Positions 1-64,000 of a stretch of 64,000 nucleotides of DNA are shown piece after piece (the stretch's first letter is position 1; each line of letters starts with the position of its first letter). The DNA comes from Spirulina sp. SIO3F2 (lineage in GTDB: Bacteria > Cyanobacteriota > Cyanobacteriia > Cyanobacteriales > Spirulinaceae): contig JAAHHN010000002.1 in the NCBI GenBank assembly GCA_010672165.1, positions 23,335-87,334 of the forward strand, given 5' to 3'. A program made the position numbers and the translations under genes. A model generated the notes under the pieces. It was not told the origin of the DNA. It searched no databases and was given only the letters and a program-made list of their open reading frames with translations.

Positions 1-338
1 TCTGCCCGCTCCCGCGAAAAGCGCACGAGCCAACGCAACGCCAGCGTTGTCCCCCGGTTGGGGCGAACTTCCATCGGTACTTGATACGTCGCACCACCCA
101 CCCGACGTGCTTTTACTTCAACAAGGGGGGTAATGTTGCGAATCGCCTCTTCAAATACCTCAAGGGGTTCGTTATCTGTCCGTTCCTTGATAAGGTTGAA
201 AGCTTTATAAATCAAACCGTAGGCTAGGGCTTTCTTGCCGTCCAACATCAGACGGCGAACCGTCATACTAACCAAACGGCTATTATAAACCGGATCGGGG
301 GGGACAGGGCGTTTTTTGACAACTCGGCGGCGGGACAT
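1..338 (-). CDS. rpsG: 30S ribosomal protein S7 (C-terminus cut by window edge)
   Basis: S7 binds the 3' major domain of 16S rRNA and nucleates assembly of the 30S head. The minus-strand frame starts at the ATG complementary to 336-338 and reads [16 protein letters not shown], the basic N-terminus of bacterial S7. It continues through the [18 protein letters not shown] region and the conserved [17 protein letters not shown] segment. About 112 of the usual ~156 residues are present; the C-terminus lies beyond position 1. It follows rpsL by 86 bp on the same strand, the standard str-operon order. Family assignment is certain; only the missing end is unknown. Confidence 0.97.
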
Positions 339-424
339 AGGTTTTGTCTAGGATTGTTGCTGAATAGATAGTTGATTGATATAGCGAGGATGCGATCGCT
401 GCGATGGAAGATTAGACTGCGAAA

Positions 425-799
425 TTATTCTTTCGGACGTTTAGCACCATACTTAGAGCGACCTTGACGACGGTCTTTGACGCCTGTTGCATCAAGCGTG
501 CCGCGGATGATGTGGTAGCGAACACCAGGTAGATCTTTAACACGACCGCCCCGGATAAGGACTACAGAATGTTCCTGAAGATTATGACCAATGCCAGGGA
601 TATAAGCTGTCACTTCAAAACCTGAGGTGAGACGCACCCGCGCCACCTTACGTAGGGCTGAGTTGGGCTTCTTGGGTGTAGTGGTGTACACACGGGTACA
701 AACCCCACGGCGCTGAGGGCATTCCTTGAGTGCAGGTGATTTGGTTTTCTTTTGGGCGACAGATCGCTCACTACGAATGAGCTGCTGGATCGTTGGCAT
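425..799 (-). CDS. rpsL: 30S ribosomal protein S12
   Basis: S12 sits at the decoding centre of the small subunit and controls translational accuracy. The 124-residue product has the full family length. It begins [12 protein letters not shown], carries the [18 protein letters not shown] block and the [20 protein letters not shown] segment around residue 80-95, and ends in the basic tail [12 protein letters not shown]. It is the first gene of an rpsL-rpsG pair on the minus strand, with the RNase P RNA gene upstream on the same strand. Nothing in the sequence is unusual for the family. Confidence 0.98.
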
Positions 800-885
800 G
801 GGTCAAGAATCTATATTGATTGGGGGATTGTATTGCTAAGGTCACAGTCTCCCAATATAAACAAATCCAAATTTGGCTGTCAAGG

Positions 886-1305
886 AGTAGAGAGTCGGAC
901 GTAAGCCGGATTCTGTTCTGAAGGATGGTTATCTATCTGGGAAGTCAGTTACCTGACTCCTCACGCGGTTCAACCATAAGCGGGACGGGAAAAAGACCAA
1001 CCCTTGCCCCTCCGCCCTTGCTCCCAACCGGGGTTTACCGAGCCAGCACCTCTCGATGCTGCTGGTGCGCTCTTACCGCACCTTTGCACCCTTACCCTTT
1101 AAAGGTAGAGGGAAGAAGGCAGAACCTAAGATTCATCCTTCTTCGCTCATCCTTCATCCTTCAAAAGGCGGTATTTTTCTGTGGCACTCTCCTCACGCTC
1201 ACGCGCACTGGGTGTTACCCAGCAAGTTTGGTCTTTGGGGAGTCCGGACTTTCCTCAGGTTAGTTCCGTATGAAACATTCCTGCAACCATCTCGCCAACT
1301 CTCTA
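886..1305 (-). ncRNA. rnpB: RNase P RNA (catalytic RNA, bacterial type A)
   Basis: This is the RNA subunit of RNase P, which removes 5' leaders from tRNA precursors. Read on the minus strand it starts AGAGAGTTGGCGAGATGG near 1304, followed by the universal core block GAGGAAAGTCCGGACTCC. The 3' end contains GAACAGAATCCGGCTTACG and closes with GACTCTCT (889-896), which pairs with the 5' AGAGAGTT to make helix P1. The length of about 420 nt fits cyanobacterial rnpB. Both ends are inferred from P1 pairing and are good to a few bases. The P12 region contains an in-phase heptamer repeat, described separately. Open frames read through this interval are chance. Confidence 0.95.
1132..1162. repeat. 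Short tandem heptamer repeat inside rnpB
   Basis: Four heptamers run in exact phase from 1132 to 1159: TTCATCC, TTCTTCG, CTCATCC, TTCATCC, followed by TTC. On the RNA strand the unit is GGATGAA. The block lies in the part of RNase P RNA where helix P12 is expected. Short tandemly repeated repetitive (STRR) heptamers have been described in rnpB of some, mainly heterocyst-forming, cyanobacteria; placing this block in that class is inference from position and period. Confidence 0.75.
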
Positions 1306-1325
1306 ATTTTCTAGTGTAGTGAGTT

Positions 1326-2525
1326 TCAGGGCAGGGGCACAACTTGCGATCGCGTTTGCTCCCCAAGCTTTGTCAAATTCGTCTGTACCGCAGTATGAAT
1401 CGTATCGGTAATGTGCTCTACCGTGGCAGTGCGATCGCGTCGATAGTCAGCCCAATAATCCGCCAGGTTAATCGGTTGACCCAGCTTCAGATAGGCCCGA
1501 CGATGGCTTTTTGCTTTGGGTTGGTCAATATCAAAAACTTCCCGTTCGAGGCGGGTGAGGGTATCCAGAAAACGTTCGGGCGTGGGAACTTCTGCCACAT
1601 AGCCATCATAGAGCGCATCAAAATTCAGCAAACGCAACACATCTCGATAGATTGCCTCATGGTTGGGGACTGGCTCTTCAGCGGCTTCGAGTAAAAATAA
1701 AATTTTGTAAACGCGCTCACGCACGGGCAAACTCTCGTTGGGGGGAATCTCAAGCTGCTGTTCACAGGTGGTCAGGATCAAATGGCGAATATTTTGAATA
1801 CGCTCATTGAGATCTGAACGTCCATCATGGGTCTGATATTCGCGCTCGATTTTGGTCAGAACCGCCTCACCCACCTGGCGTAAGCGGGGATAAAAATCTC
1901 CCGTTTGTGGAACCGTCCCCAACGCTTGTTCAAGCTGGCGTAGAGTGCGTTCAATCACCCCAGTCATAGGCTGAACATAGCGATATTTAAGGCTAACGGG
2001 GATGAGATGGCAATTGGGAACCATCCCAGTGCGTTTAGCAATGCGAGCGATCGCTTGAAACGGCATCTGCACTGCCCCTGGCCGGAAAGGCATCACGGTG
2101 TCGTTCTGGAATGAACAACCTCCTTCAGGGAAGATCACTAAGCGCGTCTGTGGTTTTTTCAACAGTTCCAGTGTGTGGGCAATGCTGGCGCGATCACCCA
2201 CCCCCCGACGAATCGAGTAGGCACCCAAGCGCTGAATAATTTTGCCCTGGAAGTCCTTAAATGTGCCATCAGCCGCTAAAAAGTGAAGCAACTCCCCCGC
2301 TCTGGCTCCGAGCATAAAGAGCACAATCGGATCATCAAAGGTGGGATGATTCGGCATTAACACCACCCGCTCTCCCCAAAGCGATCGCAGCATTGCCAGA
2401 TCTTCCAAGCTGACCCGCAGGGAAACCCGAAACAGCCCCCGACCAATCAGCGGCGAAACACTCTGTACCAGCCGAGTGAACAGGGGCTGTTGCAGCGAGG
2501 GATAAAACTCAGGGCGAGAAGACAT
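1326..2525 (-). CDS. PlsC-like glycerolipid acyltransferase
   Basis: This is a likely membrane-associated acyltransferase that transfers an acyl chain to a glycerophospholipid or related acceptor. The catalytic block I appears as NHPTFDD (an NHxxxxD motif, near residue 60), and the acceptor-binding block as VIFPEGG about 80 residues later. The protein has about 399 residues, longer than the ~240 of classical PlsC; the second half is a charged helical extension ending in a YLKLGQPINLADYW segment. The ATG at 2523-2525 is preferred to an upstream TTG at 2534. It is a single gene between rnpB and an unknown gene on the same strand. The true acceptor (lysophosphatidate or another) cannot be read from the sequence. 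Confidence 0.8.
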   Translation of the reverse strand: MSSRPEFYPSLQQPLFTRLVQSVSPLIGRGLFRVSLRVSLEDLAMLRSLWGERVVLMPNHPTFDDPIVLFMLGARAGELLHFLAADGTFKDFQGKIIQRLGAYSIRRGVGDRASIAHTLELLKKPQTRLVIFPEGGCSFQNDTVMPFRPGAVQMPFQAIARIAKRTGMVPNCHLIPVSLKYRYVQPMTGVIERTLRQLEQALGTVPQTGDFYPRLRQVGEAVLTKIEREYQTHDGRSDLNERIQNIRHLILTTCEQQLEIPPNESLPVRERVYKILFLLEAAEEPVPNHEAIYRDVLRLLNFDALYDGYVAEVPTPERFLDTLTRLEREVFDIDQPKAKSHRRAYLKLGQPINLADYWADYRRDRTATVEHITDTIHTAVQTNLTKLGEQTRSQVVPLP

Positions 2526-2622
2526 AGTTATCAAGGCAGAAGCGTCACTGCGTCTAGCTTAGATGATGGCGGTGAATCAGAAAGCTAGCATTGGTGGCAG
2601 TTGGCGAATTGGCGATTAAGAA

Positions 2623-3645
2623 TTATTCTTCAGCATCAGAATTCGCAACTGCGACTTGGCTAATATCCTGATCTGTTGATGCGATTGCTGTCTCCATCTC
2701 GCGCTGAGAACTTACCGCTACAGGAGTTGAACCATCATCAAGCGATGCATCCTCAGTTTGGGAGATTGATGCCGCATCTCCATCCGGTGAGCCGTTGAGC
2801 ACACCCTCTTTTTCATCCGGCCCACTGTCTACCCCTTCGTCTTCAATCTCCCACATCTCATCTTCGTCATCCCAACCTTCCTCCTCTAACATGAAATCCA
2901 GAAAATCTTTCATCAGGTCAAACTTGGTAACTTCCGTATTCCCTTGCCAATGGGCTTGGGCTTCAAGACTACGCGTTGTTAAGTTCAGTTTTAGACCGAG
3001 GAGTCCCTCATTTTCGTAGACATGGACAGGAAGCTCTTCAATTTCGGGCGTGGGCCGTTGCTCTAGCTCAGTTAAATAATCGGTGATCGCCTCCTCCCGT
3101 TCCGCTTCATCTTCATACTTTTCCTTGAGCGCTGCCAAATCAGCTTCAATTTTTTCATCTTCTGGTAAGGCAATGTCGTCCCGCTCATCAAAAAAGTGAT
3201 CGTAGGGGGTTTCAGTGACTTCTCGGTCTTCGGGCTGAGTGCCATCAAATAAACGATTTACAATCCGGATTTTGTAGATCTGAGCAGCCCGCCGATTGAT
3301 GCGTTTGTCAAAAAATTCAATAGCGGCGAGAACGCGATCGAACGAGCGCACATCCAAAATCAAATCATTGCCCCGGATGCGAAACTGTCCCAGCGCTATC
3401 GGGCGTTGATCTTTGGGAATTTTGTTGTGAGACCGCTCAAAGCGGATTTTTTTAGCTTCTTGTTCATAGAGCCATTGCCACATGTCCAACCAAGGCACAT
3501 AGCTAATGCAGCGGAGCTTTTTAAAGACCCCGAGAATCGTTTTCTTTTTCAAGATTCGGTAGTAAAGCCGAGATGGTTGTACGACTTCTCCGGTATAGTT
3601 AACCATCAGCTTCTTATCTTGCTGGTCTTCACTCTGCGCAAACAT
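2623..3645 (-). CDS. Conserved-looking hypothetical protein with acidic C-terminal tail
   Basis: I do not recognise the family beyond a general resemblance to conserved cyanobacterial proteins of unknown function. The product has about 340 residues. The N-terminal half is basic and hydrophobic with an RYRILKKK-like start and a tryptophan-rich segment (YVPWLDMWQWLYEQEAKK). The middle is a charged helical region rich in Glu and Asp. The last ~90 residues are strongly acidic (EEEGWDDEDEMWEIEDEG) and then low in complexity with Ser, Asp and Thr. There is no signal peptide or membrane segment. The ATG at 3643-3645, with GAGG six bases upstream, is chosen over a TTG at 3657. The upstream region 3646-3947 is the shared spacer with the divergent fabI. 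Confidence 0.7.
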   Translation of the reverse strand: MFAQSEDQQDKKLMVNYTGEVVQPSRLYYRILKKKTILGVFKKLRCISYVPWLDMWQWLYEQEAKKIRFERSHNKIPKDQRPIALGQFRIRGNDLILDVRSFDRVLAAIEFFDKRINRRAAQIYKIRIVNRLFDGTQPEDREVTETPYDHFFDERDDIALPEDEKIEADLAALKEKYEDEAEREEAITDYLTELEQRPTPEIEELPVHVYENEGLLGLKLNLTTRSLEAQAHWQGNTEVTKFDLMKDFLDFMLEEEGWDDEDEMWEIEDEGVDSGPDEKEGVLNGSPDGDAASISQTEDASLDDGSTPVAVSSQREMETAIASTDQDISQVAVANSDAEE

Positions 3646-3947
3646 AGCATCCCTCAACGCTTAGAATCGTTTGGGAAACCTAGCACACCTAGCGAGCAGG
3701 TGCAGTATTTTCAGAGAATTTCTTCAACTCTCAAGTTAGCAAGATGCTCCGAAGATAAATCAACCCAGCATCGACGCTTACTGATACGCTTATGTATTGG
3801 GCAAAAAAATGAATCCATTCGCTTCGCGATCGCAGACCATATTCATTGAAATGGTGCGATCCCTCCACTCCTGCTGAGGCTTCGTAACTCAATCTTGAGT
3901 GGGGTGCTCACGGTCAAGTTGCATTGATGTACAGGAAACTCAAAACT

Positions 3948-4727
3948 ATGCTCTTAGATTTAACTGGAAAAAAGGCGCTCGTTACAGGCATTGCTAACAA
4001 TCGCTCGATCGCTTGGGGGATTGCACAACAACTTCATGCCGCAGGAGCTGAATTGGGTGTTACTTATTTACCGGATGACAAGGGCAAGTTTGAAAAAAAA
4101 GTCCGTACCCTAGTTGAACCCCTCAATCCCACAGTTTTCACGCCTTGCAACGTCCAGGATGACGAGCAAATTGCAGCAGCCTTCAAATCCGTTGAAGAAG
4201 CCTGGGGTAAGTTTGACATTCTCATCCATTGTTTGGCATTTGCCCACAAAGATGATCTAACAGGTGAATTTAGCGCCACCTCTCGCGCTGGCTTTACCAC
4301 TGCACTCGATATCAGCAGCTATTCCCTCACCGCACTGGCCAATGCCGCTAAACCCCTAATGAATGAAGGGGGGGCGATCGCTACCCTAACCTATCTTGGG
4401 GGAGTGAAAGTGATCCCCAACTACAACGTGATGGGTGTTGCCAAAGCGGCATTGGAAATGAGCGTACGGTATCTCGCCTCGGAGCTTGGCCCGGCTGGTA
4501 TCCGCGTTAATGGTATTTCCGCTGGCCCAATTCGGACGCTCGCCTCTTCAGCAGTTGGTGGCATTCTAGACATGATCCGCCATGTAGAAGCAACTGCACC
4601 GCTTCGCCGCACCGTGACCCAAGCCGAAGTGGGCAACACTGCAACGTTCTTGTGCAGCGATCTCGCCAGTGGTATTACCGGACAAATTATCTACGTAGAT
4701 TCCGGCTATGAGATCATGGGCATGTGA
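3948..4727 (+). CDS. fabI: Enoyl-[acyl-carrier-protein] reductase (FabI)
   Basis: FabI reduces trans-2-enoyl-ACP with NAD(P)H in the last step of each fatty-acid elongation cycle. The product, about 259 residues, starts MLLDLTGKKALVTGIANNRS, giving the SDR-type dinucleotide-binding turn typical of FabI. The catalytic Tyr-x6-Lys appears in NYNVMGVAKAALE, and the RVNGISAGPIRTLA segment and SDLASGITGQIIYVDSG terminus are diagnostic. The ATG at 3948 has AGGAAA upstream and gives the usual cyanobacterial length; the open frame extends 24 bases further 5' without homology. hisB follows by 138 bp on the same strand. The ACP and condensing enzyme genes of the pathway are near 45.6-47.6 kb. Confidence 0.96.
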   Translation: MLLDLTGKKALVTGIANNRSIAWGIAQQLHAAGAELGVTYLPDDKGKFEKKVRTLVEPLNPTVFTPCNVQDDEQIAAAFKSVEEAWGKFDILIHCLAFAHKDDLTGEFSATSRAGFTTALDISSYSLTALANAAKPLMNEGGAIATLTYLGGVKVIPNYNVMGVAKAALEMSVRYLASELGPAGIRVNGISAGPIRTLASSAVGGILDMIRHVEATAPLRRTVTQAEVGNTATFLCSDLASGITGQIIYVDSGYEIMGM

Positions 4728-4749
4728 CCCCATTGCTCAATCGCTGTAG

Positions 4750-4766
4750 GGTGGGCAATGCCCACC
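4750..4766. repeat. Small intergenic palindrome GGTGGGCAATGCCCACC
   Basis: A 17-bp near-perfect palindrome lies in the fabI-hisB spacer, 22 bp after the fabI stop. Similar G-rich palindromes (GTGGGCATTGCCCAC, AGCGGGCAACATGCCCGCT, GGCGGGCAGCTTGCCCGCC) occur in other spacers of this window. It could form a hairpin in the fabI transcript but has no T-tract, so I treat it as a dispersed repeat rather than a terminator. Confidence 0.6.
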
Positions 4767-4865
4767 ACAGATTGTGGCATCACTACGATTAACCTCTTCT
4801 GGAGCTCAAACACTGTATATGATCTGAACTCTGTTCTCCTGTTGTCCATCCTCCCTCGCCAAACC

Positions 4866-5507
4866 ATGCAATTGACCGATCGCCCTCTCACTGAGAATTC
4901 CCCCCAAATTCCTATACTCAATCGCACTGCCACTGTGCATCGGAAAACTGGGGAAACGGATATTCATGTCAGCGTGGGTTTAGATGGTACGGGGCAATGT
5001 CAAACCAAGACGGGAATTTCTTTTCTGGATCACATGTTGCATCAGATTTCCTCCCATGGGCTGATTGATCTGGATATCCACGCTGTGGGCGATTGGGAAA
5101 TTGATGATCACCATACCAATGAAGATGTGGGGATTACGCTGGGCCAAGCATTGGCGCAGGCGCTAGGCGATCGCAAGGGCATTCATCGTTTTGGGCATTT
5201 TCTAGCGCCTTTGGATGAAGCCTTAGTGGAAGTCGTCCTGGACTTTTCTGGTCGCCCCCACCTCAGTTATGGCCTGGAGATTCCCACCGAGCGAGTCGGA
5301 ACTTATGACACCCAACTGGTGCGGGAATTCTTTGTGGCGGTGGTCAACCACAGCCAAATGACACTCCATATTCGCCAACTAGCCGGGATTAATTCCCACC
5401 ACATCATCGAAGCGACATTTAAAGCCTTTGCACGAGCCATGCGCATGGCAATCGCAGTTGACCCCCGTCGCGCCCATCAAATTCCCAGTTCTAAGGGAGT
5501 TTTGTAA
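4866..5507 (+). CDS. hisB: Imidazoleglycerol-phosphate dehydratase
   Basis: HisB dehydrates imidazoleglycerol phosphate to imidazoleacetol phosphate in histidine biosynthesis, using two manganese ions. The two metal-binding motifs are present: [11 protein letters not shown] near residue 72-82 and [17 protein letters not shown] near residue 178-195. [17 protein letters not shown] and the [10 protein letters not shown] segment are also typical. The ATG at 4866 gives 213 residues, the usual size for the monofunctional enzyme; the open frame upstream of it runs through the repeat in the spacer and is not coding. It ends SSKGVL, as in the family. It is a single his gene here, not part of a his operon. 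Confidence 0.96.
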
Positions 5508-5534
5508 ACAGTAGCAGTCAAGTCGCTAATTTGC

Positions 5535-6449
5535 TCAATCAGCTTGGGCGTCACGAAGTTGCTGAACTTCAGCCAGACTCAAGCCTGTAGTCGCCGAGAT
5601 TGCCGCATCATCCAGTTGATTGAGCAGTTTTTGGGCGATCTCACATTGCGCTGCCTGTTGACCTTCAACTCGTCCTTCTTCTAAGCCTTGTTCAAGACCT
5701 TGTTCGAGACCTTGCGCCAAACCTTGTACTCGACCTTGCTCAATCCCGAGGTTGACCGCGCCTTGCTGATCATGGATAAACATTTCTTGACGATCAAGAT
5801 CCTCTCGCTCTTCAGGCGTTAAGTTGGTTTGGTTCGCAATTTCAAAGGCATGGTGAAGCTCCGGATCATCTTCCATGGTTGCTGGGATCTCCGTAAGCGA
5901 TCGCGCTGATTTGATGAAGTAGATCCATTTATCGGTCAGGGTTTGGAGCTGATCAAGATCTTTGGTGAACTTCGGGAGTTCGATAAACACCAATTCAATC
6001 TCATTCTCAGGATAAGCCGTGCCATCGTTTTTTTCTCGATAGACAAACCGCGCGAGAAACGCTTCCCGATCGGGAAACATCTCAAAATCGGTTAGGGTTA
6101 ACGCGATCACGGGCTTAAGCATCCGATAACCTTCGCTTTTTTTGAGTTGAAAGGCGTAGGTTTTGGCGGCGTTAAAGAGGACTCTCTTACCAAACGACTG
6201 GACATTGAGCACCTGCATTTCGATGATGACCAGCGTCCCGTCATTGAGCTTAGCTTTGACATCCAAATAGGTATCTTTGAGGCCTTCAACCCGAGGGGGC
6301 AAATTTGGATTGAGGATTTCGAGATCTGCGATCGTGGGGGTGTTGTCGTAGACCAGCGCGTTCAGAAAACTAATCAAGATGTCTTTACTCTGGGCAGAGC
6401 CAAAGATTTTCTTAAATGCGTAGTCAGTTTTGGGGTTGATAAATTCCAT
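5535..6449 (-). CDS. Rpn-family PD-(D/E)XK nuclease / putative transposase-like protein
   Basis: The product (304 residues) matches the Rpn/PDDEXK_2 family, whose characterised members are recombination-promoting DNA nucleases. The start MEFINPKTDYAFKKIFG is the family signature. The catalytic core can be seen as DTYLDVKAKLNDGTLVIIEMQV (Asp, then Glu-x-Gln) near residues 60-80. The C-terminal part contains a degenerate QGLEQGLEQGLEEGR repeat, common in this family and encoded by 12-bp DNA repeats. It ends with a short helix. It stands alone between hisB (convergent) and aspA. These genes are typically multicopy and mobile-like in cyanobacterial genomes, but no inverted repeats or target duplications are evident here. 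Confidence 0.88.
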   Translation of the reverse strand: MEFINPKTDYAFKKIFGSAQSKDILISFLNALVYDNTPTIADLEILNPNLPPRVEGLKDTYLDVKAKLNDGTLVIIEMQVLNVQSFGKRVLFNAAKTYAFQLKKSEGYRMLKPVIALTLTDFEMFPDREAFLARFVYREKNDGTAYPENEIELVFIELPKFTKDLDQLQTLTDKWIYFIKSARSLTEIPATMEDDPELHHAFEIANQTNLTPEEREDLDRQEMFIHDQQGAVNLGIEQGRVQGLAQGLEQGLEQGLEEGRVEGQQAAQCEIAQKLLNQLDDAAISATTGLSLAEVQQLRDAQAD

Positions 6450-6486
6450 TGCTCAAACCCGGGTTGAACTGAAGTTTACGTCAATT

Positions 6487-7893
6487 TTAACTGCGATCGC
6501 TGATCAACTGACTCATCTCGGCTAAATCAAGCACCTCGGCCAATTTCGCCTCATCCATCAGGCCTTTTTCCAGAACAATCGCGCGAATGGACTTGCCAGT
6601 TGCCAGGGATTCTTTAGCCACATCTGCGGCTTGGAGATAGCCAATGTGGGTATTGAGCGCCGTGACGAGGGAAAGACTGCCTTCGGCATAAGCCTGACAG
6701 CGTTCTGTGTGGGCTGTGATGCCTTGAATATTGCGATCGCTCAGAGCCTGAATGGCATTGCCAAGAATTTCAATACTGTGAATTAGATCGTAGGCAATTA
6801 GCGGCATCATCACATTGAGTTCCAGTTGACCCGCTTGGGCAGCCAAGGCGATCGCATTGTCATAGCCCATCACCTGAAAACTCACCATTGAGATCATTTC
6901 AGCCATGACTGGGTTATATTTACCGGGCATGATTGAAGAACCGGGCTGCACTGGAGGGAGTTGAATTTCTTTAAAACCTGTGGTGGGGCCAGAGTCCATT
7001 AGGCGCAGATCATGGGAAATCTTGACCATATCCTGGGCAAGATTGCGCAATGCTCCGGAAACATTCACAAACGGGGCCATACTCTGCATCGCTGCCATCA
7101 GATGCGGTGCAGGAGTTAGGGGCTGGCCGACAAACTCTGAGAGCAATTCTGCCACCCGACCGCGATAGTCGGAATGGGTATTCATGCCCGTGCCCGCAGC
7201 ACTACCGCCTAAACCCAAAACACTCAAATCCTCAGCAGCCACTTTCAACCGCCGCAAATGGTCACTTAAAATCCGCGCCCAAGCCCGGAAGCCTTCCCCC
7301 AGACGCACGGGAACAGCATCTTGCATGTGCGTCCGTCCCGACTTCACAATGTCTTGAAATTCGCTAGCTTTGGCGTTGAGGGCTGCGATCGCGCTATCTA
7401 GAGCAGGATAGAGGGTATGAGCCAGCGCGAGCAAACTGCCAATTCGGATCGCGGTAGGAATTACATCATTGGTGGACTGGCCATAGTTGACATGATCATT
7501 GGGGCTGAGGCGTTTGTAATTGCCCTTTTGATCGCCGAGAATTTCCAAGCCCCGATTGGCTAGCACTTCGTTAAGGTTCATATGGTGAGACGTGCCTGCC
7601 CCTGCTTGGTAAACATCCACGACAAATTGATCGCGTAGTTGCCCTTGCAAAATTTCATCTACAGTTTGGACGATCGCGTCACTCAGTTCTTGCGCAATAC
7701 AACCCAATTCTCCATTGGCGATCGCGGTAGCTTTTTTGATCAGCAGTCCCGCATCCACATAAGTCGGCAGAGGCTTAATGCCACTAATCGGGAAATTTTC
7801 AGTTGCCCGGAGGGTCTGAATGCCGTAATACACGTCATCTGGCAACTGTCGTTCCCCCATTGAATCTCGTTCAATTCGATATCCCTGACTCAT
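6487..7893 (-). CDS. aspA: Aspartate ammonia-lyase (fumarase/aspartase superfamily)
   Basis: AspA deaminates L-aspartate to fumarate and ammonium. The 468-residue product shows the superfamily blocks in order: SGRTHMQDAVPVRLGEGF near residue 190, GLGGSAAGTGMNT near 235, and the signature loop GSSIMPGKYNPV near 320. Aspartases and fumarases usually have Val where this protein has Tyr in GK-Y-NP; the catalytic Ser is kept. The start TENFPISGIKPLPTY region favours aspartase over fumarase, where related positions differ. The ATG at 7891-7893 with AGGG upstream is chosen over a GTG at 7908. Fumarase activity cannot be fully excluded from sequence. Confidence 0.88.
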   Translation of the reverse strand: MSQGYRIERDSMGERQLPDDVYYGIQTLRATENFPISGIKPLPTYVDAGLLIKKATAIANGELGCIAQELSDAIVQTVDEILQGQLRDQFVVDVYQAGAGTSHHMNLNEVLANRGLEILGDQKGNYKRLSPNDHVNYGQSTNDVIPTAIRIGSLLALAHTLYPALDSAIAALNAKASEFQDIVKSGRTHMQDAVPVRLGEGFRAWARILSDHLRRLKVAAEDLSVLGLGGSAAGTGMNTHSDYRGRVAELLSEFVGQPLTPAPHLMAAMQSMAPFVNVSGALRNLAQDMVKISHDLRLMDSGPTTGFKEIQLPPVQPGSSIMPGKYNPVMAEMISMVSFQVMGYDNAIALAAQAGQLELNVMMPLIAYDLIHSIEILGNAIQALSDRNIQGITAHTERCQAYAEGSLSLVTALNTHIGYLQAADVAKESLATGKSIRAIVLEKGLMDEAKLAEVLDLAEMSQLISDRS

Positions 7894-7966
7894 TGCCCTA
7901 ACCCTCACATTGCTGAAAACTCAAGTATGATAGCGGATTTTCCAAGAGCACTCCCAAACCCATATC

Positions 7967-7995
7967 AAAATCCCTGACCTTAGTAGAGGTCAGGG
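7967..7995 (-). terminator. Factor-independent terminator-like hairpin
   Basis: CCCTGACCT and AGGTCAGGG form a 9-bp perfect stem with a 6-nt loop (7972-7995). On the minus strand the stem is followed by ATTTTGATA. It lies downstream of the Bax-inhibitor-1 gene and the MITE-like element, and upstream of aspA, so it would end minus-strand transcription arriving from the 8.2-8.9 kb gene. Confidence 0.7.
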
Positions 7996-8026
7996 ACAGA
8001 ATCTGAGGCCCAGGCATTTACAGCGT

Positions 8027-8188
8027 CCCCCCTTTCTTAAGGGGGGCTAACCTTGTAGGGTTTTTACAGAATCCCCTCACAGCAAGGATCTTGCGAACGC
8101 ACTTTTGAGGGCTTAACCGCTGAACCCTAGCAAAATCAAGGGAGCGATTTGAAACCCCTACAGGATTAGCTTAAGGGGGGAAGGGGGG
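8027..8188. mobile_element. MITE-like element with ~33-bp imperfect terminal inverted repeats
   Basis: The left end (from 8027) reads CCCCCCTTTCTTAAGGGGGG then CTAACCTTGTAGGG. The right end, read as reverse complement from 8188, gives CCCCCCTTCCCCCCTTAAGC then TAATCCTGTAGGGG. The two arms match over about 33 bp with a few gaps and enclose 162 bp with no open frame of note. Such structure fits a miniature inverted-repeat element mobilised in trans. The right end lies 3 bp from the stop codon of the Bax-inhibitor-1 gene. No clear target duplication is seen, so mobility is inferred from structure alone. Confidence 0.6.
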
Positions 8189-8191
8189 ATC

Positions 8192-8923
8192 TCAGTCGCG
8201 GCTGCCACCACCCAGGATGATGATCAAACGCAACAAGAAAATAAAGAGGTTGATGTAGGTGAGATACATCGACAACGCCGCCGAGAGATATTGGTCATCT
8301 CGGTAGCTACGGGGCAGAATGTAAAAGTCGAAGACTGCCAAACCGGAGAAGATCAAGACCCCTGCTCCAGAAATGCCAACTTCAAGGAAGGTTGGCGTAA
8401 TCACACCAAAGAACCCCAAAACCACTTGGGCGATGATCACGACCAATAAGCCGATTAAACCAATGCTGAGGGTTTTTCCGAGCGCCATGCCATCTTGATC
8501 CGAGAGGTTGGAGCCGATGCTCTGACCTGCCATAAAGGCAACGCCACAGCCAAGCGCCGCCAAGCCAACACCTTGGATTCCTACAGCAGAACTGAGGGCA
8601 ACGAAAACTAAGCCGCTTAGGGTATAGCCAGAGAGTAAGCTATAGAGCACTAAGATGGGCAATGCCAATTGATTATTAGCTTTCTCGGCAATACCGCGCA
8701 CGACGAAGAATAAAATAAATTGCACGATCATGACACCGAAGAAAGTCGGCATAAACAGTCCAGGTGCGGAGTTGATGACGCCAAGACCACCGTAGGTTCC
8801 GATTGCGGTGAGCACCAGACCACCACCCACAAAGGGCAGTGCGTTGGCAATGACGTTAGGGCCGACAATGCTGGAGCGCCCTGCCTTTTGCATTGCGTCA
8901 ATAAAATTGCTGCTGTTGGCCAT
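8192..8923 (-). CDS. Bax inhibitor-1 / YccA family membrane protein
   Basis: This is a polytopic membrane protein of the BI-1/YccA (TMBIM) family, whose members include pH-gated calcium channels and, in bacteria, modulators of membrane proteases. The 243-residue product is almost entirely hydrophobic, with seven likely membrane segments. It shows family features: a glycine-rich GLGVINSAPGLFMPTFFG region, ALGCGVAFMAGQSIGSNL in the middle, and a C-terminal segment YLSAALSMYLTYINLFIFLLRLI, with Asp residues near the end that in homologues form the pore di-aspartate. The ATG at 8921-8923 is used. It is a single gene, with the MITE-like element directly behind its stop. Confidence 0.88.
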   Translation of the reverse strand: MANSSNFIDAMQKAGRSSIVGPNVIANALPFVGGGLVLTAIGTYGGLGVINSAPGLFMPTFFGVMIVQFILFFVVRGIAEKANNQLALPILVLYSLLSGYTLSGLVFVALSSAVGIQGVGLAALGCGVAFMAGQSIGSNLSDQDGMALGKTLSIGLIGLLVVIIAQVVLGFFGVITPTFLEVGISGAGVLIFSGLAVFDFYILPRSYRDDQYLSAALSMYLTYINLFIFLLRLIIILGGGSRD

Positions 8924-8958
8924 AATTAGTTTGTGATGGGAAAAATCTAAACAGTGAA

Positions 8959-9369
8959 TTATGACTCTATTGTATCGTCTTGATTTTGAGTCGTTGGAGA
9001 TGGCTGTGATTTGAGATAATTAAGGAATTCGATCAGCTTTTCGTCTGTGAGGTGCTGGCGCGATCGCTTCCCGTAATTTGCTAGCAGATGGTTGCGTCCC
9101 TGATCTTTCGTCCAGCCTAGGCGCTTCATGTTGATATTTGTTTGGGCAATGATTTCCGTGAAGTCGAATGTATCATCCAGCAAAACTTTAGTTTGCGAAT
9201 TGGGGTCAGATATTGAGTACGCTGATGAGTTTTGTGCGCTGGCTGTCTCGACCATACGCTTTGCTGTGACGGTTTCTGATGCTGGCAAGCCGAGAGGCAT
9301 TTGTCCCTCAGAGGTCTCGACCTGGCTGTTTGCTGTGGAATCTTCTGACGCTGACTGATCCGGCTTCAT
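8959..9369 (-). CDS. Module protein 1 (C-terminal FTEII/LGWTK module); probable 3' half of a broken gene
   Basis: The family is not one I can name. The 136-residue frame has a low-complexity Ser/Thr/Glu N-terminal half, then a ~55-residue module: TFDFTEIIAQTN, MKRLGWTKDQGR, NYGKRSRQHLTDEKLIEFLNYLKS. The same module ends the two neighbouring ORFs. The module looks helical and basic, like a small DNA- or protein-binding domain (inference). The ATG at 9369 has no Shine-Dalgarno. Its reading frame is open upstream of that ATG to about 9403 and there encodes LVEFLDYLKSH, the missing end of the module in the ORF before it. So the frame probably began in that ORF and was separated by a frameshift (see findings). 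Confidence 0.6.
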   Translation of the reverse strand: MKPDQSASEDSTANSQVETSEGQMPLGLPASETVTAKRMVETASAQNSSAYSISDPNSQTKVLLDDTFDFTEIIAQTNINMKRLGWTKDQGRNHLLANYGKRSRQHLTDEKLIEFLNYLKSQPSPTTQNQDDTIES

Positions 9370-9398
9370 ATGAGATTTGAGATAGTCCAGAAACTCTA

Positions 9399-9644
9399 CT
9401 AATTATCATCTAAGCGTTGGCGCGATCGCTTGCCGTAGGTCTCAATGAGATAACTGCGTCCCTGCTCTTTTGTCCAGCCCAGGCGCTTCATTTCCCGGTT
9501 CGTTTGGATAATGATTTCCGTGAAGTCGATCGTCCCGTCAAGCGACATTGGTTCTGCTTGATGCACAGTAGACTTCTTATGCCCAAACAACTTAATGCCA
9601 ATAGTTCTAGCGATCGAAGACCATAGTTTATTTATCATGTGCAT
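9399..9644 (-). CDS. Module protein 2, truncated by a frameshift after 81 residues
   Basis: The 81-residue frame carries a short N-terminal stretch and the module TIDFTEIIIQTNREMKRLG, WTKEQGRSYLIETYGKRSRQ, RLDDN, then TAG. In the neighbouring paralogues the module goes on with ELVEFLxYLKS. Here that sequence exists in the next frame, starting immediately after the stop (LVEFLDYLKSH), and runs on into the ATG of the downstream ORF. Comparison with the 250-residue paralogue (RLDNGELVEF) shows that four missing bases after GATGATAAT would restore perfect spacing. I read this as a broken two-module gene. A sequencing error is possible. Confidence 0.65.
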   Translation of the reverse strand: MHMINKLWSSIARTIGIKLFGHKKSTVHQAEPMSLDGTIDFTEIIIQTNREMKRLGWTKEQGRSYLIETYGKRSRQRLDDN

Positions 9645-9744
9645 GATTTTTTTGTAATAAGCTCACAAGGGCCTGAAATTCCTAGGATTGAAAGGTGGAG
9701 CTTGGCAAACAGGCAGGCGGATTACATCACTTGTCAGCCAATCC

Positions 9745-10497
9745 TTAAGGCAAAGACTTGAGATACTCCAAAAACTCCACTAGCTCTCCGTTATCCAACC
9801 TTGTGCGGGAATTCTTGCCATAAGTGGCGATGAGGTAACTACGGCCTTGTTCCTTTGTCCAACCCAAGCGCCTCATTTCTCGATTGGTGTGAGCAATGAT
9901 TTCCGTAAAATCGAATGTGCCATCGGGTAAAACAGTGGGTTGAGCCGCAGGTTTAGAAGGCGCTTCTACGGAGAATTCTTCGCCAGGTAAATGTCCATTG
10001 CCATTGCTACTCACTGCTTCGGCAACAGATGGTGGGGGAGGTGGTGCAAGCAGTTGAGGCGGTTCAGCCGTTACAGGTTCAGGAGGCAGCGGCTCAGACA
10101 AATCTGGTTGCAGTGGTTGTAGAGGGCTTACCACCGATTCAACGGGTTGGGTTGGCCTTAAAGCAGGTTCAGGTGGAGTTGAGGGCAGCGGTTTTGGAGA
10201 ATCGGTATTTTTTTGAGGTGGTGGAATTGCTGCTGGTGCAGCAGTTTGCATGATGGGGATGGGCTGCGTCTTTATCAAGGGCGGCACACCAATTTGTGCT
10301 AAGAGGGCAAGGGCGCGATCGCGAGCTTGATCTTCAGCCGTCTCAATGTTAGCCGCAGCGCTCAAACCCGACGCGACACAATCCCCCGCTTGGGCTATAC
10401 AACAGCGGACTAAATATTGGCCATGCTCAACGCCCACCCATTCGGTTTCGATGGTGCAATGGGGATAAGTGGTTCGGAAATTTGCTAAGTTTGCCAT
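9745..10497 (-). CDS. Module protein 3: annealing-protein-like N-terminus, Pro-rich linker, FTEII/LGWTK module
   Basis: The 250-residue product has three parts. Residues 1-75 form a compact domain (YPHCTIETEWVGVEHGQYLV, then AANIETAEDQARDRALALLAQIG) whose pattern of an ordered beta sheet then a helix with RALALL resembles Rad52/RecT-like single-strand annealing proteins and similar folds; this is a weak resemblance. Residues ~80-190 are a Pro/Thr/Glu/Ser-rich linker. Residues ~192-250 are the module DGTFDFTEIIAHTN, MRRLGWTKEQGRSYLIATYG, KNSRTRLDNGELVEFLEYLK. It starts at ATG 10495-10497. It is the only complete member of the three-ORF array and probably represents the intact architecture. Function is unknown. 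Confidence 0.7.
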   Translation of the reverse strand: MANLANFRTTYPHCTIETEWVGVEHGQYLVRCCIAQAGDCVASGLSAAANIETAEDQARDRALALLAQIGVPPLIKTQPIPIMQTAAPAAIPPPQKNTDSPKPLPSTPPEPALRPTQPVESVVSPLQPLQPDLSEPLPPEPVTAEPPQLLAPPPPPSVAEAVSSNGNGHLPGEEFSVEAPSKPAAQPTVLPDGTFDFTEIIAHTNREMRRLGWTKEQGRSYLIATYGKNSRTRLDNGELVEFLEYLKSLP

Positions 10498-11105
10498 CGC
10501 TACGTAACTTGATTGTTTAGAGAGCTAACGGGGTCATGGACTGTAAAAGCGCAATCCATGCAGAGGCAATTTCAATTGCCGAGAAAATCACGTCATTTGA
10601 GGCTTTGATGTAAACAGATTTGTGCAATCGCAGGTATGGATCGTGACACCCAATCACAGCATAGATATGATGATTACATCAATCTCTGCCATCATTCTAC
10701 AAATTTTCTGCCAACAATTTGCCAAAACGTCCAATAAACCTAACAATGAAGAGTTGGGTGATGTCTTTCCAAGGCAACTGTTGCGAACTGGAGTCAGAGG
10801 GTTTAAACAAAAAATTACGTTTGAAGACCAGTGACTTGAACTGTTCCAATTGTTATAGGGCTGGCTTACTCAAGCGCCTGATTGCACCTCGTCAGCTCTG
10901 TATTTCTCTGCTATTCCACCCTTGCAGCGATGGTGGTTTGGGATGCGCCCTCCTCTCTTTAAGCCAATATTAAAATCGTAAGTCTGCATCGTGTTTGATT
11001 TTCACTGCATGATCCTAGCTAACTTACTTCTGGCCCCTTCACTTCACCCTTGATGCTTCGAGCAGTTTCGCTCATTTCCCTCATTCACAGGAATGTAAAC
11101 AAACA
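10498..11105. other. Gene-free spacer of 608 bp
   Basis: This lies between the divergent module gene and zam and should hold both promoters. I see one small hairpin, GGCAATTTCAATTGCC at 10565-10580, and no RNA gene or convincing open frame. Short plus-strand frames at 10622-10834 and 10719-10973 lack ribosome-binding sites and familiar content. The zam start has AGGA 13-16 bases upstream. Confidence 0.5.
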
Positions 11106-13382
11106 ATGGAATTCTCAATCGCCACATTACTCGCACAGTTCAGCAACGACAAACAAGTTAGCTCCGATGTCTTAGGTCGTAAGCTGGGTTGTGATGATGA
11201 ATTGAGCACCCAGAAACTCCAGATTGCGATCGATGCCCTCGCCAAAATTGGCGTTCTGGGGGCAGAAGACGAGAAGTATTACCGGACTGTCCAAGATGGT
11301 GTTGTCGAAGCCAAACTCCGTTGTTCTAGCAAAGGGTTTTGTTTTGCGATTCAAGATGAAGAAGGGGCAGATGATATCTACGTCCGTGAGAGTTATCTCA
11401 GTAATGCTTGGAATGGCGATCGCGTTTTAGTCGAAATTATCAAAGAAGGGAGTCGACGTCGCTCTCCAGAAGGGTCTGTGAAAGTCATCCTCGATCGCGC
11501 CAACCCCTCATTGCTGGCCCGTGTCAAAAAAGTTGCCGATGGGCATCGTGCTGTGCCCCTGGATGATCGCTTGTTGTTTGAAATCAATTTGGAAGGAGAG
11601 GCAGATTACCTAGACTCCGCTTTAGAACATCTGGTTCATGTGGAAATTCAACGGTATCCTCTGGGGCAGCATCCCCCCCTAGGCACGGTCACTAAAATTC
11701 TGGGTTCTGATGCAGAAGCCGCTAACGATACCGATATTGTGGCTTGTAAGCATGACTTGCCCCAAGGCTTTAGCGACAAAATCACCGAAGCCGCTAAAGC
11801 CACCCCGAAACCCGCATCCTCTGGCAAGATTGCCAAAGCTGAAATTCAAAAACGGCTTGATCTCCGTTCAGCCTTGACCTTGACGCTTGAGGATGAGCGA
11901 TCGCTCAAAAATAACAAGCAACTGGATGTGATCGAAAATGCCTTTAGTCTTGAACCCCTCGATAATGATCGCTGGCATTTGGGCATTCATATTGCCGACT
12001 TCTCCCATTACATTGAATACGAAACCCCACTCGATATTGAAGCCAAGCGACGCGGAACGGCAGTTTATCTCGGGGATGTGGGTTTACCGCTGCTGCCGGA
12101 GAGTCTGACACGGCGCTGTTCTTTTTTGGTCGATCAAGAACGACTGGCAATTACACTACTGATTACGCTGGACAGTACTGGCCAGGTGATGGAGTTTGAT
12201 ATTCACCCTAGTGTGATTAAGGTTGATCATCACCTTACTTATCAACAAGCCCAAACCTATCTCAATGAGCCGGAATCACCTCCAGCTGAGCTGGAAATTG
12301 CCCTTGAGATGTTGGAGCAAATGTTCTTTACAGTTGCGCCTTTGGTTAAAGCTCAGCGGTTGCAGCGGGGAGGGTTTGAAATGATCTTCGAACCATATAG
12401 CTGCGCTTTTAAAGATGAGAGCCGTCTGGGAACGGTTGTGGTTGAACAAGCGCTACCGATTCGGGCCTTGCTTACTGAACTTTCGCTGTTGGCAGGACGG
12501 ATTATCGCCCAGCATTTCAAAGCGTTGGGGATTCCCGCACTCTTTTGTATGCAACCAGAGCCTGATCTTATGGAGTTGGAAGACTTTTTAAAGTTGGGTA
12601 TTAATCTCGATCTAGATTTAGATGTGGACTCAGAAGAAGAAATTCAGCCCCGTGACTATCAGAGTTTTACCCATGAGATTATTAACTCCCCCGCTCCCCA
12701 AATTCTTACCGAGTTTCTCAAGAAAACGCTTAAATCTGTGGTGTATAGTACAAAGCCCTCACCCCATTTTGGTTTAGCCTACAGTGATGGCTATTGTCAG
12801 GTGCTATCCCCTGGACGCCGCTACGCTGACTTACTGATGCAACGCATTCTCCATTCCCTACTCTCTGAGGGACGCGATCGCCGCACCAACCGCACCAAGA
12901 AGGGGGTTAACCTCGGCAGTAGCGCTGCCCATGACCAGGTGAGTTGGGATGTGTTTTCAGAGGAACTGCAAACCCAATGGCAAAGTGACATTGCGGACGT
13001 GATTCATCACATCAACGAGCGTGCTAAAGTCGCTGATGATGCCGAGAATGATCTCGAAGGCTTAAAGAAAGCCGAAAAAATGAAGGAACGCACGGGCGAG
13101 GTCTTTAAAGGCTGGATTACCGGCGTGCAATCCTATGGCTTTTTTGTGGAAATTGAAGAGCTGATGGTCGAGGGGTTAGTGCATGTCAGTTCCCTTAAAG
13201 ACGATTGGTATGAATATCGCTCTCGGCACAGTTGCCTGGTGGGGCGTAAGAACCGTACGGCTTATCGTTTGGGCGATCGAGTGGATGTTCAGGTCAAAAG
13301 TGTGGATTATTATCGTCAGCAGATTGATCTAGTGACAGTGGGTGGAGGAAGCGAAGCGGCTGGGGACTTTGAGGAAGAGTAA
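11106..13382 (+). CDS. zam: Zam-type RNB-family protein with degenerate RNase II/R active site
   Basis: The 758-residue product has RNase II/R architecture: an N-terminal cold-shock-like region, the RNB domain (about 245-600) and a C-terminal S1 RNA-binding domain (GEVFKGWITGVQSYGFFVEI onward, about 665-745). The RNB core is recognisable from LGIHIADFSHYIE and TAVYLGDVGLPLLPESL. However, the segment that holds the catalytic aspartates in RNase II/R (a D-x-DD cluster just before A-(L/I)-S-L-E) reads LDVIENAFSLE, so the metal-binding Asp residues are replaced by Val, Glu and Asn. Loss of that site is the known mark of the cyanobacterial Zam clade, linked to acetazolamide resistance and photosynthetic pigmentation. 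Exonuclease activity is therefore doubtful. Cys residues in the RNB part are candidates for the redox pair reported for Zam. Confidence 0.85.
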   Translation: MEFSIATLLAQFSNDKQVSSDVLGRKLGCDDELSTQKLQIAIDALAKIGVLGAEDEKYYRTVQDGVVEAKLRCSSKGFCFAIQDEEGADDIYVRESYLSNAWNGDRVLVEIIKEGSRRRSPEGSVKVILDRANPSLLARVKKVADGHRAVPLDDRLLFEINLEGEADYLDSALEHLVHVEIQRYPLGQHPPLGTVTKILGSDAEAANDTDIVACKHDLPQGFSDKITEAAKATPKPASSGKIAKAEIQKRLDLRSALTLTLEDERSLKNNKQLDVIENAFSLEPLDNDRWHLGIHIADFSHYIEYETPLDIEAKRRGTAVYLGDVGLPLLPESLTRRCSFLVDQERLAITLLITLDSTGQVMEFDIHPSVIKVDHHLTYQQAQTYLNEPESPPAELEIALEMLEQMFFTVAPLVKAQRLQRGGFEMIFEPYSCAFKDESRLGTVVVEQALPIRALLTELSLLAGRIIAQHFKALGIPALFCMQPEPDLMELEDFLKLGINLDLDLDVDSEEEIQPRDYQSFTHEIINSPAPQILTEFLKKTLKSVVYSTKPSPHFGLAYSDGYCQVLSPGRRYADLLMQRILHSLLSEGRDRRTNRTKKGVNLGSSAAHDQVSWDVFSEELQTQWQSDIADVIHHINERAKVADDAENDLEGLKKAEKMKERTGEVFKGWITGVQSYGFFVEIEELMVEGLVHVSSLKDDWYEYRSRHSCLVGRKNRTAYRLGDRVDVQVKSVDYYRQQIDLVTVGGGSEAAGDFEEE

Positions 13383-13407
13383 TTCAGCGGCAAGCAGAAT
13401 GGCTGCG

Positions 13408-14709
13408 TTACAGCTTTACCCTTCTATCCGTAGCGGGCATCTTGCCCGTCTTGAATTTGGAGGATAATTCTTGTTGCTGTACCCGATAGGTTCGACCATA
13501 ATCGCAATCATCACAACCACCATGGGTGTGGATGAAAGTGAGAAATGTCAGACTTACCACCAACTGTGCCAAGACAATCGCCAATAGCCAACGGGTGCGT
13601 TGATGATAGGCTCGCGCCAGCCACAAAAACGGAAATGGGAACACAATTGGGATGTAGTAGGGCACAACGTTGGTGGCAGTCAGTGTAAATACCCCGCCAA
13701 CGCCGAGGCCTAGGGCATTGAGATGGTCATCTAGCTTAGGGTGGCGGGTAGCTTTGGCTTGGGGAGAGCGGGGCGATCGCCGATCTTGGAACCACTGATA
13801 GACTGCCCACAGGCCCACCCCCACCAAAAAGCCGTGGGCCAGCACCATTAAATAGGTCGGAATACCACCAATACGGGGTTCCTGCAAAAATGTTGACCAA
13901 AATACCTGTTCGAGAGGATAGCTAAGGTTGATCCCCAAAGCACTAGTAATCCATTGGGCATAGAATTTGGGAACCAGTAAACCCACAATGGAGGAGGAAC
14001 TGCGCTGCCATTGGGGCAAAGCATCCCAAAGCCAATAGACCAGTGGAATACTGGCCAGGGCTGAACCCAGCAGCCAGCCCCACCAAGCTGTTTGGCGTAA
14101 GGCGTGACGTCGAGCATCGTACCAAAGCGTCCACAACCATAAACCCAAGGTGAAAAACAAACCCCCCATATGGACTTGGCCAGCACAAAGGCTCGCCGCG
14201 CCCCAAAGGAATGCGCCCCAAAAGCGCTGGCGAAACCAATGACCCACAAAACAGAGTAAACAAAAGGGAGCGAGTAGATCAGGAATCCAGATTTTGCGGG
14301 CAAAGACGAGGGCAATCGGGTTGACGCTGGCGATCGCCAGACCCCAGAGCCAAGTAAGGCGTTTGGTGCGGCTAATTTGCCAGAGCACAAACCCAAAGAA
14401 GAGCCATAACACAACAACATTCAGCAGCATTACCCCTCGTACCAAACCAACAGGTGTGGTGGCAAACCGGGCGATCAAGGCAAAACACCACAACCCCATA
14501 CCCGGATTGGGAATACCAATTGAACTCATAATGCCCCCTGGCGGCAATGGGATTTGCCCCTGCGCTAGCTTCCGGGCTTCATTGAACATCCATTGTTCTT
14601 CGCTTTTCCATTCCATATCTGCTGCCCACACCAACCGCAGCACCGAACCGATCGCCAGGCAGGCGACTACAAACCACAGTTGTTGCCGTGGGGTTAATCT
14701 AAAATCCAT
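13408..14709 (-). CDS. Polytopic membrane protein, probable GT-C glycosyltransferase-like
   Basis: The ~433-residue product has about nine to eleven hydrophobic segments and resembles dolichyl-phosphate-mannose-mannosyltransferase/ArnT-like (GT-C) integral membrane enzymes, which move sugars from lipid-linked donors. In this family an acidic loop follows the first membrane segment; here DMEWKSEEQWMFNEARKLAQ fits that position (about residues 30-50). The C-terminal part contains a His/Cys/Asp-rich HTHGGCDDCDYGRTYRVQQ segment. The ATG at 14707-14709 (MDFRLTPRQQLWFVV) is chosen over an upstream frame extension to 14784 that starts in the spacer. Substrate and product cannot be told from sequence; GT-C is an inference. 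Confidence 0.65.
   Translation of the reverse strand: MDFRLTPRQQLWFVVACLAIGSVLRLVWAADMEWKSEEQWMFNEARKLAQGQIPLPPGGIMSSIGIPNPGMGLWCFALIARFATTPVGLVRGVMLLNVVVLWLFFGFVLWQISRTKRLTWLWGLAIASVNPIALVFARKIWIPDLLAPFCLLCFVGHWFRQRFWGAFLWGAASLCAGQVHMGGLFFTLGLWLWTLWYDARRHALRQTAWWGWLLGSALASIPLVYWLWDALPQWQRSSSSIVGLLVPKFYAQWITSALGINLSYPLEQVFWSTFLQEPRIGGIPTYLMVLAHGFLVGVGLWAVYQWFQDRRSPRSPQAKATRHPKLDDHLNALGLGVGGVFTLTATNVVPYYIPIVFPFPFLWLARAYHQRTRWLLAIVLAQLVVSLTFLTFIHTHGGCDDCDYGRTYRVQQQELSSKFKTGKMPATDRRVKL
13433..13450. repeat. Dispersed palindrome GCGGGCATCTTGCCCGTC
   Basis: An 18-bp palindromic repeat (stem GCGGGCA / TGCCCG) is preceded by CCGTA. It overlaps the last codons of the minus-strand membrane-protein gene and lies 50 bp past the zam stop, so it may also act as a shared hairpin between convergent genes. 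The same motif with CGTAG(C/G)GCGGGC recurs near 29.4, 31.0 and 48.8 kb. Confidence 0.55.
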
Positions 14710-14803
14710 ATATATTGTTGTTGAAGTCGAATCAGATTGCTGCCAGAAAATCAGTAACCACACTACAACATATATTTGAACCATGCATCATGCGTAATTG
14801 ATT

Positions 14804-15340
14804 ATGCAACGCATTATTACTTTTCTGCTGGGGTTTTGCTTAGGAGTTTTTACTATTTACGAACTCGATCGATTCCCACTCAATCGTGTTCATGATGGTT
14901 TTGGTCGGATCAACCTACCGATTGGCAAAAGAATAACGTTGATCAGCACATCCCCCAATACCCGTGCTCGAGTATTTATCATCGAGCAACGCTTCATGTT
15001 TCGCAGTATTGAGCTAAGGCTCCAAAAGAAAGGAGAAAATACGATATCTATTTTTATAGCGGAGACAAAAGATCCACCTGGCGCAGAAAGAGTTATCTGG
15101 TCTAAAGATAGCTCTAAATTTATTCTTCTGGGTCGAAATTTTTATGGAATAGAAAGTTATCCTGAACAATTCAGATCTCAAAATGGAGAACTTTTATATG
15201 TTTTATACAACTTAAATGCCAATCAAAAATATTGCCATCAACCAGATATCCCAGACAACAACTGCCTTCCCTTACCATCATCTATACTCGATGAGTTTCG
15301 AGAAGATTCAGGAACGAGCAGCTTGAATGGTAGCTTTTGA
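14804..15340 (+). CDS. Hypothetical membrane-anchored protein
   Basis: I do not recognise this 178-residue product. It starts MQRIITFLLGFCLGVFTIYE, a single N-terminal membrane segment or uncleaved signal anchor. The rest is a beta-rich soluble domain with alternating hydrophobic and charged residues, a KFILLGRNFYGIESYPEQF stretch and a Cys-containing C-terminal tail (YCHQPDIPDNNCLPLPS). Two Cys could form a disulfide outside the membrane (inference). Its DNA is noticeably richer in A+T than its neighbours, which may mark transfer. An ATG at 14804 is used; the frame also has a TTG six bases earlier. It lies between a divergent membrane-protein gene and the convergent lnt. Confidence 0.6.
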   Translation: MQRIITFLLGFCLGVFTIYELDRFPLNRVHDGFGRINLPIGKRITLISTSPNTRARVFIIEQRFMFRSIELRLQKKGENTISIFIAETKDPPGAERVIWSKDSSKFILLGRNFYGIESYPEQFRSQNGELLYVLYNLNANQKYCHQPDIPDNNCLPLPSSILDEFREDSGTSSLNGSF

Positions 15341-15355
15341 CTGAACGGATCGAAC

Positions 15356-16987
15356 TCATTTTCCCTTCAGTCGCCAGACTCCATAACTAATCCCACTACC
15401 GAATAAAAGCACCCACAATAACCAATCTCCCCAACGAACATACAACGTCTGGCTGTGGCGGCGCTCCACTGTCGCCGTATGGAGCGAATAGGTATCCATC
15501 TGCGATCGCCACACCGTTTGGCCATGGGGATCAACGATCGCAGAATAGCCCGTGTTCGTCGCCCGAATCGCCCAGCGGTCGGTCTCAATCGCCCGCATCA
15601 CATCTAATGCATGGTGCTGGGCTGGCATCACATGGCTGTAATGGGCATCATTGGAAACCGTCACAATAAACTCACCCCCCTGAGCCGCTTGGCGACGGAA
15701 ATGTTCCGGGAATGCTGATTCATAACAAATCCCCGCGATCGCCTGTTCCTGCGTCGTCTCAAAAGTTTGCTGGGGGTCACCCGCTTGGAGGGTGGCATCT
15801 AATGGCGACAAACGACTAATAAAACGGCCGAGGAGTTGGGCAAAGGGGATATATTCCCCAAGGGGAACGAGTTTCACCTTGTCATATTGGCTGAGGGTTT
15901 GCCCCGTGGCTGTGATGCTAAATAGGCTATTGGTTTGGGTTGTGCCCTCCTGACCGAAAGCCCCCACCCAAACAGGCACTCGCTCCGTCTGAATAGCCCG
16001 ATAAAAAGGGTGATTACTTTCGACAAGTTGAGACCAGACAAACGGTAATGCAGTCTCTGGTGTCACCACCACATCAACACCTTGGGCTGCCAACGCTCGA
16101 TAGCCTTGAGTATAGCCCGCGATCGCTCGCCGCCAGCCTGCTGGATAGAGCTTGATTTCGTTAGGCACATTGCCTTGAATAACGCCCACCCGGAAGGGTT
16201 GACCCTCTGAGTCTGCTACCTGGCTCAAGCTGTAGCCGCCCCAGATCGCAACTCCCATGAAGCTGATTGCTGCGATCGCCAGACCCCATCTTTGGTAAGC
16301 TGCTCGACGGGGTATGAGAATGGCTTCGGCCAAAAGACCGTTGACTCCGACAATCAGGGCGATCACTGTAGTGGGTCCAGAAATCTGCCCCCAATGCAAA
16401 ATCCACAGGTTGTTTGGACTTTGGGTATAAGCCAAGGACGGCCACCATAGGGGCCCCAACTGCCAAAGGGCTTCGAGACCACACCAGAGGCTGATTCCCA
16501 CGAGCCAACGACCCCAAACAGTTTTGGGTGAGAGCCAAGGCCAGAGGATTGCCCACACCATCGGAATTGCTGTGCCCCAGACGATAATCAAGACCCAGCA
16601 AACCAAAGCAATGAAGAGGCTAGAAAACCAGGGAACCCCCATCCAAGTCATGGGATGAATTCCTGTGATCCAAAACAATGCGCCGCCGTAATATCCCAAA
16701 CCCCAAGCTGCACCATAGAGCAGGCGCGATCGCCAAGGGGCGTGGCGGCAGACACTCCATAGGGGGGCAAAGGCGACCCAAGCCAAACCAAACCAGCTTA
16801 AAGGAGCTGTGGCAAGTGCCATGCTACAGCCGACGAAGACCATGAAGCAGACCTGTAGCCAATGTTTATGAAAGGATTGAAATAGCTGGGGAGAGCTGGT
16901 CGTCACGCTTGATAGTGACTGTCGCTGATCCTGCTGATGAGGGGATCGGGATTGATTTGTATAGGACGGTAAATTTTTACCAATCAC
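15356..16987 (-). CDS. lnt: Apolipoprotein N-acyltransferase
   Basis: Lnt N-acylates the N-terminal diacylglyceryl-cysteine of lipoproteins at the periplasmic face of the inner membrane. The 543-residue product has an N-terminal region with about eight membrane segments and a C-terminal carbon-nitrogen hydrolase domain. The catalytic Glu-Lys-Cys residues are visible: Glu in VTPETALPF, Lys in YDKVKLVPLGEYIPF, Cys in GICYESAFPEHF. The start is a GTG at 16985-16987 that overlaps by 11 bp the end of the upstream small gene, which suggests coupled translation. The C-terminus ends with one more membrane segment. Family assignment is firm. Confidence 0.95.
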   Translation of the reverse strand: MIGKNLPSYTNQSRSPHQQDQRQSLSSVTTSSPQLFQSFHKHWLQVCFMVFVGCSMALATAPLSWFGLAWVAFAPLWSVCRHAPWRSRLLYGAAWGLGYYGGALFWITGIHPMTWMGVPWFSSLFIALVCWVLIIVWGTAIPMVWAILWPWLSPKTVWGRWLVGISLWCGLEALWQLGPLWWPSLAYTQSPNNLWILHWGQISGPTTVIALIVGVNGLLAEAILIPRRAAYQRWGLAIAAISFMGVAIWGGYSLSQVADSEGQPFRVGVIQGNVPNEIKLYPAGWRRAIAGYTQGYRALAAQGVDVVVTPETALPFVWSQLVESNHPFYRAIQTERVPVWVGAFGQEGTTQTNSLFSITATGQTLSQYDKVKLVPLGEYIPFAQLLGRFISRLSPLDATLQAGDPQQTFETTQEQAIAGICYESAFPEHFRRQAAQGGEFIVTVSNDAHYSHVMPAQHHALDVMRAIETDRWAIRATNTGYSAIVDPHGQTVWRSQMDTYSLHTATVERRHSQTLYVRWGDWLLWVLLFGSGISYGVWRLKGK

Positions 16988-17420
16988 TGGTTCTATGAAT
17001 CTCGCTGACTGTTGAAGGTAAGACCCCTACCAATCGGGCGATCGTCTCATCTGGGATCTTCGCCACCGTGCTCGCATCAAACCATGTTTCCAAATGATTG
17101 AGCAACATCTGGACTCGCTCAATCGGGATAGGGTGCTGCGTCATTTGATGAAAGAGTTTGATCCATTGGCGACGCATGCGATAAGCGCGTTCCCGCTCAT
17201 TAGCATCTTGGGGATTGAGCAAAGACCAGTTTCCAACGGGATAGATTGCTGTCACATCTTGATCGAAAATGCTCCCAATAGCTGCACCTGGCCCCGCAAA
17301 TTCGGCATAATGCTGCTTATAGATGATCAAACCATTTTTGCGACGGCTATTTACGATTCGGAGTTTTTGGTGTTGCAAGTCGGCTAAAACTTGAGCAATC
17401 GAGTCATCAATAGCAGGCAT
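16977..17420 (-). CDS. Small conserved-looking hypothetical protein (helical, HTH-like C-terminus)
   Basis: The 147-residue product is soluble, with no signal peptide. The first half has the pattern of a beta-rich domain (NGLIIYKQHYAEFAGPGAAIG, then FDQDVTAIYPVGNWSLLNP). The second half is helical and basic (RERAYRMRRQWIKLFHQM) and ends with IPDETIARLVGVLPSTVSEI, which reads like a helix-turn-helix. It overlaps the start of lnt by 11 bp, so the two are co-transcribed. I do not know the function. The ATG at 17418-17420 has no strong ribosome-binding site. Confidence 0.65.
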   Translation of the reverse strand: MPAIDDSIAQVLADLQHQKLRIVNSRRKNGLIIYKQHYAEFAGPGAAIGSIFDQDVTAIYPVGNWSLLNPQDANERERAYRMRRQWIKLFHQMTQHPIPIERVQMLLNHLETWFDASTVAKIPDETIARLVGVLPSTVSEIHRTSDW

Positions 17421-17614
17421 TGTTACTCAAGCAAATTTCAGGATGGTTGTGGAGGATACAACCTTAAGCAGGCAGGATTGAAGGCTTTACCCTTTTTAAT
17501 CTACCTTGAAAGTTTAGAGTAATCCAAGAAAAAATGCGTGGTAATAGGGCTTGGTGGCAGCAGGCAAGATTTCTGGACTACATTCTTAAACCTAGAAGGG
17601 TAAGCACGCCATAC

Positions 17615-17741
17615 CTAGGGGAGAATCAGTTAGCACGAGAAGCCTTATCGCATAGGCGATAGCATGCCCGACCCCAAAAACTAAAGAGGGGCTGTAAAGC
17701 AGTCATAGTCATGATTTGCAAGCTAACTGATGACAGTCCTA
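17615..17741. mobile_element. Inverted-repeat element, family R1, copy A
   Basis: This is one of three related ~110-130-bp elements (others at 45469 and 56066). Left end CTAGGGGAGAATCAGTTAGC; right end, reverse complement, TAGGACTGTCATCAGTTAGC. Between lie the family core GCCCGACCCCAAAAAC (17666-17681) and GGGGCTGTAA followed by a CAGTCATAG segment. The outer arms are TIR-like and an inner inverted repeat can fold, so a transcript would form a long hairpin. There is no open frame. The element lies 75 bp downstream of the minus-strand acetyltransferase gene, as copies B and C also lie just behind minus-strand genes. The rest of the 17421-17815 spacer shows nothing else I can name. Confidence 0.6.
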
Positions 17742-17815
17742 CATTACCCCAATACTTAGATCTAAGATATTTAAAGATATCACTTGAAATCTAGGCATCC
17801 CAATGGTTTGGGCTA

Positions 17816-18331
17816 TTAGTTCAGTCTTTTATGCAGTAGAATCTGGCGTGGTTGTTGTAACAGCCAGTTGATGTAAGTAAACTCAGTCGAAACAAGTTGA
17901 TAACCAAGACTTGTGTATAAAGATTGGGCAGGGTGGTTATGTTCTAAAACATGGAGATAAACATCTTGGAAACCCCAAGCAATTGCCTGGGCTTCGCTAC
18001 GTAACAATAGTTGGGTTGCAATACCACGTCGACGATACCGTGAATGAACTGCGAGGTTTGAGATATAAGGAAGTTCAAACAAGCATTGTCCGTCATGTAT
18101 GGGACGTACAGCAATCTCGACTGTGCCAATCACTTTAGGCTGTAGCGATCGCATTGCAGTCAAACATTCGTACTGTGGGTGTCGATGCTTGAGGCGATTA
18201 CGCAAATCCTCATAAATACCTAACCGCAATAGAGGGTACAGCCAAAACAACCAGCTATTGGCAGGGTGAAAACTATCAGCAAGTAATGATGAAAGACTCT
18301 GAACATCACGGAGTTGTGCAGAGCGAACCAT
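17816..18331 (-). CDS. GNAT-family N-acetyltransferase
   Basis: The product fits the GCN5-related N-acetyltransferase fold, which moves an acetyl group from acetyl-CoA to an amine. The acetyl-CoA-binding motif A is clear in ISNLAVHSRYRRRGIATQLL (Q/R-x-x-G-x-G/A type), with the C-terminal LGYQLVSTEF beta element following. From the ATG at 18329-18331 it has 171 residues; the frame also runs from a TTG at 18412. There is no clear ribosome-binding site for either. The substrate (antibiotic, ribosomal protein, polyamine) is not visible. Element R1-A lies just downstream. Confidence 0.85.
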   Translation of the reverse strand: MVRSAQLRDVQSLSSLLADSFHPANSWLFWLYPLLRLGIYEDLRNRLKHRHPQYECLTAMRSLQPKVIGTVEIAVRPIHDGQCLFELPYISNLAVHSRYRRRGIATQLLLRSEAQAIAWGFQDVYLHVLEHNHPAQSLYTSLGYQLVSTEFTYINWLLQQPRQILLHKRLN

Positions 18332-18747
18332 GAAGCTTGATTCTAAAGTCAAACCAGAACAGGATTGTCCTGCTCGAGTTGGGGAAGAAGATAGGGGAAA
18401 TGAAGAAGTCAAGCAAACCTGCGAGGATCACCAATCAAATACAGGACCCGTGCTGTCTTCAAGGACATCTCCTAAAGGAATGTGGTTTCTAGCATCCCGA
18501 GCGATCAAGGAGCAACCGGTGAAGTTTGCCTCAGCCCTAAAACTAATCATTAACAGCGACAGAGTATGGAAGTGGGAAATTAGAGCAAGAAACTCAAATC
18601 AAACCACCGTTTATGTGATAGGGATTGAGTGGATTCATTCCCCTCACTTGTCATAAGCTAGCTGTACTCCTAACTGCATTGCTAGAGTATCATTCTAGCG
18701 AGGATTGGGAATGACTAAAGGTTCATTACGAGATTTTGTAAGATTTT
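18332..18747. other. Gene-poor spacer of about 416 bp
   Basis: This lies between the acetyltransferase and the epimerase-like gene, upstream of the first and downstream of the second. A plus-strand frame at 18330-18656 lacks a ribosome-binding site and has no familiar content. I see no hairpin with a T-tract, tRNA or clear repeat. Confidence 0.45.
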
Positions 18748-19926
18748 TTACTCCTCTGAGTCTGATGGGGGATTTGCAGACGAAGGGTTATGCTCAAGGC
18801 GAAGGGAAAAGGGCGCGGCTTCTTCTTTTTGAGGGGCGGTAGTGCTTGCAGAGGGGATAGGCTCCGGTTGGGTGACATCATCTGTGGGTGCGGGAGAAGG
18901 CGGTGTTAAGGCAGTTGCCCGAGGTGGAGTGGAGAGGGAGGACTGTTTTTTGCCCCGAATTCCCGTTGCCAGAAAAATATCGTTTAATGTGGGGCAAACT
19001 GTTGTCAACCCAAAGGTTTCAGGATTTACGGGATTTTCATAGGTGAAATGTCGATAATCCATACAAAAGCGGTCCCAGGCTCCCATTTGAATGTGAAAGA
19101 GTCGAATAAGGAAGTTCGCCAACCACTTTGAAACTTCAATCTGGAACCAAATCCGCTGACCGAAATAGGCACAGACTTCTGCAATCGCCTCATTAACTTG
19201 AATTGCGGGATTTCCCAGCACAAGCTGTTTGACATAGATACCCTCTAACTCATTAATGATTTGGTAGGGGAGAGGATGATCGACTAAATAGGTGACGACT
19301 TGCGCAATATCCCGGGCGTGAAGGTAATGGAAACTTGCTTCTGCCTTGAAAAAGCGGATCAATCCCACCCAACGCACAATATCGGGCAGTCCGCCCGACA
19401 AATGGGAATACGGTTTGGTTTGACTGCCCCCGAAGACCAATGTGGGGAACAAGACTGTGATTTTGGGTGCAATGTCGAGACGTTGAAGTTGAGAGAGGCA
19501 ATCATATTTGGAGCGAATATATTCAGTCCCGAGTTGTTTAGCCTCAGCGAGGGGTTGATTTTCTCGGTTTAGGATACTGGCTGTGGAAAAATAGAATACC
19601 TGTTTGCACTGTTGGGCGTTGAGGAGCTTCAATAGGCGGATGGTTTTGACCACATTAACATCAAAGACCTCTTGAGCGCCGCCCCAAGCATTCGCCGCTA
19701 AAATAGCAATATCAATCGTTTGCAGAAGTTGAGTGTGACGTTCAATCTCGCGCATATCACCTTCAATAAGGTGAATGCCAGCACGGATTTCCACATCAAA
19801 CTGAACTTTGGCTCGGTTACGCACTAAAAAGAAAAGTTCGTGGGGGGTTTGTTCAATCAGCAGTTCAGCAAGATAGTGACCGATGCAACCACTGCCTCCC
19901 GTGATGAAGATTCGCTTAGAAGTCAT
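18748..19926 (-). CDS. NAD(P)-dependent epimerase/dehydratase-like protein with Pro-rich C-terminal tail
   Basis: An extended SDR (Rossmann) enzyme: the start MTSKRIFITGGSGCIGHYLA is the glycine-rich dinucleotide loop, and an YxxxK catalytic pair can be placed at TEYIRSKYDC, about residue 130. The remaining body (to ~310) follows NAD-dependent epimerase/dehydratases that act on sugar-nucleotides, flavonoids or steroids. The last ~75 residues are a low-complexity tail rich in Pro, Ser, Thr and Glu (SSLSTPPRATALTPPSPAP), unusual for the family. The ATG at 19924-19926 is chosen because the longer frame overlaps the divergent cysteine desulfurase. Substrate is unknown. Confidence 0.75.
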   Translation of the reverse strand: MTSKRIFITGGSGCIGHYLAELLIEQTPHELFFLVRNRAKVQFDVEIRAGIHLIEGDMREIERHTQLLQTIDIAILAANAWGGAQEVFDVNVVKTIRLLKLLNAQQCKQVFYFSTASILNRENQPLAEAKQLGTEYIRSKYDCLSQLQRLDIAPKITVLFPTLVFGGSQTKPYSHLSGGLPDIVRWVGLIRFFKAEASFHYLHARDIAQVVTYLVDHPLPYQIINELEGIYVKQLVLGNPAIQVNEAIAEVCAYFGQRIWFQIEVSKWLANFLIRLFHIQMGAWDRFCMDYRHFTYENPVNPETFGLTTVCPTLNDIFLATGIRGKKQSSLSTPPRATALTPPSPAPTDDVTQPEPIPSASTTAPQKEEAAPFSLRLEHNPSSANPPSDSEE

Positions 19927-20013
19927 AGTATTAAAAGACCGCATGCGCTCAACAGGAGCATTTAAGCACAGAACTGGAACAATCACTGGATACTCATAAT
20001 AACTGCAACGCTT

Positions 20014-21171
20014 GTGCAACGCCCCATTTACCTTGATCATCATGCAACAACGCCCCTTGCTCCTCAGGTGCTCACTGCCATGATGCCTTACTGGACTGAC
20101 GCCTTTGGTAATCCTGCAAGTCTGGGGCATTTTTATGGCTGGGAGGCCCAGGCTGCGGTTCAACAAGCTCGGGAGACGATCGCGGCCGCCATTAACGCCC
20201 AGCCTGACGAGATTGTGTTTACGAGTGGAGCAACAGAAGCGAATAATTTGGCGATTAAGGGCGTGGCTGAGGCGTATCTACAGCGGGGTCGTCACCTAAT
20301 CACTGTTATGACCGAACATCGGGCTGTCCTTGAGCCTTGTGCTTATTTGGAGACCTTGGGCTTTAAGGTTACGTATTTGCCTGTTCAAGCGGATGGTCGT
20401 CTGGAATTGACCCAACTGTCAACTGCTATCCGAGCAGATACGATCTTGGTTTCAGTAATGGCGGCGAACAATGAAATTGGGGTACTCCAGCCCTTAGCTG
20501 AAATTGGTTACATTTGCCGTTCCCATCAAGTGCTCTTCCATACCGATGCTGCACAAGCCTTGGGGAAGATTCCTCTAGATGTTGAAGCCCTGTCAGTTGA
20601 TTTGATGTCTTTGACAGCACATAAACTTTATGGACCCAAAGGAATTGGGGCACTCTATGTACGGCGGCGGCAACCCCGTGTCCAGCTTGCTCCTCAGTTG
20701 CATGGCGGCGGCCAGGAACAGGGACGACGAGCTGGGACGTTGTACACCCCCCAAGTGGTTGGGTTTAGCGTTGCGGTACAATTAAGTTTAGAACGCTTAG
20801 AGAGTGAGACTGTGCAATTACAACAGTTACGCGATCGCTTATGGCAGCAACTACAAACGTTGAGTGGAGTTGTGCTCAACGGTCATCCGCATCACCGCCT
20901 TGCGGGAAACCTTAATATTACAATTGCGGATGTGGATGGCGCAGCCCTTCTGCTTGTACTCCAACCGACTGTAGCGCTCTCCTCAGGCTCTGCCTGTAGC
21001 CAGCATCAGCCTTCCCATGTATTGCTCGCCTTGGGCCATAGTGCTGAACAAGCTAAGGCTTCGCTTAGATTCGGTTTGGGGCGTTCGAATACCATCACCC
21101 AGGTTGATCACGTTGCACAGGTGCTGATTGAGGCAGTGCGATCGCTGCGTCAGAACTCGGTCTATTCATAA
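20014..21171 (+). CDS. Cysteine desulfurase (NifS/IscS type)
   Basis: A pyridoxal-phosphate enzyme that takes sulfur from cysteine as an enzyme-bound persulfide for iron-sulfur clusters or thiolation. The 385-residue product shows YLDHHATTPLAPQVL at the N-terminus, SGATEANNLAIKG near residue 70, the PLP Lys in HKLYGPKGIGALYVRR (about residue 205) and the active-site Cys loop in SSGSACSQHQPSHVLLALG near 330. This loop is the short group-I type (NifS/IscS) rather than SufS. The start is a GTG at 20014, the only one that gives a complete N-terminus. It is divergent from the epimerase-like gene and not next to an iron-sulfur scaffold gene. Confidence 0.93.
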   Translation: MQRPIYLDHHATTPLAPQVLTAMMPYWTDAFGNPASLGHFYGWEAQAAVQQARETIAAAINAQPDEIVFTSGATEANNLAIKGVAEAYLQRGRHLITVMTEHRAVLEPCAYLETLGFKVTYLPVQADGRLELTQLSTAIRADTILVSVMAANNEIGVLQPLAEIGYICRSHQVLFHTDAAQALGKIPLDVEALSVDLMSLTAHKLYGPKGIGALYVRRRQPRVQLAPQLHGGGQEQGRRAGTLYTPQVVGFSVAVQLSLERLESETVQLQQLRDRLWQQLQTLSGVVLNGHPHHRLAGNLNITIADVDGAALLLVLQPTVALSSGSACSQHQPSHVLLALGHSAEQAKASLRFGLGRSNTITQVDHVAQVLIEAVRSLRQNSVYS

Positions 21172-21826
21172 TGGTTGGATACAACTATAATAAAGAGATC
21201 ATCAAAACGATGGGTTTCTCCTATAATAGTTGAGAGGTTAGTGAGTAATACTTTTTTGGTTAAGTGGAACAAGGCTGGCTGAGCCAAGTCCTTTTGATCT
21301 TGATGAAGTGCGAATTACCATCGCGAGAATGCAATCTGCGGACTCAGTTCAGCAGTGCAGAGTGTGATTGTTGTAGTTTCTGCCGTTGTTTGAGACTCTG
21401 TGCCGCAAGGAGCATTCCTGCCAAGAGGTTCTGATGTGACTAGAGCACCCTATTTAGATATTCCGAGACAGAATACTTCCAAACAGAAGATTCCCAAACG
21501 GGTAGCTCTGGACTCGCAGCCTGAGTTTTTATGGTTGTCTATCAGTTCTGATAAAACCGAAAAGCTAAATTTTTATGAGGGAAAGCTGGTGCACTGCTAG
21601 AGCTGTCATCATAGCCGTTAATCGGGCTGGTTGTTATCCAAGCCAGATGAATCTCGCGGAAGCAAGGCTTGAGGAAAACTTAATGTTTTAGCCTGAGATT
21701 TCCCTACATCAGTTAAATAAATGCGTTTTTGACCGCTCCTCCTCACCCCTAAGTCGTTTCTAACGTTTTGAGAAATGCATGATGTGGAGGCTCGTCAGCG
21801 CAATCGTCAGTATTTGAGGAACTTGC
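21172..21826. other. Spacer and probable long leader of rne (655 bp)
   Basis: This separates the desulfurase from rne and should hold the rne promoter and 5' leader. A weak inverted repeat, AACTATAATA / TATAATAGTT (21183-21233 region), follows the desulfurase stop. A frame at 21400-21600 has no ribosome-binding site and no familiar content. The Shine-Dalgarno GAGGA sits at 21816-21820, 6 bases before the rne ATG. Long leaders are known for autoregulated RNase E genes; whether that applies here is inference. Confidence 0.5.
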
Positions 21827-23884
21827 ATGCCTAAGCAAATTATCATTGCAGAACAACACAAAACTGCTGCTATCTTTAGCGAAGAGCAAATTCAGGAATT
21901 AGTTGTTGCCACTGGCAGCCAACAGGTCGGAGATATTTCTGTCGGAACCGTTGAAAATATCATCCCAGGTATTGATGCTGCTTTTGTCAATATTGGTGAT
22001 GCCGAGCGCAATGGCTTTATCCATGTCAGTGATCTTGGCCCACTCCGGCTCCGCCGGAGTGCTTCAGCGATTACTGAATTGCTGGCTCCCCAGCAAAAAG
22101 TGCTTGTGCAGGTAATGAAAGAGCCAACGGGAAACAAAGGACCCCGACTCACTGGGAATGTTAGTCTACCCGGACGATACTTAGTACTAATGCCCTATGG
22201 ACGAGGTGTAAATCTGTCCCGGCGCATTATGAATGAAACGGAACGTTCTCGCCTGCGAGCCCTTGCTATTTTAGTCAAGCCAGCAGGGATGGGATTGCTA
22301 GTGCGGACTGAAGCGGAAGGCCAGGCTGAAGATGCGATCATTGAAGACTTGGAATACCTCAAGAAGCAATGGGAGTCTGTGCAGCAACAAGCAAACGCAG
22401 CTAAGCCACCTTGTTTACTCAATCGAGATGATGACTTTATTAAACGCGTTCTCCGGGATATCTACAGCGCCGATGTGAATCGGATTGTGGTGGATTCAAG
22501 TGCTGGAGTTAAACGCGTTAAAGACCACCTCCGCAACTGGAGTGGAGATCGCACAGCGCCTGATGGACTGTCAATCGACCATCATCGCGAGCGCGTCTCC
22601 ATTTTGGAATATTTCCGGGTCAATGCGGCAATCCGGGAAGCGCTCAAGCCCCGCGTTGATTTACCATCAGGAGGCTATATCATCATTGAACCTACCGAAG
22701 CTCTGACCGTAGTCGATGTGAATTCGGGTTCATTCACACGCTCTGCAACTTCGCGTGAGACGGTGCTATGGACAAACTATGAGGCCGCAACCGAAATTGC
22801 CCGCCAGCTCCGCTTGCGTAATATTGGTGGCGTGATTGTTGTGGACTTCATCGATATGGATTCCCGCCGTGACAAAATCGCTTTGCTTGACCATTTTAAT
22901 CAATCTCTTCGAGGCGATAAAGCCCGTCCTCAAATTGCCCAACTCTCAGAGCTGGGACTTGTGGAATTGACTCGCAAGCGCCAGGGACAAAATCTCTATG
23001 AGCTATTTGCCCAGGAATGTCCTAGTTGTGGGGGGTTAGGTCATGTCTGTCAGCTACCCGGTGAATCTGGAATCGAAACCCTGGATAAACAGCCCAGTAA
23101 TATTGCATCTACCTCTTACTCTAAATTTCCAGAAAAACGTGTCTCACCATTCCGGACACCTTTTGAGCCGCAATCTAATGATTCCGCGCGGAACTTAGAT
23201 TTGGTCAACCATCCTAGTTACCAGGAGCCGACCTCGGGCAATGGAAATCGTCGCCGTCGCCGTCGTCGTGGTGAGAGTGATGCGCTAAACAATGTCAGTA
23301 CTGCTCCTAGCACCCCAACGAAGACTAAGCCAAGAGCCGCAGCGAACGGCCAACGTCATGATGTTCCGTTGCCAGAATCTCCAGCTAGAGAAGCCAGCTC
23401 TCCAATGCTGGAGTCTGCATCAGGTAGTCGCTATAGTAGTAGCCGCAGTCCCCGTCGTGAAGCAATACCAGTAGAAACGGTTGAGGTGGAGATGACTCCA
23501 ATGGAGCAGAATGTTTATGCCTTAATGGGGATCTCACCTTTAATCCGTGCTGAATGCGAAGTTAAGGATCCAAAATCAGTGATGGTTTCAGTGGTGACAA
23601 CAGGAACGTCCCAATCTGTAGGCTCTTCCTCAACAACGGAACCTCCGCCGCGCCGTGCAGTAACGCGTCCTCCAGCTTTGGTAGAGGAGATGCTGCCTGT
23701 GCCAGATATTCTACCCCCTTTAGAAGAGCTTCCCCCCGTCTCAACCGCCCCAGCTGAATCCAAACGGGAAGTTCGGGCAGCTATTTCTCTCCCTGTCGTG
23801 CCGATTGACTCGGAGGAGTCACACTCCACAGCGCAACCGGTAACGCGACGGCGGCGACGGCGCTCATCATCCTTAAAGGAATAG
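21827..23884 (+). CDS. rne: Ribonuclease E/G family endoribonuclease
   Basis: RNase E cuts single-stranded, AU-rich RNA and leads mRNA decay. The 685-residue product has an S1 domain near the N-terminus, the catalytic DNase I-like subdomain with metal-binding Asp in VVDVNSGSF and VVDFIDMDSR, and the Zn-link CPSCGGLGH near residue 400, which joins the catalytic dimers. The remaining C-terminal ~280 residues are low-complexity: an RRRRRRRG patch near 485 and a terminal VTRRRRRRSSSLKE. In cyanobacteria a short terminal arginine-rich peptide is known to bind PNPase; the same element is visible here. rnhB begins 7 bp after the stop, so the two form an operon. Confidence 0.96.
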   Translation: MPKQIIIAEQHKTAAIFSEEQIQELVVATGSQQVGDISVGTVENIIPGIDAAFVNIGDAERNGFIHVSDLGPLRLRRSASAITELLAPQQKVLVQVMKEPTGNKGPRLTGNVSLPGRYLVLMPYGRGVNLSRRIMNETERSRLRALAILVKPAGMGLLVRTEAEGQAEDAIIEDLEYLKKQWESVQQQANAAKPPCLLNRDDDFIKRVLRDIYSADVNRIVVDSSAGVKRVKDHLRNWSGDRTAPDGLSIDHHRERVSILEYFRVNAAIREALKPRVDLPSGGYIIIEPTEALTVVDVNSGSFTRSATSRETVLWTNYEAATEIARQLRLRNIGGVIVVDFIDMDSRRDKIALLDHFNQSLRGDKARPQIAQLSELGLVELTRKRQGQNLYELFAQECPSCGGLGHVCQLPGESGIETLDKQPSNIASTSYSKFPEKRVSPFRTPFEPQSNDSARNLDLVNHPSYQEPTSGNGNRRRRRRRGESDALNNVSTAPSTPTKTKPRAAANGQRHDVPLPESPAREASSPMLESASGSRYSSSRSPRREAIPVETVEVEMTPMEQNVYALMGISPLIRAECEVKDPKSVMVSVVTTGTSQSVGSSSTTEPPPRRAVTRPPALVEEMLPVPDILPPLEELPPVSTAPAESKREVRAAISLPVVPIDSEESHSTAQPVTRRRRRRSSSLKE

Positions 23885-23891
23885 AACGCAA

Positions 23892-24509
23892 ATGAGTGTG
23901 ACGCTGTGTATTGCGGGGGTGGATGAGGTGGGTCGTGGGGCTTGGTTTGGCCCAGTTGTAGCGGCCGCTGTTTTGCTCACCTTTGCACAACAGCAACAAT
24001 TACGATTGCTGGGGGTGAGAGATTCGAAACAGCTCTCTCCCCAGCGGCGTTCGGACTTAGCTCAAGAAATTCACGCGATCGCCCTGTCTGTTCAAATCGC
24101 TTATGCAACCCCTCGCACCATTGATCGTCTTAACATTTTGCAGGCCTCTCTCCAAACCATGAGTCGGGCGGTGAATCGATTGCAGCCAACACCCGAACAT
24201 TGCTTAGTCGATGGCTCACACCAATTGCCCAACCTAACGTGCTCTCAAGAGACTCTGGTTAAAGGAGATCAGCAATCAATTGCGATCGCTGCCGCAAGCA
24301 TTGTAGCTAAGGTCTGGCGAGATACCCTTATTGTTCGATTATCGCCCCACTACCCCGCTTATGATCTAGTAAACAATAAGGGCTATGGAACCCCTAAACA
24401 TCGAATAGCCCTTTTTGAGCACGGGCCGACCCCTTTGCATCGGCTGTCGTTCCGACCCTGCCGCCTAGCTCAATCGACAGTAGGGAGACCGAGTGTAGGC
24501 AGGATGTAA
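23892..24509 (+). CDS. rnhB: Ribonuclease HII
   Basis: RNase HII cleaves RNA in RNA-DNA hybrids, including single embedded ribonucleotides. The 205-residue product starts with CIAGVDEVGRGAWFGPVVAAAV, the signature with the first catalytic Asp and Glu. The other acidic residues fit LVDGSHQLPN and VAKVWRDTLIVRL; the NNKGYGTPKHRIALFEHGPT C-terminal block is typical. It starts 7 bp after the rne stop, with AAGGA overlapping the end of rne, so translation is probably coupled. The rne-rnhB pair is a known cyanobacterial arrangement. Confidence 0.95.
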   Translation: MSVTLCIAGVDEVGRGAWFGPVVAAAVLLTFAQQQQLRLLGVRDSKQLSPQRRSDLAQEIHAIALSVQIAYATPRTIDRLNILQASLQTMSRAVNRLQPTPEHCLVDGSHQLPNLTCSQETLVKGDQQSIAIAAASIVAKVWRDTLIVRLSPHYPAYDLVNNKGYGTPKHRIALFEHGPTPLHRLSFRPCRLAQSTVGRPSVGRM

Positions 24510-24941
24510 AACTAGCTATCTTCAAAACAAGGGGTAGAGTTGAGAGCCGAAGGAAACATCCAACCCAAAATCAATGCGGCATATCCTTCAGATCAATCGA
24601 CGTCCCCTCATAGAGAAGTCTGGACAAAGCACTGTTAAGGATCGAAGATGTCGATATTCCACATCTAGCTACTAATCCCCACCCAATTTTTAGTTTTGTT
24701 GTGACCCCCTGAGAAAATTGGCACTTGCTTTACGGAATTGTCTCAAATGCCGATGTATTTGAAGTCTCAGGCGTTTGTCCTGCTGGCGTCTAGGCTTTCA
24801 TCGATTGTGATGGTTTATATCCACAACTGGGCCTTTGTTTAACCAGTTGCCAATTGCTCAGGAGTTGAGAGTGTTGCTGATCATGTACTTTATGATGTTC
24901 TGGCCCTACAGTGCCCTCAACCATTTTTAGCCGAATTCCCT
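24510..24941. other. Gene-free spacer of 432 bp
   Basis: This lies between rnhB and the glycosyltransferase gene, both on the plus strand. I see no RNA gene, clear inverted repeat with a T-tract or credible open frame. The promoter of the glycosyltransferase presumably lies in it. Confidence 0.4.
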
Positions 24942-26303
24942 ATGCTCAACCCAACCAACTGTTCCTTGCGCTTTGACGAACCTGTTGCCCAATCCACAAC
25001 GACAACGCTGCCCAAGCGGACAACATCTGTCCAATCACGCCTCAATGTCTTGATTGTGACGCAATTTTATCCTCCTGATTATGCAGCAACCGGTCAGCTT
25101 ATTGCTGAGCTAGCCGGGCATTTGGGAGCATTGGGTTTAAGGATGAATATTTTTACGGGGCAGCCTGGTTATGCGTTTGATCGAGATTCTGCTCCCAAAC
25201 GGGAAGCTCAACATCGCGTTCAAGTCCAGCGATCGCGGACATCACGACTCTGGCCGATGCGTATTCGAGGCCGAGCGATTAATAGCTTGTTATTCTGTTT
25301 TCGTGCCGCCTTCCACCTCTTAACCCAGAGCAAGCGCTATGAATTATTGATTGTTACTAGCGAACCCCCATACTTGCCGATTTTGGGATATTTGATGCAG
25401 GCTTTGTTGGGGATTCCCTATGTTTGTGTTTTGTATGATTTGTATCCTGATGTAGCTGTGGCCTTGAATGTACTTTCAGCCCGTCACCCCCTTGTCCGGT
25501 TATGGGATCGCTTGAATCGCTTGATTTGGCAGCGGGCTCAGTCAATTGTGGTCTTAAGCTCTTCAATGCGATCGCGTGTCGTCGCCAAGGCCCCTCGTGT
25601 TGCTGACAAAATCCAAATTATTCCGAGTTGGTCTGACCCGCGCACAATCGTCCCCTTAGCCAAGCAAGATAATTGGTTCGCCCAAGAGCAAAACCTCGTT
25701 CATCGCTTCACCGTACAATATTCTGGCAATCTGGGACGATGTCATGATATGGATACAATTCTCACTGCTGCTGAACTCTTAAAACAATCCCCCATTCAAT
25801 TTGTTTTTATTGGCAAAGGGGCACAGCTTGCGGCTTGTCAACAAAGAGCCCAGCAGCGTGATTTAAACAATTGCCGTTTTTTACCCTATCAAGACAAGTC
25901 TGTCTTACCCTATTCCTTAACCGCCTGTGACTTGGCTTTGGTGAGCATCAGTCCTGGCCTAGAGGGTTTGGTTGCACCCAGTAAGCTCTATGGGATCTTA
26001 GCTGCTGGCCGTCCCGTTGCCGCTATTTGTGAAGCCCATTCCTATCTACGCGCTGTTCTCCAGCAAGCCAACTGTGGTCAAGCATTTAGTAATGGAGATG
26101 CTATTGGTTTAGCGAACTATATTCAGTACCTAGCTGACAACCCGACGCAGGTTAAGGAACTGGGGCAAGCGGGGCGACGCTATCTCAATGCCAACTACAC
26201 CCTAGAGCACGTTGCCCAACAATATTGGCAAGTTTGCACGGCAACTCGACCCCAACGCGAGAACATGTCATCCGTAAATCACCCAAAAACAAGAAGAAAG
26301 TAG
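24942..26303 (+). CDS. Family 4 glycosyltransferase (GT-B fold)
   Basis: A retaining glycosyltransferase of the GT4 type that would move a sugar from a nucleotide donor to a polysaccharide or lipid acceptor. The N-terminal Rossmann half starts LNVLIVTQFYPPDYAATGQLIAELA (residues ~32-57), a common opening in WcaI-like enzymes, and the C-terminal half has the nucleotide-binding part with VFIGKGAQL and the E-x7-E-like ISPGLEGLVAPSKLYGILAAGRP motif near residue 345. The product has 453 residues, with ~30 low-complexity residues before the domain. There are no neighbouring polysaccharide genes, so the pathway is not clear. Confidence 0.88.
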   Translation: MLNPTNCSLRFDEPVAQSTTTTLPKRTTSVQSRLNVLIVTQFYPPDYAATGQLIAELAGHLGALGLRMNIFTGQPGYAFDRDSAPKREAQHRVQVQRSRTSRLWPMRIRGRAINSLLFCFRAAFHLLTQSKRYELLIVTSEPPYLPILGYLMQALLGIPYVCVLYDLYPDVAVALNVLSARHPLVRLWDRLNRLIWQRAQSIVVLSSSMRSRVVAKAPRVADKIQIIPSWSDPRTIVPLAKQDNWFAQEQNLVHRFTVQYSGNLGRCHDMDTILTAAELLKQSPIQFVFIGKGAQLAACQQRAQQRDLNNCRFLPYQDKSVLPYSLTACDLALVSISPGLEGLVAPSKLYGILAAGRPVAAICEAHSYLRAVLQQANCGQAFSNGDAIGLANYIQYLADNPTQVKELGQAGRRYLNANYTLEHVAQQYWQVCTATRPQRENMSSVNHPKTRRK

Positions 26304-26412
26304 AAAGCAGTACACAAAATGTCTCGCTTGAACTATTGCAATTACGTTAGGCTTTAGAGCATCTCCATATCTGCCTTGTAGTCTCTAGCGCATGATACCA
26401 GCCTACCCAAGG

Positions 26413-26988
26413 CTAGTTAAGGAGTTCAGTCAGCTCTTGCGCTGATGTACCTAAAATTCGAGCCAGCGTATTCATCTCCTTGTTGCTGAAGCCATCACGA
26501 ATATTGCGTAGCTCTTCAACGGACTTACCTAAAATACGGGATAAAACCTTAAGCTGCTCATCACTAATCTCTTGGCCCTTGTAGATATTGCGTAGTTCCT
26601 GGGGAGAAAGCCGATAGGAATTGCAAAAGAATACAAACTCCTTGTCACTAACGTCGAGTTCTTGTTGACGATCGCGCAGCAAAAACGCGACGGCACGGGT
26701 GCCGTGCTCAGGGCGCTTAGCACTTTCGAGATATCGCTCCATCAACCGTGCAGCATTAGCTGGATTGCCCCCTGTTTTCTTGAGCAAGTCCCGACAAGCC
26801 ATCTGAAGCGCCTTGGTTAAGGTCTCATTATCATCGTGAAGTTGCTCTTCCTCACTCAGGGTCTCGACAATCCGCGAGGCGATTTCTGGTTTACAAAAGC
26901 CCACCTCTTGTTCATCGTACAAGATTGGGATGTAAGCGCGATCGGTATCAAACTCAAGATGCAAAGGCTGATTCGTCTGCTGTTTCAT
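26413..26988 (-). CDS. Conserved-looking hypothetical protein with two C-terminal helical repeats
   Basis: The ~191-residue product, from the ATG at 26986-26988 (MKQQTNQPLHLEF), has a short beta-rich N-terminal part (RAYIPILYDEQEVGFCKPEIA), a helical middle, and two ~24-residue repeats at the C-terminus: ISDEQLKVLSRILGKSVEEL then FSNKEMNTLARILGTSAQEL. The repeats read like successive helix-turn-helix or helical hairpin units. The longer frame to 27030 uses a TTG. I do not know the function. It is the only gene between the glycosyltransferase and the ATP synthase genes, and is divergent from the latter. Confidence 0.6.
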   Translation of the reverse strand: MKQQTNQPLHLEFDTDRAYIPILYDEQEVGFCKPEIASRIVETLSEEEQLHDDNETLTKALQMACRDLLKKTGGNPANAARLMERYLESAKRPEHGTRAVAFLLRDRQQELDVSDKEFVFFCNSYRLSPQELRNIYKGQEISDEQLKVLSRILGKSVEELRNIRDGFSNKEMNTLARILGTSAQELTELLN

Positions 26989-28844
<1,856 letters not shown>

Positions 28845-28856
28845 ACCCGTCCTATG

Positions 28857-28897
28857 ATGGCTAATTACTCATGTCTGAGGATTAGCCATTCTATTTT
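28857..28897 (+). terminator. Hairpin between the beta and epsilon genes (possible attenuator)
   Basis: ATGGCTAAT (28857-28865) pairs with ATTAGCCAT (28881-28889), a 9-bp perfect stem with a 15-nt loop, followed by TCTATTTT. It sits in the 80-bp gap between the two ATP synthase genes. It could slow or partly stop transcription and so lower epsilon relative to beta, or stabilise the upstream message; the sequence does not tell which. Confidence 0.55.
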
Positions 28898-28924
28898 GAC
28901 TGCTCATTCCATCATCAAAAGATT

Positions 28925-29335
28925 ATGACTTTAGAGGTTCGTGTAATTGCGCCAGACAAAACGGTCTGGAACGGCCCGGCTCAGGAGGTGATTCTGCCGA
29001 GCACCACGGGTCAATTAGGGATTTTGACTGACCATGCACCGTTGTTGAGTGCCTTAGACGTCGGTGTTATGCGAGTGCGTGCAGAAAAAGATTGGTCAGC
29101 GATCGCCCTGATGGGGGGATTTGCTGAAGTGGAAGACAACACTGTGACCATTTTGGTTAATGGTGCTGAGACGGCCGAGAACATCGACCGAGACAAGGCT
29201 AAGGCAGATTACGAAGCGGCTAAAACAACATTGGCAGGAATTGCGGAGGGCGATCGCCAAGGCAAGATCCAAGCTGAACAAGCCTACAAGCGTAGCCGCT
29301 CCTTATTCCAAGCTGTAGGTGGCATGGTTGATTAA
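28925..29335 (+). CDS. atpC: ATP synthase F1 subunit epsilon
   Basis: Epsilon belongs to the central stalk and its C-terminal helices inhibit ATP hydrolysis. The 136-residue product has the N-terminal beta-sandwich (MTLEVRVIAPDKTVWNGPAQ, then LPSTTGQLGILTDHAPLLSAL) and a C-terminal helical pair (DRDKAKADYEAAKTTLAGIA onward). It follows the beta gene by 80 bp with a hairpin in between, and is followed by a very strong palindromic terminator at 29377. In cyanobacterial nomenclature it is atpE. Confidence 0.97.
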   Translation: MTLEVRVIAPDKTVWNGPAQEVILPSTTGQLGILTDHAPLLSALDVGVMRVRAEKDWSAIALMGGFAEVEDNTVTILVNGAETAENIDRDKAKADYEAAKTTLAGIAEGDRQGKIQAEQAYKRSRSLFQAVGGMVD

Positions 29336-29376
29336 GCGCAGTGACATAGCATGTTGCGCGCTCAATAACCCAATAG

Positions 29377-29423
29377 AAATCAATAAAGCTGGATGATCAA
29401 TGATCATCCAGCTTTATTGATTT
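29377..29423. terminator. 47-bp palindromic bidirectional terminator
   Basis: A perfect inverted repeat with 23-bp arms separated by a single base (29400). The arms begin AAATCAATAAAGCTGG and TGATCATCCAGCTTTA. Each arm ends in an AAAT/ATTT-rich edge, so the hairpin has a T-rich tail on both strands (TTTATTG after the plus-strand stem; ATTTCTATTGG after the minus-strand one). It lies 41 bp past atpC and 43 bp before the 3' end of ycf65, which converge, so it probably ends both transcripts. Confidence 0.85.
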
Positions 29424-29430
29424 ATTGCGG

Positions 29431-29449
29431 AGCGGGCAACATGCCCGCT
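29431..29449. repeat. Dispersed palindrome AGCGGGCAACATGCCCGCT
   Basis: A perfect 19-bp palindrome with a 3-nt centre directly follows the atp terminator and lies 17 bp from the ycf65 stop. It is one of the G-rich palindromes of the same family as at 13433 and 48786. Confidence 0.6.
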
Positions 29450-29466
29450 CTGTGAATTTCGCGTTT

Positions 29467-29790
29467 TTAGTTACTGCCCGTAAACACAACCTGAGGGAAT
29501 TTCTCCTGAGCTTTGAGCATGGGAGTGCGCTTACCCTCCTCCTGCCAATAGTTGATCACCTCAGTGGCCTGGTTCAAAAGCGCAATGCGCTCGGTTTCCG
29601 AGATCCAGCGTTTGGACTCCAGTTCTTCTTTAAGCTGTTCCCAAGCATCGTTTCGGGGCCAAAAGTAGTAAGGGGTTAGGGGGCTTGTACCTTTACCTAC
29701 CACCTGATCAACAGCGATCGCCACATTGGCATCAAGCCAAAGAATTTTGAGAATAAATCGAGCTGAGGTTTCGATTACTGCGGTTTCCAA
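29467..29790 (-). CDS. ycf65: Ycf65 / PSRP-3 ribosomal protein
   Basis: A small-subunit ribosomal protein restricted to cyanobacteria and plastids, called plastid-specific ribosomal protein 3 in chloroplasts. The 107-residue product carries the family block [20 protein letters not shown], then [20 protein letters not shown] and [18 protein letters not shown]. The only suitable start is a TTG at 29788-29790, supported by GGGAGG five bases upstream on the minus strand. It is a single gene convergent with atpC. Confidence 0.92.
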
Positions 29791-29961
29791 TTACGCCTCC
29801 CGGACTTTTTGTTGATTTGTGTTGAGTTTTGGGTTAATTCTGTTGTTTCAAGCCTATTGGGTATCACAGGCTTGATAAATTGACAATTCTTAATTGTAGA
29901 CCATAATCTGTCTTCCCTTCAAGTCATAGAATTGTTCTGTTGCGCCAACAGACGAGGAACC

Positions 29962-30717
29962 ATGATTTTCGTTTTTGATATTGACGGAGTGATTCGGGAT
30001 GTGAGCGGTTCCTACCGTCGAGCTCTTGCTGATACAGTCGAACAGTTTACGGCAGGCCAGCACCGCCCTACCCCTGCTGATATTGATCGCCTCAAAGCCG
30101 AAGGTATCTGGAACAACGATTGGAAAGGCTCCGAAGAACTCACCTATCGGTATTGGGAGACCCAAGGGCGATCGCGCCCAGAGGTCACCTTGGACTATGA
30201 AACCTTGGTCGACTTTTTCCAATCCCGTTATCGCGGTGCAAACTGGGATGGCTATGTGGCGACTGAGCCACTACTGGTTCATTCAGACTATTTTGCGCAG
30301 CTCACTACTGACCAAATCCACTGGGGCTTTTTTAGTGGTGCTACACGAGCTTCGGCAGAATATGTCCTTTGCCAACGTTTGGGATTGGTACAGCCGCAAC
30401 TTGTGGCGATGGAAGATGCACCTGATAAGCCTAATCCGACCGGACTTTTTCAGGTTTGTGCCCAGTTACATTCCAATTGGACGAAAGAAACAATTGTTTA
30501 TGCAGGAGATACGGTTGCAGATATGCATACGATCCAGCAGGCGCGATCGCAACGTCCAGAACTCGCTATCTTTGGTGTGGGCATCATTCCACCCCACGCG
30601 CAGCAAACACCACAGCAGAAAGCTGACTACAGTGACCTGCTTACAGCCGCAGGCGCATCTCAGGTACTCACGAATATTGAGCAGTTGACCCTCGCAGTTG
30701 GCCAAACGTTGAATTAG
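29962..30717 (+). CDS. HAD-superfamily hydrolase (IGPD-like family, TIGR01548 type)
   Basis: A probable phosphatase of the haloacid dehalogenase superfamily. The 251-residue product starts MIFVFDIDGVIRDVSGSYRR, which is motif I with the nucleophile Asp and the second Asp (DxD), in a form typical of the subfamily found mainly in cyanobacteria and archaea. Motif II fits FFSGATRASAE, and motif III/IV are in EDAPDKPNPTGL and YAGDTVADMHTIQQA. The ATG at 29962 has GAGGAA just upstream; the longer frame begins with a TTG at 29932. Substrate is unknown. It is a single gene. Confidence 0.85.
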   Translation: MIFVFDIDGVIRDVSGSYRRALADTVEQFTAGQHRPTPADIDRLKAEGIWNNDWKGSEELTYRYWETQGRSRPEVTLDYETLVDFFQSRYRGANWDGYVATEPLLVHSDYFAQLTTDQIHWGFFSGATRASAEYVLCQRLGLVQPQLVAMEDAPDKPNPTGLFQVCAQLHSNWTKETIVYAGDTVADMHTIQQARSQRPELAIFGVGIIPPHAQQTPQQKADYSDLLTAAGASQVLTNIEQLTLAVGQTLN

Positions 30718-30918
30718 CGTATACCGCAAGAACATCATCCAGGACGGGCGAGACACCCACGCTACGAAAATGGAGAAATCCAAAGCAACGTAACACAGGT
30801 GGTCACTGAGCGGAGTCGTTGGCATAGCCTCCCAAAGGGATAGTGCATCCTCCGACCATCGATCATCAAATATTTCTCTAGAGTTCTAGAGGGTGTATAT
30901 CATCTACCACATTAGGGT

Positions 30919-31066
30919 TCTAGCCTGGATTATTCATAAGGCAGGCGGGACGCCTGCGCTACGGTTTTCTCGCTCTACAGTCCGTAGCGCGAGCATCTTG
31001 CCCGCCACTGGATTAAGCTTAATGCCCAGCGGTTTTGGATGAGAGTCATGAATAATGCAGGCTAGA
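30919..31066. mobile_element. MITE-like element with 21-bp terminal inverted repeats
   Basis: The left end (30919) reads TCTAGCCTGGATTATTCAT, and the reverse complement of the right end (from 31066) reads TCTAGCCTGCATTATTCAT, matching in 19 of 21 bases over the full arms. The 148-bp element contains two of the dispersed G-rich palindromes (GCAGGCGGGACGCCTGC at 30941 and GCGCGAGCATCTTGCCCGC near 30996). A related end, ATGAATAATGCAGG, is present alone near 40223. There is no open frame. The rest of the 30718-31217 spacer also contains GGGCGAGACACCCACGCTAC near 30745, similar to the element's inner repeat. Confidence 0.6.
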
Positions 31067-31217
31067 GATTCGGAAAGTCAGACAAAATCAAAGTGAGTTG
31101 GGGGATTACTGTTTCAGAATTTGTAACGTGTAGCAGCAAACCCAGAATCTCTTGGCATACTAAACGCTATATCTGGCTCGATGCTGGGAAATTTTGGCGC
31201 TGCTGCCCGAGGAAATC

Positions 31218-32573
31218 ATGAAACCATTTCGCCTGCTCTATTCATTTTGCCTAGTCCTATGGCTTTTCTGTAGCTTAGCCTTGCCCGCCCAAGCTTTCTG
31301 TGGCTTTTATGTCGCCAAGGCAGATACTGACTTATATAACCAAGCTTCGCAGGTGATTATTGCTCGGGATGGCGATCGCACCATCCTCACCATGGCCAAC
31401 GACTACCAAGGTGAAGTGGCAGATTTTGCAATGGTTGTGCCTGTCCCGGTGGTACTTGAAGAAGAACAGGTGCGTGTAGCTGATCCCACAGTGCTCAAGC
31501 GTCTGGATGATTTCAGCGCCCCCCGCTTGGTGGAATATTTTGATGAGAATCCTTGTGCGCCTCAGCCGCCTGTGGTTTTTGCACCAACGGTCCCCAGCCC
31601 TACAAGTGGAGCGGTTCGACAAGAGATTGCCGAAGAAGAAATCGATCTAGGGGTGACGGTGGAAGCTGAATTTACGGTGGGTGAATATGACATTGTGATT
31701 CTTAGTGCCGAGGAATCCCAGGGTCTAGAAACTTGGCTGCGTCAGAATGACTACAACATTCCAGCGGGAGCGCACGAACTGTTGCAGCCCTACATTCGCC
31801 AAGAACTCAAGTTTTTTGTGGCTAAGGTGAATTTGGCTGAATTTGAGCAGAGCGAAACTCAAAACCTGCGACCCTTGCAGATGGCGTTTGAGTCCCCACG
31901 CTTTATGCTACCCATTCGTCTGGGGATGCTCAATGCTCAAGGGGATCAGGATCTGATTGTCTATCTGCTCTCACCCAAGGGTCAGGTTGAACTCACCAAC
32001 TATCGCACAGTCAAAATCCCCTCTGATCTTGATGTATCAGAGTTTGTGGAAGAAGAATTTCCGGAGTTCTACACAACTATGTTTGACCAGTCCTATCAAA
32101 CCGAAAATAAAGAAGTGGGCTTTTTAGAATATGCCTGGAATATGGCATGGTGTGACCCTTGCTCTGCCCAACCGTTAAGTTCTGAGGAACTGGGCAAAGC
32201 GGGTGTATTCTGGATTCAAAAAAATGCATCCAATGGACAGTTTGCTCCCCCCAACAACGATGTTTTTATCACTCGACTCCATGTGCGCTATAGCCGTGAC
32301 AAATTCCCAGAAGACCTAATATTCCAGGAAACGGGCAATCAACAGACCTTCCAAGGTCGTTATGTGATTCGTCATCCCTATCGGGGTGAGATGGACTGCT
32401 CAGCCGCTGCACCCTATCGTGCCCAGGTGCGCGATCGCCAACAAAATGCCCTCAAAAATGTGATCCGCCTCACGGGCTGGAAGCGGACTGAAACTTATCC
32501 AAAGGTAAAGTGGCTTATCGATCGCCCCAATCCCAATCCTGAACCCTGGTGGCAGAACGTATTTGGAAATTGA
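31218..32573 (+). CDS. DUF2330-domain exported protein
   Basis: The 451-residue product starts MKPFRLLYSFCLVLWLFCSL and has a signal peptide ending ALPAQA before FCGFYVAKAD. The mature body matches DUF2330, an exported family of unknown function, with MANDYQGEVADFAMVVPVPV and the later Cys pair (WCDPCSAQPLS; also MDCSAAAPYR). The Cys right after the signal region would suit disulfides in the periplasm. The ATG at 31218 has GAGG nine bases upstream; the longer frame uses TTG. It lies convergent to potA with 25 bp between stop codons. Function is unknown. Confidence 0.8.
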   Translation: MKPFRLLYSFCLVLWLFCSLALPAQAFCGFYVAKADTDLYNQASQVIIARDGDRTILTMANDYQGEVADFAMVVPVPVVLEEEQVRVADPTVLKRLDDFSAPRLVEYFDENPCAPQPPVVFAPTVPSPTSGAVRQEIAEEEIDLGVTVEAEFTVGEYDIVILSAEESQGLETWLRQNDYNIPAGAHELLQPYIRQELKFFVAKVNLAEFEQSETQNLRPLQMAFESPRFMLPIRLGMLNAQGDQDLIVYLLSPKGQVELTNYRTVKIPSDLDVSEFVEEEFPEFYTTMFDQSYQTENKEVGFLEYAWNMAWCDPCSAQPLSSEELGKAGVFWIQKNASNGQFAPPNNDVFITRLHVRYSRDKFPEDLIFQETGNQQTFQGRYVIRHPYRGEMDCSAAAPYRAQVRDRQQNALKNVIRLTGWKRTETYPKVKWLIDRPNPNPEPWWQNVFGN

Positions 32574-32598
32574 CCAATTCAATGAGAGAATCCTGCAG

Positions 32599-33738
32599 TT
32601 ATTTCGCAAACGTCAAACAATCCTCAGCCGACCACGATACATAAACCGATGTGTTCGGTTCGAGGGTTAGACCCATAGGGTTTGGCTGGCGAACCGTCAT
32701 CGTTTGTTGTGGCGCGGATTCATCTCCCTTAGCTTCAAGTGCCACCACGAACTGTACATGAGTTCCCAAATACATGAGGTGTTGAATCCGACCCTGAAAG
32801 CAATTGTCTTGTGTCGTCGGTTTAGATGTCAGTTGGACTTTCTCAGGACGAATGCTCAGGGTAACAACTGGGGGGGCATCAGGAATAGTCTGAGACCAAA
32901 GACCAAAACCTTCAGCAATGTTCACTTGGAGGCGAGCACTTTCCTCAACCTGCACAACTCCCTCAAACAGATTCGTCTCACCAATAAAATCAGCAACAAA
33001 AGCGGTTTTGGGGTGCTCATAAATTTCGGTGGGTGTGCCCACTTGTTCAATGTAACCTGCCCGAACCACTGCAATGCGATCAGACAATGAGAGCGCTTCC
33101 TCTTGGTCATGGGTGACCATTACAAATGTCAATCCCACTTCTTGATGCAAGCGAGACAGCTCCACTTGCATTTCTTTACGTAGTTTGAGATCCAACGCCC
33201 CAAGCGGTTCGTCCAATAGTACCACTGCGGGTCGGTTCACCAAGGCTCGCGCTAGTGCTACCCGTTGCCGCTGACCGCCAGACAGTTGTTGGGGATACCG
33301 CTGGGCGAAAGCATCAAGACGGACTCCTGCTAAAGCCGTTATGACTTTTTGTTCAATTTCCGATTTGCTTAGACGTTTGAGTTTGAGACCAAAGGCAATA
33401 TTCTCAGCCACCGTGAGGTGGTTGAACAGAGCATAACTCTGAAAGACTGTATTGACTGGGCGCTTGTAGGGAGGCACCGCGTTCATGGTCTGATTCTGGA
33501 TGAGAACTTGACCCGTTGTGGGGAATTCAAAGCCCGCGATCAGGCGCAACAAGGTAGTCTTGCCACAACCCGATGGTCCTAAAATGCAAAAAAATTCGCC
33601 TGGGCGAATTTGCAAATCCACACCATTGATCACAGTTTCACCCGCAAAAGATTTATGAATCTGTTGTAATTCAACATCCCAAGCTGTTGATGCGGTGTGG
33701 GTGGAGAAGGTTGGAGTGGGAGACACAAGGGAAGGCAT
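32599..33738 (-). CDS. potA: Spermidine/putrescine ABC transporter ATP-binding protein
   Basis: The ATPase of a polyamine import system. The 379-residue product has Walker A GPSGCGKTTLLRL near residue 55, the signature QQLSGGQRQRVALARAL, Walker B VVLLDEPLGALD, the His-loop MVTHDQEEAL, and a C-terminal regulatory TOBE-like domain (FIGETNLFEGVVQVEE onward). It is the PotA/CysA type; PotA is favoured by the presence of a PotC-like permease gene at 35946. The ATG at 33736-33738 is chosen over a TTG/ATG upstream extension. potB and potD are not in the window. Confidence 0.85.
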   Translation of the reverse strand: MPSLVSPTPTFSTHTASTAWDVELQQIHKSFAGETVINGVDLQIRPGEFFCILGPSGCGKTTLLRLIAGFEFPTTGQVLIQNQTMNAVPPYKRPVNTVFQSYALFNHLTVAENIAFGLKLKRLSKSEIEQKVITALAGVRLDAFAQRYPQQLSGGQRQRVALARALVNRPAVVLLDEPLGALDLKLRKEMQVELSRLHQEVGLTFVMVTHDQEEALSLSDRIAVVRAGYIEQVGTPTEIYEHPKTAFVADFIGETNLFEGVVQVEESARLQVNIAEGFGLWSQTIPDAPPVVTLSIRPEKVQLTSKPTTQDNCFQGRIQHLMYLGTHVQFVVALEAKGDESAPQQTMTVRQPNPMGLTLEPNTSVYVSWSAEDCLTFAK

Positions 33739-34137
33739 AACTGCGCAAACCTGAAGAAACAAAATGATTGCAGGGGAAGCGATCGCTTCCTTATCTTACA
33801 CACATCAATCTCCCACAATCCTCTTTTCAGCCCCGATGATTATGATGTTTAGTAATTTTGAGATGCGATGTATGAGGAATTCTACTCAAGCCCCCCAATT
33901 TTTTCTGTGGGAGGTTAATATTGATGTCAAGCCTTGAGCAATTCAGGGTAGCTCTCTCTCCCAAATAGGAGATTGTAATAATTTTATACTCATGCGTCTT
34001 GAATCAGGCAGATCTGCGAAGAAAGAATACTGTTTTGCTCAAGCCACCTCATGGATTGATTTTGGTTTTGCTGAAAACCTCTTATACCCTGAAGGTTATG
34101 TAGCCATAACTGCTGACAGTGTTAGCAGACGTTAACG
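33739..34137. other. Divergent promoter region of potA and mrdA, about 399 bp
   Basis: This spacer separates the divergent potA and PBP2 genes and should contain both promoters. The HIP1-centred palindrome GGAAGCGATCGCTTCC lies at about 33775-33790. I see no RNA gene or credible open frame. The A+T-rich stretch 33840-34000 may contain the mrdA promoter. Confidence 0.45.
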
Positions 34138-35931
34138 ATGCGAGCGATTCATCCTACTACGCTTCAGCCCACTTCCCGAGTTGGGCGCAAACAGACCCCC
34201 CGTACTGTGGGTCTGCACTACCAATCTGTCATCATTATGTTTGTGGTTAGCCTAGTGCTGTTGGGGGGAATCGGTTCCAGACTCGCCTATCTCCAACTCG
34301 CTGAGGGCGAGAAAAATACGGCTTTAGCTGAAGATAACCGCATCCGAACTATTCCTCGCCAGCCTGTACGGGGTACGATCTTAGACCGTAGAGGCAAATT
34401 ATTGGCTAGCAGCCGCTTGACGCATTCAGCTTATATTTGGCCTTTGGCCCAAGAGCATCCGACTTGGGATCGAACTGTTGAGCGTTTGTCCCAAATCCTT
34501 GGCCTGCCTCAATCAGAAATTCGTGATCCGGTCGAAGCCTCAGAGTACAACTCACCAACCCGGATTCGAATTGCGCGCAACCTCACCCCGGAGCAAATCA
34601 CGGCTATCAAAGAATATAGCTTTGAGCTTGCTGAGGTCAATGTTGATGTAGAGCATGTTCGTTCTTACCCTAACAAGTCTGTGGCATCCCACATTATGGG
34701 CTATACCGGAGAACTTAATGCAGAAGAGCTAGAAGCCCGACGCTCTGATGGTTATCGGCTTGGTGACATTGTTGGGCAAATGGGAGTGGAAGAATCACTC
34801 GAAAAACTTCTACGCGGTGAGTGGGGTGGACAGCAGGTAGAAGTTGATGGAGCTGGCCAAGTGGTTCGCATCCTGGGTCAGAAACAGGCGAAAGCAGGGA
34901 AAAATGTTACCCTCACCCTCGATATTGAGTTGCAGAAAGCAGCCGAGAAGGCACTGGGTCGGCGTAAAGGAGCGGTTGTTGCGCTTAATCCTAATGATGG
35001 AGCCGTGCTGGCGATGGTGAGCTATCCAACCTTTGATCCCAACATCTTTTCAGGTCGGATTACAGAACAACAATGGCAGGAGTTGCAGGGAGAAGGTAAT
35101 CCCTTTGTTAATCGAGCGTTGCGAGGATTCCCCCCCGCTTCCACTTTCAAAATTGTGACGGCTGTGGCGGGAATGGAGTCAGGTAAATATCCGCCCGACA
35201 CGATTTTGCCGACATATGCCTACCTCCGTGTAGGCGGAACTGCATTTGGGGAATGGAATCGAGCTGGTTTTGGCCCAATGGGCTATGTACGGGCGATGGC
35301 TTGGAGTAGTAATACATTTCATGGTCAGGTTGGTCGTGGGATTGGCGGTCCAGCATTAATTGATTGGTCACGGCGGTTTGGTTTTGGGGCTAAAACTGGG
35401 ATCGAGCTAGGTTCAGAGGCAGAGGGCTTAATTGCTGATGATGCCTGGAAGCAAGAACGCTTTAATTGGGAATGGACAGCGGGGGATACTGTGAATATGT
35501 CCATTGGTCAGGGTTTTACCCAAGCAACTCCTTTGCAAGTGGCGGTTATGTTTGCGGTTCCTGCTAATGGAGGTTATCGCGTTAAACCCTATCTGCTCAA
35601 GGATGAAACTGATAGAACTCAAGCGCGAGTTTCCCTTGACTTAGATCCGACAACAATTGAAACGATTCGTAAAGGTTTGCGGACTGTGATTACTGGTGGT
35701 ACAGGGACAACTGTTAATCGACCAGGGATTCCTACCCCAGCGGGTAAAAGTGGCACAGCAGAGGCTCCACCCGGCGAGGCTCATGCTTGGTTTGGAGCTT
35801 ATGCACCTTACGAGAATCCAGAAATTGTCGTTGTGGCATTTGCTGAACATTCAGGTGGGGGTGGTGGTTCAACCGCCGGTCCGATTGTTGCACAAGTCTT
35901 GGAAGCTTACTTTGCTCAGAAAAAACAATAG
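34138..35931 (+). CDS. mrdA: Penicillin-binding protein 2 (class B transpeptidase)
   Basis: A membrane-anchored transpeptidase of the elongation (rod) complex that cross-links peptidoglycan. The 597-residue product has one N-terminal membrane segment (VIIMFVVSLVLLGGIG), a pedestal domain with RTIPRQPVRGTILDRRGKLL, and the transpeptidase domain with SxxK at PPASTFKIV (Ser335, Lys338), SxN at AWSSNTFHG, and KSG at AGKSGTAEAP. Size and motifs fit PBP2 rather than FtsI. potC follows only 14 bp later on the same strand, although it has no obvious functional link. Confidence 0.92.
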   Translation: MRAIHPTTLQPTSRVGRKQTPRTVGLHYQSVIIMFVVSLVLLGGIGSRLAYLQLAEGEKNTALAEDNRIRTIPRQPVRGTILDRRGKLLASSRLTHSAYIWPLAQEHPTWDRTVERLSQILGLPQSEIRDPVEASEYNSPTRIRIARNLTPEQITAIKEYSFELAEVNVDVEHVRSYPNKSVASHIMGYTGELNAEELEARRSDGYRLGDIVGQMGVEESLEKLLRGEWGGQQVEVDGAGQVVRILGQKQAKAGKNVTLTLDIELQKAAEKALGRRKGAVVALNPNDGAVLAMVSYPTFDPNIFSGRITEQQWQELQGEGNPFVNRALRGFPPASTFKIVTAVAGMESGKYPPDTILPTYAYLRVGGTAFGEWNRAGFGPMGYVRAMAWSSNTFHGQVGRGIGGPALIDWSRRFGFGAKTGIELGSEAEGLIADDAWKQERFNWEWTAGDTVNMSIGQGFTQATPLQVAVMFAVPANGGYRVKPYLLKDETDRTQARVSLDLDPTTIETIRKGLRTVITGGTGTTVNRPGIPTPAGKSGTAEAPPGEAHAWFGAYAPYENPEIVVVAFAEHSGGGGGSTAGPIVAQVLEAYFAQKKQ

Positions 35932-35945
35932 CTGGGCAGATAATT

Positions 35946-36752
35946 ATGCTTCTTAATAATAAACAAGGCCAGCGAGGAGCTTGGCAAGCGTTTTTTACCG
36001 GGCTGATGTTTGGCTATATGTATCTGCCGATCGCGGTACTTACGCTCTATAGCTTTAACCAGTCTGCCTATAGTGCACAATGGACAGGGTTTTCACTGCG
36101 ATGGTATCGCAAACTACTCCATGATGGACGCATCTTACATGCTTTGGAAAATAGCTTAGCTGTGGCGATCGCTTCTGTCATAGTTGCTGCGGTTCTCGGG
36201 AGTCTTATGGCGGTTGGACTCGCAAAATACCGGTTTCTGGGGCGATCGCTCTATCGAGGTGTGGCCTATTTGCCGTTGATTGTGCCCGATATTGCGATCG
36301 CAGTTTCCACATTGATTTTCTTAGCAGTTGTGGGCATTCAATTAAGCCTCTGGACAATTATTGCGGCTCATATTGTCTTTTGTTTAGCCTATGTTGCCAT
36401 TGTAGTCTCTTCTCGCCTAACCAACCTTGACCCTCATCTCGAAGAAGCCGCTTTGGATTTGGGCGCTACTCCTGTGCAAGCCTTTACTCAAGTGCTGCTG
36501 CCGGAACTAGCTCCTGCGATTGTGGCGGGATGTTTGCTTTCCTTTGTCTTGAGCATGGACGACTTTTTGATAGCTAGCTTCACCGCCGGAACTGGAGCGA
36601 CCACGTTGCCTATGGAAATCTTTAGTCGCATTCGTACCGGGGTTAAACCGGATATTAATGCCCTGAGTGTGGTGTTAATTTCAGCGTCGGGAGCGATCGC
36701 CTGTTTAGCAGAATATTTGCGCTACAAGGGCGAGCAACGGCAGCGGGGTTGA
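35946..36752 (+). CDS. potC: Spermidine/putrescine ABC transporter permease
   Basis: A membrane permease of a polyamine importer. The 268-residue product has six likely membrane segments. The cytoplasmic EAA loop that docks on the ATPase is clear: EEAALDLGATPVQAFTQVLL, near residues 160-180, followed by PELAPAIVAGCLLSFVLSMDDF. The start SYSFNQS-like FNQSAYSAQWTGFSLRWY is common to PotC/YdcV-type permeases. birA begins directly at the next base after its TGA stop, so the two are probably co-translated. The matching ATPase gene is probably potA at 32.6 kb, on the other side of mrdA. Confidence 0.85.
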   Translation: MLLNNKQGQRGAWQAFFTGLMFGYMYLPIAVLTLYSFNQSAYSAQWTGFSLRWYRKLLHDGRILHALENSLAVAIASVIVAAVLGSLMAVGLAKYRFLGRSLYRGVAYLPLIVPDIAIAVSTLIFLAVVGIQLSLWTIIAAHIVFCLAYVAIVVSSRLTNLDPHLEEAALDLGATPVQAFTQVLLPELAPAIVAGCLLSFVLSMDDFLIASFTAGTGATTLPMEIFSRIRTGVKPDINALSVVLISASGAIACLAEYLRYKGEQRQRG

Positions 36753-37547
36753 ATGCCAAAATTTGACTCACATCTTGATCCGGACGATCTTCGCATTCTC
36801 TGGCCAACGCTGGATTGGCCAGAGAGTTTTGGGATGCCACGAATTCATTATGCTGAGGTTGTTGACTCAACTAATTCCTGGGCTTGGTCACTTGCTTTTG
36901 AACAATCAATACCTCAAGTTTTTGTAGCACACCAACAGACCGCTGGGCGAGGTCAATGGGGACGAACTTGGGTGTCTCCTGTGGGTGGGCTCTATCTTTC
37001 CCTATGGTTACCCACCGCACCAATTCCGCCGTTACTGCTCACACTCGTTAGTGCCTGGGGAATCGCAGAATATCTACGCCAGCATAGAATTCCGGTGCTG
37101 CTCAAATGGCCCAATGATTTGGTGGTGCGGGGGCGCAAGCTGGGAGGGATTAAGGTGGAGGTTCGGCCCACCACTAGCCAAGCAGCGGTCGTTATTGGGG
37201 TTGGTATTAACGGGGCTAACACAATTCTTCCTAACGCGCTTGCGATTCAAGACTGTCTAGAACAGACAGTTGCGACACTGGCCAATCTCGCAGCGGGAGT
37301 CAGTTGTGGGATGTTGGGGGCGATCGCCCGTTATCCTCAGCTCAAGTCATCCGGATTTCTCGCTCGATATTGGGAACTTTTAGAAACCAAGCAACGTTCA
37401 GTCACAGTAGCAGGCGGTCGAGGCCAGATTATTGGTTTAACCTCTCGTGGTCAACTTCGAGTGCGCTTAGTTGCACCAGGGTCAAGTGCTGAGGTTGTTT
37501 GTGAACCAGGCGATGTGCAGATTGGCTATCCTAGCTCTATAACCTGA
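36753..37547 (+). CDS. birA: Biotin--[acetyl-CoA-carboxylase] ligase
   Basis: BirA activates biotin with ATP and attaches it to the biotin carboxyl carrier protein of acetyl-CoA carboxylase. The 264-residue product has the ligase core: DSTNSWAW near residue 30, QQTAGRGQWGRTWVSPVGGLY (biotin loop), LKWPNDLVVRGRKLGGIKVEV and VIGVGINGAN, then a C-terminal SH3-like part. There is no N-terminal DNA-binding domain, so it is a monofunctional ligase. It starts at the base after the potC stop codon. Confidence 0.92.
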   Translation: MPKFDSHLDPDDLRILWPTLDWPESFGMPRIHYAEVVDSTNSWAWSLAFEQSIPQVFVAHQQTAGRGQWGRTWVSPVGGLYLSLWLPTAPIPPLLLTLVSAWGIAEYLRQHRIPVLLKWPNDLVVRGRKLGGIKVEVRPTTSQAAVVIGVGINGANTILPNALAIQDCLEQTVATLANLAAGVSCGMLGAIARYPQLKSSGFLARYWELLETKQRSVTVAGGRGQIIGLTSRGQLRVRLVAPGSSAEVVCEPGDVQIGYPSSIT

Positions 37548-37755
37548 GCGCTCCAATCAAACTTCTCCGCCAACTATAAAGAATATAGACTACAATGCAC
37601 AACCGTAGTCTTGCCCAGCATATCGTTCCAAAAACAAGCAATTCTCACCATTGGCCTACTACTAACTAATGGTAATTTCCAGACCTTGCTTGTTGACTGA
37701 TAGCACAGTTCCAACCCACTCCCTCTTTTGATTCACCGATTCGATTAAGGAATTT

Positions 37756-39327
37756 ATGAGCCAGACCCGTCATCCTTCATTTACGCTGCTTCGGAGTTCT
37801 TTACTCACCAGAAGTCTAGGAATCCTCAGCGGCTTAGGGCTGTTGAGTAGTGGTCTGGCCTGGTCTCAAACTGATGTTTTGGTCGATAATCTGGGGTCAA
37901 CTGCTCCGCCTGCGGCAACCCCTGTGCCTGCAACTCCCCCCCCTGCACCAGCCCAACTCAATAAAGCACCTAAACCTAGCGTTGCTCCAGTTACAGCACC
38001 AGCGCCCAAACCTGCTGTCTCAACGAGCCAGCCGCTGCCAACACCAACCGTTTCCGTTCCCCCACGCTCTACACCCAGCCCGAGCCCCAGTAATCGCCCA
38101 GACAGTAATCCTGCCCCTCGCCCGCCTGTTGCCGCTCAACCACCTGCTGGGCAAACTCAGATTTATATTGATCAAACCCAATATGGCAGTCAGCCTGTAC
38201 CCGGGACGAGTGTAAATCCGCAGGTTGTTGTGCACGATCGCAACCAAGCCTGCAAAACCGTTGTCCAAAATGGTCGCCTTACCCAAGGTAGTTGTGGTAA
38301 TGGTGTTCGTAATACAACTCAAAGTGCTCAAGCTAAACCTATTGCACGTCAGGGAGCTGCTCATCCGCCCCGTGTTGCCATTCCCAATGCGCTCAATCAA
38401 CCACCACGTCCTCTGGCCCGTCGTGGTGTCCCACCGCTGACCCCTGCGCCTCAGCAGAAGTCTGCTCAGACAGTGCGGCGAGTTGTGCCAGAGAGTTTTA
38501 ATCTCCCCCAACTGGTTAACCGTGCACTAAAACGCCCTGCGCCCTATCCAAATAATGGGAATCGTGGTTTGCTCTTTCCCCTTGGGTTTCCTGCTGATAT
38601 TAGCTCTGTATTTGGCTGGCGACTGCACCCCATTTCAGGGGATTGGCGCATGCACAATGGTACTGATCTCGCTGCACCGCAGGGGACACCAGTGGTTGCC
38701 GCTTATCACGGAGAAGTGGTTTTAGCTGAAATGGTGGGTGGTTACGGTAATTTGGTGGTCATGCGCCACGAGGATGGTCATCAAGAATCGCGCTATGCTC
38801 ATTTAGAGCATATCTTTGTGCAGCCCGGAGAATGGGTTGAGCAAGGCGAAGTGATTGGTTTAGTGGGGAACACCGGGAATTCCACTGGCCCACACCTGCA
38901 TTTTGAATGGCGACATTGGGTGGCTAACAACTGGATTCCAGTTGATGCTGGGCCACAATTGCAATGGGCTTTGGCGGAAATGCGCCAGGCTATGCTCCGA
39001 ACACTTCCACCTGAGCAACGTGCCCAACTCGCCCCAGAGCCAGCACCGCCTGAATTGGGCAATATTGCCCTGGGGAGTGGATTGCTTCTGATTACGCCTG
39101 ATGCTGCGGTATCTGAGGGCAGTGATGCGATCGTGCAGACTGACTCAAAGCCGAGTCCTGAGCCACTAAAGACAGAATCAGCGAAGCCTGAAGCTGAATC
39201 TGTTGGCGAAGCGACGAAACCCCTATTTGACCCCCAACCGCTCTATCGCCTAGAGCAATCAAACCCGGATCAACCCCTCAAGGCTTTGCCAGCGAAAGAG
39301 TTGCAAAATTCTGCGATCGCGCCATAG
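37756..39327 (+). CDS. M23-family (LytM-like) peptidoglycan endopeptidase
   Basis: A secreted zinc metallopeptidase that would cut peptide cross-links in peptidoglycan. The 523-residue product has an N-terminal hydrophobic segment (SLGILSGLGLLSSGLAWS) as signal peptide, a long Pro/Ala/Thr/Ser-rich linker, and the LytM domain near residues 275-395. Zinc ligands are visible: MHNGTDLAAPQGTPV (His...Asp) and HLHFEWRHW, with YGNLVVMRHEDG and GQVIGLVGNTGNSTGPHLH-like context around them. A second low-complexity tail follows. The ATG at 37756 has AAGGA seven bases upstream. It is a single gene. Confidence 0.9.
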   Translation: MSQTRHPSFTLLRSSLLTRSLGILSGLGLLSSGLAWSQTDVLVDNLGSTAPPAATPVPATPPPAPAQLNKAPKPSVAPVTAPAPKPAVSTSQPLPTPTVSVPPRSTPSPSPSNRPDSNPAPRPPVAAQPPAGQTQIYIDQTQYGSQPVPGTSVNPQVVVHDRNQACKTVVQNGRLTQGSCGNGVRNTTQSAQAKPIARQGAAHPPRVAIPNALNQPPRPLARRGVPPLTPAPQQKSAQTVRRVVPESFNLPQLVNRALKRPAPYPNNGNRGLLFPLGFPADISSVFGWRLHPISGDWRMHNGTDLAAPQGTPVVAAYHGEVVLAEMVGGYGNLVVMRHEDGHQESRYAHLEHIFVQPGEWVEQGEVIGLVGNTGNSTGPHLHFEWRHWVANNWIPVDAGPQLQWALAEMRQAMLRTLPPEQRAQLAPEPAPPELGNIALGSGLLLITPDAAVSEGSDAIVQTDSKPSPEPLKTESAKPEAESVGEATKPLFDPQPLYRLEQSNPDQPLKALPAKELQNSAIAP

Positions 39328-39422
39328 TCGGAGGGCTTAGAATTTTCTACGTGCTAACCATTTGGTCTTGACGCCAGAAACTACGAATTGAAAGCTGCTA
39401 ATTGCAAACCGAACACAACTCC

Positions 39423-39884
39423 ATGTCCAACTGGCTTGAACATAGTGTACAGATTGAGATTCCAGTTGCTATGGAGCAAGTTTGGTCTTACTGGGCCGAT
39501 CTTGAGCGGATGCCCCAGTGGATGCTTTGGATTGATTCAGTTAAGGAACTAGAAGATGATCCAAGCCTCTCACGATGGACTTTAAGTGCCACGGGTTTGG
39601 AATTTAGTTGGCTAGCCCGCATGCTCAAGAAAATCCCCGGTCAGATCATTCAGTGGGAATCTGTCGATGGCTTGCCCAATCGTGGTGCTGTACGCTTTTA
39701 CGATCGCCATGACCATAGTATCGTTCGCCTAACGGTTGCCTATGCGATCCCTGGAATTGTGGGTGAAATTATGGATAACCTGTTTTTGGGTAAACTGGTG
39801 GAGGATATGCTCCATCAGAGTTTAGTTCGTTTTAGTAAATATGCTCAAGCGCAAGCTGGTCAATCCAATTCTCTCCAATCCTAA
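39423..39884 (+). CDS. SRPBCC-family (START/Coq10-like) protein
   Basis: A small lipid- or aromatic-ligand-binding fold protein. The 153-residue product begins MSNWLEHSVQIEIPVAMEQV, then WSYWADLERMPQWMLWIDSV, which is the start of the cyclase/dehydrase (polyketide cyclase, Coq10-like) family. WESVDGLPNRGAVRFYDR in the second half fits as well. The ATG at 39423 is used; the frame also runs from a TTG at 39402. Ligand and role are unknown; in cyanobacteria such proteins are often linked to pigment or quinone metabolism. Confidence 0.75.
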   Translation: MSNWLEHSVQIEIPVAMEQVWSYWADLERMPQWMLWIDSVKELEDDPSLSRWTLSATGLEFSWLARMLKKIPGQIIQWESVDGLPNRGAVRFYDRHDHSIVRLTVAYAIPGIVGEIMDNLFLGKLVEDMLHQSLVRFSKYAQAQAGQSNSLQS

Positions 39885-40325
39885 AATCAAACTGAGTGCA
39901 GAACTAACCTCGAAGGCTGCTTGACATCCTTAGTCAACTCATGAGTGTTGGGTTGAATGATGGCGTAAGCTTGCTTTTTGACGCTAATCCAACGCGATCG
40001 CTGAAACCCACTTTGATTTTACTGTATCAATCCAGTCGTGGACAAAGCAAATATAGGCGAGAATTTAGAAGAACCTCACAATTTGCGTCTTGTCCTGAGT
40101 CTATATATAAGACCGTGCCCATAGCACGGTTGGTGAGTGCAATGAAGAGCTTGATAAAAAATTGAACCTCTTTCCTACGAAAATTGGTAATTAGAGATAT
40201 AGATTTTTATGTTATGTTCCGATGAATAATGCAGGTCAGATGATGACAGTGCAGATGAGATATTGATGTAGAAGAGCACCGTAAGATTAATCTAATGAAG
40301 TTTGGGATAAGAGGAAAGAATCACA
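39885..40325. other. Spacer of 441 bp before cheB, with a small hairpin and a half-element
   Basis: ACCGTGC / GCACGGT form a 7-bp stem with a 5-nt loop at 40112-40130, without a T-tract. Near 40223 the string ATGAATAATGCAGG matches one terminal repeat of the element at 30919-31066, but no partner end is visible. A frame at 39941-40165 has no ribosome-binding site or familiar content. The cheB ribosome-binding site GAGGAAAG lies at 40311-40318. Confidence 0.5.
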
Positions 40326-41402
40326 ATGGCAATCCGGGTTCTAATTGTGGAAGATTCCCTGATTGCTCAAGCTATTCTTAAACGACTCTTAAATCATCCT
40401 CCCCGAGTCGAAGTGGTTGGGATTGCCAGTACTGGTCTTGAGGCACTCAAGCAAATTGCCCAAACTGAACCTGATGTTATTTGCACCGATCTCCATATGC
40501 CTCAGATGAATGGCTTGGAGCTTACCCAAGAAGTGATGGCTCACGCGCCGCGGCCTATTTTAGTGTTTAGTACATCGGTGCAAAAAGAAGACACCCAAAC
40601 TGTGTTTAAGCTCTTAGAAGCTGGTGCAGTAGATGTTGTTCCGAAGCCCCGGATTGAAAGTCCAGAAAACTATGCTCAACTGCAACAGCATTTATTACAA
40701 CGGATTCAGGTTTTAGCTGGGGTAAAAGTCTTTACACGGAAACCTCAGCGACGTCATACAGAAATACTGAACACCAAAGTTTCTCGATCATCAGCTAATT
40801 TTGTGCGGCCCCTATGTTCTCTCATCCGACCCCGTATTGTGGCGATTGGGGCATCAACAGGGGGGCCACAAGCCTTTAAAACAATTCTCTCGCAACTCCC
40901 CAGCCACTTTTCGGTACCTGTGCTTTGTGTGCAGCATATTAGTGTGGGATTTTTAACAGGTCTATTGGATTGGCTACGACCTCTATGCTTGTTGCCTATC
41001 CAGATTGCAACAGCGGGAGAACGGCCTCAACCCGGCACTATCTACTTTGCACCGGAACAATTTCATCTAGAAATTGATTATCGAGGATGTTTTGCTTATA
41101 GCGCTCGAACGCCTGTGGATGGCCACCGTCCGTCTGTAACAGTGCTGTTCAATTCGGTGGCAGCTTATTACAAGGCATCAGCTTTGGGCGTTTTACTTAC
41201 AGGCATGGGACAAGATGGTGCTTATGGACTCCAGGCGATTGACCAAGCTGGAGGTCAGACGATTGCCCAGAATAAAGCCAGCTCCGTTGTATTTGGGATG
41301 CCCCAAGAAGCGATCGCCCTTGGGGCCGCCCAGCAAATTTTGTCCTTGGAGACAATCGCGCCAATGATTATTCAACAGTGTTGTTCCCAGCTGGACGATT
41401 GA
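40326..41402 (+). CDS. cheB: Chemotaxis response-regulator protein-glutamate methylesterase (orphan)
   Basis: CheB demethylates chemoreceptors once its receiver domain is phosphorylated. The 358-residue product has an N-terminal receiver domain with VLIVEDSLIAQAIL and phospho-acceptor Asp55 in VICTDLHMPQMNG, then a C-terminal methylesterase domain with Ser177 in GASTGGP, His204 in VQHIS and Asp297 in GMGQDGA. The catalytic triad is complete. There is no cheR or receptor gene nearby, so partner proteins are elsewhere; a pilus ATPase gene lies 2 kb away, which would fit phototaxis (inference). Its 3' end overlaps that of the convergent S9 peptidase by 35 bp. Confidence 0.9.
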   Translation: MAIRVLIVEDSLIAQAILKRLLNHPPRVEVVGIASTGLEALKQIAQTEPDVICTDLHMPQMNGLELTQEVMAHAPRPILVFSTSVQKEDTQTVFKLLEAGAVDVVPKPRIESPENYAQLQQHLLQRIQVLAGVKVFTRKPQRRHTEILNTKVSRSSANFVRPLCSLIRPRIVAIGASTGGPQAFKTILSQLPSHFSVPVLCVQHISVGFLTGLLDWLRPLCLLPIQIATAGERPQPGTIYFAPEQFHLEIDYRGCFAYSARTPVDGHRPSVTVLFNSVAAYYKASALGVLLTGMGQDGAYGLQAIDQAGGQTIAQNKASSVVFGMPQEAIALGAAQQILSLETIAPMIIQQCCSQLDD

Positions 41403-43317
41403 AAATTTCCACTGGTGCTAAATCCTCAGCGGGCTCAAACCCAAACATCTGACTGTAGAAATAAAACTCACCATCAAGAGCGCGTTTAATCGTCTCAGCT
41501 TGACGAAACCCATGTTGTTCCTCAGCAAACGAGACATAGGCGACGGGTAAGCCCTTAGCTTTAAGTACAGCTACCATCATTTCGGCTTGATTGGGAGGGA
41601 CAACTTTGTCCTGCAAGCCTTGAAAAAAGATCACGGGGCAGTTGAGTTGGTCGGCGTGATGAATCGGCGATCGCGCCTGATAGATCTCCTGCTCTTCGGG
41701 ATAACGACCAACTAAACCATCCAGATAACGGGCCTCGAATTTATGGGTATCTTGAGCCAGTGCTTCAAGATCGCTTACGCCGTAATAGCTTGCACCGGCT
41801 TTAAACACATCGGTAAATGTTAAGGCTGCCAGCGTTGTGTAGCCGCCAGCGCTACCGCCTGCGATCGCCAGACGTTCACCATCAACCCTGTTTTGGACGG
41901 CTAGATACTTAGCCACATTGGCGCAGTCTGCCACATCCACAATGCCCCAATTCCCCTGGAGCCGTTGGCGATAGTCTCGTCCATAGCCTGTGCTGCCACC
42001 ATAGTTTACATCCACCACCGCAAAACCTCGACTCGTCCAATATTGGATGCGCAAATCCAGAGTGGCACTGGCTGCGGCGGTCGGGCCACCATGACTTTTG
42101 ACACGGAGTGGTGGCTTTTCATTGAGGAGAGCTGTAAAGTCAGGATTCTGAGGCGGATAAAACCAGGCATGGGCCGTTTGACCGTTGTCCGTGGGGAATT
42201 CAATTGCTTCGGGCACAGAGAAGTAATTGGGATCAATCTCCAGGGAACTCGCGGATTTGAGTGTTACTATCTGCTGCGTATCCAAATCAAGTTGCACGAG
42301 TTGAGTGGGGGTTGTGGGTGAGCTGCCAAGAAAGTAGGCCTGGTTGCCTTGAATATTGAGGGCGCTAAGACTGGTGAAGGGCAGAGGAATCGTATCTAAA
42401 GTCTGTTGTTGGAGATTCAGGCGGGCGAGATAGCTAGACCCCTGCTGACTATAGATACAAAGCAACTGCTGCTCATCGAGGAAGCGATAGGGTTGAATGC
42501 CAAAGACCCAATGTGGAAAGCCAAATTCGGCAGACATTTCGTAGACGGGGGTGACGTCTTCACCATGCAGGGCATATAAGTTCCACCAGTTGCTGCGATC
42601 GCTCACAAAAAATAACGTACCTTCAGGCGACCATAGGGGCGCACAAATCGACTCAGTTTTACCTCCGGCCACACAACGGGCTTCACCGAGACGACCGTCG
42701 GCTTGAATAGAAGCAACCCAAAGGCGTGTTCCATCCCAGGGCATCTGAGGATGGTGCCAATCAAGCCAGGCGAGCTGAGTGCCATCAGGACTCAGGCGTG
42801 GCGAACTGTAGAAATCACTGCCCGTAATTAGGTCTGTCACTGCTCCTGTTTGGAGATCGACAGCAGCAATTGTGTTGGTTGGCTCCTGCCATGCTTGGGT
42901 ATGGTTTTCAGACACACAGATCAGGCGATCGCGCTGATTATCCAGCACAATGTCCGCATAGCGGCGGGAATTCTCTGGAGTCAGGGGAACGGGAGCTTGG
43001 CCTTGGCCGGGTTGCTGACGATAGAGACGTTGATCCGCAAAATTCACAAAATAGATGGTGCCCTGCGCAATTAGTAGCGCTCCACCACCATATTCATGAA
43101 CACGCGTACGCACATTAAACGGTGATGGCATGACATCTTTTACTGTCCCATCGCTATAGCACTGCACCAGAACATTACGTCCCCCCTCGGACGGCCGCCC
43201 TTCTAGCCAATAGAGGGTTTCGCCATCAACAGCGACGCCGCCAAGAGCGATATTGCTCGAAACAATTGAATCAGAGGTAATGGGCGATCGCCACGTACCA
43301 AAAGGTGCAGTCGTCAC
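41368..43317 (-). CDS. S9-family prolyl oligopeptidase / acylaminoacyl-peptidase-like
   Basis: A probable cytoplasmic serine peptidase acting on short peptides. The 649-residue product has an N-terminal beta-propeller (repeating WSPEGTLFFVSDRSNWWNL and SPRLSPDGTQLAWLDW segments) and a C-terminal alpha/beta-hydrolase domain with the nucleophile Ser in GGSAGGYTTLAAL near residue 490, Asp in FQGLQDKVVPPNQ and His in EEQHGFR. Family assignment is firm; the exact substrate is not. The start is a GTG at 43315-43317, with no clear ribosome-binding site. It is convergent with and overlaps cheB by 35 bp. Confidence 0.9.
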   Translation of the reverse strand: MTTAPFGTWRSPITSDSIVSSNIALGGVAVDGETLYWLEGRPSEGGRNVLVQCYSDGTVKDVMPSPFNVRTRVHEYGGGALLIAQGTIYFVNFADQRLYRQQPGQGQAPVPLTPENSRRYADIVLDNQRDRLICVSENHTQAWQEPTNTIAAVDLQTGAVTDLITGSDFYSSPRLSPDGTQLAWLDWHHPQMPWDGTRLWVASIQADGRLGEARCVAGGKTESICAPLWSPEGTLFFVSDRSNWWNLYALHGEDVTPVYEMSAEFGFPHWVFGIQPYRFLDEQQLLCIYSQQGSSYLARLNLQQQTLDTIPLPFTSLSALNIQGNQAYFLGSSPTTPTQLVQLDLDTQQIVTLKSASSLEIDPNYFSVPEAIEFPTDNGQTAHAWFYPPQNPDFTALLNEKPPLRVKSHGGPTAAASATLDLRIQYWTSRGFAVVDVNYGGSTGYGRDYRQRLQGNWGIVDVADCANVAKYLAVQNRVDGERLAIAGGSAGGYTTLAALTFTDVFKAGASYYGVSDLEALAQDTHKFEARYLDGLVGRYPEEQEIYQARSPIHHADQLNCPVIFFQGLQDKVVPPNQAEMMVAVLKAKGLPVAYVSFAEEQHGFRQAETIKRALDGEFYFYSQMFGFEPAEDLAPVEIFNRPAGNNTVE

Positions 43318-43461
43318 AGTTTTGTCGGAAGAAACACAATATTCTCAACATACCGGAAAAGTTAAACATCTTAGTTGCAATGACAACCTGCCAAGGAACA
43401 AACTCTTTTAAGATAGTAAACATTCCCTCGCAACACATCGGCTAACAGTCGTGGTTGAACG

Positions 43462-44706
43462 ATGACCCAATCCCAACAACGTCCCCCCGCTCCACCCCCC
43501 GGACGACGTCCCCCTGCTCCACCCCCCGGACGACGACCTCCCGCTCCGCCACCCAAAGCTACTGCCACACCTAAAGCGCGAGCTGGGTCTCCCCCCCGTT
43601 TACCCAACGGCAAAGTTGCACCAGAGCATACCAATCGCCCTGCTGGTCAGCCAAGCTGTGTTGAGCTGCTCAAGAGATCACACGAAGAGGGCTATTCTGA
43701 TGTCCATTTGGGGGTTGGCGAAGTCCCACGAGTGCGCGATCGTGGCGAGATGCTAGAGCTAGACTATCCTAAAACCGATACCGCCACCTTCTGGAGCTGG
43801 ATGCAAGAGCTGGTGACAGAGCAGGAGATGCAGCAGTTCAAAGACACAAAAGAACTCGACACGGCGACGCAGTACGATTTCTCCCGGATACGAATCAACG
43901 TTTTTGATGCGTTGTTAGGCCCATCAATTGTGATGCGGTTGATTCCCAACAAGATCCTCACCTTAGAGCAACTCCGTTCACCGGAGGTCTTTAAAGATAT
44001 TTCTGATGCGCACAAAGGTCTAGTGCTGGTGACCGGACCCACAGGGTCGGGAAAATCGACCACGATGGCAGCGATGATTGACTACATCAACAAAGAGCAT
44101 GCCAAACATATCATTACTATTGAAGACCCGATTGAATTTGTCCATCAAAGCCGAAAATCGTTGATTAAGCACCGAGAAGTGGGAACCCATACGTTGCTAT
44201 TTGATAATGCCCTGAAGGCGGCACTCCGGGAAGATCCGGATCTGATTTTGGTGGGGGAAATGCGCGATCGCGGCACGGTGAACACTGCTCTCAAAGCTGC
44301 TCAAACAGGTCACTTGGTAATGGGAACGTTGCACACGAATAGCGCAGTCAAAACCATTGACCGAATTTTGAATCTCTATTCTGCCGAAGAGCAAGATGCA
44401 ATGCAGATTGCAATTGCTGAGTCCTTGGTGGCGATTATTGCTCAGGGTCTGTGCCGAACGACAGATGGTAAACGGGCCGCTTTTCATGACATTTTGATCA
44501 ATACTGAGACGATGAAGGAATACATCGCTAAGGGCCGATACGAGGAAATGCATGAATTGATGCAAACCAGTGAATACGATGGCATGATCACCATGAATAT
44601 GTCACTCTATAACCTCTATGAAGAGGGGCGTATTACCGAAGAGACGGCATTAGAAAAATCGCCCACCCCCAACGAGATGGCTCAAATGCTACGGGGACGC
44701 ATCTAA
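43462..44706 (+). CDS. pilT: Type IV pilus retraction ATPase (PilT family) with Pro-rich N-terminus
   Basis: A hexameric ATPase that powers pilus retraction and twitching motility. The 414-residue product has Walker A GPTGSGKSTT near residue 195, the Asp box IITIEDPIEFVH, Walker B LILVGEMRD and the His box TGHLVMGTLHTNSA. The N-terminal ~55 residues are unusual: a repeat RRPPAPPPGRRPPAPPP followed by a basic linker, which canonical PilT lacks. Cyanobacteria carry several PilT paralogues, and which one this is cannot be settled by sequence alone. The KaiB-fold gene follows after 10 bp, so the two form an operon. Confidence 0.9.
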   Translation: MTQSQQRPPAPPPGRRPPAPPPGRRPPAPPPKATATPKARAGSPPRLPNGKVAPEHTNRPAGQPSCVELLKRSHEEGYSDVHLGVGEVPRVRDRGEMLELDYPKTDTATFWSWMQELVTEQEMQQFKDTKELDTATQYDFSRIRINVFDALLGPSIVMRLIPNKILTLEQLRSPEVFKDISDAHKGLVLVTGPTGSGKSTTMAAMIDYINKEHAKHIITIEDPIEFVHQSRKSLIKHREVGTHTLLFDNALKAALREDPDLILVGEMRDRGTVNTALKAAQTGHLVMGTLHTNSAVKTIDRILNLYSAEEQDAMQIAIAESLVAIIAQGLCRTTDGKRAAFHDILINTETMKEYIAKGRYEEMHELMQTSEYDGMITMNMSLYNLYEEGRITEETALEKSPTPNEMAQMLRGRI

Positions 44707-44716
44707 GCATCGGGAT

Positions 44717-45472
44717 GTGAGCAGCCCAAGCCACAACCATGATGTATTTAAGGGGATCGCCTTGCTAACGCCAGGGGGAGATGTGCTTTATGCGATTGAT
44801 GCCAACCGGCAAGGCCGCTGGCATGTGCATTTATGTACTGCCATACAAACCCTATTACATTTGCCTGAGCCTCCTTTTTTCTTGATGCCGGCCTACAGTG
44901 CAACTCTCGATCGCTGGCGCGATCCGCGCACAGGTCAACTGCACACCTATGCTGAACTCTATCCGCCTCTACGGGCTTATCCAACCCTACTGAATGCGAT
45001 TTTCAGCACCCCTGGACAGATTTGGACTGAAATTCCCTGGTACCGATCAAACACTGACCCCCTCGTCATTGAACAATATCGTGAGCGCTTTGCCCCTCTT
45101 TGGGATTATCATGCTTGGCTCTTATCTTATGATGATTGGCAGAGTCTTCAACAGACGTCCACACCTGTTAGTCCCCCCTTGAACACAGCAACGTCATCGA
45201 CTTCGGTTACTAACTATGTCTTGCGAGTATTTGTTTCAGGACATAACCGAGTAATGGAAGGACACCTGCTTCGTCTACACCAGTTTCTAGAAACGCATTT
45301 CACCCAGCCCTATACTCTCAAGGTGGTGGATATTCTCAAAAATCCTGAACTGGCTGAAGCCGATCAGGTCACAGCAACACCAACTTTAGTACGCATTACA
45401 CCCCAACCGACTCGGCGGATCGTGGGGACGTTTAGTGATGCAAATCAACTGCTGGATTTGTTGCTAGTCTAG
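44717..45472 (+). CDS. Protein with N-terminal unknown domain and C-terminal KaiB-like domain
   Basis: The 251-residue product ends in a KaiB/SasA-sensor-like thioredoxin fold: NYVLRVFVSGHNRVMEGHLL, then HFTQPYTLKVVDILKNPELA, TATPTLVRITPQPTRRIVG and the terminal helix. This is the region by which SasA-type proteins bind KaiC. The N-terminal ~150 residues are not a known kinase domain; they start as a mixed alpha/beta domain (GIALLTPGGDVLYAIDANRQ), rich in Trp, Tyr and Pro. The start is a GTG at 44717, 10 bp after the pilT stop. Its TAG stop (45470-45472) lies within the end of element R1-B. A clock or pilus regulatory role is inference from domain and neighbour. Confidence 0.75.
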   Translation: MSSPSHNHDVFKGIALLTPGGDVLYAIDANRQGRWHVHLCTAIQTLLHLPEPPFFLMPAYSATLDRWRDPRTGQLHTYAELYPPLRAYPTLLNAIFSTPGQIWTEIPWYRSNTDPLVIEQYRERFAPLWDYHAWLLSYDDWQSLQQTSTPVSPPLNTATSSTSVTNYVLRVFVSGHNRVMEGHLLRLHQFLETHFTQPYTLKVVDILKNPELAEADQVTATPTLVRITPQPTRRIVGTFSDANQLLDLLLV

Positions 45473-45579
45473 GGCACGTTACTAATAAATGTCCAAAGTC
45501 TTACGAGACAATTGAGCGCCGACCCCAAAAACAGGGTAAGAGGCTGTAAGACAGTTACAACATTAATGACAGCCCCTAG
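45469..45579. mobile_element. Inverted-repeat element, family R1, copy B
   Basis: The ends are CTAGGGCACGTTACTAATAA (left) and, reverse complemented, CTAGGGGCTGTCATTAATG (right). The family core GCCGACCCCAAAAAC is at 45518-45532. An inner GTCTTAC / GTAAGAC pair is present. This copy is shorter than A and C. Its left edge supplies the TAG stop codon of the KaiB-fold gene, and its right edge lies 23 bp past the stop of the minus-strand fabF, so it may serve as the 3' hairpin for both transcripts. Confidence 0.6.
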
Positions 45580-45602
45580 CTTGATTGGCTGAACTTCAGC
45601 TT

Positions 45603-46856
45603 TCAAGCAACGTATTTCTGAAGGGCCAGGGTGACATTGTGACCACCAAAGCCAAAAGAGTTGGACAAAGCCACATCCACTGTCATTTCACGGCTGGTAT
45701 GGGGAACGTAGTCTAAATCGCAGGCTTCTTCTGGATTATCGAGATTGATTGTGGGAGGGACGCGATCGCGATAAATTGCCATTGTTGTGGCCACTGCTTC
45801 GATACCGCCCGAGCCGCCGAGTAAATGTCCTGTCATCGACTTGGTTGAACTAATCGCCACGGCATGAGCATGATTGCCTAATGCTTTTTTGATGGCTTTG
45901 GTTTCGGTGGAATCATTAGCCGGTGTACTCGTGCCGTGGGCATTAATATAGCTGACTGCTGTCGCGTTGAGGTTGCCGTCCTTAAGCGCCAGCTCAATCG
46001 CTTTCGCTGCCCCAAGCCCTTCCGGAACAGGTGAAGTCATATGGTAAGCGTCACAGGTTGTGCCATAGCCGACAATCTCAGCATAAATTTTGGCATTGCG
46101 GGCTAAGGCATGATCGAGAGACTCCAGGATGAGGATGCCAGAGCCTTCACCCATCACAAACCCATCGCGATCGCGGTCAAACGGCCGACAGGCATGTGCT
46201 GGATCATCATTGCGCTTGGAGAGGGCCTTGGCAGAGGCAAATCCGGCTAAGGACAGTGGTGTAATTGCAGCTTCTGCCCCGCCCGCAATCATGGCTTGGG
46301 CATAGCCATTTTGAATGAGGCGAAACGCATCACCAATGGCATGAGACCCAGCAGCACAGGCAGTAACGGTACAAGAGTTCGGCCCCTTCGCGCCCGTGTG
46401 AATTGCCGTTAGCCCGGAGGCCATATTGGCGATCATCATCGGAATCGTAAACGCACTCACCCGAGCAGGACCTTTGGTGAGGTAAACCTCTTGTTGATCT
46501 TCCATCACTTTAAGCCCGCCAACACCTGTTCCAATCAATACCCCGATCTGGTCAGCGTTGAGATCCGTGATTTCCAATTGGGCATCTGCTAGGGCTTGCT
46601 TGCTGGCCACAACACCAAACTGGGCAAAGCGATCCATCCGCTTTGCCTCCTTGCGTGCCATGTAATCCGATGGGTTGAAGTCTTTAACTTGGCCCGCAAT
46701 TCGACAATCGTGTTTGGCAGGATCGAAATGTGTAATATCCCCAATGCCATTCCGCCCAGCCATCAGACCATCCCAATAGTCTGAGAGGGTATTGCCAATG
46801 GGGGTGATTGCGCCTAGACCTGTAATCACAACTCGCTGCTTTTGCACGTTTGTCAT
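45603..46856 (-). CDS. fabF: 3-oxoacyl-[acyl-carrier-protein] synthase II
   Basis: A condensing enzyme that extends fatty acyl chains from malonyl-ACP. The 417-residue product has the thiolase-fold features of FabF: catalytic Cys in TVTACAAGSHAIGDA near residue 165, His in INAHGTSTPAND near 305, His in MTGHLLGGSGG near 340, and the C-terminal NSFGFGGHNV. It starts at ATG 46854-46856. acpP is the next gene upstream on the same strand but 494 bp away. Confidence 0.97.
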   Translation of the reverse strand: MTNVQKQRVVITGLGAITPIGNTLSDYWDGLMAGRNGIGDITHFDPAKHDCRIAGQVKDFNPSDYMARKEAKRMDRFAQFGVVASKQALADAQLEITDLNADQIGVLIGTGVGGLKVMEDQQEVYLTKGPARVSAFTIPMMIANMASGLTAIHTGAKGPNSCTVTACAAGSHAIGDAFRLIQNGYAQAMIAGGAEAAITPLSLAGFASAKALSKRNDDPAHACRPFDRDRDGFVMGEGSGILILESLDHALARNAKIYAEIVGYGTTCDAYHMTSPVPEGLGAAKAIELALKDGNLNATAVSYINAHGTSTPANDSTETKAIKKALGNHAHAVAISSTKSMTGHLLGGSGGIEAVATTMAIYRDRVPPTINLDNPEEACDLDYVPHTSREMTVDVALSNSFGFGGHNVTLALQKYVA

Positions 46857-47350
46857 TGTTCGATTGATGTTAACTTTGCTGATTTTAGTCCGAATTTTCG
46901 ATATATCAGTTCTATGTCCAAAATGCTTACCCAGAATACCCCTCTTTTATCACCTCAGGATTTTTGAACGAATCCTCGCTGTTACAACCAATGGGATGAT
47001 AAAGGTTAGACCCCAATATGACAAAAGAGGGATAAGTGCTCAGTTGCAGTGTCTTGCACCCAACGCAGCAAGTCATTACATAAAAGATTTTTATCTAAAT
47101 GTTGGTTTATCTAAAGGCAAGCGCATTGAATTGAAATCAAAAGGCTGATCACCACTCATTGACCTATGAATTTGAGCGCGTTATCGCTCGTCTGCCAGAA
47201 TGTCTCAGCTTATCTCAGATGGCACACTCGAGAATGTGCAAGCTTGGGGAAGGAAATGTCTCGACTGCCCAATATGACTGGGCTGTTCACTACACACTGA
47301 ACTGCCTAATCGCTTCCGTTTTTCGTCATTTAAGCTGTTCGAGTAAACAA
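46857..47350. other. Long 494-bp acpP-fabF spacer without a gene
   Basis: In many bacteria acpP and fabF are close together; here 494 bp separate them. The interval includes an A+T-rich promoter-like part (46860-46990) that could drive fabF on its own. A plus-strand frame at 47159-47473 overlaps acpP and is not credible. I see no tRNA, clear hairpin with T-tract or repeat of the families described here. Confidence 0.5.
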
Positions 47351-47587
47351 TTAAGACTTCTCGGTGATGTACGCTACTGCTTTTTCAACTGTATCAATCC
47401 CCTCAGCTGCATCATCGGGAATTTCAACATCAAATTCTTCTTCAAGTGCCATTACCAGCTCAACGATATCTAAGGAGTCGGCACCCAAATCGTCGGCAAA
47501 GCTAGATTCGGGCTTGACCTCCTCGGCTGAAACATCAAGCTGATCGGTAATAACCCCTTGGATTCTCTCAAAAATAGTTTTTGCCAT
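47351..47587 (-). CDS. acpP: Acyl carrier protein
   Basis: The small acidic carrier of growing acyl chains. The 78-residue product has the phosphopantetheine-attachment Ser in [20 protein letters not shown] (the DSLD motif, near residue 38) and four-helix ACP length and charge. The ATG at 47585-47587 has AAGGAAAGG upstream. It precedes fabF on the same strand. Confidence 0.97.
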
Positions 47588-47807
47588 TCTGACCTTTCCT
47601 TAATTCAAGCCACTGGGGCTTAAATGTTTAAATTTTTTAGCATCCATGATCATATCGGATAGCGGGGCGATCGTGATCGGAGAGCCTGAATTTCCCATCA
47701 GGGGTGAAGAATCTGAAGAGATGTTGCTCTTGTCACTCTATCTAGACCTCCCCTAGGTGAAGATAAGTGGAGTGAAGATTAAAGAATACTTATCTACGTC
47801 GTTTCCT

Positions 47808-48734
47808 ATGTCGCAGACCTCAACCGTGTCCCATCCAACTCTGCAATATGCTTATTTTCCTGGCTGTGTTGCTCAAGGTGCTTGTCGGGAACTCTATCAA
47901 TCTACTGCTGCGATCGCGCAAGTCCTGAATATTGAGCTGGTTGAGCTGAAAAAAGCCGCTTGCTGTGGCTCTGGAACCTATAAAGAAGACTCTCAATTGC
48001 TTGAAGATACGGTTAATGCTCGAAATCTCGCTTTAGCCGAAGCTTTGAATCTGCCACTATTGACCCATTGCAGCACTTGTCAAGGTGTACTCGGGCATGT
48101 GGATGAACGTCTCAAACAAGCTCAAGAGCACCAACCCAACTACTTTGCGCAGGTCAATGGGCTGCTGCACCAAGAAGGTTGTTCACCGTATCAGGGGAAT
48201 GGTTCGGTGCAACATTTGTTGTGGATTTTGGTGGGAGATTATGGGTTGGATGCGCTCCAGGCGAAGGTGCAGCGATCGCTTTCGGGTCTCAACTGCGCTG
48301 CCTTCTATGGCTGCTATCTGTTGCGGGGCCAGTCCCTGCTACCTCATGATGATCCTGTTTCGCCTCACTCCCTAGAGGCGGTTTTTGAAGCAGTAGGCGC
48401 AACGCCAATTCACTATGACGGCCGAACCCAATGCTGTGGTTGGCCCCTATCGAGTTATGCGACAGAACAATCTTTTCGGATGGCTGGCAAGCATCTCCAA
48501 GCGGCGATCGCAGCGGGGGCAGACTGTATTGTTACACCCTGTCCGCTCTGCCATCTGAATCTGGATTCCCGTCAGCCAGAAGTGGAGCAGGTGATTGGCG
48601 AAAAGCTCAACTTACCGATTTTGCACTTGCCCCAATTAGTGGGGTTAGCGCTGGGGATTGAGCCAGCAGTTTTAGGCTTGCAGCGTCATGTGGTGTCTAC
48701 ACAATCAGTGTTAAACAAGTTGGGGCTGAAGTAG
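47808..48734 (+). CDS. HdrB/SdhC-like CCG-domain iron-sulfur protein
   Basis: The 308-residue product has two CCG (cysteine-rich) domains of the heterodisulfide reductase subunit B family: AYFPGCVAQGACRELY with ELKKAACCGSGTYK in the first, and CAAFYGCYLLRG with RTQCCGWPLSSYA and VTPCPLCHLNLDSRQ in the second. In cyanobacteria and some other groups this family supplies the membrane-side subunit of a non-classical succinate:quinone reductase (SdhC/E type). The ATG at 47808 (MSQTSTVSHPTLQYAYF) is chosen over a GTG at 47757. No sdhA or sdhB is adjacent, so the role as an Sdh subunit is inference. Confidence 0.8.
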   Translation: MSQTSTVSHPTLQYAYFPGCVAQGACRELYQSTAAIAQVLNIELVELKKAACCGSGTYKEDSQLLEDTVNARNLALAEALNLPLLTHCSTCQGVLGHVDERLKQAQEHQPNYFAQVNGLLHQEGCSPYQGNGSVQHLLWILVGDYGLDALQAKVQRSLSGLNCAAFYGCYLLRGQSLLPHDDPVSPHSLEAVFEAVGATPIHYDGRTQCCGWPLSSYATEQSFRMAGKHLQAAIAAGADCIVTPCPLCHLNLDSRQPEVEQVIGEKLNLPILHLPQLVGLALGIEPAVLGLQRHVVSTQSVLNKLGLK

Positions 48735-48785
48735 GACGATAAACAAGCCACTGTAAAGGCATTTCATTTCGCATGTATCCCGTAG

Positions 48786-48804
48786 GGCGGGCAGCTTGCC
48801 CGCC
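48786..48804. repeat. Dispersed palindrome GGCGGGCAGCTTGCCCGCC
   Basis: A perfect 19-bp palindrome, with CGTA just before it as in other copies. It lies between convergent genes (HdrB-like protein and the large surface protein), where it may serve as a hairpin at both 3' ends. Confidence 0.65.
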
Positions 48805-48872
48805 GTTATCTTCTAGAACTGTAAACGATCGCATCCTGAACGAGCCATCAAGGCTTACAGCTATGCAATCCC

Positions 48873-51800
48873 CTAAACAAAAGTCGCCTGAATAACCGCA
48901 TCGTTATAGTCAAAATCGCCCCCGCCTAAGAGATCTTCAAACGCAAAGGTGTTGTCGCCGAGCAACCGTACATGATCAATTTTGTCAGGGTTTGCGCCCA
49001 TAAAGGCAAAGTAGGTATGCACCTCCCCATGGAATTGGTTAGTGGGATTTTGCGAGAGAAAGTCGCTCACCGTACCATTGGCAACCATAAACGGAGCAAA
49101 AAGCTTGCCCCCATCAAACCCGGTGGAAAAATTCACCCGTCGGGCCAAAGCCGCCGCCGCATACCCTGAATCGCCGGGCATTAGGTTATCGATCGCGCCC
49201 GCTGCATTATCAATAGTGTAGAACCCTAACTCATTGCTATAAGCTGCCTCGCTAAAGTTCACAAACGTTGCAGTCATAAACCCCTCATAGTCGCGGAGAT
49301 CAATCAGTTCACCCTCATTTTGGTCTTGGAGGTTGTTGCCAATTACAGGGTTGAGGTTAAACGTTGGCGTTAACGTAAGCTTGAAGTCATCAAAATCCAG
49401 GCTACCGAGACCATCATCAAAGTTGAGCGTAAAGCTGCCGTCTGATTCATCAATCCGTAGGCGACCTGATTCAGGCAGCCCCAACGCCAGATTGCTGGGG
49501 GTTTGACCATTGGCGATCATGCCCTTGATGGTATCGGTGGTGCTACCTGTCACCAGATAAAAGCCCCAGAAGGAGTTGCCCTCCATCGTCAGATGACGGG
49601 TGGTTTCCAGGCCAGGGAAAAGATTGTCACTGAAATTGGAGAGGGCAGACATCACGATGCGCGATCGCGCCATCGCGGCTGCCATATAGCCCGATTCGCC
49701 AGGGGCAATGCCCTCGATCGTGCCTTCTGCATCATCGACGCGGAACATACCCAGTTCATTGAGTCCTCCGGTGTTCTGGCTCTGGAGCGTCAGCTTGAAG
49801 GTTTGCCCCCCTGGACTGTTCGTTCCTAACCAGTTGCCGTCATATAGCTCCACCAAGGGCAGCTCGGAACCCGCTTCCGGAAACACCACAAACCGGAGAC
49901 TGTCCTCGTCTTGTTGAGGATTCAAGCTGTCTTGATCGTTGGTTACAATGTTGAGCTGGGTCTGACCCACAAAGTCTGCATCGGGTCGGAAGCGCAAGCC
50001 ATCAAGCGCTTGGTTAATCGCGGTTTGGGCGCCGGTTAGGTTCAGTTCTTCATCGTCTTGGCCATCGCCTGTGGAGAAGGTTAGCCCTTCTGTGTTTGCT
50101 AGGGTTAATGTGCCACCATCAATCGAGAGCACCAGTTGGAGTTCGTCGTCGGTATCGGCATCATAGACCGCGATCAGGTTTTCAGTTTCGTCGCTAAAGA
50201 TCAGGTCTTCGCCTTGGGTGGTGCTTTGGGAGCTGGTGGGGAGTTGGTTGATGGGGGCGGCATTCGGAGCTGTTTCATCAGTACTATCGTTATCAGCGAT
50301 CGCCACAGTTCCGAAGTGAGCACCTTCATCAAACTCATAAGACCCGCTTTCCCGAAGCGCGAGGGTCAGGGTTTCTGTGCCTTCGATTAAGTCATCATCA
50401 ATGGCTGTAACAGCAATTCCCACAGTGGTTTGACCCTCTGCGAAGGTGATGGAATAAACCCCACCACTCAGTGGCACAAGGCCAGGGGCACTTACGCTAT
50501 AGTCTTCAGGGCTAGCGGTGCTCTCAGGACTCACCTGAAACAGCACATTTAACTCACCTTGAGCATCATCACGCTCTAGACGATAAATACTGGGCGTACC
50601 GCCTTCAGATGTATTGGTTTCAGGTGATACGAGTTTAACAACAGGTAAATTATTGGATGAACTGCCAGAAGTGATAGCAATAGACTGAGAGAACTCTGAT
50701 GTTCCACTCTCACCTGTTGCTGTTGCTGTGATGTGAGCATCAGTAATAGAGTGACCCTCAGACAATGGCAGATCGACAATCCTGATCGAACTCTCAAACA
50801 TTGCCTGACCTGTGTTATCTATCTCCACTCGTGGCGACAAAGTAATAAAAGCCTCGCCTTCTTCTGAGTCTTCACCAGTATTCAGGTAGAGATCAAGATT
50901 AATGAGCTGATTTGGCTTGGTTTGGAGTTCACCTTGAACAATGAGCTTCTCACCCTCAATCCGTGCACTCGTTAGCACTGGTTTGTTCTGTAAACCATTT
51001 GCGCCTGTATCGATATCTCCTGGATCATTAGGGGTTATACCATCCGAACCCAAATTAATTCCCAAACCACCATTCTGGGTAATTCGATTCGCATTGATAA
51101 TATTATCTTCACCCTGTAGTACAGAAACGCCATCTCCTTGGTTACCAATAATATCGTTACGGCTGACTTCTATTGAAGTTGCTTCAAGTCGAACACCATC
51201 ACCTTTGTTGCCAGAACTGATGTTTTTTGATTCATCTTTTCCTATAGTGTTACTAGAAATACTATAGAATCGAAAATTACTACTAGGTTGTGAACTCTGA
51301 ATATATATTCCATGTTCTGAATTATCAGTAATCAGATTATTAGTCACACGGTTCTCTACAGCATTCTGGATTAGAATACCATGCTTGCCATTACCAGCAT
51401 CTTTGTATTCAGTAGTATTTTGAACACTTTTTCGATGTACCCCAATATTATTAAAAGCAATACTATTATTTTGAGTATTGCTACCGAGAATCTCAAGTCC
51501 ATTACCACCATTACCAGAGATATCATTCTCAGTCAGGGTATTATTATTTGTACCTGCCTCTAGGCGAATTCCAGTTCCCGAGTTACCGCGAGCCTGACTG
51601 AAGAAAGGATCTATGCCAATATTGTTACCAATAATCTGATTCCTGATTGCACCCTCACCAGAAACAATGATTCCAACTCCATCATTTTGAGAGATAATAC
51701 TACTATTGATTGTATTCTGCTCAGTATTATTGATAAAAATACCAGCTTGACTATTCCCACCAGGGATCTGATTGGTCATATCAAAACCGAATGCTGAACG

Positions 51801-52706
51801 ACTAATACTGTTCCGACCTTTGTTCTTGATTTCAAGTCCATACCCCTTGAAATTGACAACAGAGATACCAGAAATATTTGTCCCCCCCGAACTAATAGTT
51901 AAACCATTAGCAACCTCTGTAATATTTTGACCATCTAGAGTTAGTGGCGCTGAAAATGAGATCGATAAATTGATTGGAGTGATGATTTCTGGTAAGGGTG
52001 TATCCAAATAAATAATACGAGGTGAACCAGGCGGCTGAAGGTCAAGAGCGATATTTTGTAGACCTGAACTGACATTGGCATTCGCATTAGCATCAAGAAT
52101 TGCCTGACGCAACGAACCTGGCCCACTATCGTTTGTGTTGGTTACAAGGAGCTGGTTAAACACTCCCGCATATTGCTCCTGCACCACCGCCGGAAACGCC
52201 ACCATTCCCTGCATCGGTGCAGTCTGCACATCTAACTCCCAATCGCCCCCCAGCGAGGCATTCCCAACCAGCGTGCTCGACGCCGCCACCTTCGCCCCCG
52301 TCAGGAGCGATAAACAATCCAACAACGCTAGACCCGCCGTCGTCGATGCCGTTTGACAACTATAGAGCAACAGCTCTGCATCCGGACTGAGATAATTGCG
52401 CCATTGAGCCAACAACGTCGCATATTGGGGCAATGTATCGCGGCTGAGATGGGTTTGACCCAACCGTAAACTGCCCGGTGCACCGTGACATACCAAATGC
52501 ACCGCTTCAACGGGTCGCCCCGTGGCTTGAACCTGGGCTTTGAGTTGTTGGGTGATGGTGCGAAGCGCGATCGCATCACGCGCCAACACCACAGGCTTAA
52601 CCTGAGCAGGCACATTTGCAAGTAAGAATGATGCATCTGCCACAGAAGCATCAATGAACATCAGAGAAGAAGCAGCAAGAGTCCGACAGAAAACAGGATT
52701 AGACAT
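48873..52706 (-). CDS. Large surface protein: DUF4347, parallel beta-helix, Calx-beta, two DUF4114
   Basis: The ~1,277-residue product is built of known surface modules. The first ~165 residues are DUF4347 with VHLVCHGAPGSL and LLLYSCQTA, a His-Gly...Cys pair as in caspase-fold peptidases. Then a long right-handed beta-helix region rich in N-x-I-x-x-N repeats (NNTLTENDISGNGGNGLEIL-like, ~190-560), a linker, a Calx-beta domain (TSEGGTPSIYRLERDDAQGE, about 690-800), a cadherin-like part with YDADTDDELQLVL, and two DUF4114 domains each containing NELGxxxxDxAxGxI and SGYxAAAxAR, the last ending GGDFDYNDAVIQATFV. There is no classical signal peptide; related proteins are exported or cell-bound. 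The ATG at 52704-52706 is used. Confidence 0.85.
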   Translation of the reverse strand: MSNPVFCRTLAASSLMFIDASVADASFLLANVPAQVKPVVLARDAIALRTITQQLKAQVQATGRPVEAVHLVCHGAPGSLRLGQTHLSRDTLPQYATLLAQWRNYLSPDAELLLYSCQTASTTAGLALLDCLSLLTGAKVAASSTLVGNASLGGDWELDVQTAPMQGMVAFPAVVQEQYAGVFNQLLVTNTNDSGPGSLRQAILDANANANVSSGLQNIALDLQPPGSPRIIYLDTPLPEIITPINLSISFSAPLTLDGQNITEVANGLTISSGGTNISGISVVNFKGYGLEIKNKGRNSISRSAFGFDMTNQIPGGNSQAGIFINNTEQNTINSSIISQNDGVGIIVSGEGAIRNQIIGNNIGIDPFFSQARGNSGTGIRLEAGTNNNTLTENDISGNGGNGLEILGSNTQNNSIAFNNIGVHRKSVQNTTEYKDAGNGKHGILIQNAVENRVTNNLITDNSEHGIYIQSSQPSSNFRFYSISSNTIGKDESKNISSGNKGDGVRLEATSIEVSRNDIIGNQGDGVSVLQGEDNIINANRITQNGGLGINLGSDGITPNDPGDIDTGANGLQNKPVLTSARIEGEKLIVQGELQTKPNQLINLDLYLNTGEDSEEGEAFITLSPRVEIDNTGQAMFESSIRIVDLPLSEGHSITDAHITATATGESGTSEFSQSIAITSGSSSNNLPVVKLVSPETNTSEGGTPSIYRLERDDAQGELNVLFQVSPESTASPEDYSVSAPGLVPLSGGVYSITFAEGQTTVGIAVTAIDDDLIEGTETLTLALRESGSYEFDEGAHFGTVAIADNDSTDETAPNAAPINQLPTSSQSTTQGEDLIFSDETENLIAVYDADTDDELQLVLSIDGGTLTLANTEGLTFSTGDGQDDEELNLTGAQTAINQALDGLRFRPDADFVGQTQLNIVTNDQDSLNPQQDEDSLRFVVFPEAGSELPLVELYDGNWLGTNSPGGQTFKLTLQSQNTGGLNELGMFRVDDAEGTIEGIAPGESGYMAAAMARSRIVMSALSNFSDNLFPGLETTRHLTMEGNSFWGFYLVTGSTTDTIKGMIANGQTPSNLALGLPESGRLRIDESDGSFTLNFDDGLGSLDFDDFKLTLTPTFNLNPVIGNNLQDQNEGELIDLRDYEGFMTATFVNFSEAAYSNELGFYTIDNAAGAIDNLMPGDSGYAAAALARRVNFSTGFDGGKLFAPFMVANGTVSDFLSQNPTNQFHGEVHTYFAFMGANPDKIDHVRLLGDNTFAFEDLLGGGDFDYNDAVIQATFV

Positions 52707-52787
52707 GGTTTTGATAGATAACAACTAGCCAAACTGGGCTACACATTAGAGATTGCCCACATAATCCGTCTTTTCTATCAATACAGA

Positions 52788-52833
52788 TAGGATCAATTTA
52801 GGATCACCAAATCAGATCAGTTTTAGGATCACC
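52788..52833 (-). promoter_or_regulatory. Direct repeats upstream of the large surface-protein gene
   Basis: TTTAGGATCACC occurs twice, at 52797-52808 and 52822-52833, with a period of 25 bp, and TAGGATCA also at 52788-52795. A further AGGATCAAT lies near 52927. They are 80-130 bp upstream of the gene's ATG, in its promoter region. This spacing is compatible with binding sites for a dimeric regulator on one face of the helix (inference). No regulator is known for them. The rest of 52707-53043 shows nothing else I can name. Confidence 0.4.
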
Positions 52834-53043
52834 CGCAATTAAGCTGAATTTTGTCCGTAAAGATCGCTGAAAGTCTTGCTCAAGCTGACATCACAGCCTA
52901 AGACAGTCTGAATTTCAGTGCATATCAGGATCAATCAAGACCAGCTTGGAATGTGTCGTTGTCGGGTTATTTTAGGTTGATCTATTGCGAAATATTTCAA
53001 AGCATGACGCGATCGCACCTTAACCCGAATATTCATTCAGCAA

Positions 53044-53077
53044 AGAGTTGAGCAAGTGTGGATACTTGCTCAACTCT
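53044..53077 (-). terminator. Terminator-like hairpin after tRNA-Leu
   Basis: AGAGTTGAGCAAGT (53044-53057) pairs perfectly with ACTTGCTCAACTCT (53064-53077), a 14-bp stem with a 6-nt loop. On the minus strand it follows the tRNA by 16 nt and ends with TTTG. It would also stop plus-strand transcription, where GTTAAATCTTTAT follows. Confidence 0.75.
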
Positions 53078-53093
53078 GTTAAATCTTTATAGA

Positions 53094-53174
53094 TGCGGAC
53101 GGGGAGACTCGAACTCCCACGCCAAAGACACTAGAACCTAAATCTAGCGCGTCTACCAATTCCGCCACGTCCGC
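53094..53174 (-). tRNA. tRNA-Leu (anticodon UAG)
   Basis: On the minus strand GCGGACG (53168-53174) pairs with CGTCCGC (53095-53101), with discriminator A at 53094. The anticodon arm is CTAGA-TTTAGGT-TCTAG, giving anticodon TAG. The T arm is GGGAG-TTCGAGT-CTCCC. The long variable arm and 81-nt length are typical of tRNA-Leu. No CCA is encoded. A strong hairpin follows 16 nt downstream. Confidence 0.95.
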
Positions 53175-53271
53175 GCACAGATTTTGATAATACCATAGGG
53201 ATTGAGCGAAGGATATAATTTGAAGTCCGACCAGCCGTCTACCCACCTTACAGAACCTGAAGAAATCTCCT

Positions 53272-54678
53272 ATGAGCACTGGTACGTTATTCGACAAAGT
53301 TTGGAAACTCCACACCGTTGGCACATTGCCCTCTGGTCAGACCCAACTCTTCATTGGTCTGCACCTGATCCACGAAGTCACCAGTCCTCAAGCGTTTGGC
53401 ATGCTGCGCGATCGCGGGCTGCAAGTCCTTTTGCCTGAGCGTACCGTCGCTACCGTTGACCATATTGTGCCCACCGAGAGCCAAGCCCGCCCCTATGCAG
53501 ATGTCCTCGCTGAAGAGATGATGCAAGCCCTAGAACAAAATTGCCAAGACTTTGGTATTCGCTTTTATAACGTGGGCTCAGGCAATCAGGGTATCGTCCA
53601 TGTGATCGCCCCTGAACAGGGTTTGACTCAACCGGGCATGACCGTCGCCTGTGGTGATTCCCACACTTCGACCCATGGCGCATTTGGTGCGATCGCCTTT
53701 GGCATTGGCACATCCCAAGTGCGGGATGTGTTAGCCTCCCAAACTTTGGCATTAGCCAAGCTCAAGGTTCGTCGCATTGAAGTCAATGGCGAACTGCCAC
53801 CAGGGGTTTATGCCAAAGATGTGGTGTTACACATTATCCGCAAACTGGGGGTTAAAGGCGGTGTGGGCTATGCCTACGAATATGCGGGCAGCACGATCGA
53901 AAACATGTCGATGGAAGAGCGGATGACTCTCTGCAATATGTCCATTGAAGGGGGGGCGCGATGTGGCTATATCAACCCGGATCAAACCACCTATGACTAT
54001 CTTCAAGGGCGCGACTTTGCTCCTAGCCCAACAGCATGGGATACCGCTGTTGCTTGGTGGGAGAGCCTGCGCTCTGATGCGGATGCCACCTACGATGATG
54101 TAGTGAAGTTTGACGCGGCGGAAATCTCTCCCACCGTGACGTGGGGAATTACCCCCGGTCAAGGGATTGGCGTGGATGAAGCGATTCCTGATGCGGCGAC
54201 ATTGCCCGAGAGCGATCGCCCCCTGATCCAAGAAGCCTACCGTTACATGCATTGGCAACCCGGCCAAGCCATTAAAGACACCAAAATTGATGTCTGTTTC
54301 ATTGGCAGTTGCACCAATGGTCGTCTTAGCGATTTACGGGAAGCGGCCAAGATTGCTCAGGGTCGTCAGGTCGCGAATGGGGTCAAGGCTTTTGTGGTGC
54401 CCGGTTCAGAGCGGGTTAAGAAAGCGGCTGAAGCAGAGGGACTGGATCAGATTTTTGAAGCGGCAGGCTTTGAATGGCGCGAGGCAGGTTGCTCTATGTG
54501 CTTAGCGATGAACCCCGATAAGCTTCAGGGCGATCAAATCAGCGCCTCCTCTTCCAATCGCAATTTCAAGGGTCGCCAAGGGTCGCCCCAAGGCCGGACG
54601 TTACTGATGAGTCCGGCCATGGTGGCGGCTGCTGCGGTGCAGGGTCGAGTGACCGATGTACGGGAGCTGTTAGGCTAG
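53272..54678 (+). CDS. leuC: 3-isopropylmalate dehydratase large subunit
   Basis: LeuC, with LeuD, isomerises 2-isopropylmalate to 3-isopropylmalate in leucine biosynthesis, using a [4Fe-4S] cluster. The 468-residue product starts [16 protein letters not shown] and has the aconitase-family blocks: [42 protein letters not shown], the cluster Cys in [18 protein letters not shown] and the pair in [14 protein letters not shown]. leuD is not next to it. It starts at ATG 53272 with a 98-bp leader after the divergent tRNA. Confidence 0.97.
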
Positions 54679-54687
54679 CAGAACGTT

Positions 54688-54758
54688 GGTGCGTTACGGC
54701 AGATTGAAAATGGTAAATCTGTAAATCTGAAGACCAAATTATGGCTGCCTAACGCACC
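54688..54758. repeat. Inverted repeat GGTGCGTTACGGCAG / CTGCCTAACGCACC
   Basis: Two arms match over 14 bp with one bulged base and enclose about 42 bp. GGTGCGTTA...TAACGCACC arms are a common dispersed repeat of cyanobacterial genomes. It lies between convergent leuC and the following minus-strand gene, where the stem could act at both 3' ends. Confidence 0.65.
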
Positions 54759-54773
54759 TCGCAAAACTTGTCC

Positions 54774-55361
54774 TTACGACCCAGACTCTTGCTCTTGCGC
54801 GGCTTCTAATGCATACTTTGCAACTTGGAGCGTGTAGCGAGCTTGCTCAACGGGGGAAAGAGCCGACCAGTTTTGCTCCTTTGGTAAGGCCGCAGGCGCA
54901 CTGCGCATGGCAAAAGCTACTGGTCGAGCAAACACCTGTAAATCATCCAGACTCCAGTCTGAGAGCAGTGGCCCGACGCAATCAAGCAACTGTTCTAGAG
55001 GCGAAGTTGTGGATTGGGCAAGTTGGGTAGCGCGATCGCTGATCGTTTGGAGCCAGTCAGCCGGAACTGTGGTGCCGAACTGGTCTTGTAGTTGGCTCAC
55101 CAGTGAAGAACTGTTGGTTTCGCTCTGGGCAGGCCAACAGTTGTTTAGGGTTTCAAAAAGGCGATCGCTGCCAGTCTGAACCTCAGCATCCGACCAAACC
55201 GTCGCAGGTAGAGCGGTTTCGATTTCAGTCCACGCTTCATCTGCGACAGTTTGGGGGGCGGGATAAACCGATTCTGAGGTTAAGAGCTGTTCGAGTAGCT
55301 CAGCACTCGCTGAATCATAGCGAGAACCGGCGAGCAGTTGTTCAAGGGACAAGCGTGTCAT
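54774..55361 (-). CDS. Hypothetical protein, helical and acidic
   Basis: I do not recognise this 195-residue product. It begins MTRLSLEQLLAGSRYDSASA and is rich in Glu, Gln and Ala with helical periodicity throughout. No signal peptide, membrane segment or catalytic motif can be seen. Tail: YTLQVAKYALEAAQEQESGS. The ATG at 55359-55361 has AAGGG-like sequence upstream. It is a single gene, convergent with leuC. Confidence 0.6.
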   Translation of the reverse strand: MTRLSLEQLLAGSRYDSASAELLEQLLTSESVYPAPQTVADEAWTEIETALPATVWSDAEVQTGSDRLFETLNNCWPAQSETNSSSLVSQLQDQFGTTVPADWLQTISDRATQLAQSTTSPLEQLLDCVGPLLSDWSLDDLQVFARPVAFAMRSAPAALPKEQNWSALSPVEQARYTLQVAKYALEAAQEQESGS

Positions 55362-55531
55362 ACATCTATTACTCCGATAGGGATTACTCTAATAAGGTCA
55401 TGGTCTCAAGCAAGGAGAGAGAGAACACCTAGGTGCGTGATGGAGGTGACTACACCCTCACATTTGGGTGTTCCGCAGTCTACAGTGAACTTTTTTCCAG
55501 TTGACACATCCCAGAAGATTTTGAGAGAGGT

Positions 55532-55966
55532 TCAAGATTGGTTCTGAACTGCACGTTTGTAAAGCATTTGAATAGATTTAAGAACTTTGGGAACCATCCC
55601 TGATTCGCTCTCTGCTTGGGGAGCCATCCCTTGCACTTGCATCAAAACTTTGGCTTCTTCCACTTGAACATCCCCATCGCTATAGATCAAAGCACTTAAG
55701 GCTTCCAGCAAGGCTTGATAATCAGCCTCCGTGTGATATTGCCGCAGATAGGCCGTAATCCATTGCATACATTCAGCAGGGGCAATGGGCTGAGCCTCAG
55801 AGAGCAACTTCTTAATGTCAGGGTCTTGATCAAGCTGATTATTCTGCGCCATAGTGTGGAGATATTGGCGTTCCTCTGGTTGAATCACCCCATCCAGCCA
55901 AGCTGCCCCCATCAGAATTTTGAGTAGGGCTTTGGTTTGGGTTGCGTTAATGGGAGAGGGTGTCAT
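55532..55966 (-). CDS. TerB-like small protein
   Basis: The 144-residue product fits the TerB/DjlA-N helical fold, with repeated helices each containing an acidic D-G-x-x-x-x-E-E pattern: AAWLDGVIQPEERQYLHTMA and SALIYSDGDVQVEEAKVLMQ. Proteins of this family bind metal ions or act in stress responses at the membrane. The ATG at 55964-55966 (MTPSPINATQ) is preferred over an in-frame start at 56059. It is a single gene; nothing more specific than TerB-like can be said. Confidence 0.7.
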   Translation of the reverse strand: MTPSPINATQTKALLKILMGAAWLDGVIQPEERQYLHTMAQNNQLDQDPDIKKLLSEAQPIAPAECMQWITAYLRQYHTEADYQALLEALSALIYSDGDVQVEEAKVLMQVQGMAPQAESESGMVPKVLKSIQMLYKRAVQNQS

Positions 55967-56065
55967 GGAAGATAACAGTTTGATGCCTCGAAACGAATAG
56001 CGTCGAAAACAGAGCGATAAGATCAAATCTGCATGAGTTCGGCTGTCATATTTTAGCATTGCGAT

Positions 56066-56196
56066 TTAGGGCGTGTCGTCAGTTAACATCAGAAGTCTTA
56101 CGGACAAGCGATAGAGCGCCCGACCCTAAAAATAGAAAAAGGGGCGGTAAGCCAGTCACAGCAATAATTTGAAATCCAACTAACGACAGCCCCTAG
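56066..56196. mobile_element. Inverted-repeat element, family R1, copy C
   Basis: This is the fullest copy. Left end TTAGGGCGTGTCGTCAGTTA; right end, reverse complement, CTAGGGGCTGTCGTTAGTTG. The core GCCCGACCCTAAAAAT begins at 56118, followed by GGGGCGGTAAGCCAGTCACAG. The 7-bp word GCGATTT occurs at 56061-56067 and again at 56199-56205, which may be a target duplication, though the word is related to HIP1 and common. It lies 41 bp past the 3' end of the minus-strand ald gene. Confidence 0.65.
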
Positions 56197-56237
56197 ACGC
56201 GATTTGGCAGCCTTGTCCTTTCTTTGCAGATGACACC

Positions 56238-57323
56238 CTAAATCAAATCTGGAAACGTTTCACGAATTGCCGGATGAACCAATTGATGGGCTTGAATATT
56301 TAAGCCTCGGGCCAATGGCTCGTCCTTCAACACCGCATCTATCCCATAGTTTGCTAACTTCACCACATAAGGGAGCGTACTGTGGTTGAGGGCTTGGGTT
56401 GCCGTCCACGGCACAGCTCCTGGCATATTGGGAATGCCCACATGCACGACCTTTTCATCGATATAGCTCGGCTGGCTATGGGAGGTGACATGCATGGTTT
56501 CAATACAGCCCCCTTGATCCACAGCCACATCCACAATCACCGAACCTGGACACATTTGAGCCACTAATTCCCGACTGACCAGTTGCGGTGGGCGTTTACC
56601 GGGAACCAGCACCGCTCCAATGACCAAATCCGCAGCCTGTACTGAGGCTTCAATTTGGCTGGGGGTGCTGTAGAGATAACTCGCCTGCGCCCCTAGCAGA
56701 TTTTCGAGTTCCACCAGCCGTGCCACGTTGATATCAATAATCTCCACCGTTGCGCCCATACCCAATGCAATTTTGGCAGCTTCTGTCCCCACTACCCCAC
56801 CGCCCAAGACCACCACCCGTCCGGGTCGAACACCGGGTACACCGCCGAGGAGCACGCCTCGCCCGCCATGCTGTCGTTCTAGATAATGTGCCCCCATCTG
56901 GGTTGCCAGTCGTCCGGCGATCGCACTCATCGGTGCCAGCAGCGGTAACTGGCCATTGGGCAATTCAACAGTTTCATAGGCAATAGCTGTAATGCCAGAT
57001 TGGAGCAAGCATTCAGTTAACATCCGATCGGCTGCTAAATGCAGATAAGTAAAGAGGACGTGACCCTTATGCAACTGGTCGTATTCAGTGGGTAATGGTT
57101 CTTTGACCTTGACCACCAGTTCTTGATTCCAGGCAACCGTTGCCTCAGTGACAATTGTGGCTCCTGCTTGCTGATAGGCTGCATCTGTAAACCCTGCTCC
57201 CTGACCAGCTCCGGTTTCAACAAAGACTTGATGGCCGTGTTGGCATAGAACTTGGACAGAACTTGGGGTTAAACCCACCCGAAACTCTTGGTCTTTAATC
57301 TCTTTGGGAACACCAATGTGCAT
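56238..57323 (-). CDS. ald: Alanine dehydrogenase
   Basis: Ald interconverts L-alanine and pyruvate plus ammonium with NAD(H). The 361-residue product starts MHIGVPKEIKDQEFRVGLTP, and has VKVKEPLPTEYDQL near 70, the nucleotide-binding turn VVLGGGVVGTEAAKIALGMG near residue 170, and the C-terminal HVGIPNMPGAVPWTATQALN. The catalytic Lys and His fall in the conserved N-terminal and HLAADRMLT blocks. It starts at ATG 57321-57323 with AGGAGG directly upstream, an unusually strong site. Alanine fits nitrogen storage; it lies near the ammonium-sensor gene but not in an operon with it. Confidence 0.96.
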   Translation of the reverse strand: MHIGVPKEIKDQEFRVGLTPSSVQVLCQHGHQVFVETGAGQGAGFTDAAYQQAGATIVTEATVAWNQELVVKVKEPLPTEYDQLHKGHVLFTYLHLAADRMLTECLLQSGITAIAYETVELPNGQLPLLAPMSAIAGRLATQMGAHYLERQHGGRGVLLGGVPGVRPGRVVVLGGGVVGTEAAKIALGMGATVEIIDINVARLVELENLLGAQASYLYSTPSQIEASVQAADLVIGAVLVPGKRPPQLVSRELVAQMCPGSVIVDVAVDQGGCIETMHVTSHSQPSYIDEKVVHVGIPNMPGAVPWTATQALNHSTLPYVVKLANYGIDAVLKDEPLARGLNIQAHQLVHPAIRETFPDLI

Positions 57324-57537
57324 AACGAACCTCCTGGGCGATCGCGCTACACCTCTATTGTGGCAATTTTTCCCAGATTCTTCAGGTTGTCTTAAGAAGT
57401 GTGTGCCTTCACGAGAAATGACGCTAATGACACAGAGGAATTAAGCTAGAAAATACTGACCGTGTTCAATCCAATTTAGGGTACGTCAATCCACTCTCTC
57501 TCCCCATGATTCTGTTTCTTCTTCATCCCATCCACTC

Positions 57538-59211
57538 GTGACCTCTTCTCCGGCTAACTTTGCCAGCCCTGAATCGCCCACATGCCTTTGGGTGATTAGT
57601 GATGACCCAATTTTGCGATTGGGTTTGGTGACTGCTTTGGGAAACTTAACCCATTTTCAAGTAGAGCAAGATTGCGATCGCGCCACGGCATTGCCCGCAT
57701 TAGCCCAACAGACAGATTTAGCCGAGTGGATGCTAATTGTAGCTCTGGGAAACGATTTTGCTTGGCTAGAGCAATTGAGCCAGCTTGTGTCACCCGAGCG
57801 TGTTTTGCTGCTGCTCGAACCAGAGCCTCTCGCCCAAGCCACTGTGACAAGTTTAGGGTTTATTTATACCTGCCCTCAGGGGTCGAGTTTGGAGGCGATC
57901 GCCGCCCTTCTCTTACAGTTGTCTGCCGCCGAGCCACCACCACTCACCGCCCCAAAAACGGCTCCGGTTCTACTCCCTTCGACTCATTTCCCCCAAGCTC
58001 CACCGCGCTGGCTCTACAATCTGCGGCGGGCAGGGTTGGTACAAATTAGCGATAATCTAGCTCAAATCGAAGGAAATTTGTCCCAAAATCTGCCCCGAGT
58101 CGATCGCTGGTTTTGGCAGGGACGACAACGGGAGTTGCGTTTGGCTCGGTGGTTAGTCAATCAGCTTTTACCTGTGGAGGTTATTTTGACCCCTGCGGCA
58201 ACAGGTGCCCCCGCACCAAAGGAAGAGACGGAAACAAGCGCGATCGCCGCCCCTCCCACACCCGTCCTTTCCGAGCGCTTACTGAAGGCTTGCCTAGAAC
58301 GGGCGCGATCGGGGTTAGACAATGTCACCCCTGGACTACTGGCGATTGAGATTTTGCAATCCCAAAAACGTCAGGAATTGGTTTATGTGGTGGTTGCTCA
58401 GTTAACAGCTTGGCTCCAGGAAGCAAAATACCTTGATCCCAGTGCTCAACACCTCACCGAACAAACTGCGGAGATTATTCAAGATCTGTGGCAGCGCAGC
58501 ACCCTAGAATGGCAGCGTCGCTATTACCCCAATGCACCAACGACTGCGCCAGCATCACCTCTGATCCGACGTGATGTGCTAGCACGCCCCTTTCCGGGGC
58601 TGCCTTTTGTGACGGATTTACTCATTTATCTGGTTCAGGAATCACCGCTGACGATCGATCAGGTTCCCTATCGCCCCGAGTCTCCCGAGGCTCAAGCCCG
58701 GGCAGCCTTAGTGCTTGATCATCTGGTAATTCAACTGGCCAACCAAGTGATGAGCTATTTACTCAACTATTACGCAGAGGTTGAACAGGTCAAACTAGAA
58801 CTCTATCGTCGCAATTTCTTTGCCACCCGAGAGCTTACCCGCTTCCGCAATGAACTGTCTTGGCGCGATCGCCAAATGGCTCTCTTTCTAGAGCCGATAG
58901 CCATCTTTGAGAGTTGCTACCAACTCTGGCAGTTGGGCAATGGTCAAATCACCACAGCCCAGCTCTATGCCCCTCGCCTCGAAGAGTTACGTCAACTTCA
59001 AGGCATTCCCTGGCTCGTTACGATGACCTTCGAAGTGCGGGATGCTCTGGCACCAAGGGTGAGAGCGGCAGTGGCGATCGTGGGTCAGGGGGTTGTCTAT
59101 CTACTCACCCAGGTTTTGGGTCGGGGGTTAGGCTTGATTGGGCGCGGTATTGTGCAGGGACTCGGCAGCAGTTGGCAAGAAACACGCTATGGGCGCAAGG
59201 GCAATGATTAA
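57538..59211 (+). CDS. DUF3685 / Ycf55-like protein
   Basis: The 557-residue product has an N-terminal receiver-like alpha/beta part (CLWVISDDPILRLGLVTALG, then LLLLEPEPLAQATVTSLGF) that lacks a clear phospho-acceptor Asp, followed by a mostly helical, Leu/Gln-rich body ending in FEVRDALAPRVRAAVAIV. This architecture is that of DUF3685 proteins, called Ycf55-like in plastids; their function is unknown. The start is a GTG at 57538. A Rho-independent hairpin follows the stop at 59218-59238. Confidence 0.7.
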   Translation: MTSSPANFASPESPTCLWVISDDPILRLGLVTALGNLTHFQVEQDCDRATALPALAQQTDLAEWMLIVALGNDFAWLEQLSQLVSPERVLLLLEPEPLAQATVTSLGFIYTCPQGSSLEAIAALLLQLSAAEPPPLTAPKTAPVLLPSTHFPQAPPRWLYNLRRAGLVQISDNLAQIEGNLSQNLPRVDRWFWQGRQRELRLARWLVNQLLPVEVILTPAATGAPAPKEETETSAIAAPPTPVLSERLLKACLERARSGLDNVTPGLLAIEILQSQKRQELVYVVVAQLTAWLQEAKYLDPSAQHLTEQTAEIIQDLWQRSTLEWQRRYYPNAPTTAPASPLIRRDVLARPFPGLPFVTDLLIYLVQESPLTIDQVPYRPESPEAQARAALVLDHLVIQLANQVMSYLLNYYAEVEQVKLELYRRNFFATRELTRFRNELSWRDRQMALFLEPIAIFESCYQLWQLGNGQITTAQLYAPRLEELRQLQGIPWLVTMTFEVRDALAPRVRAAVAIVGQGVVYLLTQVLGRGLGLIGRGIVQGLGSSWQETRYGRKGND

Positions 59212-59217
59212 CCGCAT

Positions 59218-59238
59218 CCTCCGTTTAGAACACGGAGG
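59218..59238 (+). terminator. Hairpin terminator after the DUF3685 gene
   Basis: CCTCCGT (59218-59224) pairs with ACGGAGG (59232-59238), 7 bp with a 7-nt loop, followed by CTTTACCTTT. It starts 6 bp past the stop codon. Confidence 0.65.
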
Positions 59239-59479
59239 CTTTACCTTTCGCTTGTTGTAAACCAACACTGTCCAACACAGAATAATCATAACGGAGAGAT
59301 CCTACCTATCTGACTAAATACCCAGATTCAGTCCTTAACTAAATCTGGCAGGATATTCTTTCTCTCCAAAGTACTGTCCTGCAAGGCTTACTGAATTTAT
59401 CCACTCCTCATTTTTATCGTTACACAGTGCGAGAGGATGAACATCAAGAAATAACAGGTTGATGTTCCGGGTTTAATTT

Positions 59480-59493
59480 GTAAACAGATGTAT
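59480..59493 (+). promoter_or_regulatory. NtcA-like half-consensus GTA-N8-TAT upstream of the Amt-kinase gene
   Basis: NtcA, the global nitrogen regulator of cyanobacteria, binds GTA-N8-TAC. GTAAACAGATGTAT lies about 50-60 bp upstream of the Amt-kinase start and differs only in the last base. A TTAACTA word lies about 20 nt further down, near where a -10 box would be. This is a weak match on its own; the link to an ammonium sensor raises its interest. Confidence 0.3.
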
Positions 59494-59541
59494 AAAACGT
59501 CACAACCATTTCTTAACTAGCACGACAGAATATAAATTACC

Positions 59542-62190
59542 TTGGCCCTCTTCGTGACTTCTCCTGTGACTGATACTTTGTGGATTTTGGTCTGCTCTGG
59601 GCTAGTGTTCTTGATGCAGCCTGGTTTTATGTGCCTCGAATCTGGCTTAACCCGCTCCAAGAACAGCATCAATGTGGCAGTTAAGAACCTTGCTGACTTT
59701 GGCGTTTCCGTCGCTCTGTTCTGGGGTTTAGGTTTCGCACTGATGTTTGGTACAACTCAGCAGGGTTGGCTGGGAACGAGTCGATTCTGGCTGGACTTGC
59801 ATCAACAGCCTCAGCTTTCAGCTTTCTTTATTTTTCAGGTCATGTTTTGTAGCACCGCCACCACCATTGTCTCTGGGGCAGTCGCAGAACGGTTGCGATT
59901 TCATATCTATCTGCTAATTGCGATGTTGGCCTCGGGATTGATTTATCCCTTGTTTGGTCATTGGGTTTGGAATGGACTAGACGCAGGAGCAACTGATGGC
60001 TGGCTCGGGCAATTGGGCTTTGTGGATTTTGCGGGTTCAACGGTTGTGCATGGGGTGGGAGCTTGGGTCGCACTGGCGGTTTTGAAAGTGGTCGGCCCCC
60101 GTCTGGGTCGGTTTCCAACCGACAAGTCACCCCAAACCATTCAAGGGTCAAACCTGCCCCTCTCAGTATTGGGAGTGATGTTACTCTGGTTTGGTTGGTT
60201 TGGGTTTAACGGTGGCAGTACCCTAGCGCTTAATGATGATGTTCCACTCATTGTGATCAACACCATCTTGGCTGGAGTGGGAGGGATGTTAGGGGCTGGG
60301 GTATTGGACTGGCAGCAACATCACATTCCTCGGGTGGAGAGCCTGATGAATGGCTCTTTGGCCGGTTTAGTCGCCATTACCGCTGGGTGTCATGCAGTCA
60401 ATACACCACTGGCATTTATTATCGGTGCTGTGGGTGGGGCAGTGATGCATCTCTGGGTGTATTGGATGCAGCAATGGCGTTTGGATGATGCCGTAGACGC
60501 GATCGCAGTTCATGGTGCAGCAGGCATTTGGGGCACCGTTGCGGTAGGATTATTCGGCTCACCTGATGCGTTGGGGACAGGTTTGGGACGGTGGCAACAG
60601 GTATTCGTACAACTACTGGGCGTAGGCGTGGCATTTGCCTGGGCGTTTGGGTTGACCCTGCTCTTAATTTGGCTGCTCAGTCACTTTACGCCTTTGCGTG
60701 TACCGCCTGAAGATGAAACTCGGGGTCTAAACCTCTCAGAACATGGTGCCAAAACTGAATTGTATGACCTCTTTCAGGTGATGGACTACCAGGCTCAGAC
60801 CCAAGATCTGACTGCCCGAGTCCCGGTTGATCCGTTTACTGAAGTGGGCCATATTGCCCATCGTTACAATCAGGTAATGGATGCAATGGAGGCTGCCGTT
60901 ACTCGCCATCAAGCCATCGTTCATTCCTCGATGGATGCAATTTTAACCTTTGATACCCATACATTTAAGATTATCTCTGCAAATCCTCGGTCTGAAGCAT
61001 TATTTGGTTATCGACATACTGACCTGTTAAATCTGGCTATCGATGATTTGCTGGACTGGTCGATTCAGACTAGCAGCGAACGACACCAGCTCTTGCAACA
61101 ATTCACCAGTCATCAACCCCAAGAAGTTGTCTCCCATCGCCAGGATGGCTCAATTTTTCCCGCGGAAGTCACATTAGCCCGCGTCGAGTTTGGCCACCGT
61201 TCTTTTTTAACGGGTACATTTCGGGATATTACTGAACGCAAACAAGCCCAAGAAGCGCTACAGCGTCAGCGCGAGAATGAAGCGCTCCAGAAAACCCTCA
61301 CAGAATTGAAAGCCGCTCAAACTCAACTGATCCAAAGCGAAAAAATGTCCAGTTTGGGGCAGATGGTAGCGGGAGTCGCCCATGAAATCAATAATCCGGT
61401 CAACTTTATTGCAGGGAATTTGACCTATGCCCAAACCTATATTGAAGATCTACTCCATATTGTGGACTTATATCAGCAGTGCTTTCCGGATATTCCTGAG
61501 GAGATTCAAGAAGCGCTCGAAGAAGTAGAGTTTGATTATCTACGAGAAGACTTTCCTAAGCTCCATAGCTCGCTGCGCCTTGGGACAGAACGGATTCAAG
61601 AGATTGTCAAATCGCTGCGCATTTTCTCCCGTCTTGATGAAGCAGAAGTTAAGCAGGTTAATCTGCATGAAGGGCTTGATAGTACGTTGCTTATTCTGCG
61701 CAATCGTCTGAAAGCCCCTCTCAAAGGGTCAGCAGAACCCATTTGCGTGGTGCGCAACTATGCAGAGTTACCGTTGGTGGAGTGCTATGCGGGCCAACTC
61801 AACCAAGTGTTTATGAACCTGCTCAGTAATGCGATCGATGCCCTTGAAGAAGCTTGGGAGAACAGTTATTTCAGCGCACCAACCCATCCGACCATTGAGA
61901 TCGCCACGGAAATTTTCGGCCACAATTGGGTCCGCATTACGATCAGTGACAATGGCATGGGTGTGGCACCAGAAGCCCAATCCAAACTCTTTGACCCTTT
62001 TTTCACCACTAAAGAAGTGGGTAAGGGAACAGGGTTGGGGTTATCAATTAGTTATCAGGTGGTTGTTGAACGTCATCAGGGTCAGATGAGTTGTCAAACG
62101 GCAACAATTGGTGGGGCAGCATTTGTCGTGGAAATTCCGATTCAACAGCCCACCGTTCAACAAACAAAATCAACTCCCCTCGCATCCTGA
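59542..62190 (+). CDS. Ammonium transporter-PAS-histidine kinase fusion
   Basis: A fusion of a full Amt/Mep/Rh channel with a sensor kinase. The first ~390 residues are an ammonium transporter with about 11 membrane segments: LMQPGFMCLESGLTRSKNS, VDFAGSTVVHGVGAW (Asp162, His170) and IAVHGAAGIWGTVAVG (His324) match the Amt substrate Asp and twin-His pore pair. After a linker (~390-455, HAMP-like), a PAS domain (about 460-575) is followed by HisKA with phospho-acceptor His614 in AGVAHEINNPVNF and a HATPase domain with N box FMNLLSNAIDALE, ISDNGMGV, LFDPFFTTK and GTGLGLSIS. The start is a TTG at 59542 or a GTG at 59554; no ribosome-binding site decides it. A response regulator is not adjacent. 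Confidence 0.93.
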   Translation: MALFVTSPVTDTLWILVCSGLVFLMQPGFMCLESGLTRSKNSINVAVKNLADFGVSVALFWGLGFALMFGTTQQGWLGTSRFWLDLHQQPQLSAFFIFQVMFCSTATTIVSGAVAERLRFHIYLLIAMLASGLIYPLFGHWVWNGLDAGATDGWLGQLGFVDFAGSTVVHGVGAWVALAVLKVVGPRLGRFPTDKSPQTIQGSNLPLSVLGVMLLWFGWFGFNGGSTLALNDDVPLIVINTILAGVGGMLGAGVLDWQQHHIPRVESLMNGSLAGLVAITAGCHAVNTPLAFIIGAVGGAVMHLWVYWMQQWRLDDAVDAIAVHGAAGIWGTVAVGLFGSPDALGTGLGRWQQVFVQLLGVGVAFAWAFGLTLLLIWLLSHFTPLRVPPEDETRGLNLSEHGAKTELYDLFQVMDYQAQTQDLTARVPVDPFTEVGHIAHRYNQVMDAMEAAVTRHQAIVHSSMDAILTFDTHTFKIISANPRSEALFGYRHTDLLNLAIDDLLDWSIQTSSERHQLLQQFTSHQPQEVVSHRQDGSIFPAEVTLARVEFGHRSFLTGTFRDITERKQAQEALQRQRENEALQKTLTELKAAQTQLIQSEKMSSLGQMVAGVAHEINNPVNFIAGNLTYAQTYIEDLLHIVDLYQQCFPDIPEEIQEALEEVEFDYLREDFPKLHSSLRLGTERIQEIVKSLRIFSRLDEAEVKQVNLHEGLDSTLLILRNRLKAPLKGSAEPICVVRNYAELPLVECYAGQLNQVFMNLLSNAIDALEEAWENSYFSAPTHPTIEIATEIFGHNWVRITISDNGMGVAPEAQSKLFDPFFTTKEVGKGTGLGLSISYQVVVERHQGQMSCQTATIGGAAFVVEIPIQQPTVQQTKSTPLAS

Positions 62191-62389
62191 GCGAGATTCA
62201 AGCTGTATCCAAGTGAAACCTAAAGGCTTTATGTAGGGGGCGTACTTTTTTATCTTGGCTAGAGTTGGGTTAACCACGAAGAGATTGCCCCGACATTATC
62301 TTTGGAACTTTACCTATTGTGGCTGACTGTTTGAGCGCCTGTTCCAAACATGACCAGACAGATCATACTCAGAGTACAGACGCTACAGA

Positions 62390-62779
62390 TTAATCACCAT
62401 TAACCCAAGCGATCGACTCGGCCGATTGCCAGAGCTTATAGATTAACAATTCAGCCTCATCATTCAAGCGGGTCACAAACACCCCTTCGTTACCCTCGTC
62501 ATCAGACATCACCCAAGTGCCGCTAAGGCAAACTTCGATGTATTCTGCATCACAAGGATCCATGGCGATCGTGCCAGGGTGTTGATGGTTAGCTAACGCT
62601 TCCAACTCATCAAGACCCGAGACCTGAACAGGCAACAAAAAGGATGCGGTGCTCGGCTCAACCGTCAAGGGCATAGCAGCACGCAAGGCCACTAGCACCC
62701 GAGAATTTACCCAGGTTTCCATTGTTTGGGTCAAGTGCTCTAACCAAAACCCATTTTCCGTATAGGTCAATTTCAACAT
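62390..62779 (-). CDS. Small conserved-looking hypothetical protein (possibly alr0857-like)
   Basis: The 129-residue product, MLKLTYTENGFWLEHLTQTM onward, is soluble, acidic and beta-rich, with a C-terminal WVMSDDEGNEGVFVTRLNDEA and QSAESIAWVNGD. It resembles a cyanobacterial family of unknown function that I associate, with low certainty, with alr0857 of Anabaena. The ATG at 62777-62779 is used. No function is apparent. Confidence 0.6.
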   Translation of the reverse strand: MLKLTYTENGFWLEHLTQTMETWVNSRVLVALRAAMPLTVEPSTASFLLPVQVSGLDELEALANHQHPGTIAMDPCDAEYIEVCLSGTWVMSDDEGNEGVFVTRLNDEAELLIYKLWQSAESIAWVNGD

Positions 62780-63082
62780 CGTCTTAATTGGATTTGATTG
62801 GGTTAAGAGGAAGTTTGAGGGACGGCGTAAGAAGTAATGAATAGCGAGTAACAGTTAATGAGCTTGGACTCAGTTCAGACATCCTGCTGAGTGGGCATTG
62901 CCCACCAGAAACAGGTTGCCAATTTTATGACATGTCTGAACAGAGTCTAAAGTTACGATGAACGGCTCATTACTGAATTTCGCTCTCATTACTAGCCTGC
63001 CCCCAAACGAAAACTGCAAACTGCGCGTTACGTTATTTGAAACGTTCCCATCGGGAAATTGCGAACTGCGAATCGCAAACTG
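62780..63082. other. Spacer of 303 bp with one dispersed palindrome
   Basis: GTGGGCATTGCCCAC, a perfect palindrome, lies at 62891-62905, like the copy in the fabI-hisB gap. Nothing else in the interval can be named; it lies between the 3' end of the HNH gene and the 5' end of the small unknown gene, both minus strand. Confidence 0.45.
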
Positions 63083-63598
63083 TTAGCTGGCTTGCTGTTC
63101 CCGCCAGAATTGCTCGGCGAAAACCACCGTCGGGTGGGGTGGTGCTTTCGGCTTACGGTGCAATGGCATCCTGGCTTGCTCCGGGGTGCGGGGGCCTTTA
63201 CGGCCATTGCAGGGAGCGCAGGCTGCCACCACGTTGTCCCAGGTATGGCGTCCGCCTTGGGCACGGGGCAGCACATGGTCAAGGGTCAATTGGCGCTGAG
63301 CACCACAATATTGACAAGTATGCTGGTCTCGCCGAAGCACCTCACGCCGACTCACGGCTGGGGGTTTCCAAGCGCGATCGCTGCGATTCGTCGTTAGGCG
63401 AATATGCACCGGAACCTTGAGCACAAATTTCGGGGCACGCACTTCCCAGGCTTGGGTGCTGTACCAGTCTAGGGGCTCGGCTTTCCCTGTAATCAAGAGG
63501 ATGATCGCCCGACGGATATGAATCCGGCTCATAGGCAGGTAGTTGTGGGAAAAAACCACAACGGATTGGTTTAACGGTTGCTGAACAATACTGGTCAC
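63083..63598 (-). CDS. HNH endonuclease-like protein
   Basis: The 171-residue product has an HNH motif with zinc Cys pairs: TCQYCGAQRQLTLDHVLPRA, then TWDNVVAACAPCNGRKG near residues 105-145. These proteins include nucleases of restriction, recombination and phage systems and many stand-alone genes with unknown role. The N-terminal ~70 residues (SVVVFSHNYLPMSRIHIRRA) fit a family common in cyanobacteria. The start is a GTG at 63596-63598 with AAGAGGAG eight bases upstream; the frame continues further without such a site. A terminator-like hairpin lies 40 nt upstream. Confidence 0.85.
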   Translation of the reverse strand: MTSIVQQPLNQSVVVFSHNYLPMSRIHIRRAIILLITGKAEPLDWYSTQAWEVRAPKFVLKVPVHIRLTTNRSDRAWKPPAVSRREVLRRDQHTCQYCGAQRQLTLDHVLPRAQGGRHTWDNVVAACAPCNGRKGPRTPEQARMPLHRKPKAPPHPTVVFAEQFWREQQAS

Positions 63599-63638
63599 GG
63601 TATTAGCTCCTCTTACTGCCGTTGGACATAAACTCAAA

Positions 63639-63670
63639 ACCCCGCTTGCTCGGGGAACGAGAAGCGGGGT
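63639..63670 (-). terminator. Terminator-like hairpin upstream of the HNH gene
   Basis: ACCCCGCTT (63639-63647) pairs with AAGCGGGGT (63662-63670), with a 14-nt loop that itself holds CTCG/CGAG. On the minus strand it is followed by TTTTGAGTTT. It lies in the leader of the HNH gene, so it could stop transcription coming from upstream or act as an attenuator. Confidence 0.55.
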
Positions 63671-63945
63671 GAACCGTTTGGGGGTGATCGAGGGTTAGGC
63701 TAAGCGACCAGGCTGTTGCTATTCCTAAAACTCGTACTTCTCGTGTATTTAAACTGGGTCGATTTGGGCATGACTGGGTCAATCGGCTTGACTGCAATCA
63801 TTAAATGCCTGCGTTCGGTGGCTGGATGTTCGGGCTCTCGGCCTAAACTGTCCTGAGGTTCTAAGACGAAACGCTCGCTATACCGCTGCGCCTCTGTTCC
63901 TATGAGGCTAAAACTGTCTGCTAGGCAATTCCACTTGGAGGCGTC
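63671..63945. other. Unexplained 275-bp interval between divergent genes
   Basis: This lies between the HNH leader hairpin and the partial gene at 63946. A minus-strand frame of 84 codons (63700-63954) ends 30 nt before the hairpin, and a plus-strand stretch (about 63711-63803) reads VAIPKTRTSRVFKLGRFGHD before a stop, without a start codon. Neither is convincing as a gene. An RNA gene read on the minus strand and ended by the hairpin is possible, but I could not match tmRNA, 6S or SRP RNA. Confidence 0.4.
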
Positions 63946-64000
63946 ATGGGCCAACCCGTTATTGCCAAAGCTTTGCAGTCCGAGACCAGCATTAATGCTT
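63946..64000 (+). CDS. Start of a gene cut by the window end (product unknown)
   Basis: An ATG at 63946 with GGAGG 4-5 bases upstream opens a frame MGQPVIAKALQSETSINA that runs off the end of the window. Eighteen residues are too few to name it. The strong ribosome-binding site supports a real gene. It is divergent from the HNH gene. Confidence 0.6.
   Translation, partial: MGQPVIAKALQSETSINA

Follow-up and report, generated by a model that had tools for sequence, protein, structure and literature searches.

An elongated KaiB protein (KaiB-4) encoded behind pilT2 in cyanobacteria: a conserved gene pair and its retention after loss of pilus motors

Analysis of a 64,000-nucleotide stretch of DNA from Spirulina sp. 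SIO3F2 (the window) led to a gene directly behind pilT2 which encodes a member of the elongated KaiB or KaiB-4 family, a group of proteins already in the literature. PilT2 is encoded directly upstream, on the same strand and in the same order, in 90 of the 99 surveyed genomes that carry KaiB-4, and the linkage of the two genes is therefore beyond chance. In addition, KaiB-4 seems to do something for which PilT2 and pilus motors are not required, since some genomes that have lost both keep an intact kaiB4 that evolves under purifying selection. The features of the locus, in window coordinates, are:

43,462-44,706, forward strand: pilT2, a second PilT/PilU-type retraction ATPase of 414 amino acids (TIGR01420, 457 bits)
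43,483-43,596, forward strand: proline-rich N-terminal repeats of PilT2 (RPPAPPPG-type), read in the sequence
44,707-44,716, forward strand: intergenic gap of 10 bp between the pilT2 stop codon and the GTG of kaiB4, from the sequence
44,717-45,472, forward strand: KaiB-4 ('elongated KaiB') gene, 251 amino acids (open reading frame, Pfam KaiB, match to 8UBH)
44,747-45,130, forward strand: N-terminal domain, residues 11-138 (alignment; model with pLDDT 88.6 and pTM 0.83)
45,131-45,208, forward strand: variable linker, residues 139-164, of low model confidence (alignment and model)
45,209-45,463, forward strand: KaiB domain, residues 165-249, modelled as fold-switched and thioredoxin-like, lacking the C-terminal tail of clock KaiB (Pfam and model)
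45,365-45,373, forward strand: Q217-V218-T219, aligned with K58-I59-L60 of KaiB (T. elongatus numbering), which are published KaiC-contact positions (PMC6378743, PMC8059507)

The reading frame runs from a GTG start codon at 44,717 to a stop codon ending at 45,472 and encodes 251 residues. A sequence-only reading of the window had described this gene as lying 10 bp behind pilT, and its product as having a KaiB fold at the C-terminus and an N-terminus that is neither kinase nor KaiB. The description proved right on all points: residues 170-246 match the Pfam KaiB family (E 1.2e-20, 73 bits against a cut-off of 27), and the N-terminus matched no family in Pfam or NCBIfam. No terminator-like site was seen on the same strand in the 10-bp gap; a common transcript of pilT2 and kaiB4 is likely in the window.

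The upstream neighbour belongs to the PilT/PilU family (NCBIfam TIGR01420, 457 bits against a cut-off of 319). The other PilT of this genome, which is PilT1-like and 39% identical to the window PilT, is encoded on contig C448 beside a PilB-like ATPase. According to a review from 2025, a proline-rich N-terminus marks PilT2, and the function of this protein is still without explanation (PMC12288463). With its proline-rich N-terminal repeats, and with the other PilT adjoining a PilB-like ATPase, the gene before kaiB4 is assigned by its sequence to PilT2, apart from the pilBTC locus. Upstream of pilT2 and divergent from it, a gene for a small protein of about 124 amino acids, which looks membrane-like by eye and has no Pfam match, is present in 47 of the 80 named loci (L053:1224-1721 is one instance); a homologue of this protein is encoded near kaiABC in genome G024 (L168:4707-5084).

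Conservation of the pair was surveyed in a 386-genome sample of the phylum, the loci of relatives being collected with an alignment query of contigs. Two-domain KaiB-4 was found in 99 of these genomes. The two genes are at most 300 bp apart in 79 of the 90 paired genomes; the median distance to the first conserved residue is 115 bp and the maximum 943 bp, and such long gaps make a common transcript less sure outside the window. In the remaining nine genomes PilT2 is either encoded elsewhere (five) or was not found (four), and in one further genome the two genes lie about 17 kb apart. Counted by locus, pilT stands upstream in 69 of the 80 named loci, and four of the others have less than 600 bp of upstream sequence. 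Conservation across cyanobacteria, which the sequence-only reading had put forward as a check, is thus stronger than could be foreseen. Because Thermosynechococcus (G118, L148) also carries the pair, its age within the phylum is considerable. Genes farther out are the same in some of the loci only, and Synechocystis-like genomes possess PilT2 and no KaiB-4. Broken or N-terminally truncated copies of kaiB4 occur at L187:4616-5325 (G007), L184:2849-3274 (G033) and L186:79-642 (G038); intact pilT2 adjoins the damaged gene in G007 and G033, and the frame remains open over just the KaiB portion in G033 and in G038.

Pilus motors have been lost naturally within genus g54, where no intact PilT or PilB-type ATPase was found in a sub-clade of three genomes (G173, G208 and G291); PilT2 is present in a fourth genome of the genus, G169. 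At the corresponding loci (L164, L171 and L170, respectively) a pilT2 remnant lies upstream of kaiB4, with a stop codon common to all three genomes. The kaiB4 gene is broken in G173 and intact in G208 and G291. Comparison of the two intact copies gave a dN/dS of 0.136, from the small counts of 29 synonymous and 16 nonsynonymous changes, as compared to a median of 0.106 (5-95%: 0.036-0.233) for 196 similarly diverged, non-independent pairs. All three genomes have kept KaiC. Additionally, genomes G084 and G256 have KaiB-4 and PilT1 but no PilT2.

The KaiB domain of the window protein was modelled by AlphaFold in the fold-switched, thioredoxin-like state, and the model aligns with the fold-switched structures 5jwr (Z 14.1), 4kun (Z 13.6), 1t4y (Z 11.2) and 8ubh (Z 11.1). 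It is in the fold-switched state that KaiB binds KaiC (PMC6378743). The window protein scores under the NCBIfam cut-offs for clock KaiB (71.4 against 145.3 bits and 73 against 110 bits), and the tail residues G89, D91 and Y94 of the clock-KaiB ground state are not kept in the KaiB-4 domains. A tree of the domains sets clock KaiB apart with a support of 1.0; it fixes neither the root nor the monophyly of KaiB-4.

Residues A15, V47, I59 and L60 of KaiB are given as KaiC-contact positions in one review (PMC8059507), and K58 is highlighted for this contact in another (PMC6378743). These positions were compared in 83 KaiB-4 domains, 20 KaiBs and 20 SasA domains. All five are invariant in the KaiBs, and the SasA domains keep the basic class at position 58 (R/K) and the aliphatic class at position 60 (V/I). 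The KaiB-4 domains mostly have S or A at position 15 and V or I at positions 47 and 59, which are thus kept or conservative, but carry Q or H at position 58 in 77 of 83 cases and S, T or A at position 60 in 80 of 83. The contact residues on which the sequence-only reading had made its proposal depend are therefore preserved in part, with A15, V47 and I59 on one side and K58 and L60 on the other. Since both CI binders keep the residue class at the two positions that are replaced family-wide in KaiB-4, the changes would lower the likelihood of canonical docking to KaiC. KaiB-4 may nonetheless bind KaiC, with three of the five positions kept or conservatively changed and KaiC present in 97 of the 99 genomes. 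Among further residues, K43, which is important in the contact with KaiA, is kept in KaiB-4, A41 is changed to T, and H29, P39, E52, Q58 and S60 are common family-specific residues.

The N-terminal domain of about 130 residues is restricted to cyanobacteria and defines the KaiB-4 family. Among 83 diverse sequences it has 16 invariant columns (K12, T18-P19, D22, W35-H36, L39, L49, P53, F55-L56, A62, L92, F96, W103 and W129), and modelled alone it reached a confident pLDDT of 88.6 and a pTM of 0.83. Throughout the 386 genomes it occurs in single copy, always preceding KaiB, and neither stand-alone copies nor other fusions were found among them; the 100th genome with this domain is G173, with its decayed copy. 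Pfam searches with the domain of 83 relatives gave nothing above noise, and the best match of its profile among PDB sequences, stathmin at E 0.017, was taken as noise as well. Structure comparisons of the model stayed within the chance range, the best hits being an ADF-type domain in Foldseek (E 0.039, TM 0.36) and gelsolin segment 1 in VIA-align (Z 4.4). A profilin- or longin-like domain was considered from the strand order and rejected, as no search supported it.

To our knowledge almost all cyanobacteria possess KaiC, and finding it together with KaiB-4 therefore says little. One genome, G349, seems to have lost its clock naturally: its kaiABC genes are decayed (L181:9032-9909), with kaiA reduced to pieces that lie in two frames, and with the end portion of kaiC coming directly after the first 13 codons of kaiB, all on one contig between an intact histidine kinase gene and ruvA. 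No other KaiC was found in G349, where pilT2 and kaiB4 form an intact pair. What is left of kaiC has hardly changed at the protein level, for which reason the loss looks recent, and the genome, considered as proof of KaiC-independence, was downgraded to weak evidence. In G034, kaiA-kaiB-kaiC is followed at a distance of 1.7 kb by kaiB4, encoded on the same strand (L183:8066-13401), with pilT2 on another contig and a pentapeptide-repeat-like open reading frame between kaiABC and kaiB4, which is interrupted by assembly gaps only. Such linkage is not the rule; it is close in this one genome, and elsewhere kaiB4 and kaiABC are mostly distant or on other contigs. The kaiB3 gene of Cyanothece 51142 (cce_0435), which to judge from its locus tag stands about eleven genes away from kaiABC, is probably a further member of the KaiB-4 family, as the peptides HHLLET and VSATPT are encoded at matching places by the primers published for it. 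Its transcript oscillates in constant light, as do many Cyanothece transcripts (PMC4431719). The Spirulina genome itself has a standalone KaiB adjoining KaiC on contig C113 and a SasA-type match on C102. A large histidine-kinase protein is encoded divergently beside kaiABC in four genomes (L168:5363-8113, L169:10472-13291, L183:13616-16456 and L181:10092-12875), the copy in G024 having HisKA, HATPase and receiver domains.

The anatomy of KaiB-4, its family and its pairing with PilT2 are shown by the data. For the mechanism, the explanation that we tentatively prefer is that KaiB-4 is a fixed thioredoxin-like adaptor which has been retargeted, is co-regulated with PilT2 and has at least one role independent of pili. 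It would not be an oscillator part; its KaiB module, permanently fold-switched and retargeted, would have lost canonical KaiC docking and would carry the N-terminal domain to the target. Co-expression with PilT2 would follow from one of its tasks concerning pilus behaviour, and at least one further target would have nothing to do with pili. In its favour are the pairing in 90 of 99 genomes, the single N-terminal domain always ahead of KaiB, the agreement of the model with 8UBH on the thioredoxin-like state, the missing tail residues, the changes at positions 58 and 60 together with the common family-specific residues, and the purifying selection on kaiB4 where pilT2 is dead and no PilT/PilB-type motor was found. 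Against this stand the conservative retention of three of the five contact positions together with the presence of KaiC in nearly all genomes, and the decay of kaiB4 along with pilT2 in G173, as a purely pilus-related function predicts. We consider it unlikely that KaiB-4 is a KaiB-type adaptor outside the clock whose KaiB fold has shifted from the KaiC ring to a different hexameric RecA-like ATPase, namely PilT2 and, in genomes without pilus motors, one more such ATPase, with the N-terminal domain as an effector of new fold. The main rival to the retargeted adaptor, which we regard as doubtful, is an adaptor of clock output that would bind the CI ring of KaiC in the manner of SasA, compete there with KaiB and SasA, and signal through its N-terminal domain to PilT2 and other outputs. 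The KaiC-binding ability of fold-switched KaiB (PMC6378743), the residues kept or conservatively changed at positions 15, 47 and 59, the retained K43, the presence of KaiC in 97 of 99 genomes and its persistence even in the motor-less sub-clade, the kaiB4 gene behind kaiABC in G034 and the oscillation of the probable KaiB-4 cce_0435 (PMC4431719) all agree with it. However, almost every KaiB-4 has other residues in place of K58 and L60, whose class is conserved in both CI binders, and the pair is intact in G349, where kaiABC is decayed and KaiC was not found elsewhere, if only since a seemingly recent loss; the co-occurrence with a near-universal KaiC carries little weight here.

If KaiB-4 were instead a dedicated regulator, binding the PilT2 hexamer (a RecA-like ring like KaiC CI) and gating retraction, the very strong and old gene pairing and the death of both genes in one motor-less genome would be expected. 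The loss data conflict with such a role and make it improbable: in two genomes kaiB4 has outlived PilT2, being intact and subject to purifying selection, two others hold it with PilT1 and without PilT2, and Synechocystis-like genomes have PilT2 without KaiB-4. It is very unlikely that pilT2 and kaiB4 adjoin by descent only, as neutral relics, even though the intergenic distances leave a common transcript not assured everywhere and the genes are apart in five genomes and some 17 kb apart in another; order and strand are kept in 90 of 99 genomes from many families, while the next neighbours are only partly conserved. The direct connection between clock and pilus that the sequence-only reading had proposed is not supported in that form. 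With two contact positions changed and the gene kept where PilT2 is dead and no PilT/PilB-type motor is left, KaiB-4 is not simply a clock-to-pilus wire, and the Synechocystis-like genomes and the apparently recent kaiABC decay beside an intact pair in G349 point the same way.

As one old unit, pilT2 and kaiB4 give a lead on the functions of both genes, and the natural losses of PilT2 and pilus motors, or of kaiABC, with KaiB-4 retained limit which simple models suffice. With a solved fold-switched relative and two altered clock-contact positions, KaiB-4 is also useful for understanding how KaiB folds acquire partners.

Earlier reports place the window protein among known relatives. Schmelling et al. 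(2017, PMC5520375) described 'elongated KaiB' proteins with a conserved N-terminal extension of about 150 residues, found only in cyanobacteria, and Wayment-Steele et al. (2023, PMC10808063) reported for KaiB-4 the NMR structure of the KaiB-TV-4 domain from Thermosynechococcus (8UBH), a monomer in the fold-switched state. In the parts of these papers available, the N-terminal extension is on record as uncharacterised (PMC5520375, PMC10808063) and the function of elongated KaiB as open (PMC10808063); the same parts contain no mention of linkage to pilT2, of changes at the contact positions or of retention without pilus motors. No treatment of KaiB together with pilT2 was found in the literature searched, which had most subscription journals outside its scope; the pairing appears to be an unreported genomic context for a known family. 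The window protein agrees with the family in architecture, in its length of about 250 amino acids and in an N-terminal extension of about 150 amino acids, without structural difference. The best solved sequence match of its KaiB domain is 8ubh (E 6e-20), and this KaiB-TV-4 domain is the one encoded right after pilT2 in Thermosynechococcus genome G118.

Compared with clock KaiB (KaiB1), the KaiB domain of the window protein is about 43% identical and keeps K43, P63 and P72, but the protein has an extra N-terminal domain, lacks the G89/D91/Y94 tail, differs at K58 and L60 and scores under the clock-KaiB cut-offs. With the N-terminal sensor domain of SasA, which is permanently thioredoxin-like, it shares a module of KaiB fold (Z 11.2 to 1t4y) that is presumably fixed in this state in KaiB-4 too. 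SasA differs in having its own contact residues (D15, R/K58, L59 and V/I60), unlike those of KaiB-4, and no Pfam kinase family matched the window protein, which thus gave no sign of the histidine kinase domain of SasA. The KaiB of Legionella pneumophila (Lpp1115, 4kun), said to play no part in circadian rhythms (PMC10808063), was likewise crystallised in the fold-switched state (Z 13.6), but is a single-domain protein with 91 residues in the solved chain and 29% identity.
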